A stretch of 64,000 bases of DNA from Actinopolymorpha singaporensis. Its GTDB lineage: Bacteria; Actinomycetota; Actinomycetes; Propionibacteriales; Actinopolymorphaceae. The stretch is taken from positions 620,001 to 684,000 of the forward strand of contig NZ_LT629732.1 in NCBI RefSeq assembly GCF_900104745.1. Reading direction: 5' to 3'. A program made the translations under genes and the position numbers. The notes below the pieces were generated by a model, which did no database searches, was not told the DNA's origin, and saw only the letters and a program-made list of their open reading frames with translations. Within the stretch, counting starts at the first letter, position 1. Every line of letters starts with the position of its first letter. Of this stretch, positions 1-64,000 are shown in pieces.

Positions 1-523
1 GCGGGTGCCGGCGTCCGCCCAGCTCGACCGGCCGGGACGCCAGCGTCGAGTCGGTGACGTCGAAGTGCTCGCCGTGGTAGGTGACGTTCTCCTCGGTCCA
101 GAGGCGCCGCACGATCTGGAGGAACTCCTTCGTGCGGGCGTAGCGCGCGGCCTGGTCGCCCTCACTGTCGCCGTACGCCGCGAGGTCGTCCCGGCCGGAC
201 ACGACGTTGACCAGCACGCGGCCACCGGTGAGGTGGTCCAGGGTCGCGGCGGCGGAGGCGAAGTTGGCCGGTCGCCAGTAACCGGGCCGGATCGCGATGA
301 GGGGCCGGAAGGTCGTCGTCCGTGCGGCCAGGGCGGTGGCGACCGTGAAGGTGTCCGGCCGGCCCCAGCCGGTGCCGAGGAGCGCGCCGTGCCAGCCGTG
401 GTCCTCGAGCGCTCGGGCGTGGCTGGTGAGGGTGTCCAGACTGTTGTGACCCGTAACCACGGCGTCACCACGGTGACCGGGCTGGACCTGGTTCGGGATG
501 TACCAGAGGAACTCGGGGCTCAT
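1..523 (-). CDS. LLM-class flavin-dependent monooxygenase, SsuD-like (partial)
   Basis: N-terminal part of a flavin-dependent monooxygenase of the luciferase-like superfamily. By eye it is closest to the alkanesulfonate monooxygenase group, which uses reduced FMN and O2 to release sulfite from alkanesulfonates. About 174 residues are visible: the start MSPEFLWYIPNQVQPG, then the family block RPGYWRPANFASAAATLDHL and TGGRVLVNVVSG. The C-terminal half lies beyond the left edge. An in-frame ATG at 535 would add MVCC; neither start has a clear ribosome binding site, so the start is uncertain. The 168 bp upstream separate it from a same-strand nucleotidase gene and hold a strong hairpin and a tandem repeat, so it probably has its own promoter. 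The substrate is not decidable from this fragment. Confidence 0.8.
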   Translation of the reverse strand, partial: MSPEFLWYIPNQVQPGHRGDAVVTGHNSLDTLTSHARALEDHGWHGALLGTGWGRPDTFTVATALAARTTTFRPLIAIRPGYWRPANFASAAATLDHLTGGRVLVNVVSGRDDLAAYGDSEGDQAARYARTKEFLQIVRRLWTEENVTYHGEHFDVTDSTLASRPVELGGRRHP

Positions 524-583
524 GCAGCAAACCATACCCAACAAGTAGGCATTGTCGGGATTGGTGGGCGACGCCCACGAAAG

Positions 584-618
584 CGGCGGGCCGGGCGGTC
601 GTCCCGCCCGGCCCGCCG
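584..618 (-). terminator. Hairpin downstream of the nucleotidase gene
   Basis: A perfect 15-bp inverted repeat (584-598 with 604-618) encloses a 5-nt loop and is almost all G and C. It lies about 75 bp past the stop codon of the minus-strand nucleotidase and before the start of the next minus-strand gene. A smaller hairpin, GTGGGC-GAC-GCCCAC, follows at about 564-578. There is no U-tract, so it is a GC-only actinobacterial-style terminator at best. Confidence 0.6.
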
Positions 619-620
619 AG

Positions 621-695
621 TGCGCCGTACGTCAGCGCGCTGTACGTCAGTGCGCCGTACGTCAGCGCGCTGTACGTCAGTGCGCCGTACGTCAG
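621..695. repeat. Five 15-bp tandem repeats containing the nucleotidase stop codon
   Basis: Five contiguous 15-bp units alternate between two versions (TGCGCCGTACGTCAG and CGCGCTGTACGTCAG), giving a 30-bp super-repeat. Read on the minus strand, each unit carries TGA in the same phase as the true stop codon at 692-694, so five in-frame stops follow each other every 15 nt (692, 677, 662, 647, 632). The array is non-coding 3' flank. See the finding on stop-anchored repeats. Confidence 0.9.
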
Positions 696-2662
696 TTGGT
701 GGCGGTGATCCGGCCCTCGCCCCCGACCGGGTAGTCGGCCGCCCGGACCTTCCCCGACAGCCCCTCCTCGAGGTAGCCGCGCAGCGCGCCCTGGTAGGTC
801 GTGCCGACCGGAGTGAAGTCCAGCCCCTTCAGCGGGTAGGCGTCCCCGCCGCGCGCGGAGAAGTCGTTCGTCGCCACCGGGATCGGCGCGCCGTCGACCA
901 CCTGGCCGTCGCGGACCAGGACCGTCCCGTCGTCGAGTACGACGTCGCGCACCCGCTCGCCCGGAGTGAGGATCTCCCCGGTCGACTCGTTCACCACCTG
1001 CGCCTGGCGGCTCACGTCGTAGCTGAACGCCAGCCCGGACACCTGGATGAACGCTCCCGCGGCCGACGGTGCGGCGGCGACCCCGCGTTCGAGGAGCTGC
1101 CGCAGCGTGTCCCGGGGCACCTCGGGTACGACCGCGACGAAGTTGGCGAACGGCGCGACGTCGTAGGTGTCCAGTGCGGTCACCGGACCGGCCGGGATCA
1201 CCGCGTCGTTGCGCAGACCGCCGCCGTTCTGGATGCCGACCACCGGCGCGGGTACGCCGTACTCCGCGGCCTTCTGCGCGCCCGCCCACACCAGCGCGTC
1301 GGCCACCATGTCACCGAGGTTGGTCTCCTTGCTGCGGACGTCGCCCCGGACGCCGTTCAGCGGGACTTCGCTGTCGGCGACGACCGTCTCCCGCAGGGAG
1401 GCCAGGTGGCTCTCGACCGGAGCCTCGACGTTGGCGCGAGTCCAGGCGTCCTTGGCCACCGCGTCTGCTCCGACACCCGCCACCCGGACCGGGCGGCTCT
1501 GCTGATCGTCGGCGCCGAGCAGCCGGCCGGCGCGATCGAAGCGCAGGACGAGCTGCCCGACGTACTTGTAGTTGCCCGTCGTGGTGGCCACCGGCACCTG
1601 GCGGCCGTCGGCGTCGGTCGCCCACAACGGGTAGCCGCGTTCGGCCCGGTCGCCGGGGATCAGCGGGTCGCCCTGGTCGGCCAGGATCTCCCCGCCGCCG
1701 GCACCGAGTACGACGTCGATGTCACGCAGCTGCGGCACCAGCGCGAGTTCGTTGTCGATGTCCTGCAGGTGACTGACCAGGATGATCTTGTCGACTCCCT
1801 GCCGGGTGAGCGCGCTCGCCGCGTCGTTGGCGATCCGGGCCAGCTCGGTGCGCACCCGGACGTTGCGCGGGCTGGAGATGGTGGGCAGCTCCGGCGTGGT
1901 CAGCCCGATCACACCGATGCGTTCGCCGCGCTCGCGAACCACGGTGGTGGCGCGGATGACGCCCTGGCCGGCGTACTTCGCCAGCGCGGGTTCGCCGCTC
2001 ACGTCCAGGTTGGCCGAGACGAAGGGGAACGAGCCGCCGGAGCCCGCCGTGCTCCGCACGCTGGCCACGAAGTCGGCGAACACGTCCGGCCCGAAGTCGA
2101 ACTCGTGGTTTCCGATGGCGGACGCGTCCAGTCCGAGCCGGCTCAGGGCGAGCGCGTCGTAGAACGGCACACCGTGCTCGATGCTGGCCGAGAACTCCGG
2201 CCCGGCGAGGTAGTTGTCACCGCCGGAGATCGACACCACGGCGCGATTGCCGCCCTGGGCCGGGCGCCCGGCCTCTGCCTGCCGGCGCAGCTTCTCCCAC
2301 AGCGTGGTGTAGCGGGCGGCGCCGCCGTAGGCGCGGGTCTCGTCCGGCTCGATCGTGCCGTCCCCGTCGGTGTCGCCGTCGACGCCGAGGAGCTGGGACT
2401 CGTCGTCGTTGGTGTGCAGGACGGTGAGGGTGAGGTCGGTACGCGGACCGCTGTCGGCCGCCGCGGACCGGACGCCGACCGTGCCCACCAGCCCGGCGGC
2501 GACCGCGCCGAGTCCCAGCACGCCGGCCGCGCCCAACGCGACGGTGCGCCGGAACGGCTGCCTGCCCGAGGACCTGCCCGGGAATCTGCGCCGTGTCGTG
2601 CCCGACGACGACATACCCGGTGACATGCCCGGTGACATGCCCGGTGACGTGCCCAGTGTCAT
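692..2662 (-). CDS. Secreted 5'-nucleotidase-like metallophosphatase
   Basis: A 656-residue exported phosphoesterase with a calcineurin-like metallophosphatase domain followed by a 5'-nucleotidase C-terminal domain (QNGGGLRNDAV, then TYDVAPFANFVAVV). The N-terminus has arginine pairs (RRR, FRR) before a hydrophobic stretch at about 41-60, suggesting Tat or Sec export. Visible metal-site motifs are HTND (83-86), GGDNY, GNHEF and VSHL. Two usual ligand positions differ: Glu88 stands where HTNDxH has His, and GAGGGE replaces the GGHSQ/H block. Residues 97-108 (DTDGDGTIEPDE) form an EF-hand-type loop. The ATG is preceded by AAGGAG. Residues about 4-17 come from a 12-bp repeat. Expected role: releasing phosphate from extracellular nucleotides, which fits the nearby ppk and pst genes; exact substrate unknown. 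Confidence 0.88.
   Translation of the reverse strand: MTLGTSPGMSPGMSPGMSSSGTTRRRFPGRSSGRQPFRRTVALGAAGVLGLGAVAAGLVGTVGVRSAAADSGPRTDLTLTVLHTNDDESQLLGVDGDTDGDGTIEPDETRAYGGAARYTTLWEKLRRQAEAGRPAQGGNRAVVSISGGDNYLAGPEFSASIEHGVPFYDALALSRLGLDASAIGNHEFDFGPDVFADFVASVRSTAGSGGSFPFVSANLDVSGEPALAKYAGQGVIRATTVVRERGERIGVIGLTTPELPTISSPRNVRVRTELARIANDAASALTRQGVDKIILVSHLQDIDNELALVPQLRDIDVVLGAGGGEILADQGDPLIPGDRAERGYPLWATDADGRQVPVATTTGNYKYVGQLVLRFDRAGRLLGADDQQSRPVRVAGVGADAVAKDAWTRANVEAPVESHLASLRETVVADSEVPLNGVRGDVRSKETNLGDMVADALVWAGAQKAAEYGVPAPVVGIQNGGGLRNDAVIPAGPVTALDTYDVAPFANFVAVVPEVPRDTLRQLLERGVAAAPSAAGAFIQVSGLAFSYDVSRQAQVVNESTGEILTPGERVRDVVLDDGTVLVRDGQVVDGAPIPVATNDFSARGGDAYPLKGLDFTPVGTTYQGALRGYLEEGLSGKVRAADYPVGGEGRITATN
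2619..2654. repeat. Three 12-bp repeats in the nucleotidase N-terminus
   Basis: Three near-identical 12-bp units (GGTGACATGCCC) encode an SPGM repeat immediately after the start codon. The unit is a multiple of three, so copy-number change keeps the frame. Confidence 0.8.
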
Positions 2663-2780
2663 GCGCGCTCCTTGCTCTCCCCCGAGGGGCGACTGGGTCC
2701 GGCCCTGCCGGACGGTGCCTGCTGCGGTACCGCACCGGCCGGACGCCGGATCGCCGAGGCGGACGCCGGTGGGTGACCCG

Positions 2781-2786
2781 TACGGT
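2781..2786 (+). promoter_or_regulatory. -10 element for a leaderless mshD transcript
   Basis: TACGGT ends exactly 6 nt before the GTG start of mshD (positions -12 to -7). No ribosome binding site precedes that GTG, which suggests transcription starts on the start codon. No convincing -35 was seen. Confidence 0.5.
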
Positions 2787-2792
2787 AGCGGT

Positions 2793-3809
2793 GTGGGTAA
2801 CTCGCCGGGTGAAATCGAGATCACCGGTCGCCTCACGGCGGCCGAACGCACGGAAGTGGACGCCCTGATCGAGGCCGCCGCGGCCGAGGACGGCGTGCGC
2901 GCCCTCGACGAACGCGCGACGTTGCTCCTCGGCATGCCCGACGCCACCCGCCACCTGCTGGCCCGGGCCGGCAAGGCGAGCGCGGAGGGCGACGAGAGCG
3001 GGGAAGTCGGTGAGGTGGTGGGGTACGCCCACCTGGACCTGCCGGCCGTCATCACCGACGAGCCCCCGAACGCGCCCGCCGCCGGCAGTCCGGCCGAGGC
3101 GGCCACCGCCGACCTGGTGATCCGCCCCGACCACCGCGGCCGCGGCATCGGCCAGGCGCTGGCCGACGCGCTGATCGCCGAGGCAGGCCGGGTGCCGGTG
3201 CAGGTGTGGGCACACGGCCCGCACCCCGGGGCGGCCCGGCTGGCCGCGGCCACCGGGTTCACCGCCGACCGGGCGCTGGCCTGGATGCGCCGCCCGCTGA
3301 ACGGACCGAACGCCCGGCCGCTTCCGGACATCGCGCCGCCGGCCGGGGTCACGATCCGCACCTTCGCCCCCGGCAACGACGAGCAGGCCTGGCTGGCGGT
3401 CAACGCGGCTGCGTTCGCCGCCCACCCCGAGCAGGGCCGCTGGACCCGCGCCGACCTCGACGCCCGGATCGGCGCCGAGTGGTTCGACCCGGCGGGCTTC
3501 TTCGTCGCCGAGCGCGACGGGGAGCTGGTCGGCTTCCACTGGACGAAGGTGCACACCGGGCAGGTACGCGGAGACGAGCCCGGCCCGGCGGGTGAGATCT
3601 ACGTGCTGGGGGTGGCCCCGCACGCGCAGGGCGGCGGGCTGGCCAAGGCGCTGGCCGTGGCCGGGCTGGCGTACCTCCGCGACCGTGGCCTGCCGACCGT
3701 GATGTTGTACGTCGAGGCCGGCAACCGCGCCGCGGTCGGCCTCTACGAGCGGCTGGGCTTCACCCGGGCCGCCACAGACGTGATGTACCACCACGAACCG
3801 GCCGGTTGA
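2793..3809 (+). CDS. mshD: Mycothiol synthase (tandem GNAT)
   Basis: A 338-residue protein of two GNAT acetyltransferase domains. This fits MshD, which acetylates the cysteine amine of Cys-GlcN-Ins with acetyl-CoA in the last step of mycothiol synthesis. The N-terminal half has DLVIRPDHRGRGIGQALADA; the C-terminal half has LGVAPHAQGGGLAKAL and the ending AAVGLYERLGFTRA. Length is close to mycobacterial MshD (about 315 residues). The GTG start was chosen because homology begins just after it (LTAAERTEVDALI) and because TACGGT sits at the right distance for a leaderless mRNA. It is divergent from the nucleotidase gene and lies 45 bp before ppk. Cytoplasmic. Confidence 0.9.
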   Translation: MGNSPGEIEITGRLTAAERTEVDALIEAAAAEDGVRALDERATLLLGMPDATRHLLARAGKASAEGDESGEVGEVVGYAHLDLPAVITDEPPNAPAAGSPAEAATADLVIRPDHRGRGIGQALADALIAEAGRVPVQVWAHGPHPGAARLAAATGFTADRALAWMRRPLNGPNARPLPDIAPPAGVTIRTFAPGNDEQAWLAVNAAAFAAHPEQGRWTRADLDARIGAEWFDPAGFFVAERDGELVGFHWTKVHTGQVRGDEPGPAGEIYVLGVAPHAQGGGLAKALAVAGLAYLRDRGLPTVMLYVEAGNRAAVGLYERLGFTRAATDVMYHHEPAG

Positions 3810-3826
3810 GATCCGCGCTACCGCTC

Positions 3827-3848
3827 GTTCACGCGGCGGTGAAACGAT
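3827..3848 (+). promoter_or_regulatory. PHO-box-like element before ppk
   Basis: GTTCACGCGGC (3827-3837) matches the actinobacterial PhoP direct-repeat unit (GTTCAC-type, 11 nt) at nearly every position. The next 11 nt (GGTGAAACGAT) match poorly as a second direct unit but make an inverted repeat with the first (GTTCAC...GTGAAAC). A possible -10 (AACGAT) ends 6 nt before the ppk GTG. PhoP control of ppk is known in Streptomyces; here it is a suggestion. Confidence 0.35.
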
Positions 3849-3854
3849 GACAGG

Positions 3855-6011
3855 GTGAGCACCCAGATCGCGCGGCCCGAGATCACCGAGTACGACGTCG
3901 AACCCCCGTACGACGTGACCGAGGGCGACCTGCCCGACGACCGGTTCCTCGACCGGGAGCTGTCCTGGCTGCACTTCAACACCCGGGTGCTCGAACTCGC
4001 CGAGGACCCGCAGATGCCCCTGCTGGAACGCGTGCGGTTCCTCGCGATCTTCGCCAACAACCTGGACGAGTTCTTCATGGTCCGGGTCGCCGGCCTCAAG
4101 CGCCGGATGGCTGCGGGCGTGGCCGTGCGGGCCGCGTCCGGCCTGCTTCCCCGCGAGGTGCTGGAGAGCATCTGGGCGTGCACCCGCGAGCTGATGGTCC
4201 GCCACGCGAACGTGTGCCACGACCAGGTGCTTCCCGAGCTGGTGGCCCAGGGGATCGAGGTGCTGCGCTGGGACGACCTCGACGAGGACGCCAAGGACCG
4301 CCTGCACGAGCTGTTCGGCGCCCGGGTGTTTCCGGTGCTCACGCCGCTCGCGGTCGACCCGGCGCATCCGTTCCCTTACATCTCCGGGCTGTCCCTCAAC
4401 CTCGCGGTGGTGGTGCGGAACCCGCAGACCGGCGGTGAGCACTTCGCCCGGGTGAAGGTGCCGCAGATCCTGCCGCGGTTCGTTCCCGTCGACAAGCAGC
4501 GCTACGTCCCGCTGGAGGACGTCATCGCCGCGCACCTCGACCAGCTCTTCCCCGGCATGGAGATCCTCCAGCACCACTCGTTCCGGGTGACCCGCAACGA
4601 GGACCTCGAGGTGGAGGAGGACGACGCGGAGAACCTCCTGCAGGCGCTGGAGCGGGAGCTGCTGCGGCGCCGGTTCGGGCCGCCGGTACGGCTGGAGGTG
4701 GAGGCGTCCATCGACCCGCACGTGCTGGAGCTGCTGGTGTCCGAGCTCGGCGTCAGCGACGAGGAGGTGTGCCGGCTGACCGGGCCGCTGGACCTGTCCG
4801 GCCTGTCCGCGATCGCCGACGTGGACCGGGCGGAGCTGAAGTTCCCCGCGTTCGTGCCGGTGACCCACCGGGACCTCGCCGAGGTGGAGAGCTCACATCC
4901 GCCGGACGTGTTCTCCGCCGTACGCCAGCGGGAGGTGCTGCTGCACCACCCGTACGACTCGTTCTCCACCAGCGTCCAAAGGTTCATCGAGCAGGCCGCC
5001 GCCGACCCGCACGTGCTCGCGATCAAGCAGACCCTCTACCGCACCAACGAGGAGTCGCCGATCGTCGACGCGCTGATCGACGCCGCCGAGGCCGGCAAGC
5101 AGGTGCTGGTGGTGGTGGAGATCAAGGCCCGGTTCGACGAGGAGGCCAACATCCGCTGGGCCCGGCAGCTGGAGCAGTCCGGCTGTCACGTCGTGTACGG
5201 CCTGATCGGGCTGAAGACCCACTGCAAGCTGGCCCTCGTCGTCCGTGAGGAACCCGACGGGCTGCGCCGCTACGCCCACATCGGCACCGGCAACTACAAC
5301 CCCAAGACCGCCCGGCTGTACGAGGACCTCGGGCTGCTCAGCAGCGATCCCGTGCTCGCCGCCGACCTGAGCGCGTTGTTCAACACGCTGTCGGGGTACG
5401 CCCGCACCACCGAGTACGACCGGCTGCTGGTAGCGCCGCGCTCGGTGCGTACGTCCCTGATCGAGCGGATCCGGCGGGAGGTGGCCCACCACCGCGCCGG
5501 CCGGCCCGCCCGCATCCGGTGGAAGGTCAACGCGCTGGTCGACGAGGCGGTGATCGACGCGCTGTACGAGGCGTCCCGGGCAGGCGTCCCGATCGACCTG
5601 TGGATCCGCGGAATCTGCGCACTGCGGCCAGGAGTGCCCGGCCTGTCCGAGACGATCCGCGTCCGCAGCGTCCTCGGGAGGTTCCTGGAGCACTCCCGGA
5701 TCTTCTGGTTCGCCAACGGCGGTGACACCGACGTCTGGATCGGGTCGGCGGACATGATGCACCGCAACCTCGACCGCCGGGTGGAGGCGCTCGCCCGGGT
5801 CACCCAGGACGACCACGTGACCGAGTTGACCAGGCTGCTCGACCTGGCGTTCGACGACCGTACGTCGGCGTGGCACCTCGAAGGCGACGGCGACTGGATC
5901 CGCCACCACCTCGACGCCGACGGCACACCGCTGCGCGACCTTCAGCAGCACCTCATCTCCGTGAAGCTGCGCCACCGGCTGAAGGTGGCCGGCGGGCAGG
6001 GGGCGGCATGA
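3855..6011 (+). CDS. ppk1: Polyphosphate kinase 1
   Basis: A 718-residue polyphosphate kinase that reversibly builds polyphosphate from the gamma-phosphate of ATP. The N-terminal domain opens with [19 protein letters not shown] and [19 protein letters not shown], followed by the phospholipase-D-like catalytic domains ([36 protein letters not shown]). The phosphohistidine candidate is His456 in KTHCK (E. coli His435 equivalent) and the second active-site histidine is His613 in LEHSRIFWF (E. coli His592). Length is standard. It starts at GTG with an AACGAT box 6 nt upstream and no Shine-Dalgarno, so it may be leaderless. The stop overlaps the ATG of a tiny ORF leading to mutT1, a neighbour pair also found in mycobacteria. 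Confidence 0.97.
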
Positions 6012-6061
6012 ACCTGCCGGTGGGTGGGTCGGTGGGCGGCCCGGCACCTTCGGGGCGCTGA
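6008..6061 (+). other. Possible 17-codon bridge ORF between ppk1 and mutT1
   Basis: An ATG overlaps the ppk1 stop (ATGA) and opens a 17-codon frame, [17 protein letters not shown], that ends 3 nt before the mutT1 GTG. It could carry ribosomes from ppk1 to mutT1 by termination-reinitiation, because the mutT1 GTG has no convincing ribosome binding site. The peptide resembles nothing and may have no role of its own; it may also be chance. Confidence 0.25.
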
Positions 6062-6064
6062 CCC

Positions 6065-6961
6065 GTGGTCCGGGGGAAGACCGAGCCCAGGGACCGGGTG
6101 GTCGAGGCGGCCGGCGCGGTGGTGTGGCGGCCGTCGCCGTACGAACGTGCCGAGGTGCTGCTGGTGCACCGGCCGAAGTACGACGACTGGTCGTTCCCCA
6201 AGGGCAAGCTGGAGCCGGGCGAACGCGCGCCGGCCGCGGCGGTGCGCGAGGTCGCCGAGGAGACCGGGATCAGGGTGGTCCTCGGGCCGCCGATGCCCCC
6301 GGTGCGCTACCCGCTGGCCGGCGGGGCGGTGAAGGTGGTGCGCTACTGGCAGGCCGTGCCCGTCGACGACGGGGCGGACTTCACGCCCGGGCACGAGGTC
6401 GACCGGCGGGCCTGGCTGCGGTTCGCCGAGGCCGCCCGCCGGCTCACCCACCCCCGGGACCGCTCGCTGCTCACCACCCTGACGCCGCGGTCGACCCGGC
6501 CGCTGGTGCTCGTCCGGCACGGCTCGGCGCTGCCCCGGAGCGGCTGGACCGGCGACGACCTGGAGCGGCCCCTCGGCGACGAGGGCCACACTCAGGCCGC
6601 CGAACTCGTCGGAGCGCTCGCGGCGTACGGCATCACCCGGGTGGTCAGCTCACCTGCCCGGCGGTGCGTCGAGACCCTGCTGCCGTACGCCACCTCCGCC
6701 GGCGTGCGGATCGAACCCGAGCCTGCGTTCGCCGAGGGGGCCGACCCGGCGCTGGTCGCCGAGCAGGCGATGCGGCTGCTGGACGCGCCGGAGCCGACCG
6801 CCGTGTGCACCCACCGGCCGACCCTGCCGGACCTGTGGGCGGGTCTCGGCGTGACCCCGTTGCCGCTGCAGCCCGGCGAGGCGGTCGTACTCCACCTCGC
6901 AGGCCGCACACCCGTGGCCGTCGAACGCCACCCGCCCGCCGAAGCCCTCTCCGGCCGCTGA
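6065..6961 (+). CDS. mutT1: MutT1-type Nudix hydrolase/histidine phosphatase fusion
   Basis: A 298-residue two-domain protein. Residues about 10-140 are a Nudix hydrolase with a complete Nudix box (GKLEPGERAPAAAVREVAEE then TGI). Residues about 145-298 are a histidine phosphatase of the phosphoglycerate-mutase type, with VRHG, the SSPARRCVETL block and a second histidine in CTHRPTLPDL. Mycobacterial MutT1 has the same architecture; it degrades 8-oxo-dGTP and diadenosine polyphosphates, sanitising the nucleotide pool. It follows ppk1 on the same strand with a 53-bp gap filled by a tiny ORF. The GTG start precedes the first conserved strand (VVEAAGAVVWRP). Its end converges on the VOC gene, with a shared hairpin. 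Confidence 0.92.
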   Translation: MVRGKTEPRDRVVEAAGAVVWRPSPYERAEVLLVHRPKYDDWSFPKGKLEPGERAPAAAVREVAEETGIRVVLGPPMPPVRYPLAGGAVKVVRYWQAVPVDDGADFTPGHEVDRRAWLRFAEAARRLTHPRDRSLLTTLTPRSTRPLVLVRHGSALPRSGWTGDDLERPLGDEGHTQAAELVGALAAYGITRVVSSPARRCVETLLPYATSAGVRIEPEPAFAEGADPALVAEQAMRLLDAPEPTAVCTHRPTLPDLWAGLGVTPLPLQPGEAVVLHLAGRTPVAVERHPPAEALSGR

Positions 6962-6980
6962 CCCGGAGGACCGCGGTCAG
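6958..6980. terminator. Bidirectional hairpin between mutT1 and the VOC gene
   Basis: CTGACC (6958-6963) pairs with GGTCAG (6975-6980), with an inner CGG/CCG pair. The two arms contain the convergent stop codons themselves. Short but GC-rich, with no U-tract. Confidence 0.45.
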
Positions 6981-7420
6981 GTGCGCTCGACGACGTACAG
7001 GTGGTTGCCGTCGGGGTCGCGCAGACCGAACATCGGCGGCACTCCTGGCCAGCGCAGCACCTCGGGGTCGACGTCCACACCGTGGGCCCGCAGGTACGCG
7101 TGGTCGGCACCCGCGTCGCGGGTGGCCAGCCGGATGCCGGTGTCCACCCCGGCGGGAGCCTCCTCTCGGGCGCTGACCAGAGCGATCGTCGTACCCCCTG
7201 CCGTGCCCCCGGACGGTGGTGCCACCTCCACCCAGCGCTGCCCAGGGCCGAAGGAACCGTCCATAGTCACCTCGAACCCGCACGTACCCGCATAGAACGC
7301 GAGCGCGCGGTCGTGGTCGGCCACCGGCACCGCCACCGTCGCCACCCCGGTCACCCGGACGCCCGCCCCCGCCCGTTCGCCGGCCTGCTCCCCCGCCCGT
7401 TCGTTCGCCCGTTCGTTCAT
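6977..7420 (-). CDS. VOC-superfamily (glyoxalase/bleomycin-resistance fold) protein
   Basis: A 147-residue single-chain vicinal-oxygen-chelate protein. The core runs from VTGVATVAVPVADHDRALAFY to the terminal block FGLRDPDGNHLYVVE, typical of small glyoxalase-like proteins of unknown substrate. The first about 22 residues (NERANERAGEQAGERAG) are low-complexity and come from short GC-rich DNA repeats. The ATG start is set by AGGAGG 7 nt upstream. It is divergent from pstS across a 358-bp gap and convergent with mutT1. Function cannot be narrowed further. Confidence 0.82.
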   Translation of the reverse strand: MNERANERAGEQAGERAGAGVRVTGVATVAVPVADHDRALAFYAGTCGFEVTMDGSFGPGQRWVEVAPPSGGTAGGTTIALVSAREEAPAGVDTGIRLATRDAGADHAYLRAHGVDVDPEVLRWPGVPPMFGLRDPDGNHLYVVERT

Positions 7421-7621
7421 CGTGGCCTCCTGTCGTCCGCGCTGTCGGATACTCGTGGTGTCGGAAACCAGGACTGCCCCGCCCGGCCGAACTCATCGGC
7501 GCGAGGAATCCCGACCCACCAGACATGCTCACGAATCCGACGGCTGCCGCGAACCGGACCCTCCGGGCACAGCCGATGACAAACCGTCCGCAAACCGGCA
7601 AAGCCATGACACAGCGTGCTT
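7421..7621. other. Non-coding part of the VOC-pstS intergenic region
   Basis: No gene is supported here: the open frames lack start signals and the GC content drops relative to neighbouring genes. It holds the 5' flank of the VOC gene; I see no clear repeat or RNA structure. The PHO boxes begin directly to the right. Confidence 0.5.
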
Positions 7622-7698
7622 GTTCACGTGACGTCCGCCACAGCGTCGGGCGGTCTTCGTGTCGCGGCCCGGCGACGTTCACTCCCCGTTCACGTAGG
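7622..7698 (+). promoter_or_regulatory. PHO boxes controlling pstSCAB
   Basis: Two perfectly spaced 11-nt direct-repeat units, GTTCACTCCCC (7677-7687) and GTTCACGTAGG (7688-7698), make a textbook actinobacterial PHO box, the binding site of phosphorylated PhoP. A third GTTCAC unit (7622-7632) lies exactly 55 nt, five periods, upstream. A candidate -10, TACCGT, is at 7726-7731, and pstS starts at 7779. Phosphate-starvation induction of the pst operon is therefore expected. Confidence 0.8.
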
Positions 7699-7778
7699 CC
7701 CGTCCAGCGCGTCACCTGGCCTCCCTACCGTCCTGGGAGACAAGGGATTTCCGTGAGATCGAAGGGCTGGGAAACGAC

Positions 7779-8894
7779 GTGAAGCACACCCGATTCGCCG
7801 CGCTCGCGGTGGCGGCGCTCGGCGGCGCCGTGGCGCTGGCCGGCTGCGGGAGCGACCCGACGCCCGCGGCCGGCAGCAAGGGCGCCGAGCCGACCAAGAG
7901 CGGGTCGTGCCCCTCCGGCACCCTCAACGCGGAAGGCTCCTCGGCGCAGAAGAACGCGATCGAGCAGGCCATCGCCGACTACCAGACCAAGTGCCCCGAC
8001 GTGACCGTCAACTACAACCCGACGGGCTCGGGCGCGGGCATCAAGCAGTTCAACGCCGGACAGGTCGACTTCGCCGGCTCGGACTCCGCGCTGAAGACGG
8101 AGCCGAAGGACGGCGTGGTCGAGACCGACGCCGCCAAGAAGCGGTGCCAGAACAACGCCGCCTGGAACCTCCCGATGGCGGTCGGCCCGATCGCCATCGC
8201 CTACAACGTGCAGGGCGTCGGCAACCTGGTGCTCGACGGCCCCACCGCCGCGAAGATCTTCGACGGCACCATCAAGACCTGGAACGACCCGGCGATCGCC
8301 AGGCTGAACAAGGGCGCCAAGCTGCCGAGTTCGAAGATCGTGGTCTTCTACCGTTCGGACGAGTCCGGTACGACGGAGAACTTCACGAAGTACCTCCAGG
8401 CCAGCTCCGGCGGGGCGTGGAAGGCCGAGCCCTCGAAGAGCTGGGAAGGCACCGGCTCGGGCAAGAACAAGTCCGCCGGCGTGGCCGCGGGCGTGAAGGC
8501 GACCCCCAACTCGATCACCTACGTCGAGTGGTCCTACGCCCGTGACAACAAGCTCGCCATGGCCAGCATCGACACCGGCTCCGGTCCGGTGAAGCTGACC
8601 GGTGAGTCGGCGGGCAAGGCCGTCGCCGCGGCGAAGCCGGACGGCCAGGGCAACGACCTGCGGCTGAAGCTGGACTACGCCACCAAGGCCAAGGGCGCCT
8701 ACCCGATCGTCCTGGTCACCTACGAGATCGTCTGCTCCAAGGGCCTGGACGCCTCGAAGGCCGGGCTCGTGAAGGGCTTCCTCACCGACTACTCCAGCGA
8801 GCAGACCCAGACCGGCCTCGCCGACCTCGGCTACGCGCCGCTGCCCGACAAGGTGCGCACCAAGGTCGAGGCCGCGGTCAAGGCGATCCGCTGA
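7779..8894 (+). CDS. pstS: Phosphate ABC transporter substrate-binding lipoprotein
   Basis: A 371-residue periplasmic-type phosphate-binding protein anchored as a lipoprotein. The signal peptide ends in LAGC with Cys23 as the lipidated residue. The mature part has the PstS pattern: LNAEGSSAQKNAIEQ, VNYNPTGSGAGIKQF, DFAGSDSAL, and YRSDESGTTENFTKYL for the phosphate site. It captures Pi for PstCAB. The GTG start fits the signal peptide; a GGGAAA stretch lies just upstream. It is the first gene of the operon, behind a strong PHO box, and 8 bp before pstC. Confidence 0.97.
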   Translation: MKHTRFAALAVAALGGAVALAGCGSDPTPAAGSKGAEPTKSGSCPSGTLNAEGSSAQKNAIEQAIADYQTKCPDVTVNYNPTGSGAGIKQFNAGQVDFAGSDSALKTEPKDGVVETDAAKKRCQNNAAWNLPMAVGPIAIAYNVQGVGNLVLDGPTAAKIFDGTIKTWNDPAIARLNKGAKLPSSKIVVFYRSDESGTTENFTKYLQASSGGAWKAEPSKSWEGTGSGKNKSAGVAAGVKATPNSITYVEWSYARDNKLAMASIDTGSGPVKLTGESAGKAVAAAKPDGQGNDLRLKLDYATKAKGAYPIVLVTYEIVCSKGLDASKAGLVKGFLTDYSSEQTQTGLADLGYAPLPDKVRTKVEAAVKAIR

Positions 8895-8902
8895 CGACAT
8901 CG

Positions 8903-9892
8903 ATGAGCTCGAACAGTTCCCGCCAGGAACTCCTCGACAGTCGGCCCCAGGGCTTGGACCTGGGGCCGACCGGCCGTGGTGGTGACCGGTTCTTCTCCGG
9001 TCTGGCCCGGGGCTCCGGCCTCGTCGTCATCGCGCTGGTCGTCTTCGTCGCCGCGTTCCTGCTCTGGCTCGCCGTCCCCGCGCTGAGGGACAACCAGGCC
9101 AGCTTCCTGTTCTCCCGGACTTGGCAGCCGGGACTGACCCCGCCGAAGTTCGGGATCGTCGACCTGCTGTGGACGACGGTGCTCGTCTCGGCGCTCGCGC
9201 TGCTGCTGGCCGTGCCCGTCGCGCTCGGGGTGGCGTTGTTCCTCACCCACTACGCGCCGGCGAGGCTGGCCCGGCCGATCACGTACGTCGTCGACCTGCT
9301 GGCGGCCGTACCCTCGATCATCTTCGGGCTGTGGGGGATCACCGAACTGGCGCCCAGGCTCGCGCCGGTCGGGAACTTCCTGTCCGCCCACAACCTCGGC
9401 ATCCCGTTCCTGAAGCCGGGCATCCCCGACACCGGGACGGTGTTCGTCGCCGGCGTCGTGCTGGCCATCATGATCCTGCCGATCATCGCCGCGTTCACCC
9501 GCGAGGTCTTCGCACAGACCCCCGCCGAGCACCGGGAGGCCGCTCTCGCCCTGGGTGCGACGAAGTGGGAGATGATCCGGATGACCGTCCTGCCGTACGG
9601 CCGGTCTGGGATGGTCAGCGCTGCCATGCTCGGCCTGGGCCGGGCACTCGGCGAGACCATCGCGATCATGATCATCCTGTCCACGCCGAGCCCGGGTGCG
9701 CCGTTCAGCGCGAGCCTGTTCGCCGGCGGTGAGACGTTCGCGAGCAAGATCGCCAACAACGCGGCGGAGTTCGACTCCCCCAGCAAGACCGGCGCCTACA
9801 TCGCCGCCGGCCTGGTGTTGTTCGTCCTCACGTTCGCGGTCAACGCCCTGGCCCGCCTCGTCCTGTTGCACACCGGAAGGAAGCACACGTGA
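8903..9892 (+). CDS. pstC: Phosphate ABC transporter permease
   Basis: A 329-residue inner-membrane permease with about six transmembrane helices and the ABC-permease EAA-type loop AEHREAALALGATKWEMIRM, which contacts PstB. It begins with a soluble tail of about 35 residues and then a hydrophobic helix (SGLVVIALVVFVAAFLLWLA). DLLAAVPSIIFGLWG and GLGRALGETIAIMI are typical of PstC. It sits 8 bp after pstS and its stop overlaps the pstA start (GTGA). Confidence 0.96.
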   Translation: MSSNSSRQELLDSRPQGLDLGPTGRGGDRFFSGLARGSGLVVIALVVFVAAFLLWLAVPALRDNQASFLFSRTWQPGLTPPKFGIVDLLWTTVLVSALALLLAVPVALGVALFLTHYAPARLARPITYVVDLLAAVPSIIFGLWGITELAPRLAPVGNFLSAHNLGIPFLKPGIPDTGTVFVAGVVLAIMILPIIAAFTREVFAQTPAEHREAALALGATKWEMIRMTVLPYGRSGMVSAAMLGLGRALGETIAIMIILSTPSPGAPFSASLFAGGETFASKIANNAAEFDSPSKTGAYIAAGLVLFVLTFAVNALARLVLLHTGRKHT

Positions 9893-10803
9893 GTGCGCTC
9901 AGCTCGGCCCGCCCGAGCGGGTCCCACCTCGACCTGACCGGAAACCGGTCCAGGGGCCGTGCCGTCCGCAACGTGGTGGCGACGGTGCTGGTCGCGGCCT
10001 GCTTCGCGCTGGCGCTGGTGCCGCTGGCGTGGATCCTGTGGACGGTCGCGAGCAAGGGCTTCCACCTCCTGCTCGACCCGAACTGGTGGGGCCAGTCCCA
10101 GCGCGGGATCACCTCCCGCACGGCCGGCGGCGGCGCCTACCACGCCATCGCGGGCTCGCTGATCACCGCGGTCATGTGCGCACTGGTCTCGGTGCCGATC
10201 GGCGTCTTCGGCGCGATCTACCTGGTGGAGTACGGCCGGGGCGGCCCGCTCGCCCGCGCCGTGAGCTTCATGGTGGACATCCTCACCGGTATCCCGTCCA
10301 TCGTCGCGGCGCTGTTCATCTACGCGCTGTGGGTGACGTTGTTCGGCTTCGGCCGGGTCGGGTTCGCGGTCAGCCTGTCGCTCGTCCTGCTGATGGTGCC
10401 GACGGTGCTGCGCCTCACCGAGGAGGTGCTGCGGCTGGTGCCGAACGAGCTGCGCGAGGCCTCCGCCGCGCTCGGCGTACCCCGGTGGAAGACGATCCTG
10501 AAGGTCGTCGTACCCACGGCGTTCAGCGGCATCGTCACCGGCGTGATGCTCGGCCTGGCCCGGATCATGGGCGAGACCGCGCCGCTGCTGATCCTCGGGC
10601 CCTACACCAGCGGGATCAACTTCAACCCGTTCGCGGGGAACATGGCCGCCCTGCCCACGATGATCAACCAGGACCGTACGGAGTCCCTCCAGCCGGCCGT
10701 GGACCGCACCTGGGCCGCGGCCCTGACGCTGGTCCTGCTGGTACTGGTCCTCAACCTTCTCGCGCGGGCCGTCGCCCGGTTCAGCGCCGTACGCAAGCGT
10801 TAG
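9889..10803 (+). CDS. pstA: Phosphate ABC transporter permease
   Basis: A 304-residue second permease of the phosphate importer. It has the expected hydrophobic helices, the PstA block VDILTGIPSIVAALFIYALW, the coupling loop NELREASAALGVPRWKTILK and the late segment GLARIMGETAPLLILG. The GTG start overlaps the pstC stop by 4 nt, indicating translational coupling. About 20 bp separate it from pstB. With PstC it forms the membrane channel. Confidence 0.96.
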   Translation: MSALSSARPSGSHLDLTGNRSRGRAVRNVVATVLVAACFALALVPLAWILWTVASKGFHLLLDPNWWGQSQRGITSRTAGGGAYHAIAGSLITAVMCALVSVPIGVFGAIYLVEYGRGGPLARAVSFMVDILTGIPSIVAALFIYALWVTLFGFGRVGFAVSLSLVLLMVPTVLRLTEEVLRLVPNELREASAALGVPRWKTILKVVVPTAFSGIVTGVMLGLARIMGETAPLLILGPYTSGINFNPFAGNMAALPTMINQDRTESLQPAVDRTWAAALTLVLLVLVLNLLARAVARFSAVRKR

Positions 10804-10824
10804 AAAGCAGAGGAAGAAGACACC

Positions 10825-11601
10825 ATGGCGAAACGAATCGATGTCTCCGGCCTCGACATCTACTACGGCGCGTTCAAGGCGGTCGAGGGCGTCAACATGA
10901 CGGTCGAGCCGCGCAACGTCACCGCCTTCATCGGCCCCTCCGGGTGCGGGAAGTCGACGATGCTGCGCACCCTCAACCGGATGCACGAGGTGGTGCCCGG
11001 CGCCCGGGTCGAGGGCAAGGTCATGCTGGACGACCAGGACCTCTACAGCTCAGACGTCGACCCGGTGGCGGTGCGCCGCGTGGTCGGCATGGTCTTCCAG
11101 CGGCCCAACCCGTTCCCGACCATGTCGATCTACGACAACGTCGCGGCCGGGCTGAAGCTGAACGGCGTACGCCAGAAGAGCGTGCTGGACGACGCGGTGG
11201 AGCGCTCCCTGAAAGGTGCGAACCTGTGGAAGGAGGTGCACGACCGGCTGAACCGGCCCGGCGGCTCGCTGTCCGGCGGTCAGCAGCAGCGGTTGTGCAT
11301 CGCCCGGGCGATCGCCGTGGAGCCGCAGGTGCTGTTGATGGACGAGCCGTGCTCGGCGCTGGACCCGATCTCGACGCTGGCGATCGAGGATCTGATCTCC
11401 CAGCTGAAGGAACGCTTCACGATCGTCATCGTCACGCACAACATGCAGCAGGCGGCCCGGGTGTCCGACGCCACGGCGTTCTTCAACCTGTCCGGTCAGG
11501 GCAAGCCGGGGCACCTGATCGAGATGGACAGTACGCAGAAGATCTTCTCGAACCCGTCCGAGCAGGCCACCGAGGCCTACATCACCGGCCGGTTCGGCTG
11601 A
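10825..11601 (+). CDS. pstB: Phosphate ABC transporter ATP-binding protein
   Basis: A 258-residue ATPase that powers PstCA. It has the Walker A motif GPSGCGKST (residues 37-45), Q-loop in VFQRPNPFP, signature [14 protein letters not shown], Walker [14 protein letters not shown] and the H-loop in IVTHNMQQA. The ATG is preceded by an AGAGGAAG stretch. It is the last gene of the pst operon; no phoU follows it directly, and the next gene is convergent pitA, separated by 16 bp holding a hairpin. Confidence 0.97.
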
Positions 11602-11621
11602 CCGGCGAGCCGGCCGGTCAG
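11598..11621. terminator. Bidirectional hairpin between pstB and pitA
   Basis: A 9-bp perfect inverted repeat, CTGACCGGC (11598-11606) and GCCGGTCAG (11613-11621), has a 6-nt loop. The stop codons of both convergent genes are inside the arms. No U-tract; it probably serves both transcripts. Confidence 0.6.
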
Positions 11622-12613
11622 GGCAGGAAGAGCCGGGCGGCGTAGTAGACGACCGCCGCGACCGCGGCGGCTGCCGGGATGGTGAGCACCCAGGCGGTGA
11701 CGATGTTGCCGGCCACGCCCCAGCGGACCGCCGACAGGCGCTGCGTCGAACCGACGCCCATGATCGCCGCGCTCACCGTGTGGGTGGTCGAGACGGGTGC
11801 GTGGAAGCCGATCGCCATCACGTAGAGCACCGCCGAGGCCGTGCTGTCCGCCGCGATGCCGCGGGCCGGGTCCAGCTTGATCACCCGGCGGCCGAGGGTG
11901 CGCATGATCCGCCAGCCGCCGGAGTACGTACCGAGCGCGATCGCGGTGGCCGCGGCCAGCTTCACCCACAACGGCACGTCGGTCCCGGTGTGCAGTCCGG
12001 CGGTGACCAGGGCGAGCACGATGACACCCATCGTCTTCTGGGCGTCCTGCAGGCCGTGCCCGAACGCCATCGCCGCCGCCGACACCGACTGCCCGGCACG
12101 GAAGCCGCGGTAGGCCCGGTTGGGGTTCGCCTTCCGGAAGATCCACAGCAGGCTGAGCATCACGACATACGCGAGCAGGAACCCGATCAGCGGCGACAAA
12201 ACCATCGGGAGCACGACCTTCTTCCCGATCGTCGCCCAGTGCACGGTGGCCGACGCCGCCAGGCCGGCGCCGATCAGCCCGCCGATCAGGGCGTGCGAGG
12301 AGGACGAGGGCAGGCCGAGCCACCAGGTCAGGAGGTTCCAGCTGATCGCTCCGACGAGGCCGGACAGGACGACCGTCATGCCGTGTGCGTCGGTCTCCGG
12401 GGTGATGATGCCGCTGCCGATCGTCTCGGCCACGCCTTCGGAGATCAGCGCACCGGCGAGGTTCATCACCGCGGCCAGCGCCAGGGCGGTGCGCGGGGTG
12501 AGCGCTCGGGTGGACACCGACGACGCGATCGCGTTCGCCGCGTCGTGGAAGCCGTTGGTGTAGTCGAATGCCAGGGCGATCAGTACGACCGCGATGACGA
12601 GGGCGAGCTCCAT
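11618..12613 (-). CDS. pitA: Low-affinity inorganic phosphate transporter (Pit family)
   Basis: A 331-residue Pit-type permease that takes up metal-phosphate by proton symport when phosphate is plentiful. It has about ten hydrophobic helices and the duplicated Pit motifs: NGFHDAANAIA near the N-terminus and GHGLQDAQKTMG in the second half. SSSHALIGGLIGAGLA and STTHTVSAAIMGVG are the re-entrant-type segments. It lies 44 bp downstream of the DUF47 gene on the same strand, the usual Pit-accessory pairing, and converges on pstB. Having Pst and Pit side by side joins high- and low-affinity uptake in one locus. Confidence 0.95.
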   Translation of the reverse strand: MELALVIAVVLIALAFDYTNGFHDAANAIASSVSTRALTPRTALALAAVMNLAGALISEGVAETIGSGIITPETDAHGMTVVLSGLVGAISWNLLTWWLGLPSSSSHALIGGLIGAGLAASATVHWATIGKKVVLPMVLSPLIGFLLAYVVMLSLLWIFRKANPNRAYRGFRAGQSVSAAAMAFGHGLQDAQKTMGVIVLALVTAGLHTGTDVPLWVKLAAATAIALGTYSGGWRIMRTLGRRVIKLDPARGIAADSTASAVLYVMAIGFHAPVSTTHTVSAAIMGVGSTQRLSAVRWGVAGNIVTAWVLTIPAAAAVAAVVYYAARLFLP

Positions 12614-12657
12614 CTATCCTCCAGACCCCGGGCGGGAGCCCGCGCGTACCGGCGTAC

Positions 12658-13275
12658 TCACGACTCCTTGACCGCGATCTGCTCGACCGTGTTGGCGACC
12701 TTCTCGAACGCGTCGACGGCGAGCTCGACGAGCTCGATCACGTCCTTGACCTTCAGCACGGTCAACGCGTCGTAGGCGCCGCTGAACAGCTTGGCGAGCA
12801 TCTGCCGGTGGATCTGGTCACCGAGGTTCTCCAGCCGGTTGACCTCGATCCAGTACTCCTCCAGGTCGCGCATCGTGCGCAGCCGCGGCATCGCCTCGGC
12901 GGTGAGCGCGGCGGCCCGCTGGAGCACCTCGACCTGCTGTTCGAGCCCTTCTGGGAGCTGGTCCAGCTCATAGAGGACGATCGAGTCGACGGCCGCCTCC
13001 ATGTAGTCCATGACGTCGTCCAGGCCGGCGGCGAGGCGGTAGATGTCCTCGCGGTCGAACGGCGTGACGAACGTGCTGTTGACCCGGCGGATGATCTCGT
13101 GGGTCGCCTCGTCGGCGCGGTGCTCGGCGTCCTTCATCAGCCGGGCACTGGCCTGTCGGTCAGCGTCGTCGGCGAGCATCTCGGCGAACAGCCGAGCGCC
13201 GTCGACCAGGATGCTGGCGGACTTGGCGAAGAGGTCGTAGAACGTCGTGTCCACCGGAGTGAATCGGAAGCGCAC
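12658..13275 (-). CDS. DUF47/PhoU-like Pit accessory protein
   Basis: A 205-residue cytoplasmic helical protein of the DUF47 family, distantly related to PhoU and usually paired with Pit transporters, whose activity it probably modulates. It starts VRFRFTPVDTTFYDLFAKSAS and has the PhoU-like blocks HRADEATHEIIRRVNSTFVT and PFDREDIYRLAAGLDDVMDY, with acidic/His residues suited to metal binding. The GTG start was chosen for the AGGAG 7 nt before it; longer starts lack support. A TAGCAT -10 is visible on the minus strand at 13323-13328. It is transcribed ahead of pitA. Confidence 0.93.
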   Translation of the reverse strand: MRFRFTPVDTTFYDLFAKSASILVDGARLFAEMLADDADRQASARLMKDAEHRADEATHEIIRRVNSTFVTPFDREDIYRLAAGLDDVMDYMEAAVDSIVLYELDQLPEGLEQQVEVLQRAAALTAEAMPRLRTMRDLEEYWIEVNRLENLGDQIHRQMLAKLFSGAYDALTVLKVKDVIELVELAVDAFEKVANTVEQIAVKES

Positions 13276-13322
13276 GGCGAAACTCCTGTCGAACGGTCCC
13301 CGTCGGCGAGCAGGCCAGGGCA

Positions 13323-13328
13323 ATGCTA
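13323..13328 (-). promoter_or_regulatory. -10 element for the DUF47-pitA operon
   Basis: TAGCAT on the minus strand lies about 47 bp upstream of the DUF47 GTG. There is no clear -35 and no PHO box, unlike the pst promoter, which fits expression under phosphate-replete conditions. Confidence 0.4.
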
Positions 13329-13404
13329 GGGCCTGTCGTCCGGTTCCGGCTCAGCGGCGGGGCGGGAGAGGGTCAACGGGCAGGTCGGCGACCTGACACC
13401 GGGG

Positions 13405-13459
13405 CGGTCGGTCGGCGGTGGGTCAGCGGTGGGTCAGCCATCGGTCAGCCGTCGGTCAG
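13405..13459. repeat. 11-bp tandem repeats containing the stop codon of a DUF202 gene
   Basis: Five 11-bp units, four of them close copies (CCGTCGGTCAG, CCATCGGTCAG, CGGTGGGTCAG twice) and a diverged fifth. Each good unit contains TCA, which is TGA on the minus strand; the first is the actual stop at 13456-13458. Because 11 is not a multiple of three, successive units put a stop in each reading frame. Confidence 0.88.
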
Positions 13460-13782
13460 CTATGGGTGATCACCGCCAGCAGGTCGAGGATCCCCACGCC
13501 CACGAACACCACGACGGCTACGACAGTGAACATGCCGCGGGTGAGCAGGGCCGCAGTGGGTCCGGCCGACTGACGCCGGTATGCACGATTGGTGACGACC
13601 CACGCCGCAAGAGTGACAGAAAGTACGCACAATCCGGCTACTTCGGCCCAGGCGCCGCAGGCGGGCGCACTGCGGACCAACAAGGCTCCGTTGACCGCCA
13701 GGACCAGGATGGTGCGGCTCCAGGCGAGCGCGGTGCGTTCGAGCTGGCCCTCCCTGGAGTAGAGCCGCGCCGGTTGGCTCAC
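13456..13782 (-). CDS. DUF202-family small membrane protein (second of a pair)
   Basis: A 108-residue membrane protein with three predicted hydrophobic segments. It begins VSQPARLYSREGQLERTALAWSRTILVL; the ER/R-W-x-R pattern before the first helix is typical of DUF202 (YidH-like) proteins of unknown function. The GTG start is supported by GGAGG 8 nt upstream. It follows a longer DUF202 gene with 20 bp between, so the pair is co-transcribed. Its stop codon lies in an 11-bp tandem repeat. Confidence 0.8.
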   Translation of the reverse strand: MSQPARLYSREGQLERTALAWSRTILVLAVNGALLVRSAPACGAWAEVAGLCVLSVTLAAWVVTNRAYRRQSAGPTAALLTRGMFTVVAVVVFVGVGILDLLAVITHS

Positions 13783-13802
13783 CGTGCGTACCTCCGCCCC
13801 AC

Positions 13803-14141
13803 CTACTGCTGACCGAACGCGACCAGGTAGATCGCCAGAGCAGTCACCACGAACACCGTGAACGCCAGCCCGAGCGGCATCAGCGTGGCCGGAAGCGGCG
13901 CGCCGCGGCGCATCGCGGCGGCGGTGCGCCGCCACCGGAGGTAGGCGCCGAGCGTGGTGGCGATGCCCCCGACCGCGAGCACCAGGCCGAACAGCCGCCG
14001 AAGCCAGCCCGGCTCGACCGTGGTGAGGAACTGGACGGCGGCCACGCCGGCCGCGCCCAGCGCCAGGCCGGTACGAAGGTAGGCGAGGAAGGTCCGCTCG
14101 TTGGCCAGGCTGAAGCGGTAGTCGGGTTCGGTGCCCCCCAT
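13803..14141 (-). CDS. DUF202-family (YidH-like) membrane protein
   Basis: A 112-residue membrane protein beginning MGGTEPDYRFSLANERTFLAYLRTGLALG, the conserved DUF202 opening, with about three transmembrane helices (GLALGAAGVAAVQFL, LFGLVLAVGGIATTLGAYL, LGLAFTVFVVTALAIYLV). Function is unknown; YidH-like proteins are found in membranes of many bacteria. The internal ATG was chosen over longer starts because family similarity begins there and GGAG lies 7 nt upstream. First gene of a two-gene DUF202 unit, divergent from pepC. Confidence 0.85.
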   Translation of the reverse strand: MGGTEPDYRFSLANERTFLAYLRTGLALGAAGVAAVQFLTTVEPGWLRRLFGLVLAVGGIATTLGAYLRWRRTAAAMRRGAPLPATLMPLGLAFTVFVVTALAIYLVAFGQQ

Positions 14142-14220
14142 GATCACGCTCCGTCGATCTTCGGGCCGAGCTCTCCCTCGGGCCGCCCTTCGGGCTGCCG
14201 ACAACGCGGCGGCACGAGTC

Positions 14221-14226
14221 TAGGGT
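14221..14226 (+). promoter_or_regulatory. -10 element for pepC
   Basis: TAGGGT, a common actinobacterial -10, lies 65 bp before the pepC start in the divergent DUF202-pepC gap. A weak TGCCGA is at -35 distance. Confidence 0.4.
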
Positions 14227-14290
14227 CTGTTGTACGCCGACCCCGCCGACCACATCCCATCACCCGACCACCCTGGAGGGTTCTCCCGTC

Positions 14291-15631
14291 ATGGATGCGT
14301 CACTCACCCCCGACGACGTCGCACTCCTGCGCAAGAGCTTCACCCGTAACCCGGCCTACCGGCTCGTCCAGAACGCGTTGACGCAGACCACCCTCGACGA
14401 CCTCACCCTGGACCGCGAGATCGTCGTCCGCACCGACCACTCGGTCTCCCACCTGCTCGACGACTGGACCGCCACCAACCAGAAGAACAGCGGCCGCTGC
14501 TGGATGTTCGCCGGCCTGAACCTGCTGCGGGTCGAGGCCATGCGGCGGATGAACCTCAAGTCGTTCGAGTTCTCCCAGAATTACGTGATGTTCTGGGACA
14601 AGCTGGAACGCGCCAACTACTTCCTCGAGGCGATCATCGACACCGCCGACCGGGACCTCGACGACCGCACGGTCGCGTTCCTGCTCCAGGACGTCGCCGG
14701 TGACGGCGGCCAGTGGAACATGTTCGCGGCCCTGGTCCGCAAGCACGGGCTGGTCCCCAAGTCCGCGATGCCGGAGACGCAGAGCTCGTCCTCGACCGGC
14801 CGGATGAACTCCGTCCTGCGCCAGCTGCTCCGCCAGGGCGCCCGCGACCTGCGGACGCTGGCAGCCGGCGAAGGCGGAGCCGACGCGGCCCGGGCGCACA
14901 AGCGGCAGCTGCTGGACGTGGTGCACCGGGCGCTGTGCATGCACCTCGGTACGCCGCCGGAGACGTTCACCTGGCAGTGGACGGACAAGGACCGGGTGTT
15001 CCACCGCGACGGCGACCTCACGCCGCTGGAGTTCGCCCAGCGCTACGTCGGCATTCCGATCGACGACTACGTGTGCCTCGTGCACGACCCGCGGGAGACC
15101 AGCCCGCGCGGCCGGACGTTCACGGTCGACCGGCTGGGCAACGTGGTCGGGGCCGAGGCGGTCGTCTACCTCAACGTCGACGTGGCGGTGATGAAGCGGC
15201 TGGCCCGTGACTCCATCGTGAGCGGGGAGCCGGTGTGGTTCGGCTGCGACGTCGGGAAGATGATGCGCCGCGACATCGGCATCTGGGACGCCGACCTGTA
15301 CGACGTCGGCTCGGTCTACGACACGACGTTCGACCTGGACAAGGCCGAGCGGCTGCTCTACCACGAGACCGCGATGACGCACGCCATGCTCTTCACCGGA
15401 GTCGACGTGGACGGCGAGCTGGTCCGGCGCTGGCGGGTGGAGAACAGCTGGGGCGACAAGGACGCCGACAAGGGCTTCTACACGATGAACGACTCGTGGT
15501 TCGACGAGTACGTCTTCGAGATCGCCGTCCACCGCGACGCGCTGCCCGAGGACCTGCGGGCCGCGCTGTCGGAGGAGCCGATCGTCCTGCCGGCCTGGGA
15601 TCCGATGGGGGCGCTCGCCCGCGCGCAGTAG
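14291..15631 (+). CDS. pepC: Aminopeptidase C (bleomycin-hydrolase family, C1B)
   Basis: A 446-residue cytoplasmic cysteine aminopeptidase. The catalytic triad is visible: Cys70 in NSGRCWMFAG, His364 in MTHAMLFTG and Asn385 in VENSWGDKD. PIDDYVCLVHDPR and NSWFDEYVFE-like blocks are typical of PepC/bleomycin hydrolase. The family works as a hexamer whose C-terminal tail reaches the active site, trimming peptides from the N-terminus. Length is normal. The ATG follows a GGAGGG sequence. It stands alone on the plus strand; its stop lies in an 11-bp tandem repeat and a hairpin follows. Confidence 0.95.
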   Translation: MDASLTPDDVALLRKSFTRNPAYRLVQNALTQTTLDDLTLDREIVVRTDHSVSHLLDDWTATNQKNSGRCWMFAGLNLLRVEAMRRMNLKSFEFSQNYVMFWDKLERANYFLEAIIDTADRDLDDRTVAFLLQDVAGDGGQWNMFAALVRKHGLVPKSAMPETQSSSSTGRMNSVLRQLLRQGARDLRTLAAGEGGADAARAHKRQLLDVVHRALCMHLGTPPETFTWQWTDKDRVFHRDGDLTPLEFAQRYVGIPIDDYVCLVHDPRETSPRGRTFTVDRLGNVVGAEAVVYLNVDVAVMKRLARDSIVSGEPVWFGCDVGKMMRRDIGIWDADLYDVGSVYDTTFDLDKAERLLYHETAMTHAMLFTGVDVDGELVRRWRVENSWGDKDADKGFYTMNDSWFDEYVFEIAVHRDALPEDLRAALSEEPIVLPAWDPMGALARAQ

Positions 15632-15664
15632 CCGCGCAGTAGGCGCGCAGTGGTCGCGCAGTGG
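15621..15664. repeat. Four 11-bp tandem repeats containing the pepC stop codon
   Basis: Units GCGCGCAGTAG, CCGCGCAGTAG, GCGCGCAGTGG and TCGCGCAGTGG run head to tail. The TAG of the first is the pepC stop; the second repeats TAG 11 nt on, in another frame. The last two have drifted to TGG. Confidence 0.88.
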
Positions 15665-15667
15665 TCG

Positions 15668-15703
15668 CCGGCGGCGCGCGGACGATGGTCCTCGCGCCGC
15701 CGG
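15668..15703 (+). terminator. Hairpin after pepC
   Basis: An 11-bp perfect stem, CCGGCGGCGCG with CGCGCCGCCGG, has a 14-nt loop and begins 37 bp past the pepC stop. A second small hairpin (GGGACC/GGTCCC) follows at about 15713-15729. No U-tract. Confidence 0.55.
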
Positions 15704-15839
15704 GGTCTCTGGGGGACCGCGAAGGTCCCTGACCGGTCGCGAGCGGGATCCGCTCTCCCCTCCACGGGCCGGACCGGGACTACAGTCGAAAGTCCGGAAG
15801 CTGTCCCACCGCTGATGGTCCGTGCCGTCGTCCGATCCT

Positions 15840-15859
15840 TCGACGGCCGGCGCCGTCGA
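15840..15859. promoter_or_regulatory. Inverted repeat upstream of formaldehyde dehydrogenase
   Basis: TCGACGGC-CGGC-GCCGTCGA is a perfect 8-bp inverted repeat with a 4-nt centre, 52 bp before the dehydrogenase start. It could be an operator or an mRNA hairpin. Otherwise the 280-bp pepC-dehydrogenase gap holds only the pepC repeats and hairpins. Confidence 0.35.
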
Positions 15860-15911
15860 CGGTGATCCGCTGGGTGCCACGTCAGTCAGTCGTGCGACCA
15901 GGGAGGCAGCC

Positions 15912-17141
15912 ATGCCTGGCAACAAGGCAGTCGAGTACATCGGACCGGGCAAGGTCGAGGTCCGCACCATCGACTATCCGGTGCTGGAACTTCGCCCCGG
16001 GCCGGGCGTACCTCCGAAGAACGCCGGGCGGCAGTGCCCGCACGGTGTGATCCTCAAGGTCGTCGCGACCAACATCTGCGGCTCCGACCAGCACATGGTG
16101 CGCGGGCGGACGACCGCCCCGGCCGGACTGGTCCTCGGCCACGAGATCACCGGGGAGGTCGTGGAGAAGGGCCGGGACGTGGAGAACATCGACGTCGGCG
16201 ACCTGGTGTCGGTGCCGTTCAACATCGCCTGCGGGCGGTGCCGCATGTGCAAGCAGGGCAACACCCACGTCTGCCTGAACGTCAACCCCGAACGCCCCGG
16301 CGGTGCGTACGGCTACGTCGACATGGGTGGCTGGGTTGGCGGCCAGGCGGAGTACGTCATGTCGCCCTATGCCGACTGGAACCTGCTGAAGTTCCCCGAC
16401 AAGGACCAGGCGATGGAGAAGATCCTCGACCTGGCGATGCTGGCCGACATCTTCCCCACCGGCTATCACGGCTGCTACACGGCCGGGGTGACCTCGGGGT
16501 CGACGGTCTACATCGCCGGCGCCGGGCCGGTGGGGCTCGCCGCGGCATGTGCGGCGTACCTGCTCGGCGCGTCCGTGGCCATCGTCGGCGACATGAACAC
16601 CCAGCGGCTCGAACAGGCCCGCAGCTTCGGCTGCGAGACGGCCGACCTCACCGAGGACGCCACCCTCGCCGAGCAGATCGAGCAGATCCTCGGTGTGCCC
16701 GAGGTGGACGCCGCGGTCGACTGCGTCGGCTTCGAGGCCAAGGGGCGGGGCGACGACGGTCCGACCGAACAACCGGCGACCGTGCTGAACTCGATCATGG
16801 AGGTCACCCGGCCGGCCGGCAAACTCGGCATTCCGGGTCTGTACGTCACCGACGACCCGGGCGCGAGCGACGAGGCCGCGAGGCACGGCAGCCTGTCCAT
16901 CCGGATCGGGCAGGGCTGGGCGAAGGCACACCAGTTCGCCACCGGACAGTGCCCGGTGATGCGCTACAACCGAGGGCTGATGGACGCGATCCTGCACGAC
17001 CGGGTCCAGATCGCGAAGGCGGTGAACGCGACGGTCATTCCGCTGGATGAGGCGCCGAACGCCTACGAGGACTTCGACCGGGGCGAGGCGAAGAAGTTCG
17101 TCCTCGACCCGCACGGGATGCTCACCGGCAAGACTGCGTGA
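15912..17141 (+). CDS. fdhA: Glutathione-independent formaldehyde dehydrogenase
   Basis: A 409-residue zinc-containing medium-chain dehydrogenase of the Pseudomonas putida formaldehyde-dehydrogenase type, oxidising formaldehyde to formate with NAD+. It starts MPGNKAVEYIGPGKVEVRTI. The catalytic-zinc block is ICGSDQHMVRG with LGHEITGEVVEKG; the structural-zinc cysteines are in CGRCRMCKQGNTHVC; the Rossmann motif is AGAGPVGLAAA. The insertion GAYGYVDMGGWVGGQAEYV is characteristic. The ATG was chosen for GGGAGG 6 nt upstream. It is a single-gene unit. It could supply the formate used by the selenium-dependent formate dehydrogenase at 50 kb. The symbol is shared in the literature with formate dehydrogenase alpha. 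Confidence 0.93.
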   Translation: MPGNKAVEYIGPGKVEVRTIDYPVLELRPGPGVPPKNAGRQCPHGVILKVVATNICGSDQHMVRGRTTAPAGLVLGHEITGEVVEKGRDVENIDVGDLVSVPFNIACGRCRMCKQGNTHVCLNVNPERPGGAYGYVDMGGWVGGQAEYVMSPYADWNLLKFPDKDQAMEKILDLAMLADIFPTGYHGCYTAGVTSGSTVYIAGAGPVGLAAACAAYLLGASVAIVGDMNTQRLEQARSFGCETADLTEDATLAEQIEQILGVPEVDAAVDCVGFEAKGRGDDGPTEQPATVLNSIMEVTRPAGKLGIPGLYVTDDPGASDEAARHGSLSIRIGQGWAKAHQFATGQCPVMRYNRGLMDAILHDRVQIAKAVNATVIPLDEAPNAYEDFDRGEAKKFVLDPHGMLTGKTA

Positions 17142-17288
17142 GCCGACCGGCGTACCGGCACAGCACTTTCGTAGGGCTCACCCGCACCCATCGCCGCTGG
17201 TGAGGGTGCCGGCCCGCTCGCTGTAATCACTGTGGTCCCGTTCCCGGACCGGGGACGGAACGGCCCAGATCCCTTACAGCGAAGCGAG

Positions 17289-18983
17289 ATGAGCATGCGC
17301 AAGCGAATCGGTACGTCGGCGGCGATGGCCGCTGCCGCCGGCCTCACGGTGAGCCTCGCCAGCCTGCTGACCGGCCAGGCCCTCGCCGCCGGTCCCCCCA
17401 CCGCGGTCGGTCCGCCACCCAGCACGGCCGGTACGCCGGACCGGCCGGTCGTGCGGACCGACCGCGGCCCCGTCGCGGGCACGGCCACCGATCACTACCG
17501 CCTCTTCCAGGGAATTCCGTACGCCGCGCCGCCCACCGGCCGGCTGCGGTGGGCGAACCCGCGCCCGGCGGCCCACTGGGACGGCGTCCGGACCGCCACG
17601 AACCCGGGCAACCCGTGTCCGCAGGGCCCCGGCGAGGTGCCCGGCGGCAGCACCACCGAGGACTGCCTCTACCTGAACGTCGCCAGCCCGGCGACCGCCG
17701 GCCCCACGACCGCCGGCCCGAAGCGCCCGCGTCCGGTCGTGGTGTGGGTGCACGGCGGCGGGTTCACCTCGGGTGCGGGCAGCAGCTACGACGCCCGCCG
17801 GCTGGCGGTCCGCGGCGACGTCGTGGTGGTCACCGTCAACTACCGGCTGGGCGTCTTCGGGTACTTCGCCCTGCCCGGCCTGCGCGGCAGCGGTGACTTC
17901 GGCCTGCAGGACCAGCTCGCCGCGCTGCGGTGGGTGCGCCGCAACATCGCGGCCTTCGGCGGCGACCCCCACAACGTCACGCTGGCCGGTGAGTCCGCCG
18001 GCGGCATGAGCACGTGCGCGTTCCTGACCGCTCCGGCGGCGGCGGGCCTGTTCCAGAAGGGGATCATGCAGAGCGGTTCCTGCCTGCTGGACTGGCCGGA
18101 GAACACCTGGTACCCCGGCATGCCCGCGTTCGCGCCGTACGCGCCGCTGGCGCAGGTCGAGGAGTTCGGCAGGGAGACCGCCGCAGACCTGCACTGCGCC
18201 GACCCGCAGACCGCCGTCGCGCTCGCCTGCCTGCGGAAGGTCGCGCCGGAACGACTGCTCGCGGTCGACCAGCCCTACAACATGCCGGCGTACGGCACAC
18301 CGCTCCTCCCCCGAGACCCCGCCGTGGCGCTGCGCGCCGGGCACTTCCGCAAGGTGCCGGTCATCTCCGGCGGCAACCGCGACGAGGGCGCCGGCAACGC
18401 GGCCGCCCTGCAGCACAACCAGCCGCTGACCGAGCAGGGCTACCTCGACCTGCTCACCGGCACGTTCGGGGCCGACGCCGGCCGGCAGGTCGCCGCGCAC
18501 TACCCGGTGGCCGCGTTCGGTACGCCGGCGCAGGCGTGGGCGGCGGTCATCTCCGACCGGCCGTGGGCCTGCCCGACGCTGCGGGGCACCCAGCTGCTGG
18601 CGAGGCGGACCACGACGTACGCCTACGAGTTCGCCGACCGGACCGCGCCGAACCTGGGCGCGCCGCCACCGCCGAACTTCCGGCTGGGGGCCAGCCACGC
18701 GTTCGACCTGCCGTACGTCTTCGACTTCAGCGCCTACGGCCTGCGCCTCGACCCCGCGCAGCAGCACCTGTCGGACCAGATGGTCGGCTACTGGACGAGG
18801 TTCGCCGCCACGGGGAACCCGAACGGGCCCGGGCTGCCGGCCTGGCGGGCGTTCCGGCCCGGCGACACGACAGCACCGGCGCTGGCCACGCCGGCCGACG
18901 GCGGTGTGCGGCCGGTCGACCTCGCCGCCCGGCACCAGTGCCGTTTCTGGGCGGGCCTCGCCGCGACCACCGACGCCGGCTGA
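17289..18983 (+). CDS. Secreted type-B carboxylesterase
   Basis: A 564-residue secreted esterase of the cholinesterase/carboxylesterase B family. A Sec signal peptide covers about the first 37 residues (KRIGTSAAMAAAAGLTVSLA to ALAAG). The oxyanion-hole block is VWVHGGGFTSGAG, the nucleophile is Ser236 in GESAGG, the acidic residue is probably Glu in NRDEGAG, and a histidine lies in GASHAFDLPYVF. Likely substrates are short-chain esters; this cannot be narrowed. ATG at 17289, or the next ATG two codons on; no strong ribosome binding site. It converges with the phosphotransferase gene, the two stops separated by one base. Confidence 0.92.
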   Translation: MSMRKRIGTSAAMAAAAGLTVSLASLLTGQALAAGPPTAVGPPPSTAGTPDRPVVRTDRGPVAGTATDHYRLFQGIPYAAPPTGRLRWANPRPAAHWDGVRTATNPGNPCPQGPGEVPGGSTTEDCLYLNVASPATAGPTTAGPKRPRPVVVWVHGGGFTSGAGSSYDARRLAVRGDVVVVTVNYRLGVFGYFALPGLRGSGDFGLQDQLAALRWVRRNIAAFGGDPHNVTLAGESAGGMSTCAFLTAPAAAGLFQKGIMQSGSCLLDWPENTWYPGMPAFAPYAPLAQVEEFGRETAADLHCADPQTAVALACLRKVAPERLLAVDQPYNMPAYGTPLLPRDPAVALRAGHFRKVPVISGGNRDEGAGNAAALQHNQPLTEQGYLDLLTGTFGADAGRQVAAHYPVAAFGTPAQAWAAVISDRPWACPTLRGTQLLARRTTTYAYEFADRTAPNLGAPPPPNFRLGASHAFDLPYVFDFSAYGLRLDPAQQHLSDQMVGYWTRFAATGNPNGPGLPAWRAFRPGDTTAPALATPADGGVRPVDLAARHQCRFWAGLAATTDAG

Positions 18984-18984
18984 A

Positions 18985-20124
18985 TCAGGTCCTCGCGGCG
19001 TCCTCACCGACGGGAGCGCGCGGGAAGAGATCCGCGACGCCGCCGAGTCCGCCCACCACGGCCCGGGCGCCGAGGGCGGACACGGCGGCGGCCCCCTCCC
19101 CGGTGAGGTACGCCGCCGGCGACTTGCCGTGGACGCGGGCGAGCAGGAGCGCGCCGGTGTGCCGGACCACCGCCTCCTCGTCCACGGCCAGGCCGCCGGC
19201 CTGCGCGTATGCCGTACGGAACGCCTCCGCGCAGCGCGCCAGCCGCGCGACGACCTCGAGGCCGTCGGGCCGGTCGGCGAGGTGGACGCCCTTCATCACC
19301 AGGTGGTGCAGCATGAACGCGACGTCGAACACAGGGTTGCCCGCGTGCGCCACCTCGTGGTCGAGCACCCACAGCCCGCCGGCCGCCCCGGCAGGGTCGA
19401 CCAGCACGTTCTTCGGGGAGAAGTCGCCGTGCACCAGACAACGCGGCCGGGTGAGGAGCTCGTCCAGGCAGCCGAGCACCGGGGCGGCGAGGTCGGGCCG
19501 GCGGGCGGCGACGGTGCGGTGGTAGGGGTCGCCGCGAAGCTCCACGAACATCGTGAGGTCGCCGTACGCCGCGAGCCGTTCGCGTGCTCCCGGCCGGGCG
19601 GTGGCGGCGTGCCAGGTGCCCAGCACCCGCCCGAGCGTCGTGCCGGCGGCGACGTCGACCACCCCGGCCAGCAGCGCCTTCCGCCACTCGGTCCACCTGG
19701 ACGGCGCCGCGGTCATGGTGACGACGTACCCGCCCGGGTCATAGTCGACCAGGCGGGGCAGGTGGGCTGGGGTCAGCTCGCCGTACCAGCGCAGCGCCGC
19801 CGCCTCCACCCCGGCGCGTTCGACCCGGGCGGGCCACTCGTCGGCCACCGCGAGGAAGGGCAACGGCTGCTTGACGACGTACGTCCGAACGACGGGCCCG
19901 CCTTCGGCGACCACGAGGAACGTCGCCCCGCTCACCCCGCCGGACAGCACCGACGCCGTGGCCGGGGAGTCCGGGGCGAGCACTCCCCGGTCACGCAGGT
20001 GCCGCACCACGGTGTCCTCGCTCAGCCGCACGCCGAACCGCCTCCCGACGGGTACAGGATCCTCAGGGGTAGGGACATCCCTACCAGCGAACCAGGAGTC
20101 CGCCGGATGGAGAAGTCCGTGCAC
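18985..20124 (-). CDS. Aminoglycoside-phosphotransferase-family kinase
   Basis: A kinase-fold protein of about 350-379 residues. The Brenner motif and metal site are visible as LVHGDFSPKNVLVD and WVLDHEVAHAGNPVFDVAF; FLVVAEGGPVVRTYVVKQ gives the ATP-binding lysine. The family phosphorylates small hydroxyl compounds (antibiotics, choline, sugars); substrate unknown. The GTG at 20124 gives the longest frame, but the GTG at 20031 (VRLSEDTVVRHL), with GGGAGG 9 nt upstream, is an equally good start and would leave room for the divergent kinase promoter. Monocistronic. Confidence 0.82.
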   Translation of the reverse strand: MHGLLHPADSWFAGRDVPTPEDPVPVGRRFGVRLSEDTVVRHLRDRGVLAPDSPATASVLSGGVSGATFLVVAEGGPVVRTYVVKQPLPFLAVADEWPARVERAGVEAAALRWYGELTPAHLPRLVDYDPGGYVVTMTAAPSRWTEWRKALLAGVVDVAAGTTLGRVLGTWHAATARPGARERLAAYGDLTMFVELRGDPYHRTVAARRPDLAAPVLGCLDELLTRPRCLVHGDFSPKNVLVDPAGAAGGLWVLDHEVAHAGNPVFDVAFMLHHLVMKGVHLADRPDGLEVVARLARCAEAFRTAYAQAGGLAVDEEAVVRHTGALLLARVHGKSPAAYLTGEGAAAVSALGARAVVGGLGGVADLFPRAPVGEDAART

Positions 20125-20131
20125 CGGCCCG

Positions 20132-20137
20132 TACTGT
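20132..20137 (+). promoter_or_regulatory. -10 element for a leaderless histidine-kinase transcript
   Basis: TACTGT ends 7 nt before the kinase ATG, and no ribosome binding site is present between them. -35 unclear. Confidence 0.45.
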
Positions 20138-20144
20138 CCCTGAC

Positions 20145-21467
20145 ATGACCAGCACTGTCCCTGACCTGGCCCGCAGGGCGCCGACCGAGATCGGCCGCCG
20201 GGGCTACTGGCACCGGCTCGGCATCCGGTCGGTCTACGTCCTGGTGGGATTTCCGCTGGCGATCGTGCGGTTCGTGGTGCTGCTCGTGTTGTTCCTGCTC
20301 GGTGTGGGAACGACCGTCACCTTCCTCGGGCTGCCGGTTCTGGCCGGGACGATGAAGGTCGCCCGCGGGTTCGCGGCCGTCGACCGGGCCCGGCTGTCGT
20401 GGGTGCAGGGCTGGCCGGCCCGGCGCCCGCCGTACGTCGGCGGCAATCCCCACACCCGGGTGGGCCGGATGCTCGCACCGCTGCGGCAGGCGCAGTCCTG
20501 GGCGGACTGGGGTCACGGCCTCCTCGGGATCTTCCCGGCCGTGCTGGGCTTCGGGTTCACGCTGGTCTGGTGGGCGGGCACGCTGGCCGGCCTCACGTCG
20601 TTCGTCTACATCTGGATCCTTGACCGGACCATCGGCTACGAGGGGCTCGGCACGCTGCTCCGCCTCGGCGACGCCTGGCAGATCGACGCCGCCCTCAGCA
20701 CCGCCGCGGGGCTGATCTTCGCGCTCACCCTCCCCGCGGTGGTCCGGGGCTGCGCGGAGATCGACGCCGCGCTGGCCCGGGCCATGCTGACCAGCGACCG
20801 GGTGGCCGAACTCCACGGCCAGGTGTCCGACCTGACCGAGAGCCGCGACGCGGCCGTCTCCGCGGAGGCCCAGGCCCTGCGCAGGCTGGAACGCGACATC
20901 CACGACGGGCCGCAGCAGCGGCTGGTCCGGCTGGCGATGGACCTGTCCTCGGCGCAGCGCCGGCTGGCCAAGGACCCGGCGACCGTGCAGCCGATGCTGG
21001 CCGAGGCGATCACCGCGACCCGGGAGACGCTGGAGGAGCTTCGGGCGCTGTCCCGCGGGATCGCCCCGCCGATCCTCGCCGACCGCGGGCTGCGGGCCGC
21101 ACTGGCCGCGGTCGCCGGGCGGTCGACGGTGCCGGTCGACCTCGACGTGGACGTGCCCGACGGTGAGCACCTGCCGCTGATGGTGGAGAACACCGCGTAC
21201 TTCCTGGTCGCCGAGGCGCTCACCAACGTGGCCAAGCACAGTGCCGCGACGCAGTGCACGGTCGAGGTGCGCCGTACCGGCACCCACGTCCGCGTCATCG
21301 TCACCGACAACGGCGTCGGCGGTGCACACACCGCCAAGGGGCACGGCCTGGCCGGACTCACCGAGCGCGTACGGGGCGTGGGAGGCTTGCTCGCGGTGAC
21401 GAGCCCGGTCGGCGGGCCGACAGTTCTCACCGCCGAACTCCCGTGGAAGAACTCACAGAACGCCTGA
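20145..21467 (+). CDS. Sensor histidine kinase with N-terminal membrane sensor domain
   Basis: A 440-residue NarL-type two-component kinase. The N-terminal about 230 residues form a membrane sensor domain with four hydrophobic segments (YVLVGFPLAIVRFVVLLVLF, TTVTFLGLPVLAG, LLGIFPAVLGFGFTLVWW, AAGLIFALTLPAVV). A HisKA_3 helix follows with the phospho-acceptor His253 in ERDIHDGPQQRL, then a HATPase domain (ENTAYFLVAEALTNVAKHS, VTDNGVGG, GHGLAGLTERV). Directly followed by its response regulator and an ABC exporter, it probably senses a membrane or drug stress and switches on the pump. Stimulus unknown. Confidence 0.92.
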   Translation: MTSTVPDLARRAPTEIGRRGYWHRLGIRSVYVLVGFPLAIVRFVVLLVLFLLGVGTTVTFLGLPVLAGTMKVARGFAAVDRARLSWVQGWPARRPPYVGGNPHTRVGRMLAPLRQAQSWADWGHGLLGIFPAVLGFGFTLVWWAGTLAGLTSFVYIWILDRTIGYEGLGTLLRLGDAWQIDAALSTAAGLIFALTLPAVVRGCAEIDAALARAMLTSDRVAELHGQVSDLTESRDAAVSAEAQALRRLERDIHDGPQQRLVRLAMDLSSAQRRLAKDPATVQPMLAEAITATRETLEELRALSRGIAPPILADRGLRAALAAVAGRSTVPVDLDVDVPDGEHLPLMVENTAYFLVAEALTNVAKHSAATQCTVEVRRTGTHVRVIVTDNGVGGAHTAKGHGLAGLTERVRGVGGLLAVTSPVGGPTVLTAELPWKNSQNA

Positions 21468-21500
21468 GTCGAAGGGGACTGTCGTGCGAGGGGATCTGTC

Positions 21501-22139
21501 GTGCGCGTGGTGATCGCGGAGGACTCCGTACTCCTCCGGGAGGGACTCGTCCGGTTGCTCGAGGAGGCCGACCACACGGTGGTGGCCACCGTGGGCGACG
21601 GGCCATCCCTGGTGGACGCCGTGCTCACCCACGAGCCGGACGTGTCCGTGGTCGACGTACGCATGCCGCCGACGCACACCGACGAGGGGCTGCGGGCCGC
21701 GATCGAGGTACGCAAGCGGCTGCCGGGCGCGCCGGTGCTGGTCCTGTCGCAGTACGTCGAGGAGTCCTATGCCGCCGACCTGGTGGCCGACCGGGTGGGC
21801 GCGGTGGGCTACCTGCTCAAGGACCGCGTGGTCGACGTGGACGAGTTCCTGGACGGGCTCGCCCGGGTCGCGGCCGGCGGCACCGTCCTCGACTCCGATG
21901 TGGTGGCGCAGCTGCTGGTCGCCCGGCGCGACCCGCTGGCCTCGCTGACGCCGCGCGAGCGCGAGGTGCTCGCCCTGATGGCCGAGGGCCGTACGAACAC
22001 CGCGATCTGTCAGCGGCTCGTGGTCAGCGAGGGCGCGGTGGAGAAGCACATCGGCAACATCTTCGCCAAGCTCGGCCTGGCACCGTCGTTGTCCGACCAT
22101 CGCCGGGTGATGGCCGTCCTCGCCTACCTCCGCCCCTGA
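21501..22139 (+). CDS. NarL/LuxR-family response regulator
   Basis: A 212-residue response regulator: a receiver domain with phospho-acceptor Asp52 in VSVVDVRMPP and the acidic pair near the N-terminus (IAEDS), then a LuxR-type helix-turn-helix (LTPREREVLALMAEGRTN, VSEGAVEKHIGNIFAKLGL). It starts at GTG 33 bp after the kinase and is its evident partner. The target is probably the ABC pair that follows; I see no clear binding site in the 95-bp gap before it. Confidence 0.95.
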   Translation: MRVVIAEDSVLLREGLVRLLEEADHTVVATVGDGPSLVDAVLTHEPDVSVVDVRMPPTHTDEGLRAAIEVRKRLPGAPVLVLSQYVEESYAADLVADRVGAVGYLLKDRVVDVDEFLDGLARVAAGGTVLDSDVVAQLLVARRDPLASLTPREREVLALMAEGRTNTAICQRLVVSEGAVEKHIGNIFAKLGLAPSLSDHRRVMAVLAYLRP

Positions 22140-22234
22140 CCCGGAATCCCCGACTCGGCTTGCCCTTCGTGCTCGGAGGAACGCGCTCGAGGCCGGAGGA
22201 CTTGATCGAAGAACACGTACGAGAGGCACCTGAC

Positions 22235-23134
22235 GTGATCCGGATAGACGGACTGACGAAGCGTTTCGGCGACAGGGCAGCCGTGGACGATCTGACGTTC
22301 GCCGTCGAGCCCGGCCGGGTCACCGGCTTTCTCGGCCCGAACGGAGCGGGAAAGTCGACCACCATGAGAATGATCCTCGGCCTCGACAGGCCGAATGCCG
22401 GGACCGTGACGGTCAACGGCCACAGCTACGTGGGCGTGGCCAGACCCATGCGCGAGGTGGGCGCCCTGCTGGACGCCCGCGCGCTGCACAGCAGGCGTAC
22501 GGCCCGCAACCATCTCCGCTGCCTCGCCCAGACCAACGGCATCGCGGACAAGCGGGTGGACGAGGTGCTGCAGCTGGTCGGGCTGGAATCGGTGGCACGC
22601 AAACGGGCCGGATCCTTCTCCCTGGGCATGAGCCAACGGCTCGGAATCGCGGTGGCGCTGCTCGGTGACCCGAAGGTGCTGTTGTTCGACGAACCGGTCA
22701 ACGGCCTGGATCCCGAGGGCATCAGGTGGATCCGGGAGCTGATGCGCGGACTGGCAGGCGAAGGGCGCACGGTCCTGGTCTCCAGCCATCTGATGAGTGA
22801 GATGGCGCAGACCGCCGACCATCTCATCGTCATCGGCAAGGGAAGACTGATCGCGGACATCGGAATCGGCGAGTTCGTCCGGCAGGGCTCCAACGTCCTG
22901 GTGCGGGCGGACGACCAGGACCGGCTCGTCCCTCACCTGGTCGAGGCGGGCGGCTCCGTCCAGCAGGGTACCGACGGCTCCTTCGTCGTCACCGGGCTGG
23001 AGCCGAGGAGGATCGGCGAGGCCGCGCTTGCCGCCCGGGTCGTGCTCACGGAGCTGACACCACAACGCTCGTTGGAGCAGGCATACATGGATCTGACCCG
23101 TGACAGCGTCGAGTTCCAGGCGAGTGCGGTATGA
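22235..23134 (+). CDS. ABC exporter ATP-binding protein (DrrA/BcrA type)
   Basis: A 299-residue ATPase of a drug- or peptide-type exporter. It has Walker A GPNGAGKST (34-42), signature FSLGMSQRLGIAVAL, Walker B VLLFDEPVNGLDPEG, the H-loop in VSSHLMSEMAQ and a C-terminal extension (LVEAGGSVQQG...) typical of DrrA/BcrA-like proteins. The GTG start has GAGAGG 9 nt upstream and begins at the first conserved strand. The permease gene overlaps its stop (ATGA). Downstream of a two-component pair, it resembles bacitracin- or lantibiotic-resistance modules. Confidence 0.93.
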   Translation: MIRIDGLTKRFGDRAAVDDLTFAVEPGRVTGFLGPNGAGKSTTMRMILGLDRPNAGTVTVNGHSYVGVARPMREVGALLDARALHSRRTARNHLRCLAQTNGIADKRVDEVLQLVGLESVARKRAGSFSLGMSQRLGIAVALLGDPKVLLFDEPVNGLDPEGIRWIRELMRGLAGEGRTVLVSSHLMSEMAQTADHLIVIGKGRLIADIGIGEFVRQGSNVLVRADDQDRLVPHLVEAGGSVQQGTDGSFVVTGLEPRRIGEAALAARVVLTELTPQRSLEQAYMDLTRDSVEFQASAV

Positions 23135-23904
23135 GCGCCATGGCGGGCACCATGCGGTCGGAGTGGACCAAGTTCCGCACGATCCCGTCCAACGTCGCCA
23201 TCCTGCTGGCGACTGTCGCCGTGATGGTGGGCGCTGGCGCCCTCACCGCCAACGGCGCGAGCAGGGGCTACCGAGGGGCGGGAGCGGCGTTCGACGCCAC
23301 CTACATCAGCATGTACGGCGGGTTCCTGTTCGTCCAGATCGCCGTGGGCTCGCTCGGCGTGCTGGTGGTGACCTCCGAGTACGCCACCGGAATGATCCGC
23401 ACGAGCCTGACCGTGGTCCCACGGCGAGGACGGCTGCTGGCCGCCAAGGTCTGGACATTCGGCCTGATCGCCCTTGTGACGGGGGAGATCGCCGCCTTCG
23501 GCGCTTTTCTGTTCGGCCAGACCGTGATCAGCGCCGCCGGGGCCCCGCCCGCCGCGCTCGGCCAGGCCGGCGTGCTGCGGGCCGTCGTCGGCATGGGGCT
23601 GATCTGGGTCCTGGTGGGCCTCACCGGCGTGGCGTTCGGCTCCCTGCTGCGCGACACGATGGCCGCCACGACCGTGGTGGTGGCGGTCAACTTCGTCATC
23701 CCCATCATCGGGCCCAGGCTCATGCCCGACGCCGTCGGAGACTGGGTGACCACGTACTGGCCGATCTCGGCCGGCCTCCAGGTCACCACCACCGTCCCCC
23801 ACGCGGAACGACTCGCCCCCTGGACAGGGCTGGGCCTGATGGCCGGCTTCACCGCCGTCCTGTTGATGGTGTCCTTCGCGGTGTTCCGCTCCCGGGACGC
23901 CTGA
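23131..23904 (+). CDS. ABC-2-type permease
   Basis: A 257-residue membrane subunit with about six hydrophobic segments, starting MRSEWTKFRTIPSN-like after a short leader, with SEYATGMIRTSLTVVPRRGRLLAAK as the usual cytoplasmic loop. It pairs with the preceding ATPase; the ATG overlaps the ATPase stop. Likely exports an antimicrobial or lipid; substrate unknown. Confidence 0.92.
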   Translation: MSAMAGTMRSEWTKFRTIPSNVAILLATVAVMVGAGALTANGASRGYRGAGAAFDATYISMYGGFLFVQIAVGSLGVLVVTSEYATGMIRTSLTVVPRRGRLLAAKVWTFGLIALVTGEIAAFGAFLFGQTVISAAGAPPAALGQAGVLRAVVGMGLIWVLVGLTGVAFGSLLRDTMAATTVVVAVNFVIPIIGPRLMPDAVGDWVTTYWPISAGLQVTTTVPHAERLAPWTGLGLMAGFTAVLLMVSFAVFRSRDA

Positions 23905-23967
23905 GATCCGGAGGTGCCTCAGCCGCGATCCAGCCGGATTCGACCAAGCGGGCCACGACTCCGCCCA

Positions 23968-25056
23968 CTAGGCGCCGACCTGCCCAGGCGCGCCGTGAAG
24001 GATCCGGTCCGGCCGGCCGTTGGGGAGCACGACGACCTTCAGGTGGGCGGCGGGTTCGCGGTGCAGGGCGTCGAACCCGTGCGTCACCACCTGGTCCAGG
24101 CCGATCCGGTCGGTGATCAGCGGGCGCACGTCGACCTTCCCGGACTCCAGCAGCCCGATCGCCTCCGGGAAGTCGACATCGTAGGTGTGCGACAGCGAGG
24201 CGATCAGTTCCTTCTCGCCCAGCAGGAACGACATGAGGTTCAGGTCGAGGGTGTCGCCGCTGACGCCGACCAGGACCGTCCGGCCGCCCTTGCGGGTCCA
24301 CTGCACGGCACTGCGTACGGCCGCGAGCTTTCCGCCCGCCTCGAACACCACGTCCGGACCCACGCCGTCGGTCAGCTCCTTCAGCGCGTCCTCGGCCTCG
24401 TCGGGGCTCACCGCGCGGTCCACACCCAGGCGTTCGGCGAGCGCGCGGCGTTCGGCCACCGGCTCCACCACGACGACGCGTTCGGCGCCGCGCAGCCGGG
24501 CGACCTGGGCCACCAGGAGCCCGATCGTTCCGCCGCCGACGACGGCGACCGTCGAGCCGGGTTCCAGCCGCGAACGCCGCACCGCGCGCACCGCGACCGA
24601 GGTGGGTTCGGTGACCGCCGCCTCTTCGGGGGTGAGGGCGTCGGAGTACGGCAGGCAGATGCGCGCGGGTGCCAGCATCTCCTCGGCCAGTCCCCCGTCG
24701 GCGCCCTGGCCGGTCGACCGCAGGCTCACGCACAGGGCGTAGTCGCCGCGCCGGCACCAGAAGCACTCCCCGCAGAACAGGTGGCCCTCGACCGCGACCC
24801 GCCGGCCCACCGGCAGGTCCACTCCGGGCCCGGCCTCCACGACCACCCCGGCGGACTCGTGGCCCATCGTCAGCGGTTCGCGCTCGGCCAGCGGCGGCTC
24901 CTCGGACCGGCGGGCGTTCAGGTAGACCTCGAGGTCGGTGCCGCAGATCCCGGCCGCCTCGACCTTCAGCCGGACCCAGCCGGGCGGAGGGCTGCCGAGC
25001 GCGGGGACGTCCTCGATCCGCAGGTCCTGCCGGCCGTACATCCTCGCGGCGCGCAT
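23968..25056 (-). CDS. Zinc-dependent medium-chain alcohol dehydrogenase
   Basis: A 362-residue medium-chain dehydrogenase of the sorbitol/threonine-dehydrogenase type. Catalytic zinc: AAGICGTDLEVYL and MGHESAGVVVEAG; structural zinc: CGECFWCRRGDYALC; NAD site: VVGGGTIGLLVAQVA with an acidic residue in VVVEPVAERR suggesting NAD+. It probably oxidises a polyol or secondary alcohol. The ATG was set by GAAGGAG just upstream; a longer frame exists but is unsupported. Divergent from the ACT-GNAT gene, so the two could share regulation. Confidence 0.9.
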   Translation of the reverse strand: MRAARMYGRQDLRIEDVPALGSPPPGWVRLKVEAAGICGTDLEVYLNARRSEEPPLAEREPLTMGHESAGVVVEAGPGVDLPVGRRVAVEGHLFCGECFWCRRGDYALCVSLRSTGQGADGGLAEEMLAPARICLPYSDALTPEEAAVTEPTSVAVRAVRRSRLEPGSTVAVVGGGTIGLLVAQVARLRGAERVVVVEPVAERRALAERLGVDRAVSPDEAEDALKELTDGVGPDVVFEAGGKLAAVRSAVQWTRKGGRTVLVGVSGDTLDLNLMSFLLGEKELIASLSHTYDVDFPEAIGLLESGKVDVRPLITDRIGLDQVVTHGFDALHREPAAHLKVVVLPNGRPDRILHGAPGQVGA

Positions 25057-25212
25057 CGGTCTCCTTCGCAGGAATTCGGGGGGCTGGGCCGGTTCGGTGC
25101 GTTCGTGGGCATCCACGGCGAACCGGCTCTCGTCGCGCATCGTATCCAGCGGATTTTGCCTGGCCGCAACACTGGCCGACCCCGGCCCGAAACATGGCGA
25201 CCGCATCCTGAC

Positions 25213-26433
25213 GTGGTGACCTTGTGGCAGGTGCGGACCAGAGTCCGCGACATTCCCGGCAAGCTGGCCCAGCTCGCCACGGCGCTCGGCGCCGTGCGCG
25301 GCAACGTGGTCGGCATCGACGTCCACGGCTGCGACCTCGAGCACGTGCACGACGACCTGTTCGTCGACGTGCCCGAGGCGATCGAGGCGGGCGACCTCGC
25401 GCAGGTGCTCGCGGGTACGGGCGGCGCTGGCGGCACTGACGGCTCTGGCGGTGCGGAGCCGGTACGCGTACGCCGGGCACGGGTGCAGGAACTCGTCGAC
25501 GGACCGAGTCAGGCCCTCACCCTGGCCGCCCGCCTGGTCGAGGACCCCGCTGCGCTGCCGGCGCTCTTGTGCCGGCTCGTCGGCGCCGACAGTGCGGACC
25601 TGTGCGGGCAGCCGCCGCCGGACTCACCGCATCACCTGACCGTCGGGTGGCCGGGCCGGCGCGGTTTCGTCGTCGTTCGCCGGGAGTGGGCGCCGTTCAC
25701 CTGGGTGGAACGCGCCCGCGTGGACCGGCTGGTGGCCGTGGCCGCCGTCGTCGCCCGCGACCAGGCGAACGCCGGTGGCCGGGTGGTGCTGACGGACGGG
25801 TCCCGGCTGCGGATCCGGCTCGGCGGCCCGGAGGACGCCGGTCACGTCGCCGATCTGCTGGCCCGGTGCAGCCGGTCGGCGCGGGAGGCGAGGTTCGTCG
25901 CCGACGACGGCGAGCGGCTGCCGGTCCGCTGGCTCGAACGCCTCGCAGCGCCCCCGGAGGGCTTCTCCCTGCTGGCGTTCGCGGAGTCCGGCCAGCTGGT
26001 CGGCATGGCCCAGTGCCTGCCACAGGACCCGCCTCACGATCGGGCGGGCGCGCCGGGCGGGGCGCACGAGGTCGGACTGCTGGTGGAGGACGGCTGGCAA
26101 CGGCGCGGCATCGGCACCCTTCTCGTCCGGGGTCTGGCCCGCCGCGCCCTCGCCGACGGCGTGACCGAACTCGTCGCGGTCAGCACGGCCGACCGGACGG
26201 GGCACGCGGGTCCGGCGCGCTCGGCGGGTCCGGGGGGTCCGGGAGGTACGGAACGACTGTTCGCGCGGGCGGGCCTGCCGGTGCTGACGAGGTACGCCGA
26301 CGGAGTGTGGGAGGCACGGGCCCGATTGAGAACCGGCGCCCGGGGCGAGCCCGTCTCCGCGGCCGACCTGAACAGCGCTGTCCTGCGAGGCGAGGCGGCA
26401 GTGCGCGCCTGGGCCCGCTCGACGGCTCGGTGA
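25213..26433 (+). CDS. ACT-domain GNAT acetyltransferase
   Basis: A 406-residue regulatory acetyltransferase. Residues about 5-75 read as an ACT (amino-acid-binding) domain (VRTRVRDIPGKLAQLATAL, VVGIDVH), followed by a Gly-rich linker, a middle domain of about 110 residues with no motif I recognise, and a C-terminal GNAT domain with acetyl-CoA loop QRRGIGTLLVRGLARRA. ACT-GNAT fusions in actinomycetes have been described as protein lysine acetyltransferases allosterically controlled by amino acids (the AAPatA group), which is the best guess. Two adjacent GTG codons (25213 and 25216) can start it. It converges with the hydrolase gene; the stops are 4 nt apart. Confidence 0.82.
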   Translation: MVTLWQVRTRVRDIPGKLAQLATALGAVRGNVVGIDVHGCDLEHVHDDLFVDVPEAIEAGDLAQVLAGTGGAGGTDGSGGAEPVRVRRARVQELVDGPSQALTLAARLVEDPAALPALLCRLVGADSADLCGQPPPDSPHHLTVGWPGRRGFVVVRREWAPFTWVERARVDRLVAVAAVVARDQANAGGRVVLTDGSRLRIRLGGPEDAGHVADLLARCSRSAREARFVADDGERLPVRWLERLAAPPEGFSLLAFAESGQLVGMAQCLPQDPPHDRAGAPGGAHEVGLLVEDGWQRRGIGTLLVRGLARRALADGVTELVAVSTADRTGHAGPARSAGPGGPGGTERLFARAGLPVLTRYADGVWEARARLRTGARGEPVSAADLNSAVLRGEAAVRAWARSTAR

Positions 26434-26437
26434 GTCC

Positions 26438-27421
26438 CTACGGCCGGGGAGTACGGACCCGCGGCGCCGGATGCCGGGCCGTCAGGAACTCCAGCAGCAG
26501 GCGGTTGAACGCCCGCGGGTTGTCCAGGTTGGCGAGGTAGCCGGCCCGCTCCACCACCTCGTACTCCGCACGCGGGTCCCGGTCGAGCCACCGCCGGGCC
26601 TGCCGGCCGAGCCGGCTCGTCCGGTCGAACTCACCGCGTACGAGCAGCAGTGGCTGGTTGATCCGGTAGCCGGGTTCGGGGTGAACGGCTGCCACACCCG
26701 CGCCCCACACCTGTGTCAACCGCGACTTGTCAAGGCGTTCCATCGCCGTGTAGGCGTGGGTCTGGGTCGCCGCGTCGATCCCCGCCGCACGGGCGGCCCC
26801 CTGCCGGATGCGGGCGACCGAACGCGTCGCGAAGGCGACTGCCGCGAGCCCCGCCGACCGGTGCGCCGGCACCGGCCACGACATCGGCCACGGCCGGCGC
26901 GGCAGGGTGAGACAGCGCGCCGCGACGACGACCAACCCCGCCACGCGTTCCGGACGCAGGAACGCGGCCTCCTGGGCAACCTGGGCGCCGAAGGAATGGC
27001 CGACAAGAACGAGTTGACGGTGCGCGCGGAGCCGATCCACCAACTCCAGCAGGGCTTCCGCCAGCCCGCGTACCGTCAGGTTCTCCTTGACGACAGGCAT
27101 GGGATACGTGCGTACGTGGTCGATCGGCACCGACTCGACCGGGACGGACACGTCGGGTACGGCGTCGGGCGGACGCTCGGATTCCCTGCGGGTGAAGAGT
27201 CCTCGTCCGAAGGTCCGGCGTTCGCACGGCCGCGGCGACGGCAGATCCCAGGTGAGAGTGCGGTATCCCGCTTCCCACAACGCCGGCAGCTGCGGATCCC
27301 ACATCCGGTGGTCCAGCCAGCGGCCGGCACCCAGGACCACCACGGGGCCGTCTCCCGGGCCCGCCATCCGGTAGCGAAGAGCAGAGCCCGAGCGTTCGAA
27401 GACGCCTGCGGCTTCCTGCAC
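26438..27421 (-). CDS. Alpha/beta hydrolase
   Basis: A 327-residue alpha/beta-fold hydrolase. The nucleophile elbow is GHSFGAQ in LVLVGHSFGAQVAQEAAF; the strand VVVLGAGRWLDHRMWDPQLP precedes it in place of the usual HG oxyanion pair. A catalytic aspartate probably lies in VRGEFDRTS; the terminal histidine is unclear (YEVVERAGYLANLDNPRAF), where many relatives have AGH, so catalysis may be unusual. GTG start with GGGGAGG 9 nt upstream. Substrate unknown. The 262 bp to its right are non-coding promoter DNA. Confidence 0.85.
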   Translation of the reverse strand: MQEAAGVFERSGSALRYRMAGPGDGPVVVLGAGRWLDHRMWDPQLPALWEAGYRTLTWDLPSPRPCERRTFGRGLFTRRESERPPDAVPDVSVPVESVPIDHVRTYPMPVVKENLTVRGLAEALLELVDRLRAHRQLVLVGHSFGAQVAQEAAFLRPERVAGLVVVAARCLTLPRRPWPMSWPVPAHRSAGLAAVAFATRSVARIRQGAARAAGIDAATQTHAYTAMERLDKSRLTQVWGAGVAAVHPEPGYRINQPLLLVRGEFDRTSRLGRQARRWLDRDPRAEYEVVERAGYLANLDNPRAFNRLLLEFLTARHPAPRVRTPRP

Positions 27422-27683
27422 AGGGCAGCGCCTCCCCCGGACGGCTCGAGCCCCACACCAGTCACTCCGCGACCACTCCGCAACGGATCCAGGGTGACCT
27501 CGTTGTCCGCCCCGGATCCTTACGGATCAGGCTAGGCCGACCGGGGGATCGGCACACCAAAAACACCACGACCGCGGGTTCGGCTAGGCAGATCCCAACG
27601 GCACAACGCGGTGGAGGTCACAGAACGGGCCGGCGAAAATCCCCGCCCTGACGAACAGCAGTCGCCGGAAACCCGTTCAGAAC
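27422..27683. other. Non-coding gap between the hydrolase and menB
   Basis: I see no gene here. It must hold the hydrolase promoter and the menB transcript end. A short GGATCC-containing inverted repeat occurs near 27487-27532, but no convincing terminator or operator is seen. Confidence 0.4.
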
Positions 27684-28661
27684 TCAGTAATAGAAGGGAA
27701 ACTCGGACCAGTCGGGCGAACGCTTCTCCAGGAACGCGTCCCGGCCCTCCTGCGCCTCGTCGGTCATGTAGGCGAGCCGGGTCGCCTCACCGGCGAACAA
27801 CTGCTGGCCCACCAGCCCGTCGTCGACCGCATTGAAGGCATACTTCAGCATCCGCAGCGCGGTGGGGCTCTTGCCGTTGATCTCCCGCGCCCACGCCAGG
27901 GCCTCGCGTTCGAGGTCGGCGTGCGCAACGACGGCGTTCACCATGCCCATCCGGTGTGCCTCCTCCGCGTCGTAGGCGCGGCCGGTGAAGAAGATCTCCC
28001 GGGCGAACTTCTGCCCGACCTGGCGGGCGAGGTAGGCCGACCCGAACCCGCCGTCGAAGCTGGCCACGTCGGCGTCGGTCTGCTTGAACCGCGCGTGCTC
28101 GCGGCTGGCCAGGGTGAGGTCGGCGACCACGTGCAGGCTGTGCCCACCGCCCGCAGCCCAGCCGGGTACGACGCAGACCACGATCTTCGGCATGAACCTG
28201 ATCAGCCGCTGCACCTCGAGGATGTGCAGCCGGCCGAGCCGCGCCCGGTCGGCCGTCCCCCCGGCGTCGCCGCCGGTGCCGTCGGCGTACTGGTAGCCGG
28301 AGCGGCCCCGGATGCGCTGGTCACCACCGGAGCAGAACGCCCAGCCGCCGTCCTTGGGTGAGGGACCGTTGCCGGTCAGGAGCACACACCCCACGTCCGG
28401 GGTGGTGCGAGCGTGGTCGAGCGCGCGATGGAGCTCGTCGACGGTGTGCGGGCGGAACGCGTTGCGGACCTCCGGCCGGTGGAACGCGATCCGGACCGTC
28501 CCCTGGTCCAGCGCCCGGTGGTAGGTCACGTCGGTGAGGTCGTCGAACCCGTCGACCGGCTTCCACGCCGCCGGGTCGAACAGCTCCGACACCCGGTCAC
28601 CGCCGGCCGTCGAACCGTCCCCGGCCACCGATCCCGCAGACCCCGCAGACCCCGCCGCCAT
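27684..28661 (-). CDS. menB: 1,4-dihydroxy-2-naphthoyl-CoA synthase
   Basis: A 325-residue crotonase-fold enzyme that closes the naphthoquinone ring in menaquinone synthesis. DLTDVTYHRALDQGTVRIAF and HRPEVRNAFRPHTVDEL open the core; the oxyanion region is WAFCSGGDQRIRG and PGWAAGGGHSLHVVADLTLA, with SFDGGFGSAYLARQVGQKFA following, as in MenB. The ending WSEFPFYY is the usual MenB tail. The ATG was chosen for GAGAGG upstream; about 35 extra N-terminal residues (GSAGSAGSVAGDG) look disordered and partly come from a 9-bp repeat. No other men gene is nearby. Menaquinone is the probable acceptor for the formate dehydrogenase. Confidence 0.93.
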   Translation of the reverse strand: MAAGSAGSAGSVAGDGSTAGGDRVSELFDPAAWKPVDGFDDLTDVTYHRALDQGTVRIAFHRPEVRNAFRPHTVDELHRALDHARTTPDVGCVLLTGNGPSPKDGGWAFCSGGDQRIRGRSGYQYADGTGGDAGGTADRARLGRLHILEVQRLIRFMPKIVVCVVPGWAAGGGHSLHVVADLTLASREHARFKQTDADVASFDGGFGSAYLARQVGQKFAREIFFTGRAYDAEEAHRMGMVNAVVAHADLEREALAWAREINGKSPTALRMLKYAFNAVDDGLVGQQLFAGEATRLAYMTDEAQEGRDAFLEKRSPDWSEFPFYY

Positions 28662-28757
28662 GCCTACCGCCTCTCGCTCCGCGTCCCTTGCGTCGATCGT
28701 GCCACCGCCGCCGAGCGGCTCGGACGCGCGGGGGCGCTCCGCCGGCCGACACATGCC

Positions 28758-28763
28758 TAGACT
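28758..28763 (+). promoter_or_regulatory. Candidate -10 in the menB/28.9-kb divergent promoter region
   Basis: TAGACT is the best -10 in the 233-bp divergent gap, about 132 bp before the plus-strand gene. The opposite strand reads TAGGCA close by. Weak support. Confidence 0.25.
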
Positions 28764-28894
28764 GACCACTTCCCGGGGACGCTGGTCCTCACCGGTGCCG
28801 AAAGCCGCAGGGCGGCCGAACCACCACGCAGCACCCCAGCAGCACGTACGGCCGACACCCGTACCGCCGACCGAACCGACCGGAGGGACCCGCC

Positions 28895-29467
28895 GTGGCG
28901 CGCACGTCGACCGCCGTGTCCCGTTCGGGGGCGCCCGCGTCGCCGTCCGCCGGCCCCACCTCTCCGGCGAGGCTGGCGCGGACCTGGGCCGTCCTGGTGG
29001 GGTTGCTCCTGTCCGGAGCGGTCTGTGCCGGTTTGTTCGCCGGCGGCGCGCCCATGGCCACGACCGCGCACCGGGCGATCAGCACCGCGAGCGGCCAGAC
29101 CGGCGGGTCGGCGGGCACGGAGCAGCGCCAGCGCGCCCCCTCCCGCCGTACCCAGTCACAGTCGCAGTCGAAGCAGTCGCAGTCCCAACAATCGCAGGCG
29201 CGGTCGGCCACCCGAGCGGACCGGACCGTCCAGGCCGCCACCCGGGCCACGCATCTCACCCGGCCCACCCACGGCGCCACCGCCGCCCGCGGGTACACCC
29301 ACGGCTCAGGCACCGCCCATCCGACGGCGTGGGCCGTCTCCACCGACCGGCCCGACTCGTACGGGCCGGCCGGCCACGCCTCCACCGACCGTGACCGGAT
29401 CGGTCATGCTCCGGCCGTCCTCGGCGGCACCGGCGTCCGGGCGCCACCGGGACCGCACGCAGCCTGA
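28895..29467 (+). CDS. Hypothetical single-pass protein with Gln/Ser-rich tail
   Basis: A 190-residue protein that I do not recognise. It has a Ser/Ala/Pro-rich start, one hydrophobic segment at about 32-50 (WAVLVGLLLSGAVCAGLFAGG) and then a disordered region rich in Gln and Ser (QSQSQSKQSQSQQSQ at about 87-101) and in Thr/Ala/Arg/His. Coding is supported by GGAGGG 7 nt before the GTG and by strong G/C preference at third positions. It lies 83 bp upstream of the fused secDF gene on the same strand, so it may be an envelope protein of that transcript. No function proposed. Confidence 0.6.
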   Translation: MARTSTAVSRSGAPASPSAGPTSPARLARTWAVLVGLLLSGAVCAGLFAGGAPMATTAHRAISTASGQTGGSAGTEQRQRAPSRRTQSQSQSKQSQSQQSQARSATRADRTVQAATRATHLTRPTHGATAARGYTHGSGTAHPTAWAVSTDRPDSYGPAGHASTDRDRIGHAPAVLGGTGVRAPPGPHAA

Positions 29468-29550
29468 ACCGCGGCCACCGCACCGCCAGCCGGTGCGGCA
29501 TCGCGCGCAGGCGTCCGCGTCCAGTCCCGCCACACCATCTCGGAGCCACC

Positions 29551-31962
29551 GTGTCCGGAGATTCCACGCCCGAACGCCCGTCCGCGTCCGCCCGCTCGTC
29601 GGCGCGCGCACGCTCGTCCGCGTCCGCCACCAAGTCCAGGAACAGACCAGCGTCCCGGCCACCGGGTTCACGCGCACCGCTCCTCCGCGCCCTGCTGACG
29701 TTCGGCGTCCTCGCTCTCGCGTTGTACTTCGCCGTCAGCACCCCGGCCCGGCTCGGCCTGGACCTGCGCGGCGGCACCCAGATCGTCCTGGAGACCCGGG
29801 ACAGCCCGACCGCCAAGGCGAACGCCGAGTCCACCGACCGTGCCCTGCAGGTCCTCAACCGCCGGGTGGACGCCCTCGGTGTGTCCGAGCCCAACCTCAC
29901 CCGGTCCGGTGAGCGCCGGATCATCGTCGAGCTTCCGGGCGTGCAGGACCCACGCGAGGCCGAGCAGGCCATCGGCCGTACGGCGCAGTTGACGTTCCAC
30001 CCGGTCCTCGGCATCGCCCAGCCTGCGGAGAAGGCCAAGGCGGGCGAACGCATCCTCGGGGACGAGAGCGGCCAGCGGCTCCGGCTCGGCCCCTCGGCGC
30101 TGACCGGTGAAGGTGTGAAGGACGCGGCCGGAGCGACCGACCCGCAGCAGGGCCTGGGCTGGTTCGTCACCATCGACTTCAACGGCAAGGGCGGCGGCGC
30201 GTGGAAGGAACTCACCGCCAAGGCCGCGTGCGCGCAGCCCGGCGACCCGACCCGGCGGATCGCGATCGTGCTGGACAACAAGGTGATCTCCTCACCGCAG
30301 GTCGATCCGAGCATCGGCTGCAACGTCGGTATGCCCGGCGACAGCACCCAGATCACCGGCAACTTCGACCAGGCGTCCGCGCAGGAGCTCGCGGTACTGA
30401 TCAAGGGTGGCGCCCTCCCGGTGCCGGTCGAGATCATCGAGCAGCGCACCGTCGGCCCGACGCTCGGCGCCGAGGCGATCGAGGCGAGCGCCAAGGCCGC
30501 GGTGATCGGCCTGGCCCTCACCGGGCTGTTCATCATCGTCGTCTACCGGCTGATGGGCACGCTGGCCACGGTCGCACTGGCCTGCTACGCGCTGATCTCG
30601 TACGCCATCCTGGTCGCGCTCGGCGCCACCCTGACGCTGCCCGGCCTGGCCGGGTTCGTGCTCGCCATCGGCATGGCGATCGACGCCAACGTTCTGGTGT
30701 TCGAACGCGCCCGGGAGGAGTACGCCGCCAACCCGCAGAAGGGCCTGTCCACCGCGCTGACGCGCGGCTACAAGGGTGCGTGGTCGGCGATCCTGGACTC
30801 CAACGTCACCACGCTGCTGGCCGCCGGGCTGTTGTTCTTCCTGGCCTCCGGTCCGGTCCGCGGTTTCGGCGTCACGTTGTCGATCGGTGTGCTCGCCTCG
30901 ATGGTGTCGGCGCTGGTGGTGGCGCGGCTGTTCACCGACTGGGCCGTCCGGCGTACGTTCGTGCACAACCGCCCGGGCATCACCGGGCTCGGTTCGATCG
31001 GGCGGGTCCGCACCTGGCTGATCGAACGCAGTCCCGACCTGATGAAGCGGGGCCGGTTGTGGCTCGCGCTCAGCGCCCTGGTGGTCATCGTGGCCGGTGC
31101 CGGGATCGTCGTCCGCGGGCTCGACTACGGCGTGGAGTTCACCGGCGGACGGCTGGTGGAGTACTCCACCAGCAAGCCCGTCGACGTGAACGCCGCCCGG
31201 CAGGCGGTCACCGACGCCGGCTTCCCCCGCGCGGTGGTCCAGGAGTCCAACGGGGACAACATCACCGTCCGCACCGGCGAGCTCAGCACCGGACAGGCGC
31301 TGGAGATCCAGCGGGCCCTCGGCGAACTCGGCGGCAAGGTCACCAAGCAACGCGACGAACTGATCGGTCCCAGTCTCGGCAACGAGCTTCGGGTCAAGGC
31401 GCTGATCGCGCTCGGGGTCGCGCTGCTCGCGCAGATGGTCTATCTCGCGATCCGGTTCCGATGGACGTTCGGCGTCGCGGCGGTGCTCGCGATGCTCCAC
31501 GACATCGTGATCGTGACCGGGTTGTTCGCCTGGCTGGGAAAGCCGATCGACGGTGTATTCCTCGCCGCCGCGCTCACCATCATCGGCCTGTCGGTCAACG
31601 ACACGGTGGTGGTGTTCGACCGCGTACGCGAGCTGTGGGCCGGCAACCCGAAGACGCCGTTCGCGCGGAACGCCAACCTCGCGGTCCTGCAGACGGTGCC
31701 GCGGACGGTGAACACCGGGCTGGGCGCGATGTTCATCCTGGCGGCCCTCGCCATCCTGGGTGGAGAGTCGCTCACCGACTTCGCGGTCGCGTTGCTGGTC
31801 GGGTTGTTCGTCGGTACGTACTCCTCAAGCTTCACCGCGACGCCGCTGGCGGTGGAGTTGCAGGCGAGGAGTGGCACCGGGCCGCCGCGGGTCCGTACGA
31901 AGTCGCCGGCGAAGGCGGCGCGGAAGCGGGCGCAGCGGTCGGGTAGGGGCGCCGTCGTGTAG
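29551..31962 (+). CDS. secDF: Fused SecD-SecF protein-export membrane protein
   Basis: An 803-residue fusion of SecD and SecF, the proton-driven partner that pulls exported proteins off the SecYEG channel. SecD part: Ser/Arg-rich tail, first helix near 50-70, LGLDLRGGTQIVLE, the periplasmic domain and the six-helix bundle with AIGMAIDANVLVFERAREE. SecF part: LDYGVEFTGGRLVEYS (the usual Asp of DFTGG is Glu here) and SVNDTVVVFDRVREL. Most actinobacteria have separate secD and secF behind yajC and ruvB; none of those genes is here, so this may be an additional paralogue. GTG start with GGAG 6 nt upstream. Ends at a strong bidirectional terminator. Confidence 0.92.
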   Translation: MSGDSTPERPSASARSSARARSSASATKSRNRPASRPPGSRAPLLRALLTFGVLALALYFAVSTPARLGLDLRGGTQIVLETRDSPTAKANAESTDRALQVLNRRVDALGVSEPNLTRSGERRIIVELPGVQDPREAEQAIGRTAQLTFHPVLGIAQPAEKAKAGERILGDESGQRLRLGPSALTGEGVKDAAGATDPQQGLGWFVTIDFNGKGGGAWKELTAKAACAQPGDPTRRIAIVLDNKVISSPQVDPSIGCNVGMPGDSTQITGNFDQASAQELAVLIKGGALPVPVEIIEQRTVGPTLGAEAIEASAKAAVIGLALTGLFIIVVYRLMGTLATVALACYALISYAILVALGATLTLPGLAGFVLAIGMAIDANVLVFERAREEYAANPQKGLSTALTRGYKGAWSAILDSNVTTLLAAGLLFFLASGPVRGFGVTLSIGVLASMVSALVVARLFTDWAVRRTFVHNRPGITGLGSIGRVRTWLIERSPDLMKRGRLWLALSALVVIVAGAGIVVRGLDYGVEFTGGRLVEYSTSKPVDVNAARQAVTDAGFPRAVVQESNGDNITVRTGELSTGQALEIQRALGELGGKVTKQRDELIGPSLGNELRVKALIALGVALLAQMVYLAIRFRWTFGVAAVLAMLHDIVIVTGLFAWLGKPIDGVFLAAALTIIGLSVNDTVVVFDRVRELWAGNPKTPFARNANLAVLQTVPRTVNTGLGAMFILAALAILGGESLTDFAVALLVGLFVGTYSSSFTATPLAVELQARSGTGPPRVRTKSPAKAARKRAQRSGRGAVV

Positions 31963-32005
31963 GCGGGCCGTTCCGGTCCCGGTGAGCCGTCGCCTGTGCC
32001 GTGAC

Positions 32006-32048
32006 CCTGGTGCCGCGGACCTGGTGTGGTCAGGTCCGCGGCACCAGG
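32006..32048. terminator. Bidirectional terminator between secDF and the oxidoreductase
   Basis: A perfect 18-bp inverted repeat (32006-32023 with 32031-32048) has a 7-nt loop and covers the last codons and stop of the minus-strand gene. It lies 43 bp past the secDF stop. The stem is very stable; no U-tract. Confidence 0.8.
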
Positions 32049-33289
32049 ATCACCCGGCCGCGTACGCGGTGCTCGACCAGCTGGTGGGCGTGGGCCGCCT
32101 GGTCCAGCGGCAGCACCTCGCCGATCCGCACGTCGAGGCGCCCCGCGGCGAGGTGGGCCGAAACGACCCGCGCGGCGTCGGCCAGCTCGGCGGCAGGCGC
32201 GGTGGTGATCACGAAGCCGAGCAGCCGCAGCGACTTGAGGTAGAACGGCGAGATCGGCAACGCGGCGGGCTCGGGCCGCCCGGCGACCAGGACCACCGCG
32301 CCCCGGTCGGCCAGGACCTCCACCGCGAACTCCAGGTCGATCCGCCCGGACGTGTCGAACCACACCGTCGCGCCGCCGGGTGCCTCCGCGGCCAGCCGGT
32401 CGCGCAGGTCCTCGACGCGGAAGTCGACGACGGCGGCCGCGCCGTGGTTTCGGCACCAGGTGGCGTCCTCTGTCCGGGCGAGGGCGATCACCCGGGCACC
32501 GGCGAACGCGGCGAGGCGGCTGACGCAGCTTCCGACGTTGCCGGCGGCGCCGCCGACCACCACCGTGTCCCCGGGGCCGACGCCACCGACGTGCCGGAAC
32601 AGCCCGAGGTACGCGGTGACCGCCGGGTGGAACACCGCCACCGACCGAACCGGATCCAGCCCGTCCGGCAGGGGGTAGAGCCGATCCACGGGGACGACGG
32701 CGTACTCGGCCGCCGCGCCCTGCCGTCCGGCGTACCCCAGTCCGTTCGTCCACACCCGCTGCCCCGGCACGAACGCCTCGGCCGCGGCGCCGCACGTCTC
32801 GACCACGCCCACCAGGTCGCGGCCGACCACGAACGGGAACCCCGGCAGCGGAGTCCGGTAGCGACCCGAACGGATGTAGGTGTCGACCGGGTTGACCGCC
32901 ACCGCCTCCACCCGGACCAGCACCTCGTCCGGAGCCGGGGCGGGTACGACGAGTTCGCCCACCCGGATGTTCTCGGCCGGACCGAGCCGGTCGACGTACG
33001 CCGCGCGCATCGTGACCGGTACTCCGCCGACGTGCGCGCCGGGTGGGTCGTACCCGGGACCCTCGTACTCCCCCGGCCGGTCGGGCGGATGGGGCGGTCC
33101 AGGTGGATCCGGCAGCCGGGGCGGCCCAGGGCGTACAGCATCCGGGCCGACGAGATCCGGACCTACGAGATCCGGACCTACGAGGTCCGGAGGTACTGGG
33201 TCGTGGCGCACGGGATCAGGGTGTGCGGGTCCGCTCGGGGCGGGGTCGTCGTCCTCGTCGCCCGGGCCGAGCAGGCTGCGCCCCGTCAC
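32030..33289 (-). CDS. Quinone-oxidoreductase-like MDR protein with Pro/Asp-rich N-terminal extension
   Basis: The catalytic part (from Met at 33010, MRAAYVDRLGPAENIRVG) is a 326-residue zinc-free medium-chain reductase of the NADPH:quinone reductase type: NPVDTYIRSGRY, GRDLVGVVE, VVVGGAAGNVGSCVSRLAA. The frame continues about 93 residues upstream to a GTG with a strong AGGAGG 8 nt before it, while the internal ATG has only a distant GGAG. The extension is rich in Pro, Asp and Gly with a repeated GPDLV from 15-bp DNA repeats. The longer form is given here on the ribosome-site evidence; the short form is the alternative. Substrate unknown. Same strand as the SDR gene, 69 bp after it. Confidence 0.8.
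   Translation of the reverse strand: MTGRSLLGPGDEDDDPAPSGPAHPDPVRHDPVPPDLVGPDLVGPDLVGPDAVRPGPPRLPDPPGPPHPPDRPGEYEGPGYDPPGAHVGGVPVTMRAAYVDRLGPAENIRVGELVVPAPAPDEVLVRVEAVAVNPVDTYIRSGRYRTPLPGFPFVVGRDLVGVVETCGAAAEAFVPGQRVWTNGLGYAGRQGAAAEYAVVPVDRLYPLPDGLDPVRSVAVFHPAVTAYLGLFRHVGGVGPGDTVVVGGAAGNVGSCVSRLAAFAGARVIALARTEDATWCRNHGAAAVVDFRVEDLRDRLAAEAPGGATVWFDTSGRIDLEFAVEVLADRGAVVLVAGRPEPAALPISPFYLKSLRLLGFVITTAPAAELADAARVVSAHLAAGRLDVRIGEVLPLDQAAHAHQLVEHRVRGRVILVPRT
33141..33200. repeat. Four 15-bp repeats in the oxidoreductase N-terminal extension
   Basis: Four 15-bp units, TCCGGACCTACGAGA-like, the middle two nearly identical. On the minus strand they encode a (GPDLV)-type repeat in frame. Confidence 0.85.
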
Positions 33290-33358
33290 CGGGCCCGCCT
33301 CCTCGGGCCGAAGCCCGGCCGTAAACCCGCGTACGCACGTCCCATCAGCGCGGTCCCA

Positions 33359-34225
33359 TCAGGGAAGGCCGCCGGTGGCGCGGATGTTCTGCCCGGTCAG
33401 CCAGCCGGACTCCGAACGCGCGAGGAAGCCGACGACGTTCGCGATGTCGTCCGGGGTGCCCAGGCGGCCGAGCGCCGTCATCTTCGGGATCGCGGCGAGC
33501 GCCTCCGGCGGGTTCGACGCGTGCAGCAGGTCGGTGTCCGTGGCGCCCGGCGAAACGATGTTGACGGTGATCCCACGGCCACCGAGTTCCTTGGACGCGG
33601 TGACGGTGAGGAGTTCGATCGCGCCCTTGGCTGCCTGGTAGAGCCCGTTGCCGGCGACCGGAACCTGGGTGTTGAGCGTGGAGATCGTGATGATCCGACC
33701 GCCGTCGCGGACCCGCCGGGAAGCCTCCTGCAGTACGACGAACGCGCCGCGGACGTTCGCGGTCACCATCACGTCGAAGTCGTCGTCACTGGTCAGCGCC
33801 AGCGTGGTGCGTTCGCTGACCTGGACCGCGACCGCGTTGTGCACAACGATGTCCAGCCTGGTGAGCAGCCGCTCGGCCTCCGCGAACAGCGCCCTGACCT
33901 GGGCCGCGTCGACCAGATCCATGCGTACCGCATGGGCGACTCCACCGGCCGCCGCCACCTTCGAGACCACCTCGGTCGCGGCCGCCTCGTCGCTCCGGTA
34001 GGTGAACACCACCTCGGCACCGTCGAGGGCCAGGCGCTCGACGATCGCCCGGCCGATGCCGCGTGAGCCGCCGGTGACGATCGCGCCCTTCCCCGTCAGC
34101 TCGGCGCCGGTCAGCACGGCGCCGATCAGCTCGGCGTCGGCTTCCACATCCGTGGGCTCCGCCCCCGTGGGTCCGGTTCCTGTCGGCTCGGTTCCTGTCG
34201 GCTCGGTTCCTGTCGGCTCGGCCAT
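33359..34225 (-). CDS. Short-chain dehydrogenase/reductase with repetitive N-terminus
   Basis: A 288-residue classical SDR. The cofactor motif TGGSRGIGRAI is followed by TYRSDEAA, where Arg suggests NADPH preference; HNAVAVQ replaces the usual NNAG; the catalytic Ser is in TISTLNTQ, and Tyr and Lys in GLYQAAKGAIE. The first about 30 residues (PTGTEPTGTEPTGTG) precede the fold and are made by three 15-bp repeats. No ribosome binding site is seen, but TAGGTT sits 7 nt before the ATG, suggesting a leaderless mRNA. Substrate unknown. Confidence 0.87.
   Translation of the reverse strand: MAEPTGTEPTGTEPTGTGPTGAEPTDVEADAELIGAVLTGAELTGKGAIVTGGSRGIGRAIVERLALDGAEVVFTYRSDEAAATEVVSKVAAAGGVAHAVRMDLVDAAQVRALFAEAERLLTRLDIVVHNAVAVQVSERTTLALTSDDDFDVMVTANVRGAFVVLQEASRRVRDGGRIITISTLNTQVPVAGNGLYQAAKGAIELLTVTASKELGGRGITVNIVSPGATDTDLLHASNPPEALAAIPKMTALGRLGTPDDIANVVGFLARSESGWLTGQNIRATGGLP
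34176..34220. repeat. Three identical 15-bp repeats at the SDR N-terminus
   Basis: GTTCCTGTCGGCTCG occurs three times without a gap, immediately inside the start codon of the SDR gene, and encodes the repeated EPTGT on the minus strand. Confidence 0.92.
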
Positions 34226-34232
34226 GCGGTTC

Positions 34233-34238
34233 AACCTA
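34233..34238 (-). promoter_or_regulatory. -10 element for a leaderless SDR transcript
   Basis: On the minus strand TAGGTT ends 7 nt before the SDR ATG, with no ribosome binding site between. -35 not clear. Confidence 0.45.
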
Positions 34239-34337
34239 CCCAACTCGCCCGCGCGCCACCCGGAGCCGGAGCCGGGCAAGATCGGCGTAGGGCAGGATGG
34301 TTTCGTCCGAAGGACCACGCTGAGGAAGGACCATCAC

Positions 34338-35246
34338 GTGCAGGCGAGCGGCGAACAACACTCCATCAGCGCGGCGGGTTACACGGCGACCGTCACCGAG
34401 GTCGGCGCGACGCTGCGCGAGCTGCGGCACGACGGGCGCGACCTGGTCGCCGGGTTCGCCGCCGACGAGGTACGCCCGGTCTTTCGCGGCGCGGTCCTCG
34501 CGCCGTGGCCCAACCGCGTCATCGACGGCACCTACGAGTTCGGCGGGCAGAGCTACCAGCTCGCGCTGACCGAACCCGACCGGCACAACGCGCTGCACGG
34601 ACTGGTGGCCTGGTCGAGCTGGCAGGTCGTCGACCGCACCCCGGAGCGGGTCGAGCTCGCGCACCGGCTGTTCCCGCAGACCGGCTACCCCTTCCTGCTC
34701 GACCTGCGGGCGACGTACGAACTCTCGGAGGCGGGCCTGGCCTGCACGGTCGCCGCGGTCAACGCCGGCGACGTCGACGCGCCCTTCGGCTGCGCGCCGC
34801 ACCCCTACCTCGTGGCCGGGCCTGGCCGGGTCGACGACTGGTCGCTGGAGCTTCCTGCCGGCAGGTACCTCGAGGTCACCGAGGACCGCCTGGTGCCGCG
34901 GGGCCTGGCCGAGGTGGCCGGCACCGACTACGACTTCCGTACGCCGAGGACGATCGGGGCGACCTTCCTCGACCACGCCTACACCGCGCTCGCCGCCGAA
35001 CCGGACGGGGTGGTCCGCGCGCGAGTACGCACGGCCGAGGGGTACGGGGTGGAGCTGCGCTGGGACGCCGGCTGCCCGTGGGTGCAGGTGCACACCGCCG
35101 ACCGCCCCGAGGCCGAGCTCGACCGGTCCGGGCTGGCGGTGGAGCCGATGACCTGCCCGCCGGACGCGTTCAACTCCGGCACCGACCTGGTGGTCCTCGC
35201 CCCGGGCCAGCGGCACGAGGTCGGCTGGACGATCGCCGCGATCTGA
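34338..35246 (+). CDS. Aldose 1-epimerase family protein
   Basis: A 302-residue galactose-mutarotase-fold protein interconverting alpha and beta anomers of a hexose. Blocks: LRELRHDGRDLVAGF, RGAVLAPWPNRVIDGTYEF, HNALHGLVAW with the conserved His, GCAPHPYL with the second His, and the Glu region HTADRPEAELDRSGLAVEPM. This subgroup is the YihR/aldose-epimerase type rather than classical GalM. GTG start with GGAAGGA 8 nt upstream. Divergent from the SDR gene. Confidence 0.9.
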   Translation: MQASGEQHSISAAGYTATVTEVGATLRELRHDGRDLVAGFAADEVRPVFRGAVLAPWPNRVIDGTYEFGGQSYQLALTEPDRHNALHGLVAWSSWQVVDRTPERVELAHRLFPQTGYPFLLDLRATYELSEAGLACTVAAVNAGDVDAPFGCAPHPYLVAGPGRVDDWSLELPAGRYLEVTEDRLVPRGLAEVAGTDYDFRTPRTIGATFLDHAYTALAAEPDGVVRARVRTAEGYGVELRWDAGCPWVQVHTADRPEAELDRSGLAVEPMTCPPDAFNSGTDLVVLAPGQRHEVGWTIAAI

Positions 35247-35297
35247 GCCGGCAGCGTCACTCCGGCTGTTCCTGTCCGGCCTGTCGGTGGGGACCTC

Positions 35298-35303
35298 TAG
35301 GGT
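35298..35303 (+). promoter_or_regulatory. -10 element for the clamp paralogue
   Basis: TAGGGT in the 130-bp gap before the sliding-clamp gene, 74 bp from its ATG. The clamp therefore seems to have its own promoter. No clear -35. Confidence 0.35.
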
Positions 35304-35376
35304 CTGGACACCCTGGACCGACGCCCCAGACCGGCTCGGGCGGGGGAGCCAGCACGGCACACCACGGAGGGACGCC

Positions 35377-36507
35377 ATGAGATTCGTCAGCGAGAGCACC
35401 CGGCTCGGGCGGGCCGCCACCTTCGCCGCCCGGCACACGGCGGGCACCGCCGCGCCGATCCCGGCGCTGAGCGGGCTGCGGGTGTCCGCCGACGACGATG
35501 CCGTCCGCCTCACCGGCTATGACTACGAGGCGAGCTCCACCGTGCTGTTGCCGGCCGAGGTCGACGAGCCGGGTGAGTTGCTGCTGCCCGGCCGGGTCTT
35601 CGCCGAGATCGTGCACGCGCTCCCGCAGGGCCAGGTGCGGGTGCACACCCGCGAGGGCGTGGTGGAGATCAGCGCCGGCGCGACCGAGTTCACCCTGCCG
35701 ACGCTGCCGCTGGCCGACTATCCCGAGCTGCCGACACCGCCCGCCCCGGTGGGGGCGCTCGACGCCGCACCGTTCGCCCGTGCCGTCGCCCAGATGTCAC
35801 GCATCGCGATCCGCGGCGACGCCGTACCCGTCCTGTCCGGCACGCTGCTGGAGTTCGACGCGGAGTCGGTCACACTCACCTCCTCCGACCGGTTCCGGGT
35901 GGCGATCCACCAGGTGCCGTGGAAGGCGACCGGGCCCGACCTGCCCGCCCGCGCCGTGGTTCCCGCGCGGATGCTCGCCGACGCGACGAGGAGCCTCGGC
36001 GCCGGCACCGACCTGCTCACCGTCGGCCTCGGCGGCGAAGGCGAGGCCGTGCTCAGCCTGGGCCTCGACGAGCGGCTCACCACACTCCGGCTGCTCGACG
36101 ACACCTATCCCGCGCTGCGGACGAAGGTCCCCACCGACTTCGTGGGCACGGTCGTCCTGGCCGTCGAGGAGCTGCGCGCGGCACTGCGACGGGTGTGCAT
36201 CGTCGCCGACCGGTACGCCGCGGTCGTCCTGACGATCGGCCCCGACGAGGTGGTCGTGGGCGCCGCCGGGGACGTCGACACCCGCGGCCGGGAACGTCTC
36301 GCGGGGCACCTCGACGGCGACGGCGGCACGGTCGCCTTCAACGCGGGCTACCTGCTCGACGGCCTGGAGGGCTTCGACTCCGAGTACGTCCGGCTGGGCT
36401 TCCAGGAGGGCATCCGTCCCGCCCTGCTCACCGGCTGCGCGGCACCCGACGCCGAGTCCGGACAGGACGTGGTCTACGTCGCCATGCCGCGCCGCCTGCC
36501 CGCCTGA
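35377..36507 (+). CDS. DNA polymerase III beta sliding-clamp paralogue
   Basis: A 376-residue protein with the three-domain DnaN fold: domain 1 (IPALSGLRVSADDDAVRLTGYDYE, LLLPGRVFAEIVHALPQGQV), domain 2 (RIAIRGDAVPVLSGTLLEFD, LTSSDRFRVAIHQVPW, VVPARMLADA) and domain 3 (ERLAGHLDGDGGTVAFNAGYLLDGLEG, ending DVVYVAMPRRLPA, where canonical clamps end in a VMPxRL motif). The ending and the pocket-forming blocks are kept, so it may bind clamp-binding peptides. No dnaA, recF or gyrB is near, so this is probably not the housekeeping clamp. ATG with GGAGGG upstream. Its 3' end overlaps the convergent TetR gene by 34 bp. Confidence 0.88.
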   Translation: MRFVSESTRLGRAATFAARHTAGTAAPIPALSGLRVSADDDAVRLTGYDYEASSTVLLPAEVDEPGELLLPGRVFAEIVHALPQGQVRVHTREGVVEISAGATEFTLPTLPLADYPELPTPPAPVGALDAAPFARAVAQMSRIAIRGDAVPVLSGTLLEFDAESVTLTSSDRFRVAIHQVPWKATGPDLPARAVVPARMLADATRSLGAGTDLLTVGLGGEGEAVLSLGLDERLTTLRLLDDTYPALRTKVPTDFVGTVVLAVEELRAALRRVCIVADRYAAVVLTIGPDEVVVGAAGDVDTRGRERLAGHLDGDGGTVAFNAGYLLDGLEGFDSEYVRLGFQEGIRPALLTGCAAPDAESGQDVVYVAMPRRLPA

Positions 36508-37241
36508 CCCTCTCCGGCGTTCTCGGCGTTCTCGGCGTTCTCGGCGTTCTCGGCGTCGACCAGGCCGAACGCGACGTCGAGGGCGGCCTGGTTCGCCTCT
36601 TCCACGCTCAGCCCCAGGCCCGCGCCGAGGGGCATTCCGGAGTCCCGGCTGAGCGCCGCGGCCATGTGCATGCTGACGACCGCGAGCAACGCCCGGATCC
36701 GGTTCTGCGGCGGACCCCCGTCGTAGAGCACCCCGTGCAGCGCGCCCATGCGTTCCTGGAACCGCTCACCCAGCCCCGACTTGTGCATCCCGGCGGGGTT
36801 CTGCTGGAAGAACCTCATCGACGGGAACCGGACGCGGACGATGTCGGAGTAGCGGCGCAGCACCTCGTGCCGGGTCCGGGTGGTCCGGGGCTGTTCCTCC
36901 GCCCAGGCGACCAGATCGTCGATGTCGGCAAGGAAGTCCTCCACCGTCGCGACGACGATCTCCTCCTTGGAACGGAAGTGGTAGTACAGCGCCGCCTTCG
37001 TCACGCCAAGCCGGTCGGCGATCTCCCGCAGCGAGGTGGAGTCGTACCCCTGCTCGGCGAACAGTTCCAGCGCCACCTCCTGGATCCGCCCCCGGGTGTC
37101 CGAACGGCCACCCGCGCTGACGTTTTCCGACCGGCCCGTGCGGGGCTCTGCCCGGCTCTCCGAACCGCCCCCAGCGCGGCCGCTCCCGGTGGACCGGGCG
37201 CGCCTGGGCTGATCGGACGGCTCGTTCGGGCGTTGCGGCAT
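36474..37241 (-). CDS. TetR-family transcriptional regulator
   Basis: A 255-residue repressor. After a basic disordered N-terminus of about 45 residues comes the TetR helix-turn-helix: RGRIQEVALELFAEQGYDST, SLREIADRLGVTKAALYYHF, RSKEEIVVATVEDFL. The rest is a ligand-binding helical domain ending in an (ENA)n repeat from 9-bp DNA repeats. ATG with GGAGG 5 nt upstream. Divergent from an MFS pump; three operator-like sites lie between them, so it probably represses the pump and itself until the pump substrate binds. Confidence 0.93.
   Translation of the reverse strand: MPQRPNEPSDQPRRARSTGSGRAGGGSESRAEPRTGRSENVSAGGRSDTRGRIQEVALELFAEQGYDSTSLREIADRLGVTKAALYYHFRSKEEIVVATVEDFLADIDDLVAWAEEQPRTTRTRHEVLRRYSDIVRVRFPSMRFFQQNPAGMHKSGLGERFQERMGALHGVLYDGGPPQNRIRALLAVVSMHMAAALSRDSGMPLGAGLGLSVEEANQAALDVAFGLVDAENAENAENAENAGEGQAGRRRGMAT
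36515..36550. repeat. Four perfect 9-bp repeats near the TetR C-terminus
   Basis: GGCGTTCTC occurs four times in a row and encodes (ENA)n on the minus strand, about 13 codons before the stop. In-frame, low-complexity C-terminal extension. Confidence 0.9.
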
Positions 37242-37288
37242 GTGTCCTCCGTGACCGGGGCGGGGAAGCCTGACTTGACGAGGTATTT

Positions 37289-37353
37289 ACTTGACGGCCG
37301 GTTAGCTGGCAACTTACCGTACGGCAAGTAAGCCTACTGGCCGGCCGGTAAGT
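37289..37353. promoter_or_regulatory. Three TetR operator-like palindromes
   Basis: Three 18-bp imperfect palindromes share the form ACTT-rcCGnnCGG-nAAGT: ACTTGACGGCCGGTTAGC (37289-37306), ACTTACCGTACGGCAAGT (37312-37329) and ACTGGCCGGCCGGTAAGT (37336-37353), spaced 23 and 24 bp. They fill the TetR-MFS divergent promoter, the expected place for repressor binding. The middle copy is the most symmetric. Confidence 0.65.
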
Positions 37354-37430
37354 AGGCCACCGCACATGGCAGCCGCAGTGCCCCGGCAGCCTGGCGACGC
37401 AGCCGGCCAGACTCACCCAGCGGAGATCCA

Positions 37431-38996
37431 GTGACCACCACCGTGACCCCACCGGCTCGACGGGAAGTCCTCGTCGTCCTGCCGGGCCTGCTTCTCGCGA
37501 TGCTGCTCGCCATGCTCGACCAGATGATCGTCGGCACCGCCATGCCGCGGATCGTGGGCGAGCTGGGCGGCCTGGACCACCTGTCCTGGGTGGTCACCGC
37601 CTACGTCCTGATGTCCACCGTCTCCACACCGCTGTACGGCAAGCTCGGTGACCTCTACGGCCGCAAGCGCCTCTTCGTCGGCGCCATCGTGATCTTCCTG
37701 GTCGGCTCGGCGCTGTCCGGGATGGCGCAGAGCATGGTCCAGTTGATCGGCTTCCGCGCCCTGCAGGGCCTCGGCGCCGGCGGCCTGATCGTCGGCGTGA
37801 TGGCGATCATCGGCGACCTCATCCCGCCGCGGGAGCGCGGACGCTACCAGGGCTACATGTCGGCGACGATGGCCGCCGCCACGATCTGCGGGCCGCTGCT
37901 CGGCGGCTTCCTCACCGACCACTTCTCCTGGCGCTGGGCGTTCTACGTCAACCTCCCGGTCGGCGTACTCGCCCTCGTCCTCGTGGGCACGACCCTGCAC
38001 CTGCCGCGGCACCGGATCAGCCACCGCATCGACTACCTGGGCGCCGCGCTGTTGACGGTGGCCGCCACGTCCCTGGTGCTCGTGACCACCTGGGGCGGTA
38101 CGCAGTACGCCTGGGGATCGGCACAGATCCTCGGGCTGGCTGCCCTCGGCGTGGTGTCGGCGGCCGGGTTCGTGGTCGCCGAACGCCGGGCCGCCGAACC
38201 CGTCCTGCCGCTGCGGCTCTTCCGCGACCGGAACTTCACCGCGGCCACCCTGATGGGCTTCCTGGTCGGCTTCGCGATGTTCGGCGCGGTGACCTTCCTG
38301 CCGTTGTTCCAGCAGACCGTGCAGGGCGCCTCGGCCACGAACTCCGGCCTTCTGCTGTTGCCGATGATGGCCGCGTCGCTGGTGGTGTCCCTCGTCGTCG
38401 GCACCGTGATCACCCGGACCGGCCGCTACCGGGCGTTCCCGATCGCCGGTGGCGCGATGCTGACCGTGGGTGTCTTCGCGTTGTCGCTGATGGACACCGG
38501 CACCACCAAGCTCACCCTGTCGGTCTACATGGTGATCCTCGGCATCGGGATGGGCCTGCTGATGCAGGTCACGCTGCTCATCGTGCAGAACAGCGTCGAG
38601 GCCAAGGACATGGGCGTGGCCAGCAGCACCTCGACGTTCGCCCGCTCGATCGGCGGGTCGTTCGGGGTGTCGCTGTTCGGGGCGATCTTCGCCAGCCGGC
38701 TGACCCACTCCCTCGCCGGCATGCCGGGTGCGGACAGGCTGACCGGCGGTGGCGGGGCGCACATCGACCCGGCCACCCTCCACCAGCTTCCGGCCGCCGC
38801 GCGCGACACCGTGCTCACCGCGATCGCCGACGGGATGCACAGCGTCTTCTTGTGGGCGGCGCCGTTCGCGCTGGCGGCGTTCGCGATCGGCTGGGCGATC
38901 AAGGCGGTGCCGCTGCGCGGCGGTCCCGGACAGGTGAGCCCGGCCGGTCCGGCGGGCCCGGAGGGTGAGGCGATCCCGGCCGACTCACCCAGTTGA
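37431..38996 (+). CDS. MFS multidrug efflux transporter (DHA2, 14 helices)
   Basis: A 521-residue drug:proton antiporter of the EmrB/QacA type. The first helix ends in LDQMIVGTAMPRIVGELGG (the DHA2 motif D1); the loop YGKLGDLYGRKRLF is MFS motif A; GALSGMAQS-type and RGRYQGYMSATMAAATICGP (motif C region) follow. About 14 hydrophobic segments. GTG start with GGAG 5 nt upstream. Divergently transcribed from the TetR gene with three operator-like sites between. Drug substrate unknown. Its 3' end overlaps the convergent phosphatase gene by 12 bp. Confidence 0.95.
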   Translation: MTTTVTPPARREVLVVLPGLLLAMLLAMLDQMIVGTAMPRIVGELGGLDHLSWVVTAYVLMSTVSTPLYGKLGDLYGRKRLFVGAIVIFLVGSALSGMAQSMVQLIGFRALQGLGAGGLIVGVMAIIGDLIPPRERGRYQGYMSATMAAATICGPLLGGFLTDHFSWRWAFYVNLPVGVLALVLVGTTLHLPRHRISHRIDYLGAALLTVAATSLVLVTTWGGTQYAWGSAQILGLAALGVVSAAGFVVAERRAAEPVLPLRLFRDRNFTAATLMGFLVGFAMFGAVTFLPLFQQTVQGASATNSGLLLLPMMAASLVVSLVVGTVITRTGRYRAFPIAGGAMLTVGVFALSLMDTGTTKLTLSVYMVILGIGMGLLMQVTLLIVQNSVEAKDMGVASSTSTFARSIGGSFGVSLFGAIFASRLTHSLAGMPGADRLTGGGGAHIDPATLHQLPAAARDTVLTAIADGMHSVFLWAAPFALAAFAIGWAIKAVPLRGGPGQVSPAGPAGPEGEAIPADSPS

Positions 38997-39851
38997 CACC
39001 ACGCCCATGACCACCGAGGCGTCGTCGTGCACCTTGCCCCGGCCTCGCCGCCGCGCCGGTTCCGCGGCGGCGTCGGCGCGCTCGGCCTCCCGGGTCCGGG
39101 CGATCCAGGCAGCCGGGCCGTCGGCCTCGATGGCGTCCAGCGCGCCACGCCAGTCGTAACTCCCGAACGTGTCCACGAGCCGGGTCGCGCCGTCGGTGGC
39201 CACCGCGAGCCGGCGCAGTCCGGTCGCGTCGACGGTTCCGGACAGTGCTTCGTACGCCGACTCGGGCCGGTCCGCCGCGACCCAGTACCCGCCCGGCCGG
39301 TTGCGGTGCGACCGAACTCGGGGCGCCGAGGGAACCTCGCCCTCGGCGCGCAGGCGCCGGCCCACGTCACCGGCCCGGTGGTCGGTGATCACCACGATGC
39401 CGTCCTCGGCAGGAAGGGGGTTCAGGCGCTGGTCGCCGAGGTCGAGGAGTACGGCCGAGTCGGCGAGCACGAGGTAGTCGAGGACGTCTCCCCGGAGCCG
39501 GACCGCGGCCACCGTCGCCGCGGGACTGTCCGGATGGGCGAGGTCGCACGTCCCGGAGTGCGCGTCCCTGGTCGCGACGATCGCCTCGGCCAGGCAGTCG
39601 GCCAGCGGCACCGTGTCCTGGCCGTCGTGCCGGCCGTCGTCCCGGCCCGCCAGGCGAACCAGGTGACCGCCGAGCGTCTGCGCGTACCACGCCACGCCGT
39701 GCCGGCAACCCGTGTCGGTGCGGACCATCGGGGTCACGCCGTCGAGCACCACGGCCAGCCGCGGTCCGGCGGACAGGAAGTCCTCGTTGTCGAGGTCGGG
39801 GCTGCCGGGTTCGCTGGCGTACGTCACCTGAACGGTGCGATTGACCATCAC
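38985..39851 (-). CDS. PP2C-type serine/threonine phosphatase domain protein
   Basis: A 288-residue protein with PP2C metal-binding motifs in order: DLDNEDFLS, VVLDGVTP, LVLADSAVLLDLGD, VATDGATRLVDTF and the terminal VHDDASVVMGVV. It probably dephosphorylates a Ser/Thr-phosphoprotein or a small ligand with Mn/Mg. It is a stand-alone domain without membrane segment. Start either GTG 39851 or ATG 39848; TAGTCT lies 8 nt before the GTG on the minus strand. It starts 20 bp from the truncated Nudix frame on the other strand. Confidence 0.87.
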   Translation of the reverse strand: MMVNRTVQVTYASEPGSPDLDNEDFLSAGPRLAVVLDGVTPMVRTDTGCRHGVAWYAQTLGGHLVRLAGRDDGRHDGQDTVPLADCLAEAIVATRDAHSGTCDLAHPDSPAATVAAVRLRGDVLDYLVLADSAVLLDLGDQRLNPLPAEDGIVVITDHRAGDVGRRLRAEGEVPSAPRVRSHRNRPGGYWVAADRPESAYEALSGTVDATGLRRLAVATDGATRLVDTFGSYDWRGALDAIEADGPAAWIARTREAERADAAAEPARRRGRGKVHDDASVVMGVVSTG

Positions 39852-39871
39852 ACCTGTGCAGACTATCCGGC

Positions 39872-40039
39872 ATGTCGCAGAGCCCGGCGAGACGTTCGTA
39901 CCGCCATCTGGTCTCGGTCAAGGGAGTGTGCTTCCAAGCCGACCGAGTCCTGTTGCTGCGCAACGAGCGCGACGAGTGGGAGCTGCCCGGCGGCACGTCG
40001 ACTTCGGAGGTAGGCGATGAAGGGGAACACCGCACGTGA
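39872..40039 (+). pseudogene. Truncated Nudix hydrolase (N-terminal remnant)
   Basis: A 55-codon frame starts like a Nudix hydrolase (YRHLVSVKGVCFQADRVLLL, then RNERDEWELPGG) and then loses similarity exactly where the Nudix box should begin, ending STSEVGDEGEHRT. No Nudix box is found in any frame afterwards; the methyltransferase start codon at 40017 already lies inside it. So the catalytic part has been deleted, not frameshifted. The remnant still has an ATG and may be translated ahead of the methyltransferase, whose ribosome binding site (GGAGG) lies in it. Confidence 0.7.
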
Positions 40040-40814
40040 CGGACGGCTGAACTTCGACCGGGTGGTGGACGCGTACGACGCGGGCCGGCCGCGTATCCCC
40101 ACCGACGTGGTCGCCCGTGCCGTCGAGCGCACCGGCCTGCAGCCCGGCGACACCGTGCTGGAGATCGGCGCCGCCACCGGGCAACTGACGAAGGAACTAC
40201 GGGCCCGCCACCTGTCGGTGGTCGCCCTCGAACCCGGGCAGGCGCTCCGGAGCCGGTTGGTCCGCCACCTCGACGAGGACACCGGGTTCGTCGTGCGCGG
40301 CGACTTCTTCGAGGAGTACGCCGGGGAGGAGGGGCCCTTCGCCGCGATCTGGTCGGCGAACGCCTTCCACTGGGTCGATCCGGCCGTGTCGTACGAGAAG
40401 GCGGCCTCGCTGCTCGCGCCCGCCGGCCACCTCGTGCTGATCTGGACCCACCCGATCCTGCGCGACGACCTGCAGACCGCGATGAACGCGCAGGCGTTCG
40501 CCGACGAGCCGGACTTCGCGTTCGACCCGGCGGAGTTCACCGGCTACCTGCACCGCGTGGGCGCCGAGGGCCGGGAGGAGCTCGCCGCGTCAGGGGTGTT
40601 CGAGGAGCCGGAGTACGAGTGGACGACCCAGGCGTACGCGCAGGACGTGGACACCTACGTCGCGTACCTCATGTCGTACGGCCACGTCGCAGGCCGGGAG
40701 CAGGACGAACGCGACGCGCTGGCGACGAAGGTGCGCACGACACTCGGCACCCTCGGCGTGGACAGGGTCGAACTCACCCTGCACAGCTACGTGTGCGTGG
40801 CGCGACGCCGCTGA
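40017..40814 (+). CDS. Class I SAM-dependent methyltransferase
   Basis: A 265-residue methyltransferase of the Rossmann type. It starts MKGNTARDGRLNFDRVVDAYDAGRPRIP, typical of methyltransferases with a VAxxYDxxRP opening; motif I is VLEIGAATGQLTKEL, the acidic loop is VVALEPGQAL and motif IV is IWSANAFHWVDP. Acceptor unknown. The ATG has GGAGG 6 nt upstream, placed within the Nudix remnant, so a deletion probably joined the two genes. It converges with the DUF1707 gene; their stops abut (TGATCA). Confidence 0.92.
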   Translation: MKGNTARDGRLNFDRVVDAYDAGRPRIPTDVVARAVERTGLQPGDTVLEIGAATGQLTKELRARHLSVVALEPGQALRSRLVRHLDEDTGFVVRGDFFEEYAGEEGPFAAIWSANAFHWVDPAVSYEKAASLLAPAGHLVLIWTHPILRDDLQTAMNAQAFADEPDFAFDPAEFTGYLHRVGAEGREELAASGVFEEPEYEWTTQAYAQDVDTYVAYLMSYGHVAGREQDERDALATKVRTTLGTLGVDRVELTLHSYVCVARRR

Positions 40815-41468
40815 TCAGTGGTCGAAGTGGTGGCGCCTGCGCTTCTTGGTATGGAAGTCGGCCCCGCCTAAGATCGCCACGCCCCTGATCACCACGACCG
40901 GTGCGTCCGGCGGCGGGTCGGTGTCGCCGGTCTTCACCGAGATCCCGCCGAGGATGCCGCTGGCCTCGTTGCGCACCACCACGCCCTCCGGGAGGGAGAC
41001 GTCGACGCCACCGAACATCGCGAACAGCTCGATCACCACCTCCGGCGCGTCGAACGTGGCGTCGCTGAGATCGAGGTCGATGCCGCCGAAGACCGCCACC
41101 GCCCGGCTGCGCCGGCGCAGCCGCCAGCGGCCCTTCCGCTCGACCCCGCCGAAGATCGCGACCATCTGGTCGACGTGCTCGGAGGCGCCGGCCGGGTCGA
41201 CCACGGGGCCGTTCGCGGACCGGTCCGCCGGCCGCGTCTGCGCGTGCGGCTGGGGCGAGGTTGCGGCGAGGTCGTAGGTGATCGGCTCGAGCTCGCCCAT
41301 CGTCTTGGCCTGGTAGACGGCGTCGAGGCGCTCGGAGTGCTCCTGGACGTCCAACCGCCCGTCGGCCAGCGCTTCCCCCAGCACCTTCACGATCCGCTCC
41401 CGATCGGCGTCGGAGGCCCGCAGGTGAGACGCCCCGGAGGGTCGCACTGGTTCAGGCAGGTTTGTCAT
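40815..41468 (-). CDS. DUF1707 protein with cell-wall-stress (LiaF-like) C-terminal domain
   Basis: A 217-residue protein: a DUF1707 helical domain (LRASDADRERIVKVLGEALADG, then QEHSERLDAVYQAKTMGEL) followed by a beta-helix-like domain with repeated FGG motifs (MVAIFGG, VAVFGGIDLDL, FAMFGGVDVSLP, ILGGISV, VAILGGADF), as in the LiaF/VraT-like cell-wall-active-antibiotic response domain. No membrane segment is seen; it ends KKRRRHHFDH. Likely envelope-stress related; mechanism unknown. Leaderless: TATCCT ends 6 nt before the ATG and there is no ribosome binding site. Confidence 0.88.
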   Translation of the reverse strand: MTNLPEPVRPSGASHLRASDADRERIVKVLGEALADGRLDVQEHSERLDAVYQAKTMGELEPITYDLAATSPQPHAQTRPADRSANGPVVDPAGASEHVDQMVAIFGGVERKGRWRLRRRSRAVAVFGGIDLDLSDATFDAPEVVIELFAMFGGVDVSLPEGVVVRNEASGILGGISVKTGDTDPPPDAPVVVIRGVAILGGADFHTKKRRRHHFDH

Positions 41469-41474
41469 GGCGGA

Positions 41475-41480
41475 AGGATA
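41475..41480 (-). promoter_or_regulatory. -10 element for a leaderless DUF1707 transcript
   Basis: TATCCT on the minus strand ends exactly 6 nt before the ATG at 41468, the spacing that puts the transcription start on the A of ATG. No clear -35. Confidence 0.55.
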
Positions 41481-41573
41481 ACCGCCCCACCGGCCGACGT
41501 AGCGTGTGAGGAAGGGGGCTTCCCCGCCGCTTCCCGACCGATGGTGACCGTGCCCGAGGGCGGTGAGGACATC

Positions 41574-42944
41574 ATGGACAAATCCGCTGTCGACGACCTC
41601 CGCGAACGGGTGCACGGCCGCGTGGTGACTCCAGCCGACGTCGAGTACGAACCGGCGCGGCGGGTCTACAACGCGATGATCGACCGCAGACCGCGGGTGG
41701 TCGTCCAGGCCACGAACGTCGGTGACGTCCGGGCGACCGTCGACTTCGCCCGGGACGGCGACCTGGACCTCGCCGTACGCGGCGGCGGGCACAGCGTGCC
41801 GGGGTACGGCACCTGCGACGACGGAGTGGTGCTCGACCTGTCCGGCATGCGTGGCGTGCGGGTGGATCCGCGGACCGCCACCGCGCGTGCCGAGGGGGGC
41901 GCCACCTGGGGCGACCTCGACTCCGCCACCCACGCGTTCGGGCTGGCCACACCGGGCGGGATCGTCTCCACCACGGGCATCGGCGGCCTCACGCTGGGCG
42001 GCGGCATCGGCCACCTGGACCGGTCGCTCGGGCTGTCCTGCGACAACCTGCGCAGCGCGGACGTGGTGACCGCCGACGGGAGGTTCCTCGTCGTGGGACC
42101 CGACGACGAGGCCGACCTGTTCTGGGCACTTCGCGGTGGCGGCGGCAACTTCGGCGTGGTGACGTCGATGGAGTTCGGGCTGCACCCGGTGTGCGACGTC
42201 TACGCCGGGCTGGTCTTCTTCGACCTGGCCCACGCCGCCGACGTCCTCCGCTTCTACCGCGACCTCATCCAGACCGCGGACGAGCGGCTCTCGGTGTTCC
42301 CGGCGTTCCAGATCGCCCCGCCGCTGCCGTTCGTCCCGGTCGAACGCCACGGCGAACCACTCGTCGGACTGGTGACCTGCTGGGCCGGCCCGATGCAGGA
42401 CGCCGAACGGGCCGTCGCGCCGATCCGCGAGGTGGCGCCCCCGGTCGCCGAGCACCTCGGACCGATGCCCTACCCGGCACTCAACTCGATGTTCGACGCG
42501 CTGGTGCCACCCGGGATGCAGCACTACTGGAAGACGGCCCTCGCCCGCGAGCTCACCGACGAGGCCATCGCGGCGCACTGCGAGTTCGGGCCGCGCCTGC
42601 CCGCCCTCAACTCCACCGTCCACATCTACCCGATCAACGGCGCGGTGCACCGCGTCGACAGCGGCGCCACCGCCTTCGCCAACCGGGACATGACGTTCGC
42701 GACCGTCATCGCCGGCATCTGGCCCGATCCCGCCGACAACGAGGCCAACATCCGCTGGGTACGCGACTACTACCAGGCCGTCGCGCCGTATTCGGCAGAC
42801 GCGGGATACGTCAACTTCATGTCCGGGGACGACCAGCCGAGAACCCCCACCAACTACCGGGACAACTACGACCGGCTGGTCGCGGTGAAGCAGGCGTACG
42901 ACCCGGACAACCTCTTCCACCTCAACCAGAACATCGTTCCCTGA
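41574..42944 (+). CDS. FAD-linked oxidase with berberine-bridge C-terminal domain
   Basis: A 456-residue oxidoreductase of the PCMH/BBE family. The FAD-binding part has VRGGGHSVPGYGT, in which the His is the usual 8-alpha attachment site, and IVSTTGIGGLTLGGGIGHLD; LFWALRGGGGNFGVVTSMEF is the classic flavin-domain end. The C-terminus NYDRLVAVKQAYDPDNLFHL is the berberine-bridge motif. Such enzymes oxidise sugars, alcohols or secondary metabolites; substrate unknown. ATG with TGAGGA upstream. Stands alone, divergent from the DUF1707 gene. Confidence 0.9.
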   Translation: MDKSAVDDLRERVHGRVVTPADVEYEPARRVYNAMIDRRPRVVVQATNVGDVRATVDFARDGDLDLAVRGGGHSVPGYGTCDDGVVLDLSGMRGVRVDPRTATARAEGGATWGDLDSATHAFGLATPGGIVSTTGIGGLTLGGGIGHLDRSLGLSCDNLRSADVVTADGRFLVVGPDDEADLFWALRGGGGNFGVVTSMEFGLHPVCDVYAGLVFFDLAHAADVLRFYRDLIQTADERLSVFPAFQIAPPLPFVPVERHGEPLVGLVTCWAGPMQDAERAVAPIREVAPPVAEHLGPMPYPALNSMFDALVPPGMQHYWKTALARELTDEAIAAHCEFGPRLPALNSTVHIYPINGAVHRVDSGATAFANRDMTFATVIAGIWPDPADNEANIRWVRDYYQAVAPYSADAGYVNFMSGDDQPRTPTNYRDNYDRLVAVKQAYDPDNLFHLNQNIVP

Positions 42945-43002
42945 CCGGTGCCCGCCCCGGCACGGTGGAGGTCGTACGCCTGCTCGGACCTTCCGTGCTC
43001 GG

Positions 43003-43605
43003 CTAGTCGATCCGGCGCAGGTAGCGGTGCCGGGCGCGCACCTCGTCGAGGAGCTCGTCCGCGCTCAGCGCGAGGTGGTCGAACCTCGGGTCGACCTCGT
43101 GCACCCGGGTGGCGTCGACGAGTTCGGCCTCCGGTGGCAGCTGTTCCCGCACCGAGTTGGCCGCCTCGGCCAGGGCCGAGGACTCCAAGCCGAGACTCTC
43201 CACGTGCTTGGACGGGTCGTTCTTCCGGGCCGCCCGCAGGGCGCTGGTCTCGCGCAGGACGACCTCCACCTTCGCCAGCGTCTCCCGCGCGTCGGCGAGA
43301 ACGGCGTAGGCACCCTCGATCCTGGCCTGCATCTCCTGGCGTTCCAGGACGGCGTGGTTCATCTCGGTCTTGGCGTCGGAAATCCTTCCCTGGTTGAGGG
43401 AGAACCCCAGCACCGCTCCCAGCGTCGCCGCAACCACCGCGGCCACACCGGCGTACAGGCTCACGTAGTGGTCCCACGAACGCGCCTGTTCGGACAGGTA
43501 CGCCACGAACCCGCCGAACCCGATGATCACCAACAGGCCGAAGAACGCCCGCGGGTCACTCCACGTGAAACCGCCGCGCTCACCCCTGGCGTTGTCCCTG
43601 CTCAT
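43003..43605 (-). CDS. Hypothetical membrane protein with cytoplasmic coiled coil
   Basis: A 200-residue protein I do not recognise. Two hydrophobic segments near the N-terminus (FFGLLVIIGFGGFVAYL and YAGVAAVVAATLGAVLGFSL) form a hairpin, followed by a long charged helical region with heptad-like spacing (DAKTEMNHAVLERQEMQARI, AYAVLADARETLAKVEVVLRE). The tail RVHEVDPRFDHLALSADELL may be a small soluble domain. ATG with a purine-rich GGGGGGAAA upstream. Genes on either side are unrelated. Confidence 0.72.
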   Translation of the reverse strand: MSRDNARGERGGFTWSDPRAFFGLLVIIGFGGFVAYLSEQARSWDHYVSLYAGVAAVVAATLGAVLGFSLNQGRISDAKTEMNHAVLERQEMQARIEGAYAVLADARETLAKVEVVLRETSALRAARKNDPSKHVESLGLESSALAEAANSVREQLPPEAELVDATRVHEVDPRFDHLALSADELLDEVRARHRYLRRID

Positions 43606-43722
43606 GTTTCCCCCCGCGGACATCGAATCTGTCGGACACACCGCACACGGCCCGAGACTTGTGTTACCGACTCATCATCCTAGGCACGGCCGCCGCCGGT
43701 CCGCTGTCAATCCGGGGTGGAC

Positions 43723-43780
43723 AAAAAAACAGAAGGTGGTGCGGAGATCCCTTACGAACAAGGGATTTCCGCACCACCTT
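43723..43780 (-). terminator. Canonical intrinsic terminator of the catalase gene
   Basis: A 21-bp stem (43733-43753 with 43760-43780, one G-U pair) and a 6-nt loop are followed on the minus strand by CTG and seven T residues (A7 at 43723-43729 on the plus strand). It starts 20 bp past the catalase stop. A full stem plus U-tract is rare in such GC-rich DNA. Confidence 0.92.
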
Positions 43781-43799
43781 AGGAGCGGTCCGGCGTACG

Positions 43800-45959
43800 T
43801 CAGGCCGGAACGGCGTCGGTCTCGCGGTCCCAGTGCCGGTGCAGGCTCACCGCGTCGGCGAACACCCGGCAGAAGTCCTCCAGGCGGTTCTTGTCCGGAC
43901 CGCGCCCCTGGGTGACCACACCGCGGTCGTTGACCGGCTGGTCGGCGTTGGTGGCCACCATGACCTCGCCGATGGGAGCCCGGGACAGAATCTCGATCCC
44001 CTCCGCCACCGCGCCGACGGTCTTGGCGTGTTTGAACGCCTCGGCGACGAAGTGCACCGCCTCGCCGTCGCGGGACAGCGCCTGCGCGGCCTCGGCCCCA
44101 CCGGGCACGACCACCGCGTCGTACAGCACCGACGCCATCGTGTTCAGCCGGCGGTCGGCCTCGACGGTGGAGCCGTTCGTGGTGGTGATCTTTCCGTCGC
44201 GCAGACCGAGCACCTCCGGCAGCAGGCCCATCCCGGAGAGGTTCTCCACCAGGGCGGTCACGTGCACCTCGTCAACGCCGTCGGCAGCGAGCACCGCGAC
44301 CATCCGGGTGGCGATCGGCGCACCGGGGCGCACCTGACTCAGCGCCGGGGACGACTGCCCGTGGTTGGGGCGGTCCGCCTCGGCCGGCGGCTCCACCCCG
44401 ATGCCCTGGGCGACGGCGACCGCGAGCTCGTGGTCGATCCGGTTGAGGTGCTCGACGACTCGTTCGCGAATGTACTTGCGCTCGACCTTGCCCAGCTCGA
44501 ACTGGTACGCCGCGACGATGTGCTCCTTCTCCGGCGCGGACATGCTGTTCCAGAACAACGTGGCCTGGTTGTAGTACTCCTTGAAGCTCTCGCTCCGCTG
44601 GCGGATCTTGTGGCCGTCGACGCGTTCCTGATAGTGCCGGAACACCTCGCCGTCGCCGCCCACGGCCGGGCAGCCGCCGCCGATGGTGTTCGGGGAGTAG
44701 CTGGACTGCGTGCGGTAGATCTGGTGCTGGTGGTAGCCGTCCCGGTGGTTGTGGGTGACCGGAGCGACCGGCCGGTTGACCGGGATCTGGGCGAAGTTCG
44801 GCCCACCCAGCCGGATCAGTTGCGTGTCGAGGTAGGAGAAGTTGCGCGCCTGCAGCAGCGGGTCGTTGGTGAAGTCGATGCCCGGCACGACGTTCGCGGT
44901 GTGGAACGCCACCTGCTCGGTCTCGGCGAAGAAGTTGTCCGGGTTGCGGTCGAGCACCATCTTGCCGATCCGGCGGACCGGCACCAGCTCCTCCGGAATG
45001 ATCTTCGTCGCGTCCAGCAGGTCGAAGTCGAACCTGAACTCGTCCTCCTCCGGCACCAGCTGGACGCCGAGCTCCCACTCGGGATAGCTGCCGGACTCGA
45101 TCGCCTTCCACAGGTCCCGGCGGTTGAAGTCGGCGTCCTTGCCGGCGATCTTCTGTGTCTCGTCCCACACCAGCGAGTGGACGCCGAGCAGCGGCTTCCA
45201 GTGGAACTTGACGAAGGTGCCGCGGCCCTCGGCGTTGACGAACCGGAAGGTGTGGACGCCGAAGCCCTCCATCATCCGGAAGCTGCGCGGAAGCGCGCGG
45301 TCCGACATCAGCCACATGATCATGTGGAGCGACTCCGGCTGCAGCCCGACGAAGTCCCAGAACGTGTCGTGGGCGGACGCCGCCTGCGGAATCTCGTTGT
45401 GGGGTTCGGGTTTGACCGCGTGCACGAAGTCGGGGAACTTGATGCCGTCCTGGATGAAGAACACCGGCATGTTGTTCCCGACCAGGTCGTAGTTGCCCTG
45501 CCTGGTGAAGAACTTCGTCGCGAACCCGCGCACGTCCCGCACGGTGTCGGCCGACCCGCGAGACCCGGCGACGGTGGAGAACCGCACGAACACGGGAGTA
45601 CGCCGGCCCGCCTCGGCCAGGAAGTCGGCGACGGTGACGTCGGCCATCGACTCGTACGCCTCGAAGTAGCCGTACGCACCCGCGCCCCGGGCGTGCACCA
45701 CCCGCTCCGGGATCCGCTCGTGGTCGAAGTGGGTGATCTTCTCCCGGAAGTGGAAGTCCTCCAACAGCGTCGGACCGCGCTCGCCGACGGACAGGGAGTC
45801 GTCGGTGTGGTCGACGCGCACACCCTGGTCGGTGGTCAGGTGCGTGCCCTCGATGTCCACCCGGGACCCCTCGAGCTGGCGGTCCTTGCTGTCGGCGTCC
45901 GCGCGGAGGTGCCCGTCACCGGCTGCCGTCGTCGGGTTGTTCCTGGTCGGGTCGTCCAT
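43800..45959 (-). CDS. katE: Large-subunit catalase (HPII type) with DJ-1-like C-terminal domain
   Basis: A 719-residue clade-2 haem catalase converting H2O2 to water and O2. The N-terminal core has [15 protein letters not shown] with the distal His, [16 protein letters not shown], the distal Asn region [20 protein letters not shown], and the NADPH/fold block [14 protein letters not shown]. The last about 150 residues ([39 protein letters not shown]) are the DJ-1/PfpI-like domain found only in large catalases. Length is slightly short of E. coli KatE (753). Single gene with a canonical terminator. Probably stationary-phase or oxidative-stress protection. Confidence 0.96.
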
Positions 45960-46074
45960 ACCCAGCCCCCTGGGAGTAGTCGCGTTTGCCCTACGTCCCT
46001 ACCCGGGAGACGAGCCGGTACGCGCCCGATGCTCGCCCGATGCCGCCCTGAACACCTCCGGCCGCCCGCGCGGC

Positions 46075-46488
46075 CTACCTGGCGAAGTCGTACTCGATGG
46101 CGTAGGTGTGGCTGCCGTCCTCGTGCACGGTGATGGCCACCTCACCGCGGATCCAGGTCAGCTCGCCGGTCCCGGTGTCGGGGACCACGGTCACCGTCAT
46201 GGTGCTGTGCCGCTCGTCGCCGTCGCCCTCCATCGTCGCCGCGTGCCGGACGGCGAAGCTGCCGGTACGGCCGTCCAAGCTGCCGGTCATCCGTTCGACA
46301 CCGACGTACGCCGCCGACGTGGGCACCCGGCCGGTCACCGTGAGCAGCCTGGCCGTGCTCGTCCCTCTCAGGCCGCCGCGGAACTCCTTGCCGACGAGGA
46401 CGCTCGCGATGGTCACGCCGCCGTCCTCCTCCTCGGTGGTGGCGTCCCAGCGGGTGATCTCGAAGCTTCCGGTCGCGCGGTGTCCCAT
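46075..46488 (-). CDS. DUF3224 protein
   Basis: A 137-residue single-domain protein of the DUF3224 beta-barrel family (allene-oxide-cyclase-like fold), function unknown. It starts MGHRATGSFEITRWDATTEE and ends GEVAITVHEDGSHTYAIEYDF; a central GSLDGRTGSFAVRHAATMEG is typical. The catalase start lies 115 bp to the left on the same strand, so they could be loosely co-regulated. No membrane or signal sequence. Confidence 0.87.
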   Translation of the reverse strand: MGHRATGSFEITRWDATTEEEDGGVTIASVLVGKEFRGGLRGTSTARLLTVTGRVPTSAAYVGVERMTGSLDGRTGSFAVRHAATMEGDGDERHSTMTVTVVPDTGTGELTWIRGEVAITVHEDGSHTYAIEYDFAR

Positions 46489-46659
46489 CGCGTTCTCTCC
46501 CTCTCCCGGCCCGGCCGTTCACCGGGCTGCGAGACGACCGTGCCAGCCAAACCTGTCAGCCAGTGTCAGGAACCGGGAAAAACTCGTGTCGCGGACGACG
46601 CGAGCCGGACCACGGCGGGGCCGCCCACCGGCGACTGCCATGATGAGCCGGTGGTCCGT

Positions 46660-46754
46660 GGAGGCGTCTCCGGCCTGGTGGCCGGCACGGTCTTCAACAC
46701 CGATGAGCGGCAGGAGCTGTCGCTGGCGGGTTCGATTCCCGTCCGCCTCCGCCA
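46660..46754 (+). tRNA. selC: tRNA-Sec (anticodon UCA)
   Basis: A selenocysteine tRNA of 95 nt, including an encoded 3' CCA. The acceptor GGAGGCG pairs with CGCCTCC; the eighth pair position is a T-C mismatch in this reading. The D arm is CCGGCC-TGGT-GGCCGG, six pairs with a four-base loop, which is diagnostic of bacterial tRNA-Sec. The anticodon loop is CTTCAAC with TCA at 46694-46696, reading UGA. The long variable arm is AGCGGCAG-GAG-CTGTCGCT (eight pairs). The T arm is GCGGG-TTCGATT-CCCGT. It sits 63 bp before selA. Confidence 0.95.
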
Positions 46755-46817
46755 CCACGCCCACGGAGGATCCTCCGTCCCACGCCTGGCCAGCTCTCCA
46801 CCCGGAGTGAGAACGCG

Positions 46818-48206
46818 ATGACCGACGCCCGCCGCCGCGTGCCCCGCACGGACGTCGTCCTCGCCGACCCCCGGCTGGCCGAGCCGGCCCGCACCCTCGG
46901 CCGCGCCGCGGTGAAGGCCGCTGTCGTCGCCGCACAGGAACGCGTCCGCGCCGGCCAGGTCGAACCCGAGGCGCTCGTCGACGTCGTACTCGCCGAACTG
47001 CCCGCGTCGGCCACCAGCCTGCGCCGCGTGGTGAACGCGACCGGCGTGATCGTGCACACCAACCTCGGCCGCGCACCGCTGTCGGCCGCCGCGCGGGATG
47101 CGCTGGACGTCGCCGCCGGGACCACCGACGTGGAGTACGACCTGGCCACCGGCGCCCGCGCCCGGCGCGGACGAGGCGCTTTGGACGCGCTCGCCCGGGC
47201 GGTACCCGACGCGGGCGGGGTGCACGTCGTCAACAACAACGCCGCCGCCCTGCTGCTGGTCGCGCTGACCCTGGCGCAGGGCAAGGAGATCGTGCTCAGC
47301 CGGGGCGAGTTCGTGGAGATCGGCGACGGCTTCCGCATCCCGGACCTCCTCGCCGCGAGCGGGGCCCGACTGCGCGAGGTGGGTACGACGAACCGGACCA
47401 CCCGCGCGGACTACGAGGCGGCGATCGGCCCGCAGACCGGGTTCGTCCTGAAGATCCACCCGTCGAACTTCGTCGTGTCCGGCTTCACCGCCGGAGTCGA
47501 CGTCGCCAGCCTCGCCGACCTGGGCGAGCGCCTCGGCGTACCCGTCGTGGTCGACATCGGCTCCGGCCTGCTGGCCCCGCACCCGCTGCTGCCGGACGAG
47601 CCGGACGCCGCGAACGCCCTGCGCGCTGGCGCGACCCTGGTCACCGCGAGCGGCGACAAGCTGCTCGGCGGCCCGCAGGCCGGACTCGTCCTCGGCGTAC
47701 GCGACGTGGTGGAACGGGCCCGCCGCCACCCGGCGGCACGGGCGATGCGGGTGGACAAGCTCACCCTCGCGGCCCTGGAGGCAACGCTGCGCGGGCCGGC
47801 CCCGCCGGTGCGCGCCGCACTGGACGCAGACGCGGCCGGGTTGCGGGGCCGGGCGGACAAACTCGCCGCCGCGCTCGCCGGCGCCGGGATCGACGCCACC
47901 GTGGTCGCCTGCCGGTCGGCGGTCGGTGGCGGCGGCGCGCCCGAGGTGGAGCTGGCGAGCTGGGGCGTCGGCGTACCCGCGGCGTGGGCGGTGCCGCTGC
48001 GGACCGGCGACCCGCCGGTGGTCGGCCGGGTGCACGAGGGGCGCTGCGTCCTCGACCTGCGCACCGTTGCGGCCGAGGACGACTCCGTGCTCGCCGACGC
48101 GGTCGCCCGCGTGGCCGCGGGCCGGGTTCCCGGCTCCGTGGCCTCCACCCTGTCCACCCTGTCCACCCTGTCCACCCCGGCCTCCCCGTCCTCCTCGAGG
48201 AACTGA
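46818..48206 (+). CDS. selA: L-seryl-tRNA(Sec) selenium transferase
   Basis: A 462-residue PLP enzyme that converts Ser-tRNA-Sec to Sec-tRNA-Sec using selenophosphate. The PLP lysine is Lys281 in TASGDKLLGGPQAGLVLG. Other SelA blocks: NATGVIVHTNLGRAPLSAAA, VEYDLATGARARRGRG, VNNNAAALLL, LSRGEFVEIGDGFRIPD and EVGTTNRTTRADYEAAIG. Length matches E. coli SelA (463). The C-terminus carries an STL repeat from 9-bp DNA repeats. It follows tRNA-Sec by 63 bp and precedes selB by 12 bp, so charging and delivery of Sec are encoded together. Confidence 0.97.
   Translation: MTDARRRVPRTDVVLADPRLAEPARTLGRAAVKAAVVAAQERVRAGQVEPEALVDVVLAELPASATSLRRVVNATGVIVHTNLGRAPLSAAARDALDVAAGTTDVEYDLATGARARRGRGALDALARAVPDAGGVHVVNNNAAALLLVALTLAQGKEIVLSRGEFVEIGDGFRIPDLLAASGARLREVGTTNRTTRADYEAAIGPQTGFVLKIHPSNFVVSGFTAGVDVASLADLGERLGVPVVVDIGSGLLAPHPLLPDEPDAANALRAGATLVTASGDKLLGGPQAGLVLGVRDVVERARRHPAARAMRVDKLTLAALEATLRGPAPPVRAALDADAAGLRGRADKLAAALAGAGIDATVVACRSAVGGGGAPEVELASWGVGVPAAWAVPLRTGDPPVVGRVHEGRCVLDLRTVAAEDDSVLADAVARVAAGRVPGSVASTLSTLSTLSTPASPSSSRN
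48147..48173. repeat. Three 9-bp repeats near the selA C-terminus
   Basis: ACCCTGTCC occurs three times in a row, encoding a Ser-Thr-Leu repeat about 12 codons before the selA stop. In-frame. Confidence 0.85.
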
Positions 48207-48218
48207 GGGAGGCACGGG

Positions 48219-50096
48219 ATGTACGTCGTCGCCACCGCCGGCCACGTCGACCACGGCAAGTCGACGCTGGTTCGCCGCCTCACCGGCATGGAACCGGACC
48301 GCTGGGCCGAGGAACGCCGACGCGGCCTGACCATCGACCTGGGCTTCGCGTGGACGCGGCTGCCCGACGGTCAGGCGCTGGCGTTCGTCGACGTGCCCGG
48401 CCACGAACGCTTCGTACCCAACATGCTCGCCGGCGCCGGGCCGGTCGCGGCCGCGATGTTCGTGGTGGCCGCCGACGAGGGGTGGCGGGCGCAGTCGGCC
48501 GAGCACCTCGCCGCGCTGGACGCGCTCGGCGTACGCCACGGGCTGCTCGTCGTCACCCGCTCCGACCTCGCCGACCCCGAACCCGCCCGGGCGCACGCCC
48601 TGGAGCAACTCGCGGCCAGCACGCTGGGCGCCGGCGGCGCCGGCGGCACCGGCGGCGCCGTGCCCTCGGTCGCCGTCAGTGGCCGCACCGGCGCGGGTCT
48701 GGACGACCTGCTGACCGAGTTGGCCGCGCTGACCCACCGGCTGCCCGTGCCCGACCCGGGCGCCGACGTACGGCTCTGGGTGGACCGCTCGTTCAGCGTA
48801 CGCGGTGCCGGCACCGTCGTGACCGGCACGCTCACCGCCGGAACCATCGCGGTCGGCGACATCCTCGCCGTCGCCGGTCGGGGTGGCGGTCAGGGGGAAC
48901 GCCGGCTGGTGCGGGTCCGCGGGCTGCAGGCGCTCGGCGAGGACCTGCGGAGCGTGCAGGGGACCGCCCGGGTCGCGGTGAACCTGCGGGGAGTCGACCG
49001 TGCGGACCTCGGCCGCGGCGACGCGCTCGTCACCCCGGACGCCTGGCGGGAGACCGAGGTCGTGGACGTGGCGCTCCGGTACGGCGGGGGTGAGCTGCCG
49101 GGGACGCTGGTCCTGCACGTCGGCGCGGCCGCGGTGCCGGCGCGGGTCCGCCCGCTCGGCCCGAACGCGGCCCGGCTCACCCTCGACCGGCCGCTCCCGC
49201 TGCGCACCGGCGACCGCGGGCTGTTGCGCGACCCCGGACGGCACCAGGTCGCCGCGGGCCTGGCGGTGCTGGACGCCGCACCGCCCGAACTGCACCGTCG
49301 GGGCGCGGCCCGGACCAGAGCACGGTCCCTCGCGCCGGCCGTACGGGAGACGAACGGCGCAACCGACCCGGCCGACTCGGCCGGCCTCACCGCGTACGTC
49401 GCCGGTCTCCACCTGCGCGAGCACGGCCTGGTCCGCCGCGACGAGCTCCGCGCGCTGGGCCTGCCCGAGCTGCCACCGGACAGCCTCGACGTCGGTGCCG
49501 GCTGGTCCGCGGCCGCCGACCACTGGGCGAAGCTGACCGGACGGGCACCGGAGGAGCTGGCCGGCTGGGAACGCGAGCACCCGCTGGCAGCGGGCATGCC
49601 GTCCGACGTACTCCGGCAACGCCTCGGCATCCCCGCCGCCCTGCTGCCGGCCGTGGCCGGTGCCGCCGAGCTGCTCCTGCGGGACGGCCAGGTACGCCGG
49701 CCGGGCACCGAGGCGACGCTGCCCCCGGCCGTGGAGAAGGCGGTGCGCACGGTGGAGGACGACCTGGCCGCGGAGCCGTTCGCCGCGCCCGAGGCGGCCC
49801 GGCTGGCCGAACTCGGCCTCGGCACCCGCGAGCTCGCCGCCGCCGTACGTGCCGGCCGGCTGCTCCGCGTCACCGACACGGTGGTGCTGCTGCCCGACGC
49901 CCCCGACCAGGCCCGGCGTACTCTCGGCGCGCTCGACCAGCCGTTCACCCTCAGCCAGGCGCGGATCGCCCTGGGCACCACCCGCCGGGTGGCGGTCCCC
50001 CTGCTGGAGCTGCTCGACGAGCGCGGCGTCACCGAGCGCCTGCCCGACAGCAGCCGCCGGCTCGTCCCGCGCGCCTCAACCAGCGAAGGACGCTAG
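48219..50096 (+). CDS. selB: Selenocysteine-specific elongation factor
   Basis: A 625-residue GTPase that carries Sec-tRNA-Sec to the ribosome and binds the SECIS hairpin. The N-terminal EF-Tu-like part has G1 GHVDHGKST (8-16), the switch region RRGLTIDLGFAW, G3 DVPGHERFV, and VTRSDL in the G4 position (canonical NKxD/TKxD altered to TRSD, as in other SelB). The domain after that has VDRSFSVRGAGTVVTGTLTAG. The last about 250 residues contain winged-helix repeats for mRNA binding, including FTLSQARIALGTTRRVAVPL. Length close to E. coli SelB (614). Starts 12 bp after selA. Confidence 0.97.
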   Translation: MYVVATAGHVDHGKSTLVRRLTGMEPDRWAEERRRGLTIDLGFAWTRLPDGQALAFVDVPGHERFVPNMLAGAGPVAAAMFVVAADEGWRAQSAEHLAALDALGVRHGLLVVTRSDLADPEPARAHALEQLAASTLGAGGAGGTGGAVPSVAVSGRTGAGLDDLLTELAALTHRLPVPDPGADVRLWVDRSFSVRGAGTVVTGTLTAGTIAVGDILAVAGRGGGQGERRLVRVRGLQALGEDLRSVQGTARVAVNLRGVDRADLGRGDALVTPDAWRETEVVDVALRYGGGELPGTLVLHVGAAAVPARVRPLGPNAARLTLDRPLPLRTGDRGLLRDPGRHQVAAGLAVLDAAPPELHRRGAARTRARSLAPAVRETNGATDPADSAGLTAYVAGLHLREHGLVRRDELRALGLPELPPDSLDVGAGWSAAADHWAKLTGRAPEELAGWEREHPLAAGMPSDVLRQRLGIPAALLPAVAGAAELLLRDGQVRRPGTEATLPPAVEKAVRTVEDDLAAEPFAAPEAARLAELGLGTRELAAAVRAGRLLRVTDTVVLLPDAPDQARRTLGALDQPFTLSQARIALGTTRRVAVPLLELLDERGVTERLPDSSRRLVPRASTSEGR

Positions 50097-50099
50097 GGT
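50094..50099 (+). promoter_or_regulatory. Candidate -10 for the formate dehydrogenase operon
   Basis: TAGGGT overlaps the selB stop codon (TAG) and lies 51 bp before the dehydrogenase ATG. It could give fdh its own promoter besides read-through from selAB. No -35 is obvious. Confidence 0.35.
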
Positions 50100-50149
50100 C
50101 GATCGCGCACGAGACCTCACGCGAACCACAAGCGAGCAAGGTGGCGGTC

Positions 50150-53100
50150 ATGGGCGTACGACAGTGGATCGAGGGCTGGCCGGTCTATCGCCAGCTCACC
50201 GGTCAGGACCCGCTCGGCCGCGGCGCCGCGGTCACCTCCGAGCACACCCGCCAGCTGCGGGCACGCACGGAGCAGGCCGACAAGGTGGTCCGGTCGATCT
50301 GCCCGTACTGCGCGGTCGGCTGCGGCCAGAAGGTCTACGTCAAGGACGGCCGGGTCACCCAGATCGAGGGCGACCCCGACTCTCCCATCTCCCGCGGCCG
50401 GCTGTGTCCCAAGGGCTCGGCCAGCAAGCAGCTCGTCACCAGCCCGAGCCGGGTCACCACCGTGCTGTACCGGCGGCCGCACGGCACCGACTGGGAACGC
50501 ATCCCCCTCGATCAGGCGATGGAGATGGTCGCCGACCGGGTGCTCTCGACCCGGCGCGACACCTGGCGGGACGAGGAGGGCGGCCGTCCCACCCGCCGCA
50601 CCATGGGCATCGCGAGCCTGGGCGGGGCGACGCTGGACAACGAAGAGAACTACTTGATGAAGAAGCTCTACACCGCGATGGGGGCGGTGCAGATCGAGAA
50701 CCAGGCCCGGATTTGACACTCCGCAACCGTTCCCGGTCTGGGAGCCAGTTTCGGTCGCGGCGGCGCCACGACGTACCAGCAGGACCTGAGCAACGCTGAC
50801 TGCATCCTCATCGAGGGCTCGAACATGGCCGAGTGCCATCCGGTCGGGTTCCAGTGGGTGATGGAGGCCAAGGCCAAGGGCGCGCGGATCATCCACGTCG
50901 ACCCGCGGTTCACCCGTACGAGCGCGGTCGCCGACACGCACGTGGCGCTGCGGGCCGGATCGGACATCGCGTTCCTCGGCGGGCTGATCAACCACGTGCT
51001 GAGCAACGGTCTGGAGTTCCGGGAGTACGTCACCGCCTACACCAACGCGGGCGCGATCCTGAGGGAGGACTTCCGCGACACCGAGGACCTCGACGGCCTG
51101 TTCTCCGGCTTCGACCCCGAGAACATGTCGTACGACACCGAGTCCTGGATGTACGAGGGGGCCGAGACCGCCCCGGCGGCAGGGCAGCGGGACGGGTCCG
51201 GCGAGGGCGGGGGCGAAGAGGGCTCCGGCGAGGAGGGCGACACCGGCACCGAGCACGGTGACCTTCGACACCGCGAGACGGCTCGCGCCGACACCTACGG
51301 CAGCGGCGGCGCGGCCCTGCGCGCCAAGCCCCGCATCGACCCCACCCTCCAGCACGAGCGCTGCGTCTTCCAGGTGCTCAAACGGCACTTCGCCCGCTAC
51401 ACCCCGGAAGTCGTGGAGGAGACCTGCGGCATCCCGGTCGAGCAGTTCCTCGACGTCGCCCAGGCGGTGACGGAGAACTCCGGCCGCGAGCGCACCACCG
51501 CGATCGTCTACTCCGTCGGCTGGACCCAGCACACGGTCGGGGTGCAGTACATCCGCACCGCATCGATCCTGCAGACCCTGCTGGGCAACATCGGCCGGCC
51601 CGGCGGCGGCATCATGGCGCTGCGCGGTCACGCCAGCATCCAGGGGTCCACCGACATCCCGACGTTGTTCAACCTGCTGCCGGGCTACCTCCCGATGCCG
51701 CACGCGCACCAGCACCAGGACCTCGACTCCTACGTCGCCACCGACGCGGGCCAGACCGGCTTCTGGGGCAACATGCGCAGTTACGCCGTCAGCCTGCTGA
51801 AGGCCTGGTGGGGTGATGCGGCCCAGCCGGAGAACGACTTCTGCTTCGACTACATACCGCGGATCACGGGCGAGCACGGCACCTACAAGACGGTGATGGC
51901 GCAGATCGCCGGGGAGTGCAAGGGCTACTTCCTCGCGGGCGAGAACCCCGCGGTCGGGTCGGCCAACGCCAAGCTGCAGCGGCTCGGCCTGGCCAACCTC
52001 GACTGGCTGGTCGTCCGCGACCTGCAGATGATCGAGAGCGCGACGTTCTGGAAGGACGGGCCGGAGATCCAGACCGGCGAGCTGTCCACGGAGGAGATCG
52101 GCACCGAGGTCTTCTTCTTCCCGGCCGCCGCGCACACCGAGAAAGACGGCAGCTTCACCAACACCCAGCGGCTGCTGCAGTGGCACCACAAGGCGGTCGA
52201 GCCGCCGGACGACGCGCGCAGCGACCTGTGGTTCTACTACCACCTGGGCCGGATGCTGCGGGCGAGGCTGGCCGGCTCCACCGACGAACGCGACCGGCCG
52301 CTGCTGGACCTGACCTGGGACTACCCCACCGAGGGCCCGACCGCCGACCCGTCGGCGGAAGCCGTACTCCGCGAGATCAACGGCGTCGGCCCGGACGGCG
52401 CGCTGTCGGCGTACACCGAACTCGCCGACGACGGCTCCACCGCCTGTGGGTGCTGGATCTACTGCGGCGTCTACGCGGGCGAGCACAACCACGCCGCGGA
52501 CCGCAAGCCGGGCCGGGAGCAGAGCCTGGTCGCGCCGCAGTGGGCCTGGGCATGGCCGGCGAACCGCCGGATCCTGTACAACCGCGCCTCCGCCGACCCC
52601 GAGGGACGGCCGTGGAGCGAACGCAAGCGGTACGTCTGGTGGGACGCCGAGCAGGAACGCTGGACCGGCGAGGACGTGCCCGACTTCGAACCCACGAAGC
52701 GGCCCGACTACGTGCCACCCGAGGACGCCCGCGCCGAGGACGCGCTCGCCGGGGACGACCCGTTCATCATGCAGGCCGACGGCAAGGCGTGGCTGTTCGC
52801 GCCCGCCGGCCTCACCGACGGCCCGCTGCCGGCGCACTACGAGCCGGAGGAGTCCCCGGTCGCCAACCCGCTGTACGGCCAGCAGGCCAACCCGGTCCGG
52901 CAACGCTACCCCCGCCGGTACAACCGCTACGCCTCGGGCGAGAACGACCCGGTGTCGGCGGTGTTCCCGTACGTCTTCACCACGTACCGGCTCACCGAGC
53001 ACCACACCGCCGGCGGGATGAGCCGCACCCTGCCGTACCTCTCCGAGCTGCAGCCGGAGTTCTTCTGCGAGGTGTCGCCGGAGCTGGCGCAGGAGCGGGG

Positions 53101-53464
53101 CCTCACCCACCTCGGCTGGGCGACCATCGTCTCCGCGCGGACGGCGGTCGAGGCGCGGGTGCTGGTCACCCCGCGGATGAAGCCGATCCGGATGCGGCGC
53201 CGGGTCGTCCACCAGGTCGGCCTGCCCTACCACTGGGGGCCGAACGGCCTCAGTGTCGGTGACGCGGCCAACGAGCTCCTGTCGGTCGTGCTCGACCCGA
53301 ACGTCCACATCCAGGAGTCCAAGGCCGCGACCTGCGACATCCAGCCCGGCCGCAGACCACGCGGGCGCGAACTGCTGGCCATGATGGACCGCTACCAGCT
53401 ACGGGCAGGTCTGCCGACCGACACCCCGACAGGAGCCGACACCCCGACAGGAGAGGCGACCTGA
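50150..53464 (+). CDS. fdhA: Formate dehydrogenase alpha subunit, selenoprotein (in-frame UGA = Sec189)
   Basis: A 1104-residue molybdopterin enzyme oxidising formate to CO2. The frame is interrupted once, by TGA at 50714-50716; reading it as selenocysteine gives IENQARI-U-HSATVPGL, the formate-dehydrogenase active site. The first [4Fe-4S] site uses Cys51, 54, 58 and Cys86. Downstream blocks: AECHPVGFQWVMEAKAKGAR, HVDPRFTRTSAVADTH, YIRTASILQTLLGNIGRPGGG and ENPAVGSANAKLQRLGL. No twin-arginine signal is seen, so it probably faces the cytoplasm. Residues about 338-385 are an acidic Gly/Glu-rich insertion. ATG start with AAGGTGG 6 nt upstream. It overlaps fdhB by one base. The tail has an 18-bp repeat. 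Confidence 0.95.
50721..50754 (+). promoter_or_regulatory. SECIS-like hairpin for selenocysteine insertion
   Basis: Directly after the in-frame TGA, TCCC (50731-50734) and GGGA (50740-50743) close an apical loop GGTCT; below it CCGCAACCG (50721-50729) pairs with CAGTTTCGG (50746-50754) with two single mismatches. The loop begins 18 nt after the TGA. Loop sequence and distance match the E. coli fdhF SECIS as I remember it (GGUCU, 18 nt). It is part of the coding sequence and is the expected SelB binding site. Confidence 0.88.
53420..53455. repeat. Two 18-bp repeats at the fdhA C-terminus
   Basis: GACACCCCGACAGGAGcc/ag occurs twice, encoding DTPTGA-DTPTGE three codons before the stop. In-frame. 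Confidence 0.85.
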
Positions 53465-54411
53465 TGAGCAACCGCCTGGCGGGACCCCTCGCCGACCCGG
53501 CCGCCGACGCGGGCCACCCGGAGGACCATCCGCCGCGGGTGGGCTTCTTCACCGACACCTCGGTGTGCATCGGCTGCAAGGCCTGCGAGGTCGCCTGCAA
53601 GGAGTGGAACGCCCTGCCCGAGGACGGCCTGAACTTCCTCGGTCACTCCTACGACAACACCGGCGCGCTCGGGGCGAGCACCTGGCGGCACGTCGCGTTC
53701 GTCGAGCAGGAGGCCCCGTCCGGTCGGCCGCCGGTCGACCTCGGGATGCCCGGTGTCGGTACGCCGGCCCGGCTCGACCCCGCCACCGCGCGCACGGTCG
53801 GCGAGGACGCCGGCTCGGGCGACGGAGCCGCCGGCGACGCGGGCGCCCTGCGCTGGCTGATGTCCAGCGACGTCTGCAAGCACTGCACGCACGCGGCCTG
53901 CCTGGACGTCTGCCCGACGGGCGCGCTGTTCCGGACCGAGTTCGGCACGGTGGTCGTCCAGGACGACGTGTGCAACGGCTGCGGCTACTGCGTCTCGGCC
54001 TGCCCGTACGGCGTCATCGACATCCGCCCCGACAACGGCGGCGCGTTCAAGTGCACCATGTGCTACGACCGGCTCGGCGACGGACTGGAGCCGGCCTGCG
54101 CGAAGGCGTGCCCCACGGAGTCGATCCAGTTCGGCCCGCTGGACGAGTTGCGCGAGCGGGCCCGCGAGCGGGTGGCGACGCTGCAGGAGGCCGGGGTGGA
54201 CACCGCCCGGCTGTACGGCGCGGACCCCGACGACGGAGTGGGCGGCGACGGCGCGTTCTTCCTGCTGCTGGACGAGCCGGAGGTGTACGGCCTGCCGCCG
54301 GACCCGGTGGTGACCACCCGCGACCTGCCGGCGATGTGGCGCCAGGCGGGGCTCGCGGCGGCCACCATCGCGGTCGCGGTCGCGGCGTCGTTCCTCGGGA
54401 GGCGGCGGTGA
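53464..54411 (+). CDS. fdhB: Formate dehydrogenase iron-sulfur (beta) subunit
   Basis: A 315-residue ferredoxin-type subunit passing electrons from FdhA to the membrane. Four cysteine clusters are visible: CIGCKACEVACKEW, CKHCTHAACLDVCPTGAL, CNGCGYCVSACPYGV and CTMCYDRLGDGLEPACAKAC, enough for four [4Fe-4S] centres. The C-terminus has a hydrophobic segment (AGLAAATIAVAVAASFLG) as an anchor. A loop of about 40 residues after the first cluster (EQEAPSGRPPVDLGMP...) is rich in Pro/Asp. Its ATG overlaps the fdhA stop (TGATG) and its stop overlaps nrfD. Confidence 0.95.
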   Translation: MSNRLAGPLADPAADAGHPEDHPPRVGFFTDTSVCIGCKACEVACKEWNALPEDGLNFLGHSYDNTGALGASTWRHVAFVEQEAPSGRPPVDLGMPGVGTPARLDPATARTVGEDAGSGDGAAGDAGALRWLMSSDVCKHCTHAACLDVCPTGALFRTEFGTVVVQDDVCNGCGYCVSACPYGVIDIRPDNGGAFKCTMCYDRLGDGLEPACAKACPTESIQFGPLDELRERARERVATLQEAGVDTARLYGADPDDGVGGDGAFFLLLDEPEVYGLPPDPVVTTRDLPAMWRQAGLAAATIAVAVAASFLGRRR

Positions 54412-55415
54412 GCACCCGCGAGGAACTCCAGGTCCCGCGCGCCGAGTTCCGGTCCTACTACGGGCGGCCCATCCTCAAGGAGCCGACCTGGAAGGTGCCC
54501 GACGTACCCCTCTACTTCTTCCTCGGCGGCATGGCCGGCGCCTCGGCGACGATGGCCGCGCTCGCCGACCTCACCGGGCAGGAGGGGCTGGCCCGCACCG
54601 GCCGGTACGCCGCGGCGTTCGGGTCGACCGCGAGCGTGGCAGCGCTGGTACACGACCTGCACCGGCCGACCCGGTTCCTGAACATGCTGCGGGTGTTCAA
54701 GCCGACCTCGCCGCTGTCGGTGGGTTCGTGGATCCTCGCACCGTTCTCCGGTACGGCCGCCGCCGCAGCGGTGTCCACGGTGACCGGGGTGCTGCCGGCG
54801 TGGGGACGCGCGGCGGGGCTCGCCTCGGGTGTGCTCGGCCCGGCGCTGTCCACCTACACCGCGGTGCTGCTGACCGACACCGCGATCCCGGCCTGGCACG
54901 AATACCACCGCGAGCTTCCGTTCGTGTTCGCCGGAAGCGCGCTGGCCAGCGGCGCCGGCGCCGCCCTGGTGGCCGCGCCGCCGGCCGAGCTGGCACCGGC
55001 CCGGCGGATGGCGGTGCTCGGCGCCGGCATCGAGCTCGCCGCCGCAACCCGGATCGAACGCACCGGCGGCATCGTCGGCGAGCCGTACCGCACCGGCCGC
55101 CCGCGCAGGCTGATGGCCGCCGGGCGGATCCTCACCGGTGTCGGCGCGGGGCTGGCGCTGGCCGGCCGGCGCAGCCGCCTGGTGTCGGACCGGAACAGCC
55201 GGCTGCTGTCCGCGGCGGCCGGCGTCTCGCTGCTCGCGGGCGGGGTGTGCACGCGGTTCGGCGTGTTCTACGCCGGCCGGGCGTCCGCCGCCGACCCCAA
55301 GTACGTCGTCATGCCGCAACGCGACCGCGTCGCCGCCCGAAGCGACGGTGCCGCCGAGGGCACGGCCACGGCGAAGACGGGTGGCGCCACGGGACCCGGC
55401 TCCCCGCCGCGGTGA
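54408..55415 (+). CDS. nrfD: NrfD/PsrC-family membrane subunit of formate dehydrogenase
   Basis: A 335-residue membrane protein of the polysulfide-reductase NrfD family, with about eight hydrophobic segments. It opens SYYGRPILKEPTWKVPDVPL and has LYFFLGGMAGASATMAALADL and DLHRPTRFLNMLRVFKPTSPL (a conserved quinone-site block), with the late FGVFYAGRASAADPKYV. In this place it should pass electrons from FdhB to menaquinone instead of a cytochrome b subunit. The GTG overlaps the fdhB stop (GTGA). Disordered C-terminal tail of about 30 residues. Confidence 0.92.
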   Translation: MSTREELQVPRAEFRSYYGRPILKEPTWKVPDVPLYFFLGGMAGASATMAALADLTGQEGLARTGRYAAAFGSTASVAALVHDLHRPTRFLNMLRVFKPTSPLSVGSWILAPFSGTAAAAAVSTVTGVLPAWGRAAGLASGVLGPALSTYTAVLLTDTAIPAWHEYHRELPFVFAGSALASGAGAALVAAPPAELAPARRMAVLGAGIELAAATRIERTGGIVGEPYRTGRPRRLMAAGRILTGVGAGLALAGRRSRLVSDRNSRLLSAAAGVSLLAGGVCTRFGVFYAGRASAADPKYVVMPQRDRVAARSDGAAEGTATAKTGGATGPGSPPR

Positions 55416-56068
55416 TGCGGGTCCGCGCGGTCAGCCCCGACCGGCTGGTCACCGAACTCGCGGACACGATCGCGGACCTTCCGACAAGCACGCGCCCAGG
55501 CGCAGGCACGAGCGCCTGGACCCGGGTGGCCGTCGACGGCGCGCCCGCGGCGCACCCGGACCGCTGGGCCGACGCGCTGACCGAACCACTGCGCGAACGC
55601 GGCCGAGCCGTGGTGCGGGTCCGGGCCGAGGACTACCTGCGCCCGGCGTCCCTGCGCCTGGAACGCGGCCGGGAGGACCCGGACGTGTTGTACGAGGACT
55701 GGCTGGACGACGCCGGCCTGATCCGCGAGGTGCTCGAACCCCTCGACCCCGGCGGCAGCGGCCAGGTGCTGCCCGCGCTGTGGAACGCCGAGACCGACCG
55801 GGCCCACCGCGCCGGTTACGTCACCGTCCCGCCCGGCGGGGTGCTCATACTCAGCGGCTCGCTGCTGCTCGGGCGCTGGCTGCCGTTCGACTTCGTTGTG
55901 CACCTCGAGCTCTCACCGGCCGCGCTGGCCCGGCAGACGCCGGAGGAGCAGCGGTGGACCCTGCCCGCCTACGACCGGTACGCCGGGGAGGCCGAGCCGG
56001 TTCAGGCGGCACAGGTCGTGGTCCGGCTGGACAACCCCGAACGTCCTGCCGTGGTGGAGGGGTCATGA
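55415..56068 (+). CDS. Uridine-kinase-like protein with degenerate P-loop
   Basis: A 217-residue protein resembling the uridine-kinase-like proteins of actinobacteria (VRVRAEDYLRPASLRLERGR, GGVLILSGSLLLGRWLPFDF). Where these have VDGxxGAGKT the sequence reads TRVAVDGAPAAHPDRWADAL, so the Gly-rich loop and its Lys/Thr are missing and ATP binding is doubtful. It is the last gene of the formate-dehydrogenase operon, its ATG overlapping the nrfD stop. It may be a structural or assembly factor for the enzyme. Its end overlaps the convergent aquaporin gene by 6 bp within a palindrome. Confidence 0.75.
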   Translation: MRVRAVSPDRLVTELADTIADLPTSTRPGAGTSAWTRVAVDGAPAAHPDRWADALTEPLRERGRAVVRVRAEDYLRPASLRLERGREDPDVLYEDWLDDAGLIREVLEPLDPGGSGQVLPALWNAETDRAHRAGYVTVPPGGVLILSGSLLLGRWLPFDFVVHLELSPAALARQTPEEQRWTLPAYDRYAGEAEPVQAAQVVVRLDNPERPAVVEGS

Positions 56069-56074
56069 CCCCTC
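56057..56074. terminator. Perfect palindrome over the two convergent stop codons
   Basis: GAGGGGTCATGACCCCTC is an 18-bp perfect palindrome centred on TCATGA, which holds both stop codons (kinase-like gene and aquaporin gene). With no loop it would form a poor hairpin, so terminator function is uncertain. Confidence 0.35.
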
Positions 56075-57073
56075 GTCGAAGGACCCCCGGTCGGTCCGGC
56101 CCTCACCGGCAGCCCCCTCTCCGGCCGCGCCCTCACCGGCCGCGCCCTTACCGGCACGCCCGGCCGGGTGGGTCTCGGCCTGCGCCCGCCGCGCCGCGAG
56201 CACGTCGCCGATGAGGTAGTCGTACACGAGTACGCCGATCACGCCGCCGGCGAACGGCCCGACGATGGGTATCCAGAAGTACCAGCTGAACGCGCCTGGT
56301 ATCGAGCCCGGCAGCGCCACCTCACCCCAGCCGGCGATCCAGGCGAACAGGCGCGGGCCGAAGTCGCGGGCGGGGTTGATGGCGTACCCCGCGTTCGCGC
56401 CGAACGACAGGCCGATCGCCCCGACGGCCAGGCCGATGAGCAGTGGCCCGGCGTTGCCCGCGGGGGCCATGTTGCGCCGGTCGATGAGCGCCATGATCAG
56501 CAGCAGAAGCAGGCCCGTGCCGACCACCTGGTCGATGAACGGCCCGACCCAGCTGCCGTGGAAGTACGGCGCGGGGAAGGTGGCGAAGATGGAGAAGGTC
56601 ACCAGCGCCTTGCCCGAACTTCGCGCCGTGTCCTGCGCCGCGTCGGCGGCGTTGATGGCCGAGTTGTAGACCGCGAAGATCACGGCAGCTCCGGCGAACG
56701 CCCCGACCACCTGCGCCCCGATGTAGGGGCCGACCTTGTTCCACGGAAACTGCCGGCGCACGGCGAACGCGAGTGTCACCGCGGGATTGATGTGCGCGCC
56801 GCTGATGCCGCCCGCGACGTACACGCCGAACATCACCGCGAACGCCCAGCCGAAGACGATCAGCATCCAGTCGCCGGCACCGACGAAGAAGGTGGTGGGC
56901 GTCGCCGTGCGGCCCGAACCGGGCAGACCGGCGACCGCCATCGCGACGGCGCCGTCGCCGAACAGGATGAGAACGAAGGTGCCCAGGAACTCCGCGAGGA
57001 GCTCTCCCCACGTACCGCCGACGCGCTTCAGCCCGTGCGGACCCCGCCGCAACGCGGGGATCTCTTCGCTCAC
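56063..57073 (-). CDS. Aquaporin/glycerol facilitator (MIP family)
   Basis: A 336-residue channel with six hydrophobic helices and both NPA half-helices: SGAHINPAVTLAF and GYAINPARDFGPRL. The Asp after the second NPAR (NPARD) marks the glycerol-facilitator subgroup, so glycerol or small polyols are more likely substrates than water alone. GTG start with a purine-rich GAGAGGGGCGAGG upstream. The C-terminal tail (GAAGEG repeats) comes from 15-bp DNA repeats and is disordered. Confidence 0.93.
   Translation of the reverse strand: MSEEIPALRRGPHGLKRVGGTWGELLAEFLGTFVLILFGDGAVAMAVAGLPGSGRTATPTTFFVGAGDWMLIVFGWAFAVMFGVYVAGGISGAHINPAVTLAFAVRRQFPWNKVGPYIGAQVVGAFAGAAVIFAVYNSAINAADAAQDTARSSGKALVTFSIFATFPAPYFHGSWVGPFIDQVVGTGLLLLLIMALIDRRNMAPAGNAGPLLIGLAVGAIGLSFGANAGYAINPARDFGPRLFAWIAGWGEVALPGSIPGAFSWYFWIPIVGPFAGGVIGVLVYDYLIGDVLAARRAQAETHPAGRAGKGAAGEGAAGEGAAGEGRTDRGSFDEGS
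56100..56159. repeat. Four 15-bp repeats at the aquaporin C-terminus
   Basis: Four 15-bp units of the CCCTCACCGGCCGCG type, 80-90% alike, encoding (AGEGA)n on the minus strand about 12 codons before the stop. Confidence 0.85.
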
Positions 57074-57145
57074 CCCTCGCCCCTCTCCCCGGACGTTCTC
57101 CCTCCTGTTTTGCCTCACGCTGAGGTACTTAACCAACCATGCGGG

Positions 57146-58291
57146 TCACCAACGGACGGGAAGCTCGGCCCAGCCACCGGTGAGCAGGTGGCTGCGCGGC
57201 CGCAGCTGGTCCGCCGCCACCGCCAGCCGCAGCGCCGGGAACCGCCTGAACAGCGTCCCGAACAGCGCCGTCAGCTCGATCCGGGCCAGCGGCGCACCCA
57301 CGCAGAACCGCGGTCCGTGGCCGAACGTCACGTGCGGGTTGGCGGTCCGCCGTACGTCGAAGTCCGCCGGCTCGGGGAACCGCCCGGTGTCCTGGTTGGC
57401 GTCGCGCAGGTCCAGCACCACCAGGTCTCCGGCCGCGATGGTGGTGTCGCCCACCTCGATGTCGGCGTTGGCGTACCGCGGCAGGCCGGCCGCGCCCTCC
57501 TGCTCCGAGCCGGGATTCGGCAACCCGAACCGCAGGATCTCCTCCACCACCCGGGACACCGCCTCCGGCCCGCGTTCCAGTTCGGCGATCTGCTCGGGGT
57601 GGGTGAGCAGCAGGACGACCCCCGAGTCGATCGCGGTCACCGTCGTCTCGTGCCCGGCGAAGAGCAGCCCGGCGCCGAGCTGTGCAGCGCTGTCGGTGTC
57701 GTACGCCGGCCGGCCGTCCACCTGCGCGGTCACCAGGTCGGTGATGACGTCCTCCGCCGGTTCGGCGCGGCGGCGTTCGACCAGTTCGCGCATGTACGCG
57801 TGCAGGGCGGCCATTGCCGCGGCGGACCGCTGACCGTCGCTCATGTCGCCGACGTCGTCGGACCAGCGCCGGAAGTCCTCCCGGTCCTCGTACGGGACGC
57901 CGAGAAGCTCGCAGATCACCAGTGCCGGCAGGGGAAACGAGATCGCGTCGTGGAAGTCGGCGGGTTGGGGGCGGGCGGCGAGGTCGTCCAGGAGTTCGGC
58001 CACCACGGCCTCGACGCGCGGCCGCAACAGGGCGAGCCGCCGGGCCGAGAACGACTTCGCCAGCAACCGGCGCATCAGCCGGTGCTCGGCCACCTCGTCG
58101 GGGCGGGCCTCCTCGGGGCGGCCGAGGATCTGCGCGTCGGAGAAGCGGGCCGCCCGGTCGGGCTCGGGGTGCGACCGGCCGAGGCGCGGGTCGGCGAGCA
58201 GCCGCTTCACGGTGTCGTAGCCGGTGACCAGCCAGGCCGGGTCGCCTGCGGGGGTGGTCACCTTGCGCACGTCGAGGGTCGTCGGGGTCAT
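57146..58291 (-). CDS. Cytochrome P450
   Basis: A 381-residue class-I bacterial P450. The haem ligand is Cys330 in FGHGPRFCVGAPLAR, the I-helix is GAGLLFAGHETT with the acid-alcohol-type pair, and the ExxR motif is in EEILRFGLP. Redox partners and substrate are unknown; no ferredoxin is adjacent. The upstream methyltransferase gene overlaps its start (ATGA), so the two are translated together, typical of a small tailoring or detoxification unit. ATG with GGAGGA upstream. Confidence 0.95.
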   Translation of the reverse strand: MTPTTLDVRKVTTPAGDPAWLVTGYDTVKRLLADPRLGRSHPEPDRAARFSDAQILGRPEEARPDEVAEHRLMRRLLAKSFSARRLALLRPRVEAVVAELLDDLAARPQPADFHDAISFPLPALVICELLGVPYEDREDFRRWSDDVGDMSDGQRSAAAMAALHAYMRELVERRRAEPAEDVITDLVTAQVDGRPAYDTDSAAQLGAGLLFAGHETTVTAIDSGVVLLLTHPEQIAELERGPEAVSRVVEEILRFGLPNPGSEQEGAAGLPRYANADIEVGDTTIAAGDLVVLDLRDANQDTGRFPEPADFDVRRTANPHVTFGHGPRFCVGAPLARIELTALFGTLFRRFPALRLAVAADQLRPRSHLLTGGWAELPVRW

Positions 58292-58971
58292 CGGGGTCCT
58301 CCGGTTCGGGTGGCGGTGCCGAGGATGTGCGGGCTGGTGGGCGAGGGCAGCGGCCCGTCGGGAAACCGGAACCGCTCCAGGCGGTTCACGGCGAACCCGG
58401 CCGCCTCGATGCCGGCGAGGGTGTCGCGGGACAGGTGGCAGCCGCCGGCCAGCGCCGGCCACACCGTCGTGTCGAGCACGCGTTGCAGGCCGCGCAGGCC
58501 GCGGCTGTCGGCGCGGACGTGTTCGAGGAAGCGGAGCTGGCCGCCCGGTCGGATCACCCGGTGCAGTTCCGCCAGGGCGGCCCGCTGGTCGGGTACGGAA
58601 CACAGCACCAGCGAGACGACGGCCGCGTCGAAGGCTCCGTCCGCACCCGGTACGTGCTCGGCGCTGCCGTCCACCAGCGCCACCGGCACCGGCGCGCGGG
58701 CAGCGTTGCGGACGGCGTACCTGAGCAGGCTCGGCTCCGGTTCGACCGCGAGCACTCCGGCCACCTCGGCCGGGTAGTGGGCGAAGTTCAGGCCGCTGCC
58801 GGAACCGATCTCGACCACCCGGCCGGTCAGCCCGGCGAGCAGCCGGGCGCGGCGGCCGGACAGTCCGGCCCGGTCCATCGCCGGCGCGAGCCGTGCGTAG
58901 ACCCGGGCGAACAGCGGATGCCGGCCCGGTCGCTCGGTCCGCCGCTGCCACCACTTCGGTCGCGCCCCCAT
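58288..58971 (-). CDS. Class I SAM-dependent methyltransferase (P450 partner)
   Basis: A 227-residue methyltransferase. Motif I VVEIGSGSGLNFAHYP, acidic loop VLAVEPEPSLLRYAV and motif IV FDAAVVSLVLCSVPD are visible, resembling the UbiE/METTL7-like group that methylates small molecules. It starts at ATG and its stop overlaps the P450 start. A role next to the P450 is inferred only from the overlap. Confidence 0.9.
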   Translation of the reverse strand: MGARPKWWQRRTERPGRHPLFARVYARLAPAMDRAGLSGRRARLLAGLTGRVVEIGSGSGLNFAHYPAEVAGVLAVEPEPSLLRYAVRNAARAPVPVALVDGSAEHVPGADGAFDAAVVSLVLCSVPDQRAALAELHRVIRPGGQLRFLEHVRADSRGLRGLQRVLDTTVWPALAGGCHLSRDTLAGIEAAGFAVNRLERFRFPDGPLPSPTSPHILGTATRTGGPR

Positions 58972-59082
58972 CGCTGTCCACTATGGCGCAGTCACCGTCC
59001 GTCGTAACCCCTGCGAGGGATCATGGCCGGCTCCTGCGAGGGAACGTCCGGAAATATCGGGCTGGCGCCGTAACCGCCCGCA

Positions 59083-59088
59083 TAGGAT
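59083..59088 (+). promoter_or_regulatory. -10 element for a leaderless beta-lactamase-like transcript
   Basis: TAGGAT ends 7 nt before the GTG start of the serine-hydrolase gene; no ribosome binding site is seen. -35 unclear. Confidence 0.5.
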
Positions 59089-59095
59089 CCCGATC

Positions 59096-60673
59096 GTGAT
59101 CCGGCGTACCGCAGGCACCCGCGCGGTGTTCGTGTTCGCGGCCCTCGCGATACTCGCGGCGCTGCTCTCGCTCGGCGCGCTCGTCGCCGCCGCCGGGGCC
59201 GCCACCTCCACCGCTGGATCCACAACCGAATCCACGACGTCCCACGTCGCAACGCCCGACTTCGCCGCGATCGACCGGTTCGTGAGGGACGAACTGGCCG
59301 CGCAGGCCATCCCCGGCGCCGCCCTGGTCGTCACCCACGGGCGCGACGTGGTGCACGTCCGCGGCTTCGGGCACACCTCCGCCGGTACGCCGGTCACGCC
59401 GCGCACGCAGTTCCGGCTCGGCTCGGTGAGCAAGTCGTTCACCGCCACGGCCGTCCTGCAACTGGTCGACGCGGGCCGGGTCCGGCTGGACGCCCCGGTC
59501 CGCACGTACCTCCCGAACTTCGCGGTCGACGACCCCCGCGGCGCCCGGATCACCGTCCGCCAGCTCCTCAACCACACCAGCGGCCTGAGCGACCAGGGCT
59601 ACCCCGAGCAGACGCTGCCGGCGCCGCACAGCCTGGCCGAACGGATCACCAGCCTGCACAGCGCGAAGCTGGTCAGCGCGCCGGGCATGCGGTTCCACTA
59701 CTTCAACGCCAACTACGACGTGGCCGCCCGGGTGGTCGAGGTGGTGAGCGGGCAGCCGTTCGCGACCTACCTGCGGGAGAACGTGTTCGGGCCGCTGCGG
59801 ATGAACGACACCCTGCTCGCGTACACCAAGCTGATCCCGTCGAACGCACCGCGCCTGTCCCGCGGATACGCGCTCGCCTTCACCCGCACGGTCCCGCGGC
59901 CCGAACTCGACGGCTTCCTCGGTGGCGACGGCGCGGTGGTGTCCACCGCCGCCGACCTCGGGCACTGGCTGGCGATGCAGAACTCGCGGGGCCGGTACGC
60001 AGGACGGCAGGTCGTGTCCGCACGGAGCCTGGCCACCGAGCACACCCCGCCGACCGGCCTGGACACCACGTACGCCATGGGCTGGACGACCGAGCGGCCC
60101 GAGGGCGGACAGTCCCAGCTCACCCACAACGGCGTCCTGTCGACCTACTACGCCGAGCAGGCGCTGGTCCCCGGCACGGGGTACGGCGTGGCGCTGATGT
60201 TCAACACCTACAACGGACTCGTGCCCTACCACGCGATCACCGAGGGCGTACTCGCCCAGCTCGAGGGGCGAGAGCCGGCGGCGGTCCAGCCCCCGGTGCG
60301 GACGGTGGAGTACGTCCTGGCGGCGCTCACCGTGCTCACCCTGCTGGTCCGCAGCTGGGAGATCCTGCGCGCCCGGGCCTGGGCGCGGCGGCGCCGGACC
60401 CGTCCGCTGTGGCGGTTCGTCCCCGGCGTGGTCTGGCTGGTCGTCCCCACGGTGCTGCTGGCGGGACTGCCCTGGCTGGTGGGCACGTTCGCCGGGCGGG
60501 TGTTCACCCGGGAGCAGCTGTTCTGGTCGATGGTGACCGTGCACCTGTGGCTCGAGGTGGCCGCGGTCACCGGCCTGGCCCTGATCGCGGTTCGCCTTGC
60601 GGCGTTGATCTCTTTCGCCTCTGCCGCCCCTTCTCCCACACCGGAACCATCCCCCACTCCGGAGGCATCATGA
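59096..60673 (+). CDS. Beta-lactamase-family serine hydrolase with C-terminal membrane helices
   Basis: A 525-residue class-C-type serine hydrolase. N-terminal signal helix (VFVFAALAILAALLSLGAL), then the SxxK motif S110-V-S-K113, a Y-x-N motif as YFN in FHYFNANYDVA, and the third motif as HNG in LTHNGVLSTYYA. Two hydrophobic segments follow (YVLAALTVLTLLV and a PTVLLAGLPWLVGTFAG/VHLWLEVAAVTGLALIAV region), so it is membrane-bound with the catalytic domain outside. Such proteins act as D-peptidases or esterases more often than true beta-lactamases. The next gene overlaps its stop (ATGA). Confidence 0.88.
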   Translation: MIRRTAGTRAVFVFAALAILAALLSLGALVAAAGAATSTAGSTTESTTSHVATPDFAAIDRFVRDELAAQAIPGAALVVTHGRDVVHVRGFGHTSAGTPVTPRTQFRLGSVSKSFTATAVLQLVDAGRVRLDAPVRTYLPNFAVDDPRGARITVRQLLNHTSGLSDQGYPEQTLPAPHSLAERITSLHSAKLVSAPGMRFHYFNANYDVAARVVEVVSGQPFATYLRENVFGPLRMNDTLLAYTKLIPSNAPRLSRGYALAFTRTVPRPELDGFLGGDGAVVSTAADLGHWLAMQNSRGRYAGRQVVSARSLATEHTPPTGLDTTYAMGWTTERPEGGQSQLTHNGVLSTYYAEQALVPGTGYGVALMFNTYNGLVPYHAITEGVLAQLEGREPAAVQPPVRTVEYVLAALTVLTLLVRSWEILRARAWARRRRTRPLWRFVPGVVWLVVPTVLLAGLPWLVGTFAGRVFTREQLFWSMVTVHLWLEVAAVTGLALIAVRLAALISFASAAPSPTPEPSPTPEAS

Positions 60674-61305
60674 ACGACGGCGCATGGCAGGCTGACGCGG
60701 TGACAACGACCGCCGAGAGGCTCCTCGTCCGACCCGCACGCGCGGAGGACGACGCCGCCCTGCTCGCCGTGGACGGCGCTTCCTGGAGCTCGACGTCCGG
60801 TTTCCCTTCCCTGCAAGGCGAAACCCGGACATCGTTCTTCGACGACCACAACACGCCCGACCTGCACCTGGTGGCGGAGTCGGACAGCTCGGTCGCCGGA
60901 TACGTCCGGATCACCACGATGGTGCCGTTTCCGGAGGGTGCGCACGTCCTGGGGATCTACGGGTTCGCGGTCGTGCCGGCCGCCCGCGGGCAGGGAGTGG
61001 GTTCCGCGCTCCTGGTCGCTGCGCAGGAGTACGCCCGCCGGCGCGGTGCGCGCAAGCTCAGCTTGCGGGTGTTCGGCACCAACACGACCGCGCGGCGGCT
61101 GTACGAACGGCACGGGTTCGTGGTCGAGGGCGTCCTGCGGGCGGCGTTCCTGATCGACGGCGAGTACGTCGACGACGTGTGGATGTCGAAGTTCCTCGTA
61201 CCCGTCGAGGCCGACACCGCCGGGACCGCAGACACCACCGAGACCACCGAGACCGGGCCGGCCGCGCCCGGTGTCACACCGGCGAAGGCCCGTTCGTCCT
61301 CCTGA
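60670..61305 (+). CDS. GNAT N-acetyltransferase
   Basis: A 211-residue acetyltransferase with the acetyl-CoA loop AARGQGVGSALLVAAQEYAR and the C-terminal block NTTARRLYERHGFVVEGVLR, typical of RimI/PhnO-like proteins. The ATG has GGAGG 5 nt upstream and overlaps the preceding stop. The last about 30 residues (DTAGTADTTETTETG) are low-complexity. The 3' end contains the promoter of the next gene, the ECF41 sigma factor. Substrate unknown. Confidence 0.9.
   Translation: MNDGAWQADAVTTTAERLLVRPARAEDDAALLAVDGASWSSTSGFPSLQGETRTSFFDDHNTPDLHLVAESDSSVAGYVRITTMVPFPEGAHVLGIYGFAVVPAARGQGVGSALLVAAQEYARRRGARKLSLRVFGTNTTARRLYERHGFVVEGVLRAAFLIDGEYVDDVWMSKFLVPVEADTAGTADTTETTETGPAAPGVTPAKARSSS
61272..61298 (+). 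promoter_or_regulatory. ECF41-type autoregulatory promoter
   Basis: TGTCACA (61272-61278), exactly 16 nt, then CGTC (61295-61298). This matches the published ECF41 promoter consensus (TGTCACA-N16-CGTC) without a mismatch and ends 8 nt before the sigma-factor start. It lies inside the 3' end of the GNAT gene, so the sigma factor can transcribe itself independently of that operon. Confidence 0.85.
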
Positions 61306-61306
61306 C

Positions 61307-62209
61307 GTGGAGTACGACACGTCCCTGCCGGCCGAGGATCTCGCCGCGGAGTTCACTGCCCTGCGGCCGCGCCTGCTCGGCGTCGCGTACAGCCTGCTCG
61401 GCAGCCTGGACGAGGCCGAGGACGTGGTGCAGGAGGCCTGGCTGCGGCTGACCCGCACCGGCCTCGAGGGCACCGACGAGATCCGGGACCTCACCGGCTG
61501 GCTCGTGGTCACCGTGTCCCGGCTGGGCGTGGACGCACTTCGTTCCGCCCGCAGGCGCCGGGAGGAGTACGTCGGGCCGTGGCTGCCGGAGCCGGTGGTG
61601 ACCCCGGAGCCGCCGGCGGCCGCGGACCCGGCGGACCGGGTGACCCTGGACGAGTCGATGAGCCTGGCCATGCTGGTCGTCCTGGAGTCGCTGAGTCCGG
61701 CCGAGCGCACGGCGTTCGTGCTGCACGACGTGTTCGGCCTCGAGTTCACCGAGGTGGCCCGGGCCGTCGGGCGTACACCGGCCGCCTGCCGGCAACTCGC
61801 CGCCCGGGCCAGGAAGCACGTGGCGAGCCGCGCGCCGAGGTTCGAGGTGGACGCGAGGGCGCACCGCAGCGTGGTGGCCGCCTTCGCCCGCGCCTGCGAG
61901 GGCATGGACCTGGCGGCACTCGTCGAACTGCTCGACCCCGACGTCGTCCTGCGTACCGACGGCGGCGGCAGGGTGCTCGCGGCCCGGCGGCCGGTCGCCG
62001 GCGCCGAGAAGGTGGCCCGCTTCCTGGTCCGTACGGCTCGCAGTCTCGGCCCGGCGCAGCATCGGCACACGCTGGTCAACGGCCGGCCGGGCCTGCTGCG
62101 CTCTCGCGCCGGCCGGCTGGACAGCGTCGTCGGCCTGACGGTCGCCGGCGGCCGGATCACCGAGCTCCACATCGTCCGCAATCCCGAGAAGCTGAGGAGC
62201 GTCACGTGA
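61307..62209 (+). CDS. ECF41-group RNA polymerase sigma factor
   Basis: A 300-residue extracytoplasmic-function sigma factor of group 41. Region 2 (LRPRLLGVAYSLLGSLDEAE, DVVQEAWLRL) and region 4 (LSPAERTAFVLHDVFGLEFT, EVARAVGRTPAACRQLAARA) are joined by the ECF41 linker with WLPEP. The fused C-terminal SnoaL-like domain has the DGGG motif (RTDGGGRVLA) and the NPxKL ending (RNPEKLRSV), both reported as ECF41 signatures; this domain controls sigma activity in place of an anti-sigma factor. GTG start lies just behind its own promoter. The stop overlaps the partner gene. Confidence 0.95.
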   Translation: MEYDTSLPAEDLAAEFTALRPRLLGVAYSLLGSLDEAEDVVQEAWLRLTRTGLEGTDEIRDLTGWLVVTVSRLGVDALRSARRRREEYVGPWLPEPVVTPEPPAAADPADRVTLDESMSLAMLVVLESLSPAERTAFVLHDVFGLEFTEVARAVGRTPAACRQLAARARKHVASRAPRFEVDARAHRSVVAAFARACEGMDLAALVELLDPDVVLRTDGGGRVLAARRPVAGAEKVARFLVRTARSLGPAQHRHTLVNGRPGLLRSRAGRLDSVVGLTVAGGRITELHIVRNPEKLRSVT

Positions 62210-62691
62210 AGCGCCGCATCGACATCATGGAGCACTCCGGCGAGGCCGTCCGCGCCATGCGCCAGGTGGCGAAGTACGTCCACGAAAGCGGGTTGCCGCC
62301 GGCCGTCTTCGAGCTGGTCAAGATCCGGTCCAGCCAGATCAACGGCTGCAGCTTCTGCCTGGACATGCACATGCGACAGGCGAAGGCGGCCGGCGAGACC
62401 GACGAACGGCTGTGGTCGGTGGGCACCTGGCGGCACGCGCCGTACTTCACCGACGCCGAACGCGCGGCGCTCGCGCTGACCGAGGAGGCCACCCGGCTCG
62501 CCGACCGCGGGGAGACCGTGCCCGACTCCGTGTGGGACGAGGCGACCCGCCACTTCGGCGAGCCCGAACTCGCCGGGCTGATCTTCGCGATCGCCCACAG
62601 CAACGCCTGGAACCGGATCATGGCGATCACCCGGACACCCGCCGGGGCAGCACTGCGTGCCGCTGCCGCGAACCCGCTGTCCAGCGGCTGA
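62206..62691 (+). CDS. Carboxymuconolactone-decarboxylase/AhpD-like protein
   Basis: A 161-residue AhpD-fold protein with the redox CxxC of NGCSFCLDMH (Cys48, Cys51, His55) and ALTEEATRLADRGETVPDSVW. In ECF41 loci a carboxymuconolactone decarboxylase, oxidoreductase or epimerase gene usually follows the sigma gene and is its main target, which fits here: its GTG overlaps the sigma stop (GTGA). Probably a peroxidase-like or thiol-redox activity; substrate unknown. Confidence 0.94.
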   Translation: MKRRIDIMEHSGEAVRAMRQVAKYVHESGLPPAVFELVKIRSSQINGCSFCLDMHMRQAKAAGETDERLWSVGTWRHAPYFTDAERAALALTEEATRLADRGETVPDSVWDEATRHFGEPELAGLIFAIAHSNAWNRIMAITRTPAGAALRAAAANPLSSG

Positions 62692-62797
62692 CATCGGGGG
62701 CTGACTGTTCTGCGGTAGGGCCCGCGACGTGCGATCATCGGACCCCTCGTCGGCGTCGCGGGCCCCGCGCCCGCCCCGGAACAGGGAGCACAGGCAC

Positions 62798-62995
62798 ATG
62801 AAGATCGTCGGGGTCATCGTCGCCATCTGGCTGCTCATCGGCGTCGTCGCCGTTGCCCAGCGGGGCTACTTCGCCGGGTCCGACCAGAGCTGCGCCAAGG
62901 CCGGCACCATCGCGGTGACCGTGGTCGCCGGTCCGCTCAACTACGTGGGCGCCAACCCCAAGGTGAAGTGCGAGCTGCCGCAGCCTTCCTCCTAG
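62798..62995 (+). CDS. Small single-pass membrane protein
   Basis: A 65-residue protein: MKIVGVIVAIWLLIGVVAVA as a transmembrane or signal segment, then a short tail with two cysteines (SDQSCAKAG and KVKCELPQ) and a second hydrophobic stretch (TIAVTVVAGPLNYVG). GGGAG lies 10 nt before the ATG. I do not recognise a function; the compact composition suggests a real conserved gene. Stand-alone between the CMD and GntR genes. Confidence 0.65.
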   Translation: MKIVGVIVAIWLLIGVVAVAQRGYFAGSDQSCAKAGTIAVTVVAGPLNYVGANPKVKCELPQPSS

Positions 62996-63053
62996 GGTGT
63001 GTCCTGCAGGCGACGGCCCTGCGGGCGAACCAGCGGGCAGGGAGGCGATCGGC

Positions 63054-63782
63054 GTGGCGGACACGGAGGCCGGCGGCGGCACGGTCGCCAAGTACGCAGC
63101 GGTCCGCGCGCACCTGCTCGAACTGATCCGCGACCGGCTCGAACCGCACCAGCGGCTGCCCACCGAGCGCCAGTTGTGCGCCGACCTCGGGGTGAGCCGG
63201 TTGACCGTGCGCCGAGCCGTCGAACAACTCGTCGGCGAGGGCGTGGTCTACCGCATCCAGGGTTCGGGCACCTACGTCGCCGAGCCCGCCATCCGCAAGC
63301 GTGAGCTCCTGTCCTCGTTCAGCGACGACATGCGTACCCGCGGGCTCGCGCCGGGGGCGAAGCTGCTGCGCGCCGAGCAGACCGTTGCCGGCGCCCGGGA
63401 GGGCTGGCGCCTCGGGGTGAGCCCCGGCGAGCCACTCGTCCACCTTGTCCGGCTCCGGCTGGCCAACTCGGTGCCGATGTGCCTGGAGGACGTCTGGCTG
63501 GTGGCCGGGCTCGTCCCGGACCTGCTGGACTCACCGGTGGAGGGTTCGCTGTACGAGACGCTGCTCAGCCGCTACCGCATCGCCCTGGACCGGGCCGAGC
63601 AGGAGGTACGCGCCACCATCGTGGACCGCGAGCAGGCCGCGCTGCTGGAGGTGCCCGCGCTGACCCCCGCCCTGCTGGTGGAACGCGTCACCTACGACGT
63701 ACGCGGGCGCGCGGTCGAGTTCGCCCGGTCGCTGTACCGCGGCGACCGGTACAGCCTGGAGCAGACCCTCCGCCGCCAGTAG
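63054..63782 (+). CDS. GntR-family regulator with UTRA domain
   Basis: A 242-residue regulator: a GntR winged helix (YAAVRAHLLELIRDRLEPHQ, LPTERQLCADLGVSRLTVRR, GEGVVYRIQGSGTYVAEP), then a UTRA ligand-binding domain (SFSDDMRTRGLAPGAKLL, HLVRLRLANSVPMCLEDVWL, ending EFARSLYRGDRY). UTRA members such as NagR bind amino-sugar phosphates. The convergent neighbour ends like an N-acetylglucosamine-kinase-type ATPase, which fits control of amino-sugar use. GTG start with GGGAGG upstream. Its stop lies in a 15-bp tandem repeat. Confidence 0.92.
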   Translation: MADTEAGGGTVAKYAAVRAHLLELIRDRLEPHQRLPTERQLCADLGVSRLTVRRAVEQLVGEGVVYRIQGSGTYVAEPAIRKRELLSSFSDDMRTRGLAPGAKLLRAEQTVAGAREGWRLGVSPGEPLVHLVRLRLANSVPMCLEDVWLVAGLVPDLLDSPVEGSLYETLLSRYRIALDRAEQEVRATIVDREQAALLEVPALTPALLVERVTYDVRGRAVEFARSLYRGDRYSLEQTLRRQ

Positions 63783-63827
63783 CCCCGCCGCCAGTAGCCC
63801 TGCCGCCGGTAGCCCCGCCGCCGGTAG
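63768..63827. repeat. Four 15-bp tandem repeats containing the gntR stop codon
   Basis: Units CTCCGCCGCCAGTAG, CCCCGCCGCCAGTAG, CCCTGCCGCCGGTAG and CCCCGCCGCCGGTAG run without a gap. The first encodes the last residues LRRQ plus the stop; the next three repeat the in-frame TAG every 15 nt. Confidence 0.92.
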
Positions 63828-63852
63828 CCCGCCCGACGCTTCGCCGGGTAGG

Positions 63853-64000
63853 TCACGCGTCCTCGGCCAGCAGGACCGCACCGTCCAGGCCGTCACCGGC
63901 GGGGTCGACCACATGGGCCCGCGGGATCTCCGTCTCCACCCGGCGACGCCACGGTTCCCGTACCAGATCCGCCACACCCATGAGCCCGCCCGCCCACGAC
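63853..64000 (-). CDS. C-terminal end of a BadF/BcrA-type or N-acetylglucosamine-kinase-like ATPase (partial)
   Basis: Only about 48 C-terminal residues are in the window. They read MGVADLVREPWRRRVETEIP then VVDPAGDGLDGAVLLAEDA and stop, resembling the end of BadF/BadG/BcrA-type ATPases, a group that includes N-acetylglucosamine kinases (a PxGD-LDGA-LL ending). The start lies beyond the right edge. A kinase of this kind would match the convergent UTRA-type GntR gene. Call rests on a short segment. Confidence 0.55.
   Translation of the reverse strand, partial: SWAGGLMGVADLVREPWRRRVETEIPRAHVVDPAGDGLDGAVLLAEDA

Follow-up and report, generated by a model that had tools for sequence, protein, structure and literature searches.

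The selenocysteine locus

The window analyzed here is a stretch of 64,000 nucleotides (G000:C1:620001-684000) from the genome of Actinopolymorpha singaporensis, which measures 6.40 Mb, is assembled as a single contig and has 99.4% completeness. It holds genes for the insertion of selenocysteine (Sec) next to a formate dehydrogenase gene, in the order selC-selA-selB-fdhA-fdhB-nrfD-kinase-like and all on the same strand. Successive genes are separated by gaps of 63, 12, and 44 bp and then overlap by 1, 4, and 1 nt, so the nearly touching arrangement described in an earlier note on this DNA was borne out. In window coordinates, the features are as follows.

46660-46754, + strand: selC, tRNA-Sec, found with ARAGORN; anticodon TCA/UCA, CCA encoded
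46818-48206, + strand: selA, L-seryl-tRNA(Sec) selenium transferase (TIGR00474, 428 bits, cut-off 268)
48219-50096, + strand: selB, Sec-specific elongation factor (TIGR00475, 255 bits, cut-off 242), with winged helix PF09107
50141 (GTG) or 50150 (ATG) to 53464, + strand: fdhA, selenoprotein formate dehydrogenase alpha subunit
50714-50716, + strand: UGA (predicted Sec codon) in fdhA, context ENQARI-U-HSATV
50728-50746, + strand: SECIS hairpin, 7-column stem (50728-50734/50740-50746) and loop GGUCU (50735-50739)
53464-54411, + strand: fdhB, 4Fe-4S ferredoxin-type beta subunit (NCBIfam/Pfam profiles)
54408-55415, + strand: nrfD-like membrane subunit (PF03916)
55415-56068, + strand: kinase-like open reading frame (ORF)

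The note had read selC as a tRNA-Sec with a UCA anticodon, and the covariance model agreed. The gene matched Rfam RF01852 over its full length at 75.2 bits (gathering score, 47), and the one other match above cut-off in the genome was a tRNA-Ser, which leaves selC as the sole Sec tRNA. An odd-looking U8-C66 mismatch next to the G49-C66 pair was set aside as a peculiarity of this gene, as it is common to nearly all tRNA-Sec genes compared. The lysine named for SelA, Lys281, is indeed present, within SGDKLLGGPQ, and both SelA and SelB exceeded their profile cut-offs. Along with a SelD encoded in the genome and a SECIS element, the sequence features by which bacterial Sec decoding is recognized were all found. 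FdhA matched the family model NF041513 (formate_DH_Act) over its whole length with no notable difference (1995 bits; cut-off, 1400), and from this family membership we infer that it oxidizes formate. The kinase-like ORF had no match in Pfam or NCBIfam and, among the loci compared, occupies this position only in Actinopolymorpha. Judged by its sequence, the locus is a genuine and ordinary gene set for Sec insertion into a formate-oxidizing enzyme. SelA would convert Ser-tRNA-Sec to Sec-tRNA-Sec, SelB would bind the SECIS element right after the UGA at 50714 and insert Sec at the FdhA active site, and FdhA-FdhB-NrfD would oxidize formate as a membrane-associated formate dehydrogenase.

The UGA codon of fdhA and its SECIS element

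The fdhA frame contains a single in-frame UGA and no further stop until 53462. When the bases were shuffled, the 915 codons 3' of the UGA stayed open in 0 of 2000 trials. The identical UGA codon was found in all 41 loci (repeats included) where the ENQARI-U-HSATV motif was read.

In the window copy of the SECIS hairpin, 6 of the 7 stem columns pair, the outermost column pair being non-standard, while across 27 distinct relatives 95.2% of the stem cells are paired. The column pair 27/39 reads CG (12), UA (9), GU (4), GC (1), or UG (1), with no mismatches. Each of these columns falls on the third position of a codon, for Val (GTN) and for Gly (GGN), and the covariation is synonymous. The covariation score of 0.311 compared with 0.123 +/- 0.019 in shuffled alignments, was equalled by 0 of 500 shuffles, and fell to 0.10 or less in slid controls. 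The minimum free energy fold of the 60 nt 3' of the UGA had an unremarkable energy (z, -0.56); thus, it is covariation and not folding energy that supports the SECIS element. Comparison of the aligned genes gives strong evidence that selection acts on the RNA structure. The GGUCU loop is presumably the same as that of E. coli fdhF.

A vacated selD site beside selC

Neither the SECIS element nor a missing selD had figured in the earlier note. A profile search found no selD in the locus or anywhere in the window. The site where it would be expected is as follows.

45960-46074, no strand: empty selD site, a 115-bp gap between kat (43800-45959, - strand) and a DUF3224 gene (46075-46488, - strand)

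In two other genomes of the genus, G008 and G011, a Cys-type selD (GGCACKI) occupies this place beside selC, with kat on one side and the DUF3224 gene on the other, and a Cys-selD also lies near selC in G026 and G004. When the window was compared with G008 and G011 by blastn, both flanks aligned and selD was skipped. Searches with tblastn returned no trace of the native gene, either in the window or in Actinopolymorpha rutila. In A. rutila the native gene is gone while the adjoining short-chain dehydrogenase-like stretch, common to G008, is still there. The genus thus presents a series, from genomes with Cys-selD only, through G008 with both types of gene, to this genome and A. rutila with only a Sec-type senC. 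These alignments show that the Cys-selD beside selC, evidently ancestral, was deleted in this genome and in A. rutila.

The only selD of the genome lies in a predicted sen cluster

A single selD exceeded the cut-off in the genome. It lies about 1.14 Mb from the module if the chromosome is circular, or 5.3 Mb along the contig.

G000:C1:5933718-5934752: sole selD, with TGA at the active-site codon
G000:C1:5931151-5935938: sen cluster, with senB-senA divergent from selD/senC, followed by an ArsP_1-type permease

The composition is that of a sen cluster, predicted to make the antioxidant selenoneine. Matches to the family models for SenA (501 bits) and SenB (355 bits) lie above the curated cut-offs of 420 and 300, respectively, and a SelD-type senC is adjacent. 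Relatives of SenA, SelD, and the permease more than 89% identical occur only in this genome, G008, and A. rutila (G022). SenB adjoins them in the same three genomes, and the wider flanks are collinear. We considered the permease as a conserved partner of Sec-type SelD and rejected it, as it adjoins selD only in these three Actinopolymorpha, the loci from other classes lacking it at that position. UGA-encoded senC extends beyond the genus: of the 11 further sen loci in the phylum whose site could be read, every one has a stop there.

The active-site spacing of the distant SelD is U17-x-x-K20, which we take to equal that of Cys17 and Lys20 in E. coli SelD. On the 3' side of its UGA, the gene can form a stem, GGCGCA/UGCGCC, with the loop GGUCC. 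On average, 5.9 of the 6 pairs are kept in Sec versions (n = 27), whereas Cys relatives from that lineage keep 3.4 of 6 (n = 21). The loop resembles the GGUCU of fdhA, a likeness to be expected if both genes are served by a single SelB.

The small-molecule product of the cluster is uncertain. Among solved structures, the SenA-like protein matched OvsA, of ovoselenol synthesis, better than SenA (343 versus 226 bits), and the cluster could accordingly yield ovoselenol or another selenometabolite instead of selenoneine. However, the protein passed the SenA equivalog cut-off, and Pfam scans of five neighboring ORFs (L015:5101-12629) contained no methyltransferase, so we regard a product other than selenoneine as unlikely. 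No 2-selenouridine synthase exceeded the cut-off in Actinopolymorpha, which leaves Sec and, by gene content, selenoneine as the remaining uses of selenophosphate (PMC9814287, PMC10891094).

Distribution and descent of the module

We surveyed 246 genomes of the order, counting SelA and the formate dehydrogenase (FDH) family over curated cut-offs. SelA was present in 54 genomes and the FDH family in 51, every one of them within the 54. Exactly one UGA was found in each of the 51 FDH genes, SelA accompanied it in 51 of 51 genomes (Fisher p ~1e-49), and no Cys-codon fdhA homologue exceeded the family cut-off in the 246 genomes. The proposed pairing of Sec decoding with its target mRNA therefore stood, as did the view that selenium use is patchy. 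Patchiness reaches into the genus: of six Actinopolymorpha genomes, one (G018) lacks SelA and the module. The aquaporin gene was the sole flank gene found on its contig, so a clean empty site could not be demonstrated there.

The same note had suggested that the cassette is self-contained and may be transferable. A recent transfer would fit compact, same-strand genes with a patchy distribution in the order, and the SelA tree, in which Actinopolymorphaceae group with Pseudonocardiaceae and mycobacteria (SH-aLRT, 96) and not with Nocardioidaceae or Propionibacteriaceae, hints at older transfers. However, the absence of selD refutes self-containment, since that gene and fdhD (at 5123143) both lie outside the locus. 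There is also no sign of recent transfer: the SelA of Actinopolymorphaceae forms a single clade (SH-aLRT, 90; 99 without G015), and the module has the same flanking genes (kat, the DUF3224 gene, and aquaporin) in four Actinopolymorpha (this genome, G008, G011, and A. rutila). We therefore consider a recently transferred, self-contained cassette improbable. The SelA proteins of this genome and A. rutila are 94% identical. FDH genes lie behind selB on the same strand in Actinopolymorphaceae and in Labedaea; elsewhere, they are often divergent from selA or several kilobases off. The single SelA clade and the flanks shared by close relatives favor vertical inheritance of the module within the family, with an older exchange between families being possible.

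Origin of the replacement SelD

SelD proteins were placed in a quick tree in which the label "Sec" was given for any stop in the matched stretch, and three loci (L020, L025, and L069) proved to be Cys when the residue at the site itself was read; the number of label changes on this tree was therefore disregarded. A branch with an SH-aLRT value of 100 and a length of 0.48 splits two SelD types. The native Cys-SelD and the UGA-encoded SelD are about 49% identical, and G008 carries both. The closest relatives of the latter come from other classes of the phylum (62 to 71% identity), nearly all with UGA; support around the replacement SelD is moderate (85 to 92). The tree shows that the replacement SelD belongs to a lineage separate from that of the native Cys-selD.

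Could the distant gene be the native selD, relocated and turned from Cys to Sec? Exactly one selD each in this genome and A. rutila would agree with that reading, but the co-occurrence of both genes in G008, the depth of the branch between them, and the closer match of the replacement to SelDs of other classes (71%) make it very improbable. A true stop, sequencing error, or decaying gene at the UGA of selD or fdhA, although a stop is the default reading of that codon, is very improbable. The same codon recurs in 51 of 51 FDH genes, three selD copies within the genus carry it independently, an RNA hairpin is conserved in both genes, and the frames are open to their natural ends.

A proposed history of selenophosphate supply

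With good confidence, we propose that the module was inherited vertically and that the native selD was deleted after the sen cluster was gained, leaving SenC as the sole enzyme of its kind, on which Sec synthesis probably relies. The ancestor would have carried a Cys-type selD next to selC. The sen cluster, with its UGA-encoded senC and ArsP_1-type permease, would have been gained first, making the native selD redundant and open to deletion, with G008 representing the intermediate. This order, gain and then loss of the redundant gene, is the most economical reading of the series. Loss of selD before gain of senC could have occurred only with the Sec system idle in the meantime. Most likely, senC arrived by horizontal transfer, took over from the native selD, and today supplies the Sec pathway.

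SelA requires selenophosphate (PMC1794560). SenC, itself a predicted selenoprotein, would provide it, and the Sec of SenC would in turn need the module in the window, so that a mutual dependence of senC and the Sec pathway is a predicted consequence. Gene content and descent are what the sequences show; the supply of SelA by SenC, the production of selenoneine, and the route of acquisition are inferred. For the fuller picture, in which the Sec system of the genus runs on selenophosphate from the acquired SenC, a secondary-metabolite gene has thereby ousted the native selD, Sec and selenoneine synthesis form a self-feeding loop, and the permease is a possible selenium transporter, our confidence is modest and leans only somewhat in favor. 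Such a loop may be started by slow read-through, by an alternative residue at the UGA, or by inherited protein.

Relation to known systems

Sec-type SelD and sen clusters are already known, separately. Sec-containing SelD occurs in other bacteria and in archaea, for example Haemophilus influenzae and Methanococcus. Those enzymes and, by prediction, the SelD described here are selenophosphate synthetases and selenoproteins at once; the latter, however, probably came in together with selenoneine genes and took the place of a Cys-SelD. The known senA-senB-senC cluster likewise joins SenA and SenB to an adjacent selD-type gene (PMC9814287, PMC10891094). The present cluster differs in that its senC is UGA-encoded and the sole selD of a Sec-decoding genome, and in that an ArsP_1-type permease follows. 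In a limited search that covered few subscription journals, we found no literature joining Sec-SelD with sen clusters and none naming Actinopolymorpha with selenocysteine.

An analysis of the SelD family observed changes from Sec to Cys but none from Cys to Sec (PMC1794560). In Actinopolymorpha, the direction not seen there by point change appears to have been taken by gene displacement, with a Cys-containing member of the Sec pathway giving way to a Sec-containing one within a single genus. The series suggests that one selenium-activating enzyme can serve both selenocysteine and selenoneine metabolism and that the two can become locked to it, and it offers a natural test of how an enzyme that needs its own product gets started.

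The Sec-FDH cluster itself is of a known kind (NF041513; PMC2830990; PMC7176365). In Corynebacterium aurimucosum, the chromosomal region selABD-selC-fdnG likewise brings Sec genes together with a formate dehydrogenase gene that contains UGA, but selD lies within that region, whereas it has been lost from the window locus (PMC2830990). The FDH1 cluster of the aerobic actinobacterium Actinomycetospora chiangmaiensis DSM 45062 also combines fdhA(Sec)-fdhB-fdhC with selA and selB, and the available portions of that report, as at the window locus, list no selD there (PMC7176365). A. chiangmaiensis differs in the number of its Sec-FDHs, which is three, and in the permease gene that its FDH1 cluster includes, and the same portions report no selenoneine cluster or Sec-SelD (PMC7176365). 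They also describe a culture experiment in which formate removal by A. chiangmaiensis was selenite dependent (PMC7176365). The type assigned to NF041513, "exception," suggests that NCBI already gives this family special treatment.

Predicted selenocysteine in SenC and SelD

The predicted selenoneine (sen) cluster of Actinopolymorpha singaporensis has the following layout (locus L015 of the source genome, G000).

L015:7152-11939 (G000:C1:5931151-5935938): senB-senA and, in divergent orientation, a senC/selD with an in-frame UGA, then an ArsP_1-type permease gene

The permease gene lies 31 bp beyond senC/selD and may encode a selenium transporter. Three of the six Actinopolymorpha genomes share this arrangement, including the UGA. 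Among sen loci of other classes (L188-L200 and L203), the active-site codon of the adjoining selD was a stop in all 11 that had a readable site. Given these codons, SenC containing Sec appears to be common across the phylum.

Within Pseudonocardia, SelD carries Sec in some species (L023, L042, L060, and L072) and Cys in near relatives (L037, L040, and L058). Because the Cys-type L037 retains five of the six selD hairpin pairs, its sequence suggests a recent change from Sec to Cys.

Variants of the Sec module

In genome G101, selA is split into two pieces and adjoins a partial fdhA with a UGA (G101:C1:336950-341619), while selD is intact. This module looks like it is decaying. G015, G030, and G102 had SelA over the TIGR00474 cut-off, yet no formate dehydrogenase of the NF041513 family was found in them. 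In a Pseudonocardiales MAG (L028:4550-9497), fdhA directly follows selA without an intervening selB.

tRNA-Sec and its surroundings

Between tRNA-Sec and selA of the window lies one further feature.

46763-46778: perfect 16-bp palindrome, ACGGAGGATCCTCCGT

It may act as an operator or form a hairpin for processing. The tRNA-Sec of Kineosphaera limosa (L067:8395-8490) has a C8-G66 pair; in almost every other tRNA-Sec of the comparison, U8-C66 occurs there together with G49-C66. The active-site codon of K. limosa SelD (L067) also reads as a stop.

Follow-up and report, generated by a model that had tools for sequence, protein, structure and literature searches.

The formate dehydrogenase alpha-subunit gene at positions 50141 to 53464 (+ strand) of the window, a 64,000-nucleotide stretch of the Actinopolymorpha singaporensis contig NZ_LT629732.1, very probably encodes a selenocysteine (Sec)-containing protein of the FDH-N/O type, with an in-frame UGA codon (50714-50716, + strand) decoded via a SECIS element of the fdnG/fdoG type. 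To judge from its relatives the UGA is almost certainly read as Sec, because the hairpin located 3' to it is kept in relatives that use Sec and lost in those that use Cys. The gene annotation should be that of one full-length selenoprotein, and not of two fragments.

The fdhA/fdnG-like alpha-subunit frame comprises 1107 codons. It matches the profile NF041513.1 (formate_DH_Act) with 1994.9 bits, covering model positions 2-1065 of 1067 when the UGA is read as an amino acid, and TIGR01553 with 929 bits. The first-pass annotation had claimed that the frame is broken just once, and this is correct. Translation with TGA = U reveals a single internal stop between 50141 and 53464, that at 50714-50716, corresponding to residue 192 counting from the GTG at 50141, or 189 from the ATG at 50150. 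The flanking residues were also claimed to be those of a formate dehydrogenase Sec site, and they are matched by E. coli fdnG; the window sequence is ENQARI-U-HSATVPGL, compared with DNQARV-U-HGPTVASL. The full-length match to the family profile, and the presence of Cys or a Sec-type codon in every homologue collected, are as expected for an FDH-N/O-type alpha subunit. The alpha subunit also contains a Gly/Glu-rich stretch of low complexity, at 51157-51330 (about residues 340-396).

The genes for tRNA-Sec, SelA and SelB lie directly 5' of the alpha-subunit gene on the same strand. selC (46660-46750) encodes a tRNA-Sec with anticodon UCA that is found by both Rfam (RF01852, 75.2 bits) and ARAGORN. 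It is followed by selA (46818-48206; TIGR00474, 428 bits with a cutoff of 268) and selB (48219-50096; TIGR00475, 254.9 bits with a cutoff of 242), with a SelB winged helix (PF09107, SelB-wing_3) at residues 574-610 of the latter. On the 3' side, again on the + strand, the start codon of the gene for a formate dehydrogenase beta (Fe-S) subunit (53464-54411; best match TIGR01582 with 182 bits, below the cutoff of 335) overlaps the stop codon of the alpha subunit (53464), and an NrfD-like membrane subunit is encoded at 54414-55415 (PF03916, E = 9e-11). selD is located outside the window, approximately 5.3 Mb from the FDH cluster on the same contig (C1:5933736-5934656). It is Sec-coding itself, with a UGA at the catalytic position in the motif U-A-G-K. 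All of selA, selB, selC and selD, which constitute the Sec-decoding trait, are therefore found in the genome.

These components suggest a way in which the UGA would be read. The hairpin at 50729-50745, with a loop of the form RGUYU (here GGUCU), would act as a bacterial SECIS of the fdnG/fdoG type, bound by SelB through its C-terminal winged helix. SelB would bring Sec-tRNA(UCA), made by SelA and SelD, to the UGA, which precedes the loop by 18 nt, and the inserted Sec would act as a ligand to the active-site Mo/W. That SelB binds, that Sec is inserted in vivo and that the enzyme is active are all predictions made from the sequence.

We number the hairpin with the U of the UGA as 1, so that the sequence is UGA CAC UCC GCA ACC GUU CCC GGU CUG GGA GCC. 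The core hairpin (50729-50745, + strand) has the six base pairs 16-32, 17-31, 18-30, 19-29, 20-28 and 21-27 (50729-50734 with 50740-50745), enclosing the loop GGUCU at nucleotides 22-26. The apical loop occupies 50735-50739 and is separated from the UGA by 18 nt, just as first described. The first-pass annotation had drawn a longer hairpin, extending over 50721-50754. The core within it is conserved, but no more than 31-38 of 81 distinct relatives retain the outer pairs 10-45, 13-42 and 15-40 (the three positions with testable variation). Lacking conservation of these pairs, the longer hairpin was rejected.

RNA folding and a search for SECIS elements had been proposed as checks. Folding predicts the core hairpin, but its stability is insignificant relative to shuffled sequences (z = -1.2, with 25 of 200 shuffles equally good). 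Among synonymous recodings of the same peptide 28% fold as stably, and GGU together with the full stem occurs in 1.3%. The z-score and the recodings are indecisive, so single-sequence folding statistics were dropped as support, and it is therefore comparison with relatives that decides. Searching Rfam over 50711-50772 gives SECIS_3 (RF01989) as the best match with 26.6 bits (E = 3.6e-4), but this is below the gathering score of 63 bits. A published model of the bacterial SECIS has a loop of 3-9 nt with at least one G in loop positions 1-2, an upper stem of 4-16 bp, a UGA-to-loop distance of 16-37 nt and an MFE of -7.5 kcal/mol or lower, together with SelB binding and Sec insertion (PMC13188914). 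The hairpin studied here has a 5-nt loop of sequence GGUCU, 6 bp, a spacing of 18 nt, and an MFE of -9.0 kcal/mol for nt 12-35. It thus conforms to the model in all aspects of sequence and structure, and SelB binding is predicted from conservation and the presence of selB.

We compared 111 actinobacterial Sec sequences (79 distinct, with the window included) with 24 Cys homologues. The codon at the Sec site is TGA in 89 (again including the window), TAG in 22 and TGC or TGT in 24. All 111 Sec sequences have the loop RGUYU, and all six core pairs are intact in 78 of the 79 distinct Sec sequences compared with 0 of 24 Cys homologues. The hairpin is therefore conserved in relatives, a property on which the first-pass annotation had made its interpretation depend. 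In 21 of the 24 Cys homologues the codon at the position of the loop GGU is GGG, GGC or GGA. At Sec+6, where the codon contributes one side of the stem, all the Sec homologues have Pro, encoded by CCC or CCG. These codons are absent from the Cys homologues, which carry Ala, Val or Ser there.

The Cys homologues form one clade, and the tree has a single change from Sec to Cys. Comparing U24 between the Sec and Cys sequences by a simple Fisher test gives p of about 5e-19, but the samples are not independent; we have discounted this test because the Cys genes belong to that single clade, and replaced it by counting changes on a tree of the remaining protein from which the site was left out. The wobble base U24 (50737) stays constant throughout the Sec branches (length 17.9) but changes 12 times within the Cys branches (length 3.6). 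Base 22, the first base of the same codon, where a change exchanges Gly and Ser, undergoes 18 changes in the Sec part and none in the Cys part. Only selection on the RNA explains why the wobble base should be fixed when the amino acid can vary. In the stem, the pair 18-30 (50731-50743), comprising the wobble bases of two codons, has changed from CG to UA five times and from CG to GC twice, and the pair 21-27 (50734-50740) from CG to GC three times, making ten compensatory changes in total. Pairing at 18-30 is found in 79 of 79 distinct sequences, compared with a mean of 52.6 and a maximum of 62 on shuffling. Comparison of these sequences indicates that the hairpin is selected as RNA, on both loop and stem, and that this selection is tied to Sec usage. 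A SECIS within a coding region can thus be proved by comparison in GC-rich genomes, when the wobble base of the loop is fixed although its amino acid varies, and other UGA or UAG codons whose reading as Sec is in doubt can be tested in the same way.

The 22 TAG homologues come nearly all from Geodermatophilaceae (the loci include L017, L020, L022, L023, L031, L033, L045, L064 and L068). They retain the hairpin nearly intact, and the TAG genomes that were checked have a tRNA-Sec with anticodon CUA, labeled tRNA-Pyl by ARAGORN. UAG-encoded Sec with a CUA tRNA-Sec is already known in this family (PMC5330540, crediting an earlier report). Six Sec-FDHs from deep Actinomycetota (L181, L182, L183, L184, L188 and L189) have AGC(U/G)U at the position of the loop. 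Ala-Leu replaces Gly/Ser-Leu in these proteins, and the loop is without a GU dinucleotide, although the core of the SelB helix is unchanged in these lineages. Four of them (L183, L184, L188 and L189) have AGCUU, and the protein family can therefore do without the RGUYU loop. Actinacidiphila acididurans (L081 4571 and L247) has a Cys-type FDH alongside tRNA-Sec, selD and a SelB-like gene, so presumably it keeps Sec for another protein.

The first-pass annotation had suggested that SelB here would read the same signal as in E. coli, a suggestion that receives partial support. The C-terminal winged helix of the window SelB is identical to that of E. coli at only 12 of 42 positions, and the two share the helix core G-x-x-R-(R/K). 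WH4 has TER in the window protein compared with TRR in E. coli. A sequence search found a ribosome-bound structure of E. coli SelB (5lzb), in an alignment that ends before the winged helix. Residues of the winged helix were tried as a predictor of loop type and rejected, as L183, L184, L188 and L189, with the loop AGCUU, share the helix core. The selD gene of this genome has the strong hairpin GGCGCA-GGUCC-UGCGCC, 32 nt after its in-frame UGA. Its GGUC is in a different reading frame (CAG GUC CUG) from that of fdhA (GGU CUG), and therefore protein constraint cannot explain the loop that is shared by selD and fdhA. This gives the suggestion about SelB indirect support. Three other Sec-type selD genes have the loops GGUUC (L164), GGUCC (L245) and GGGAC (L244), and in most of the 46 other genomes searched selD has no internal stop.

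The match of the loop to E. coli might be a by-product of protein conservation, given that codons for Val-x-Gly-Leu can spell GUUxxxGGUCUG. The loop does overlap conserved codons for Gly/Ser-Leu, the Cys homologues too are invariant at bases 17, 23 and 26, and a small fraction of synonymous recodings generate GGU and the full stem by themselves. Yet conservation of the protein would not freeze a wobble base only where Sec is encoded while Gly and Ser are exchanged 18 times, nor would it account for the occurrence of CCC or CCG (Pro) at Sec+6 in all Sec and no Cys homologues, or for the covariation of two synonymous wobble sites. We therefore consider this explanation highly improbable. Still less credible is a truncated protein resulting from a UGA that is a true stop codon, a nonsense mutation or an error of sequencing. 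Nothing beyond the stop codon itself points in this direction, while the corresponding codon is TGA in 88 other homologues and encodes Cys in 24. Moreover, the 22 with TAG are matched by a CUA tRNA-Sec in the genomes checked, and on either side of the codon the frame stays open, with similarity at the level of the family.

If the UGA is decoded as Sec via the hairpin, the latter might nevertheless be read in a mode unlike that of E. coli: U17 would not be bulged, a C-G pair closes the loop of 5 nt, and the winged helix of SelB has diverged. U17 is opposite A or G31 in all but one of 79 distinct sequences and so could pair, the 21-27 pair that closes the loop is C-G or G-C, and WH4 has the differences noted above. 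However, the AGUCU loop of E. coli fdnG is also enclosed by a 21-27 pair, leaving the bulge as the sole difference. The core of the SelB helix is common to both, and the selD hairpin of the same genome has an fdhF-like GCA-GGUC loop. On balance a different mode seems unlikely, though it deserves considerably more weight than either of the explanations above. A little more plausible, but still put forward tentatively, is that the actinobacterial FDH SECIS is a bulge-less variant read mainly via its RGU(Y)U loop, with the need of the RNA dictating Pro at Sec+6 and Gly/Ser at Sec+7. If this is true, loss of Sec would free both the RNA and the protein from constraint.

On the basis of its match to TIGR01553 the window gene is an orthologue of E. 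coli fdnG/fdoG (SECIS_3, RF01989), in which the loop AGUCU is likewise 18 nt after the UGA. The two elements lie at the same site, and share the spacing, the loop consensus RGUCU and the register of the pairs 18-30 to 21-27. They differ in that the E. coli RNA has an unpaired U17, with pairs 16-31 and 15-32, whereas here U17 faces A/G31 and G16 pairs with C32. A bulged U17 in the upper stem is important for a SECIS of the E. coli fdhF type. The fdhF gene is a paralogue, and in NC_000913 it reads TGA + CACGGCCCATCGGTTGCA (18 nt) + GGTCT, so the loop and distance given for it in the first-pass annotation are correct. The loop string GGUCU and the 18-nt spacing are identical to those of the window, but in fdhF a GGUC loop is closed by A21-U26 and U17 is unpaired, while in the window a C-G pair closes a loop of 5 nt, and U17 is opposite G31 and predicted to be paired. 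The agreement with E. coli on which the earlier interpretation drew is thus real, but it is not independent because the window gene is an orthologue of fdnG/fdoG. Most simply, the shared loop has been inherited along with the gene.

Sec-type formate dehydrogenases with a SECIS have already been published in actinomycetes, and the mechanism and the enzyme are well known. Streptomyces incarnatus is reported to have a Sec-type FDH with an in-frame UGA and a SECIS, and adjoining sel genes (PMC4498112), and Corynebacterium aurimucosum a UGA-containing fdnG in a cluster with sel genes (PMC2830990). The window resembles these clusters (and the family NF041513) in having a UGA in the FDH alpha subunit and adjoining sel genes, but in this genome selD lies apart from the cluster and has a Sec codon of its own. 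The UAG-Sec system of the Geodermatophilaceae has the same FDH gene and the same hairpin, and differs in its use of a UAG codon with a CUA tRNA-Sec, where the window has UGA and UCA.
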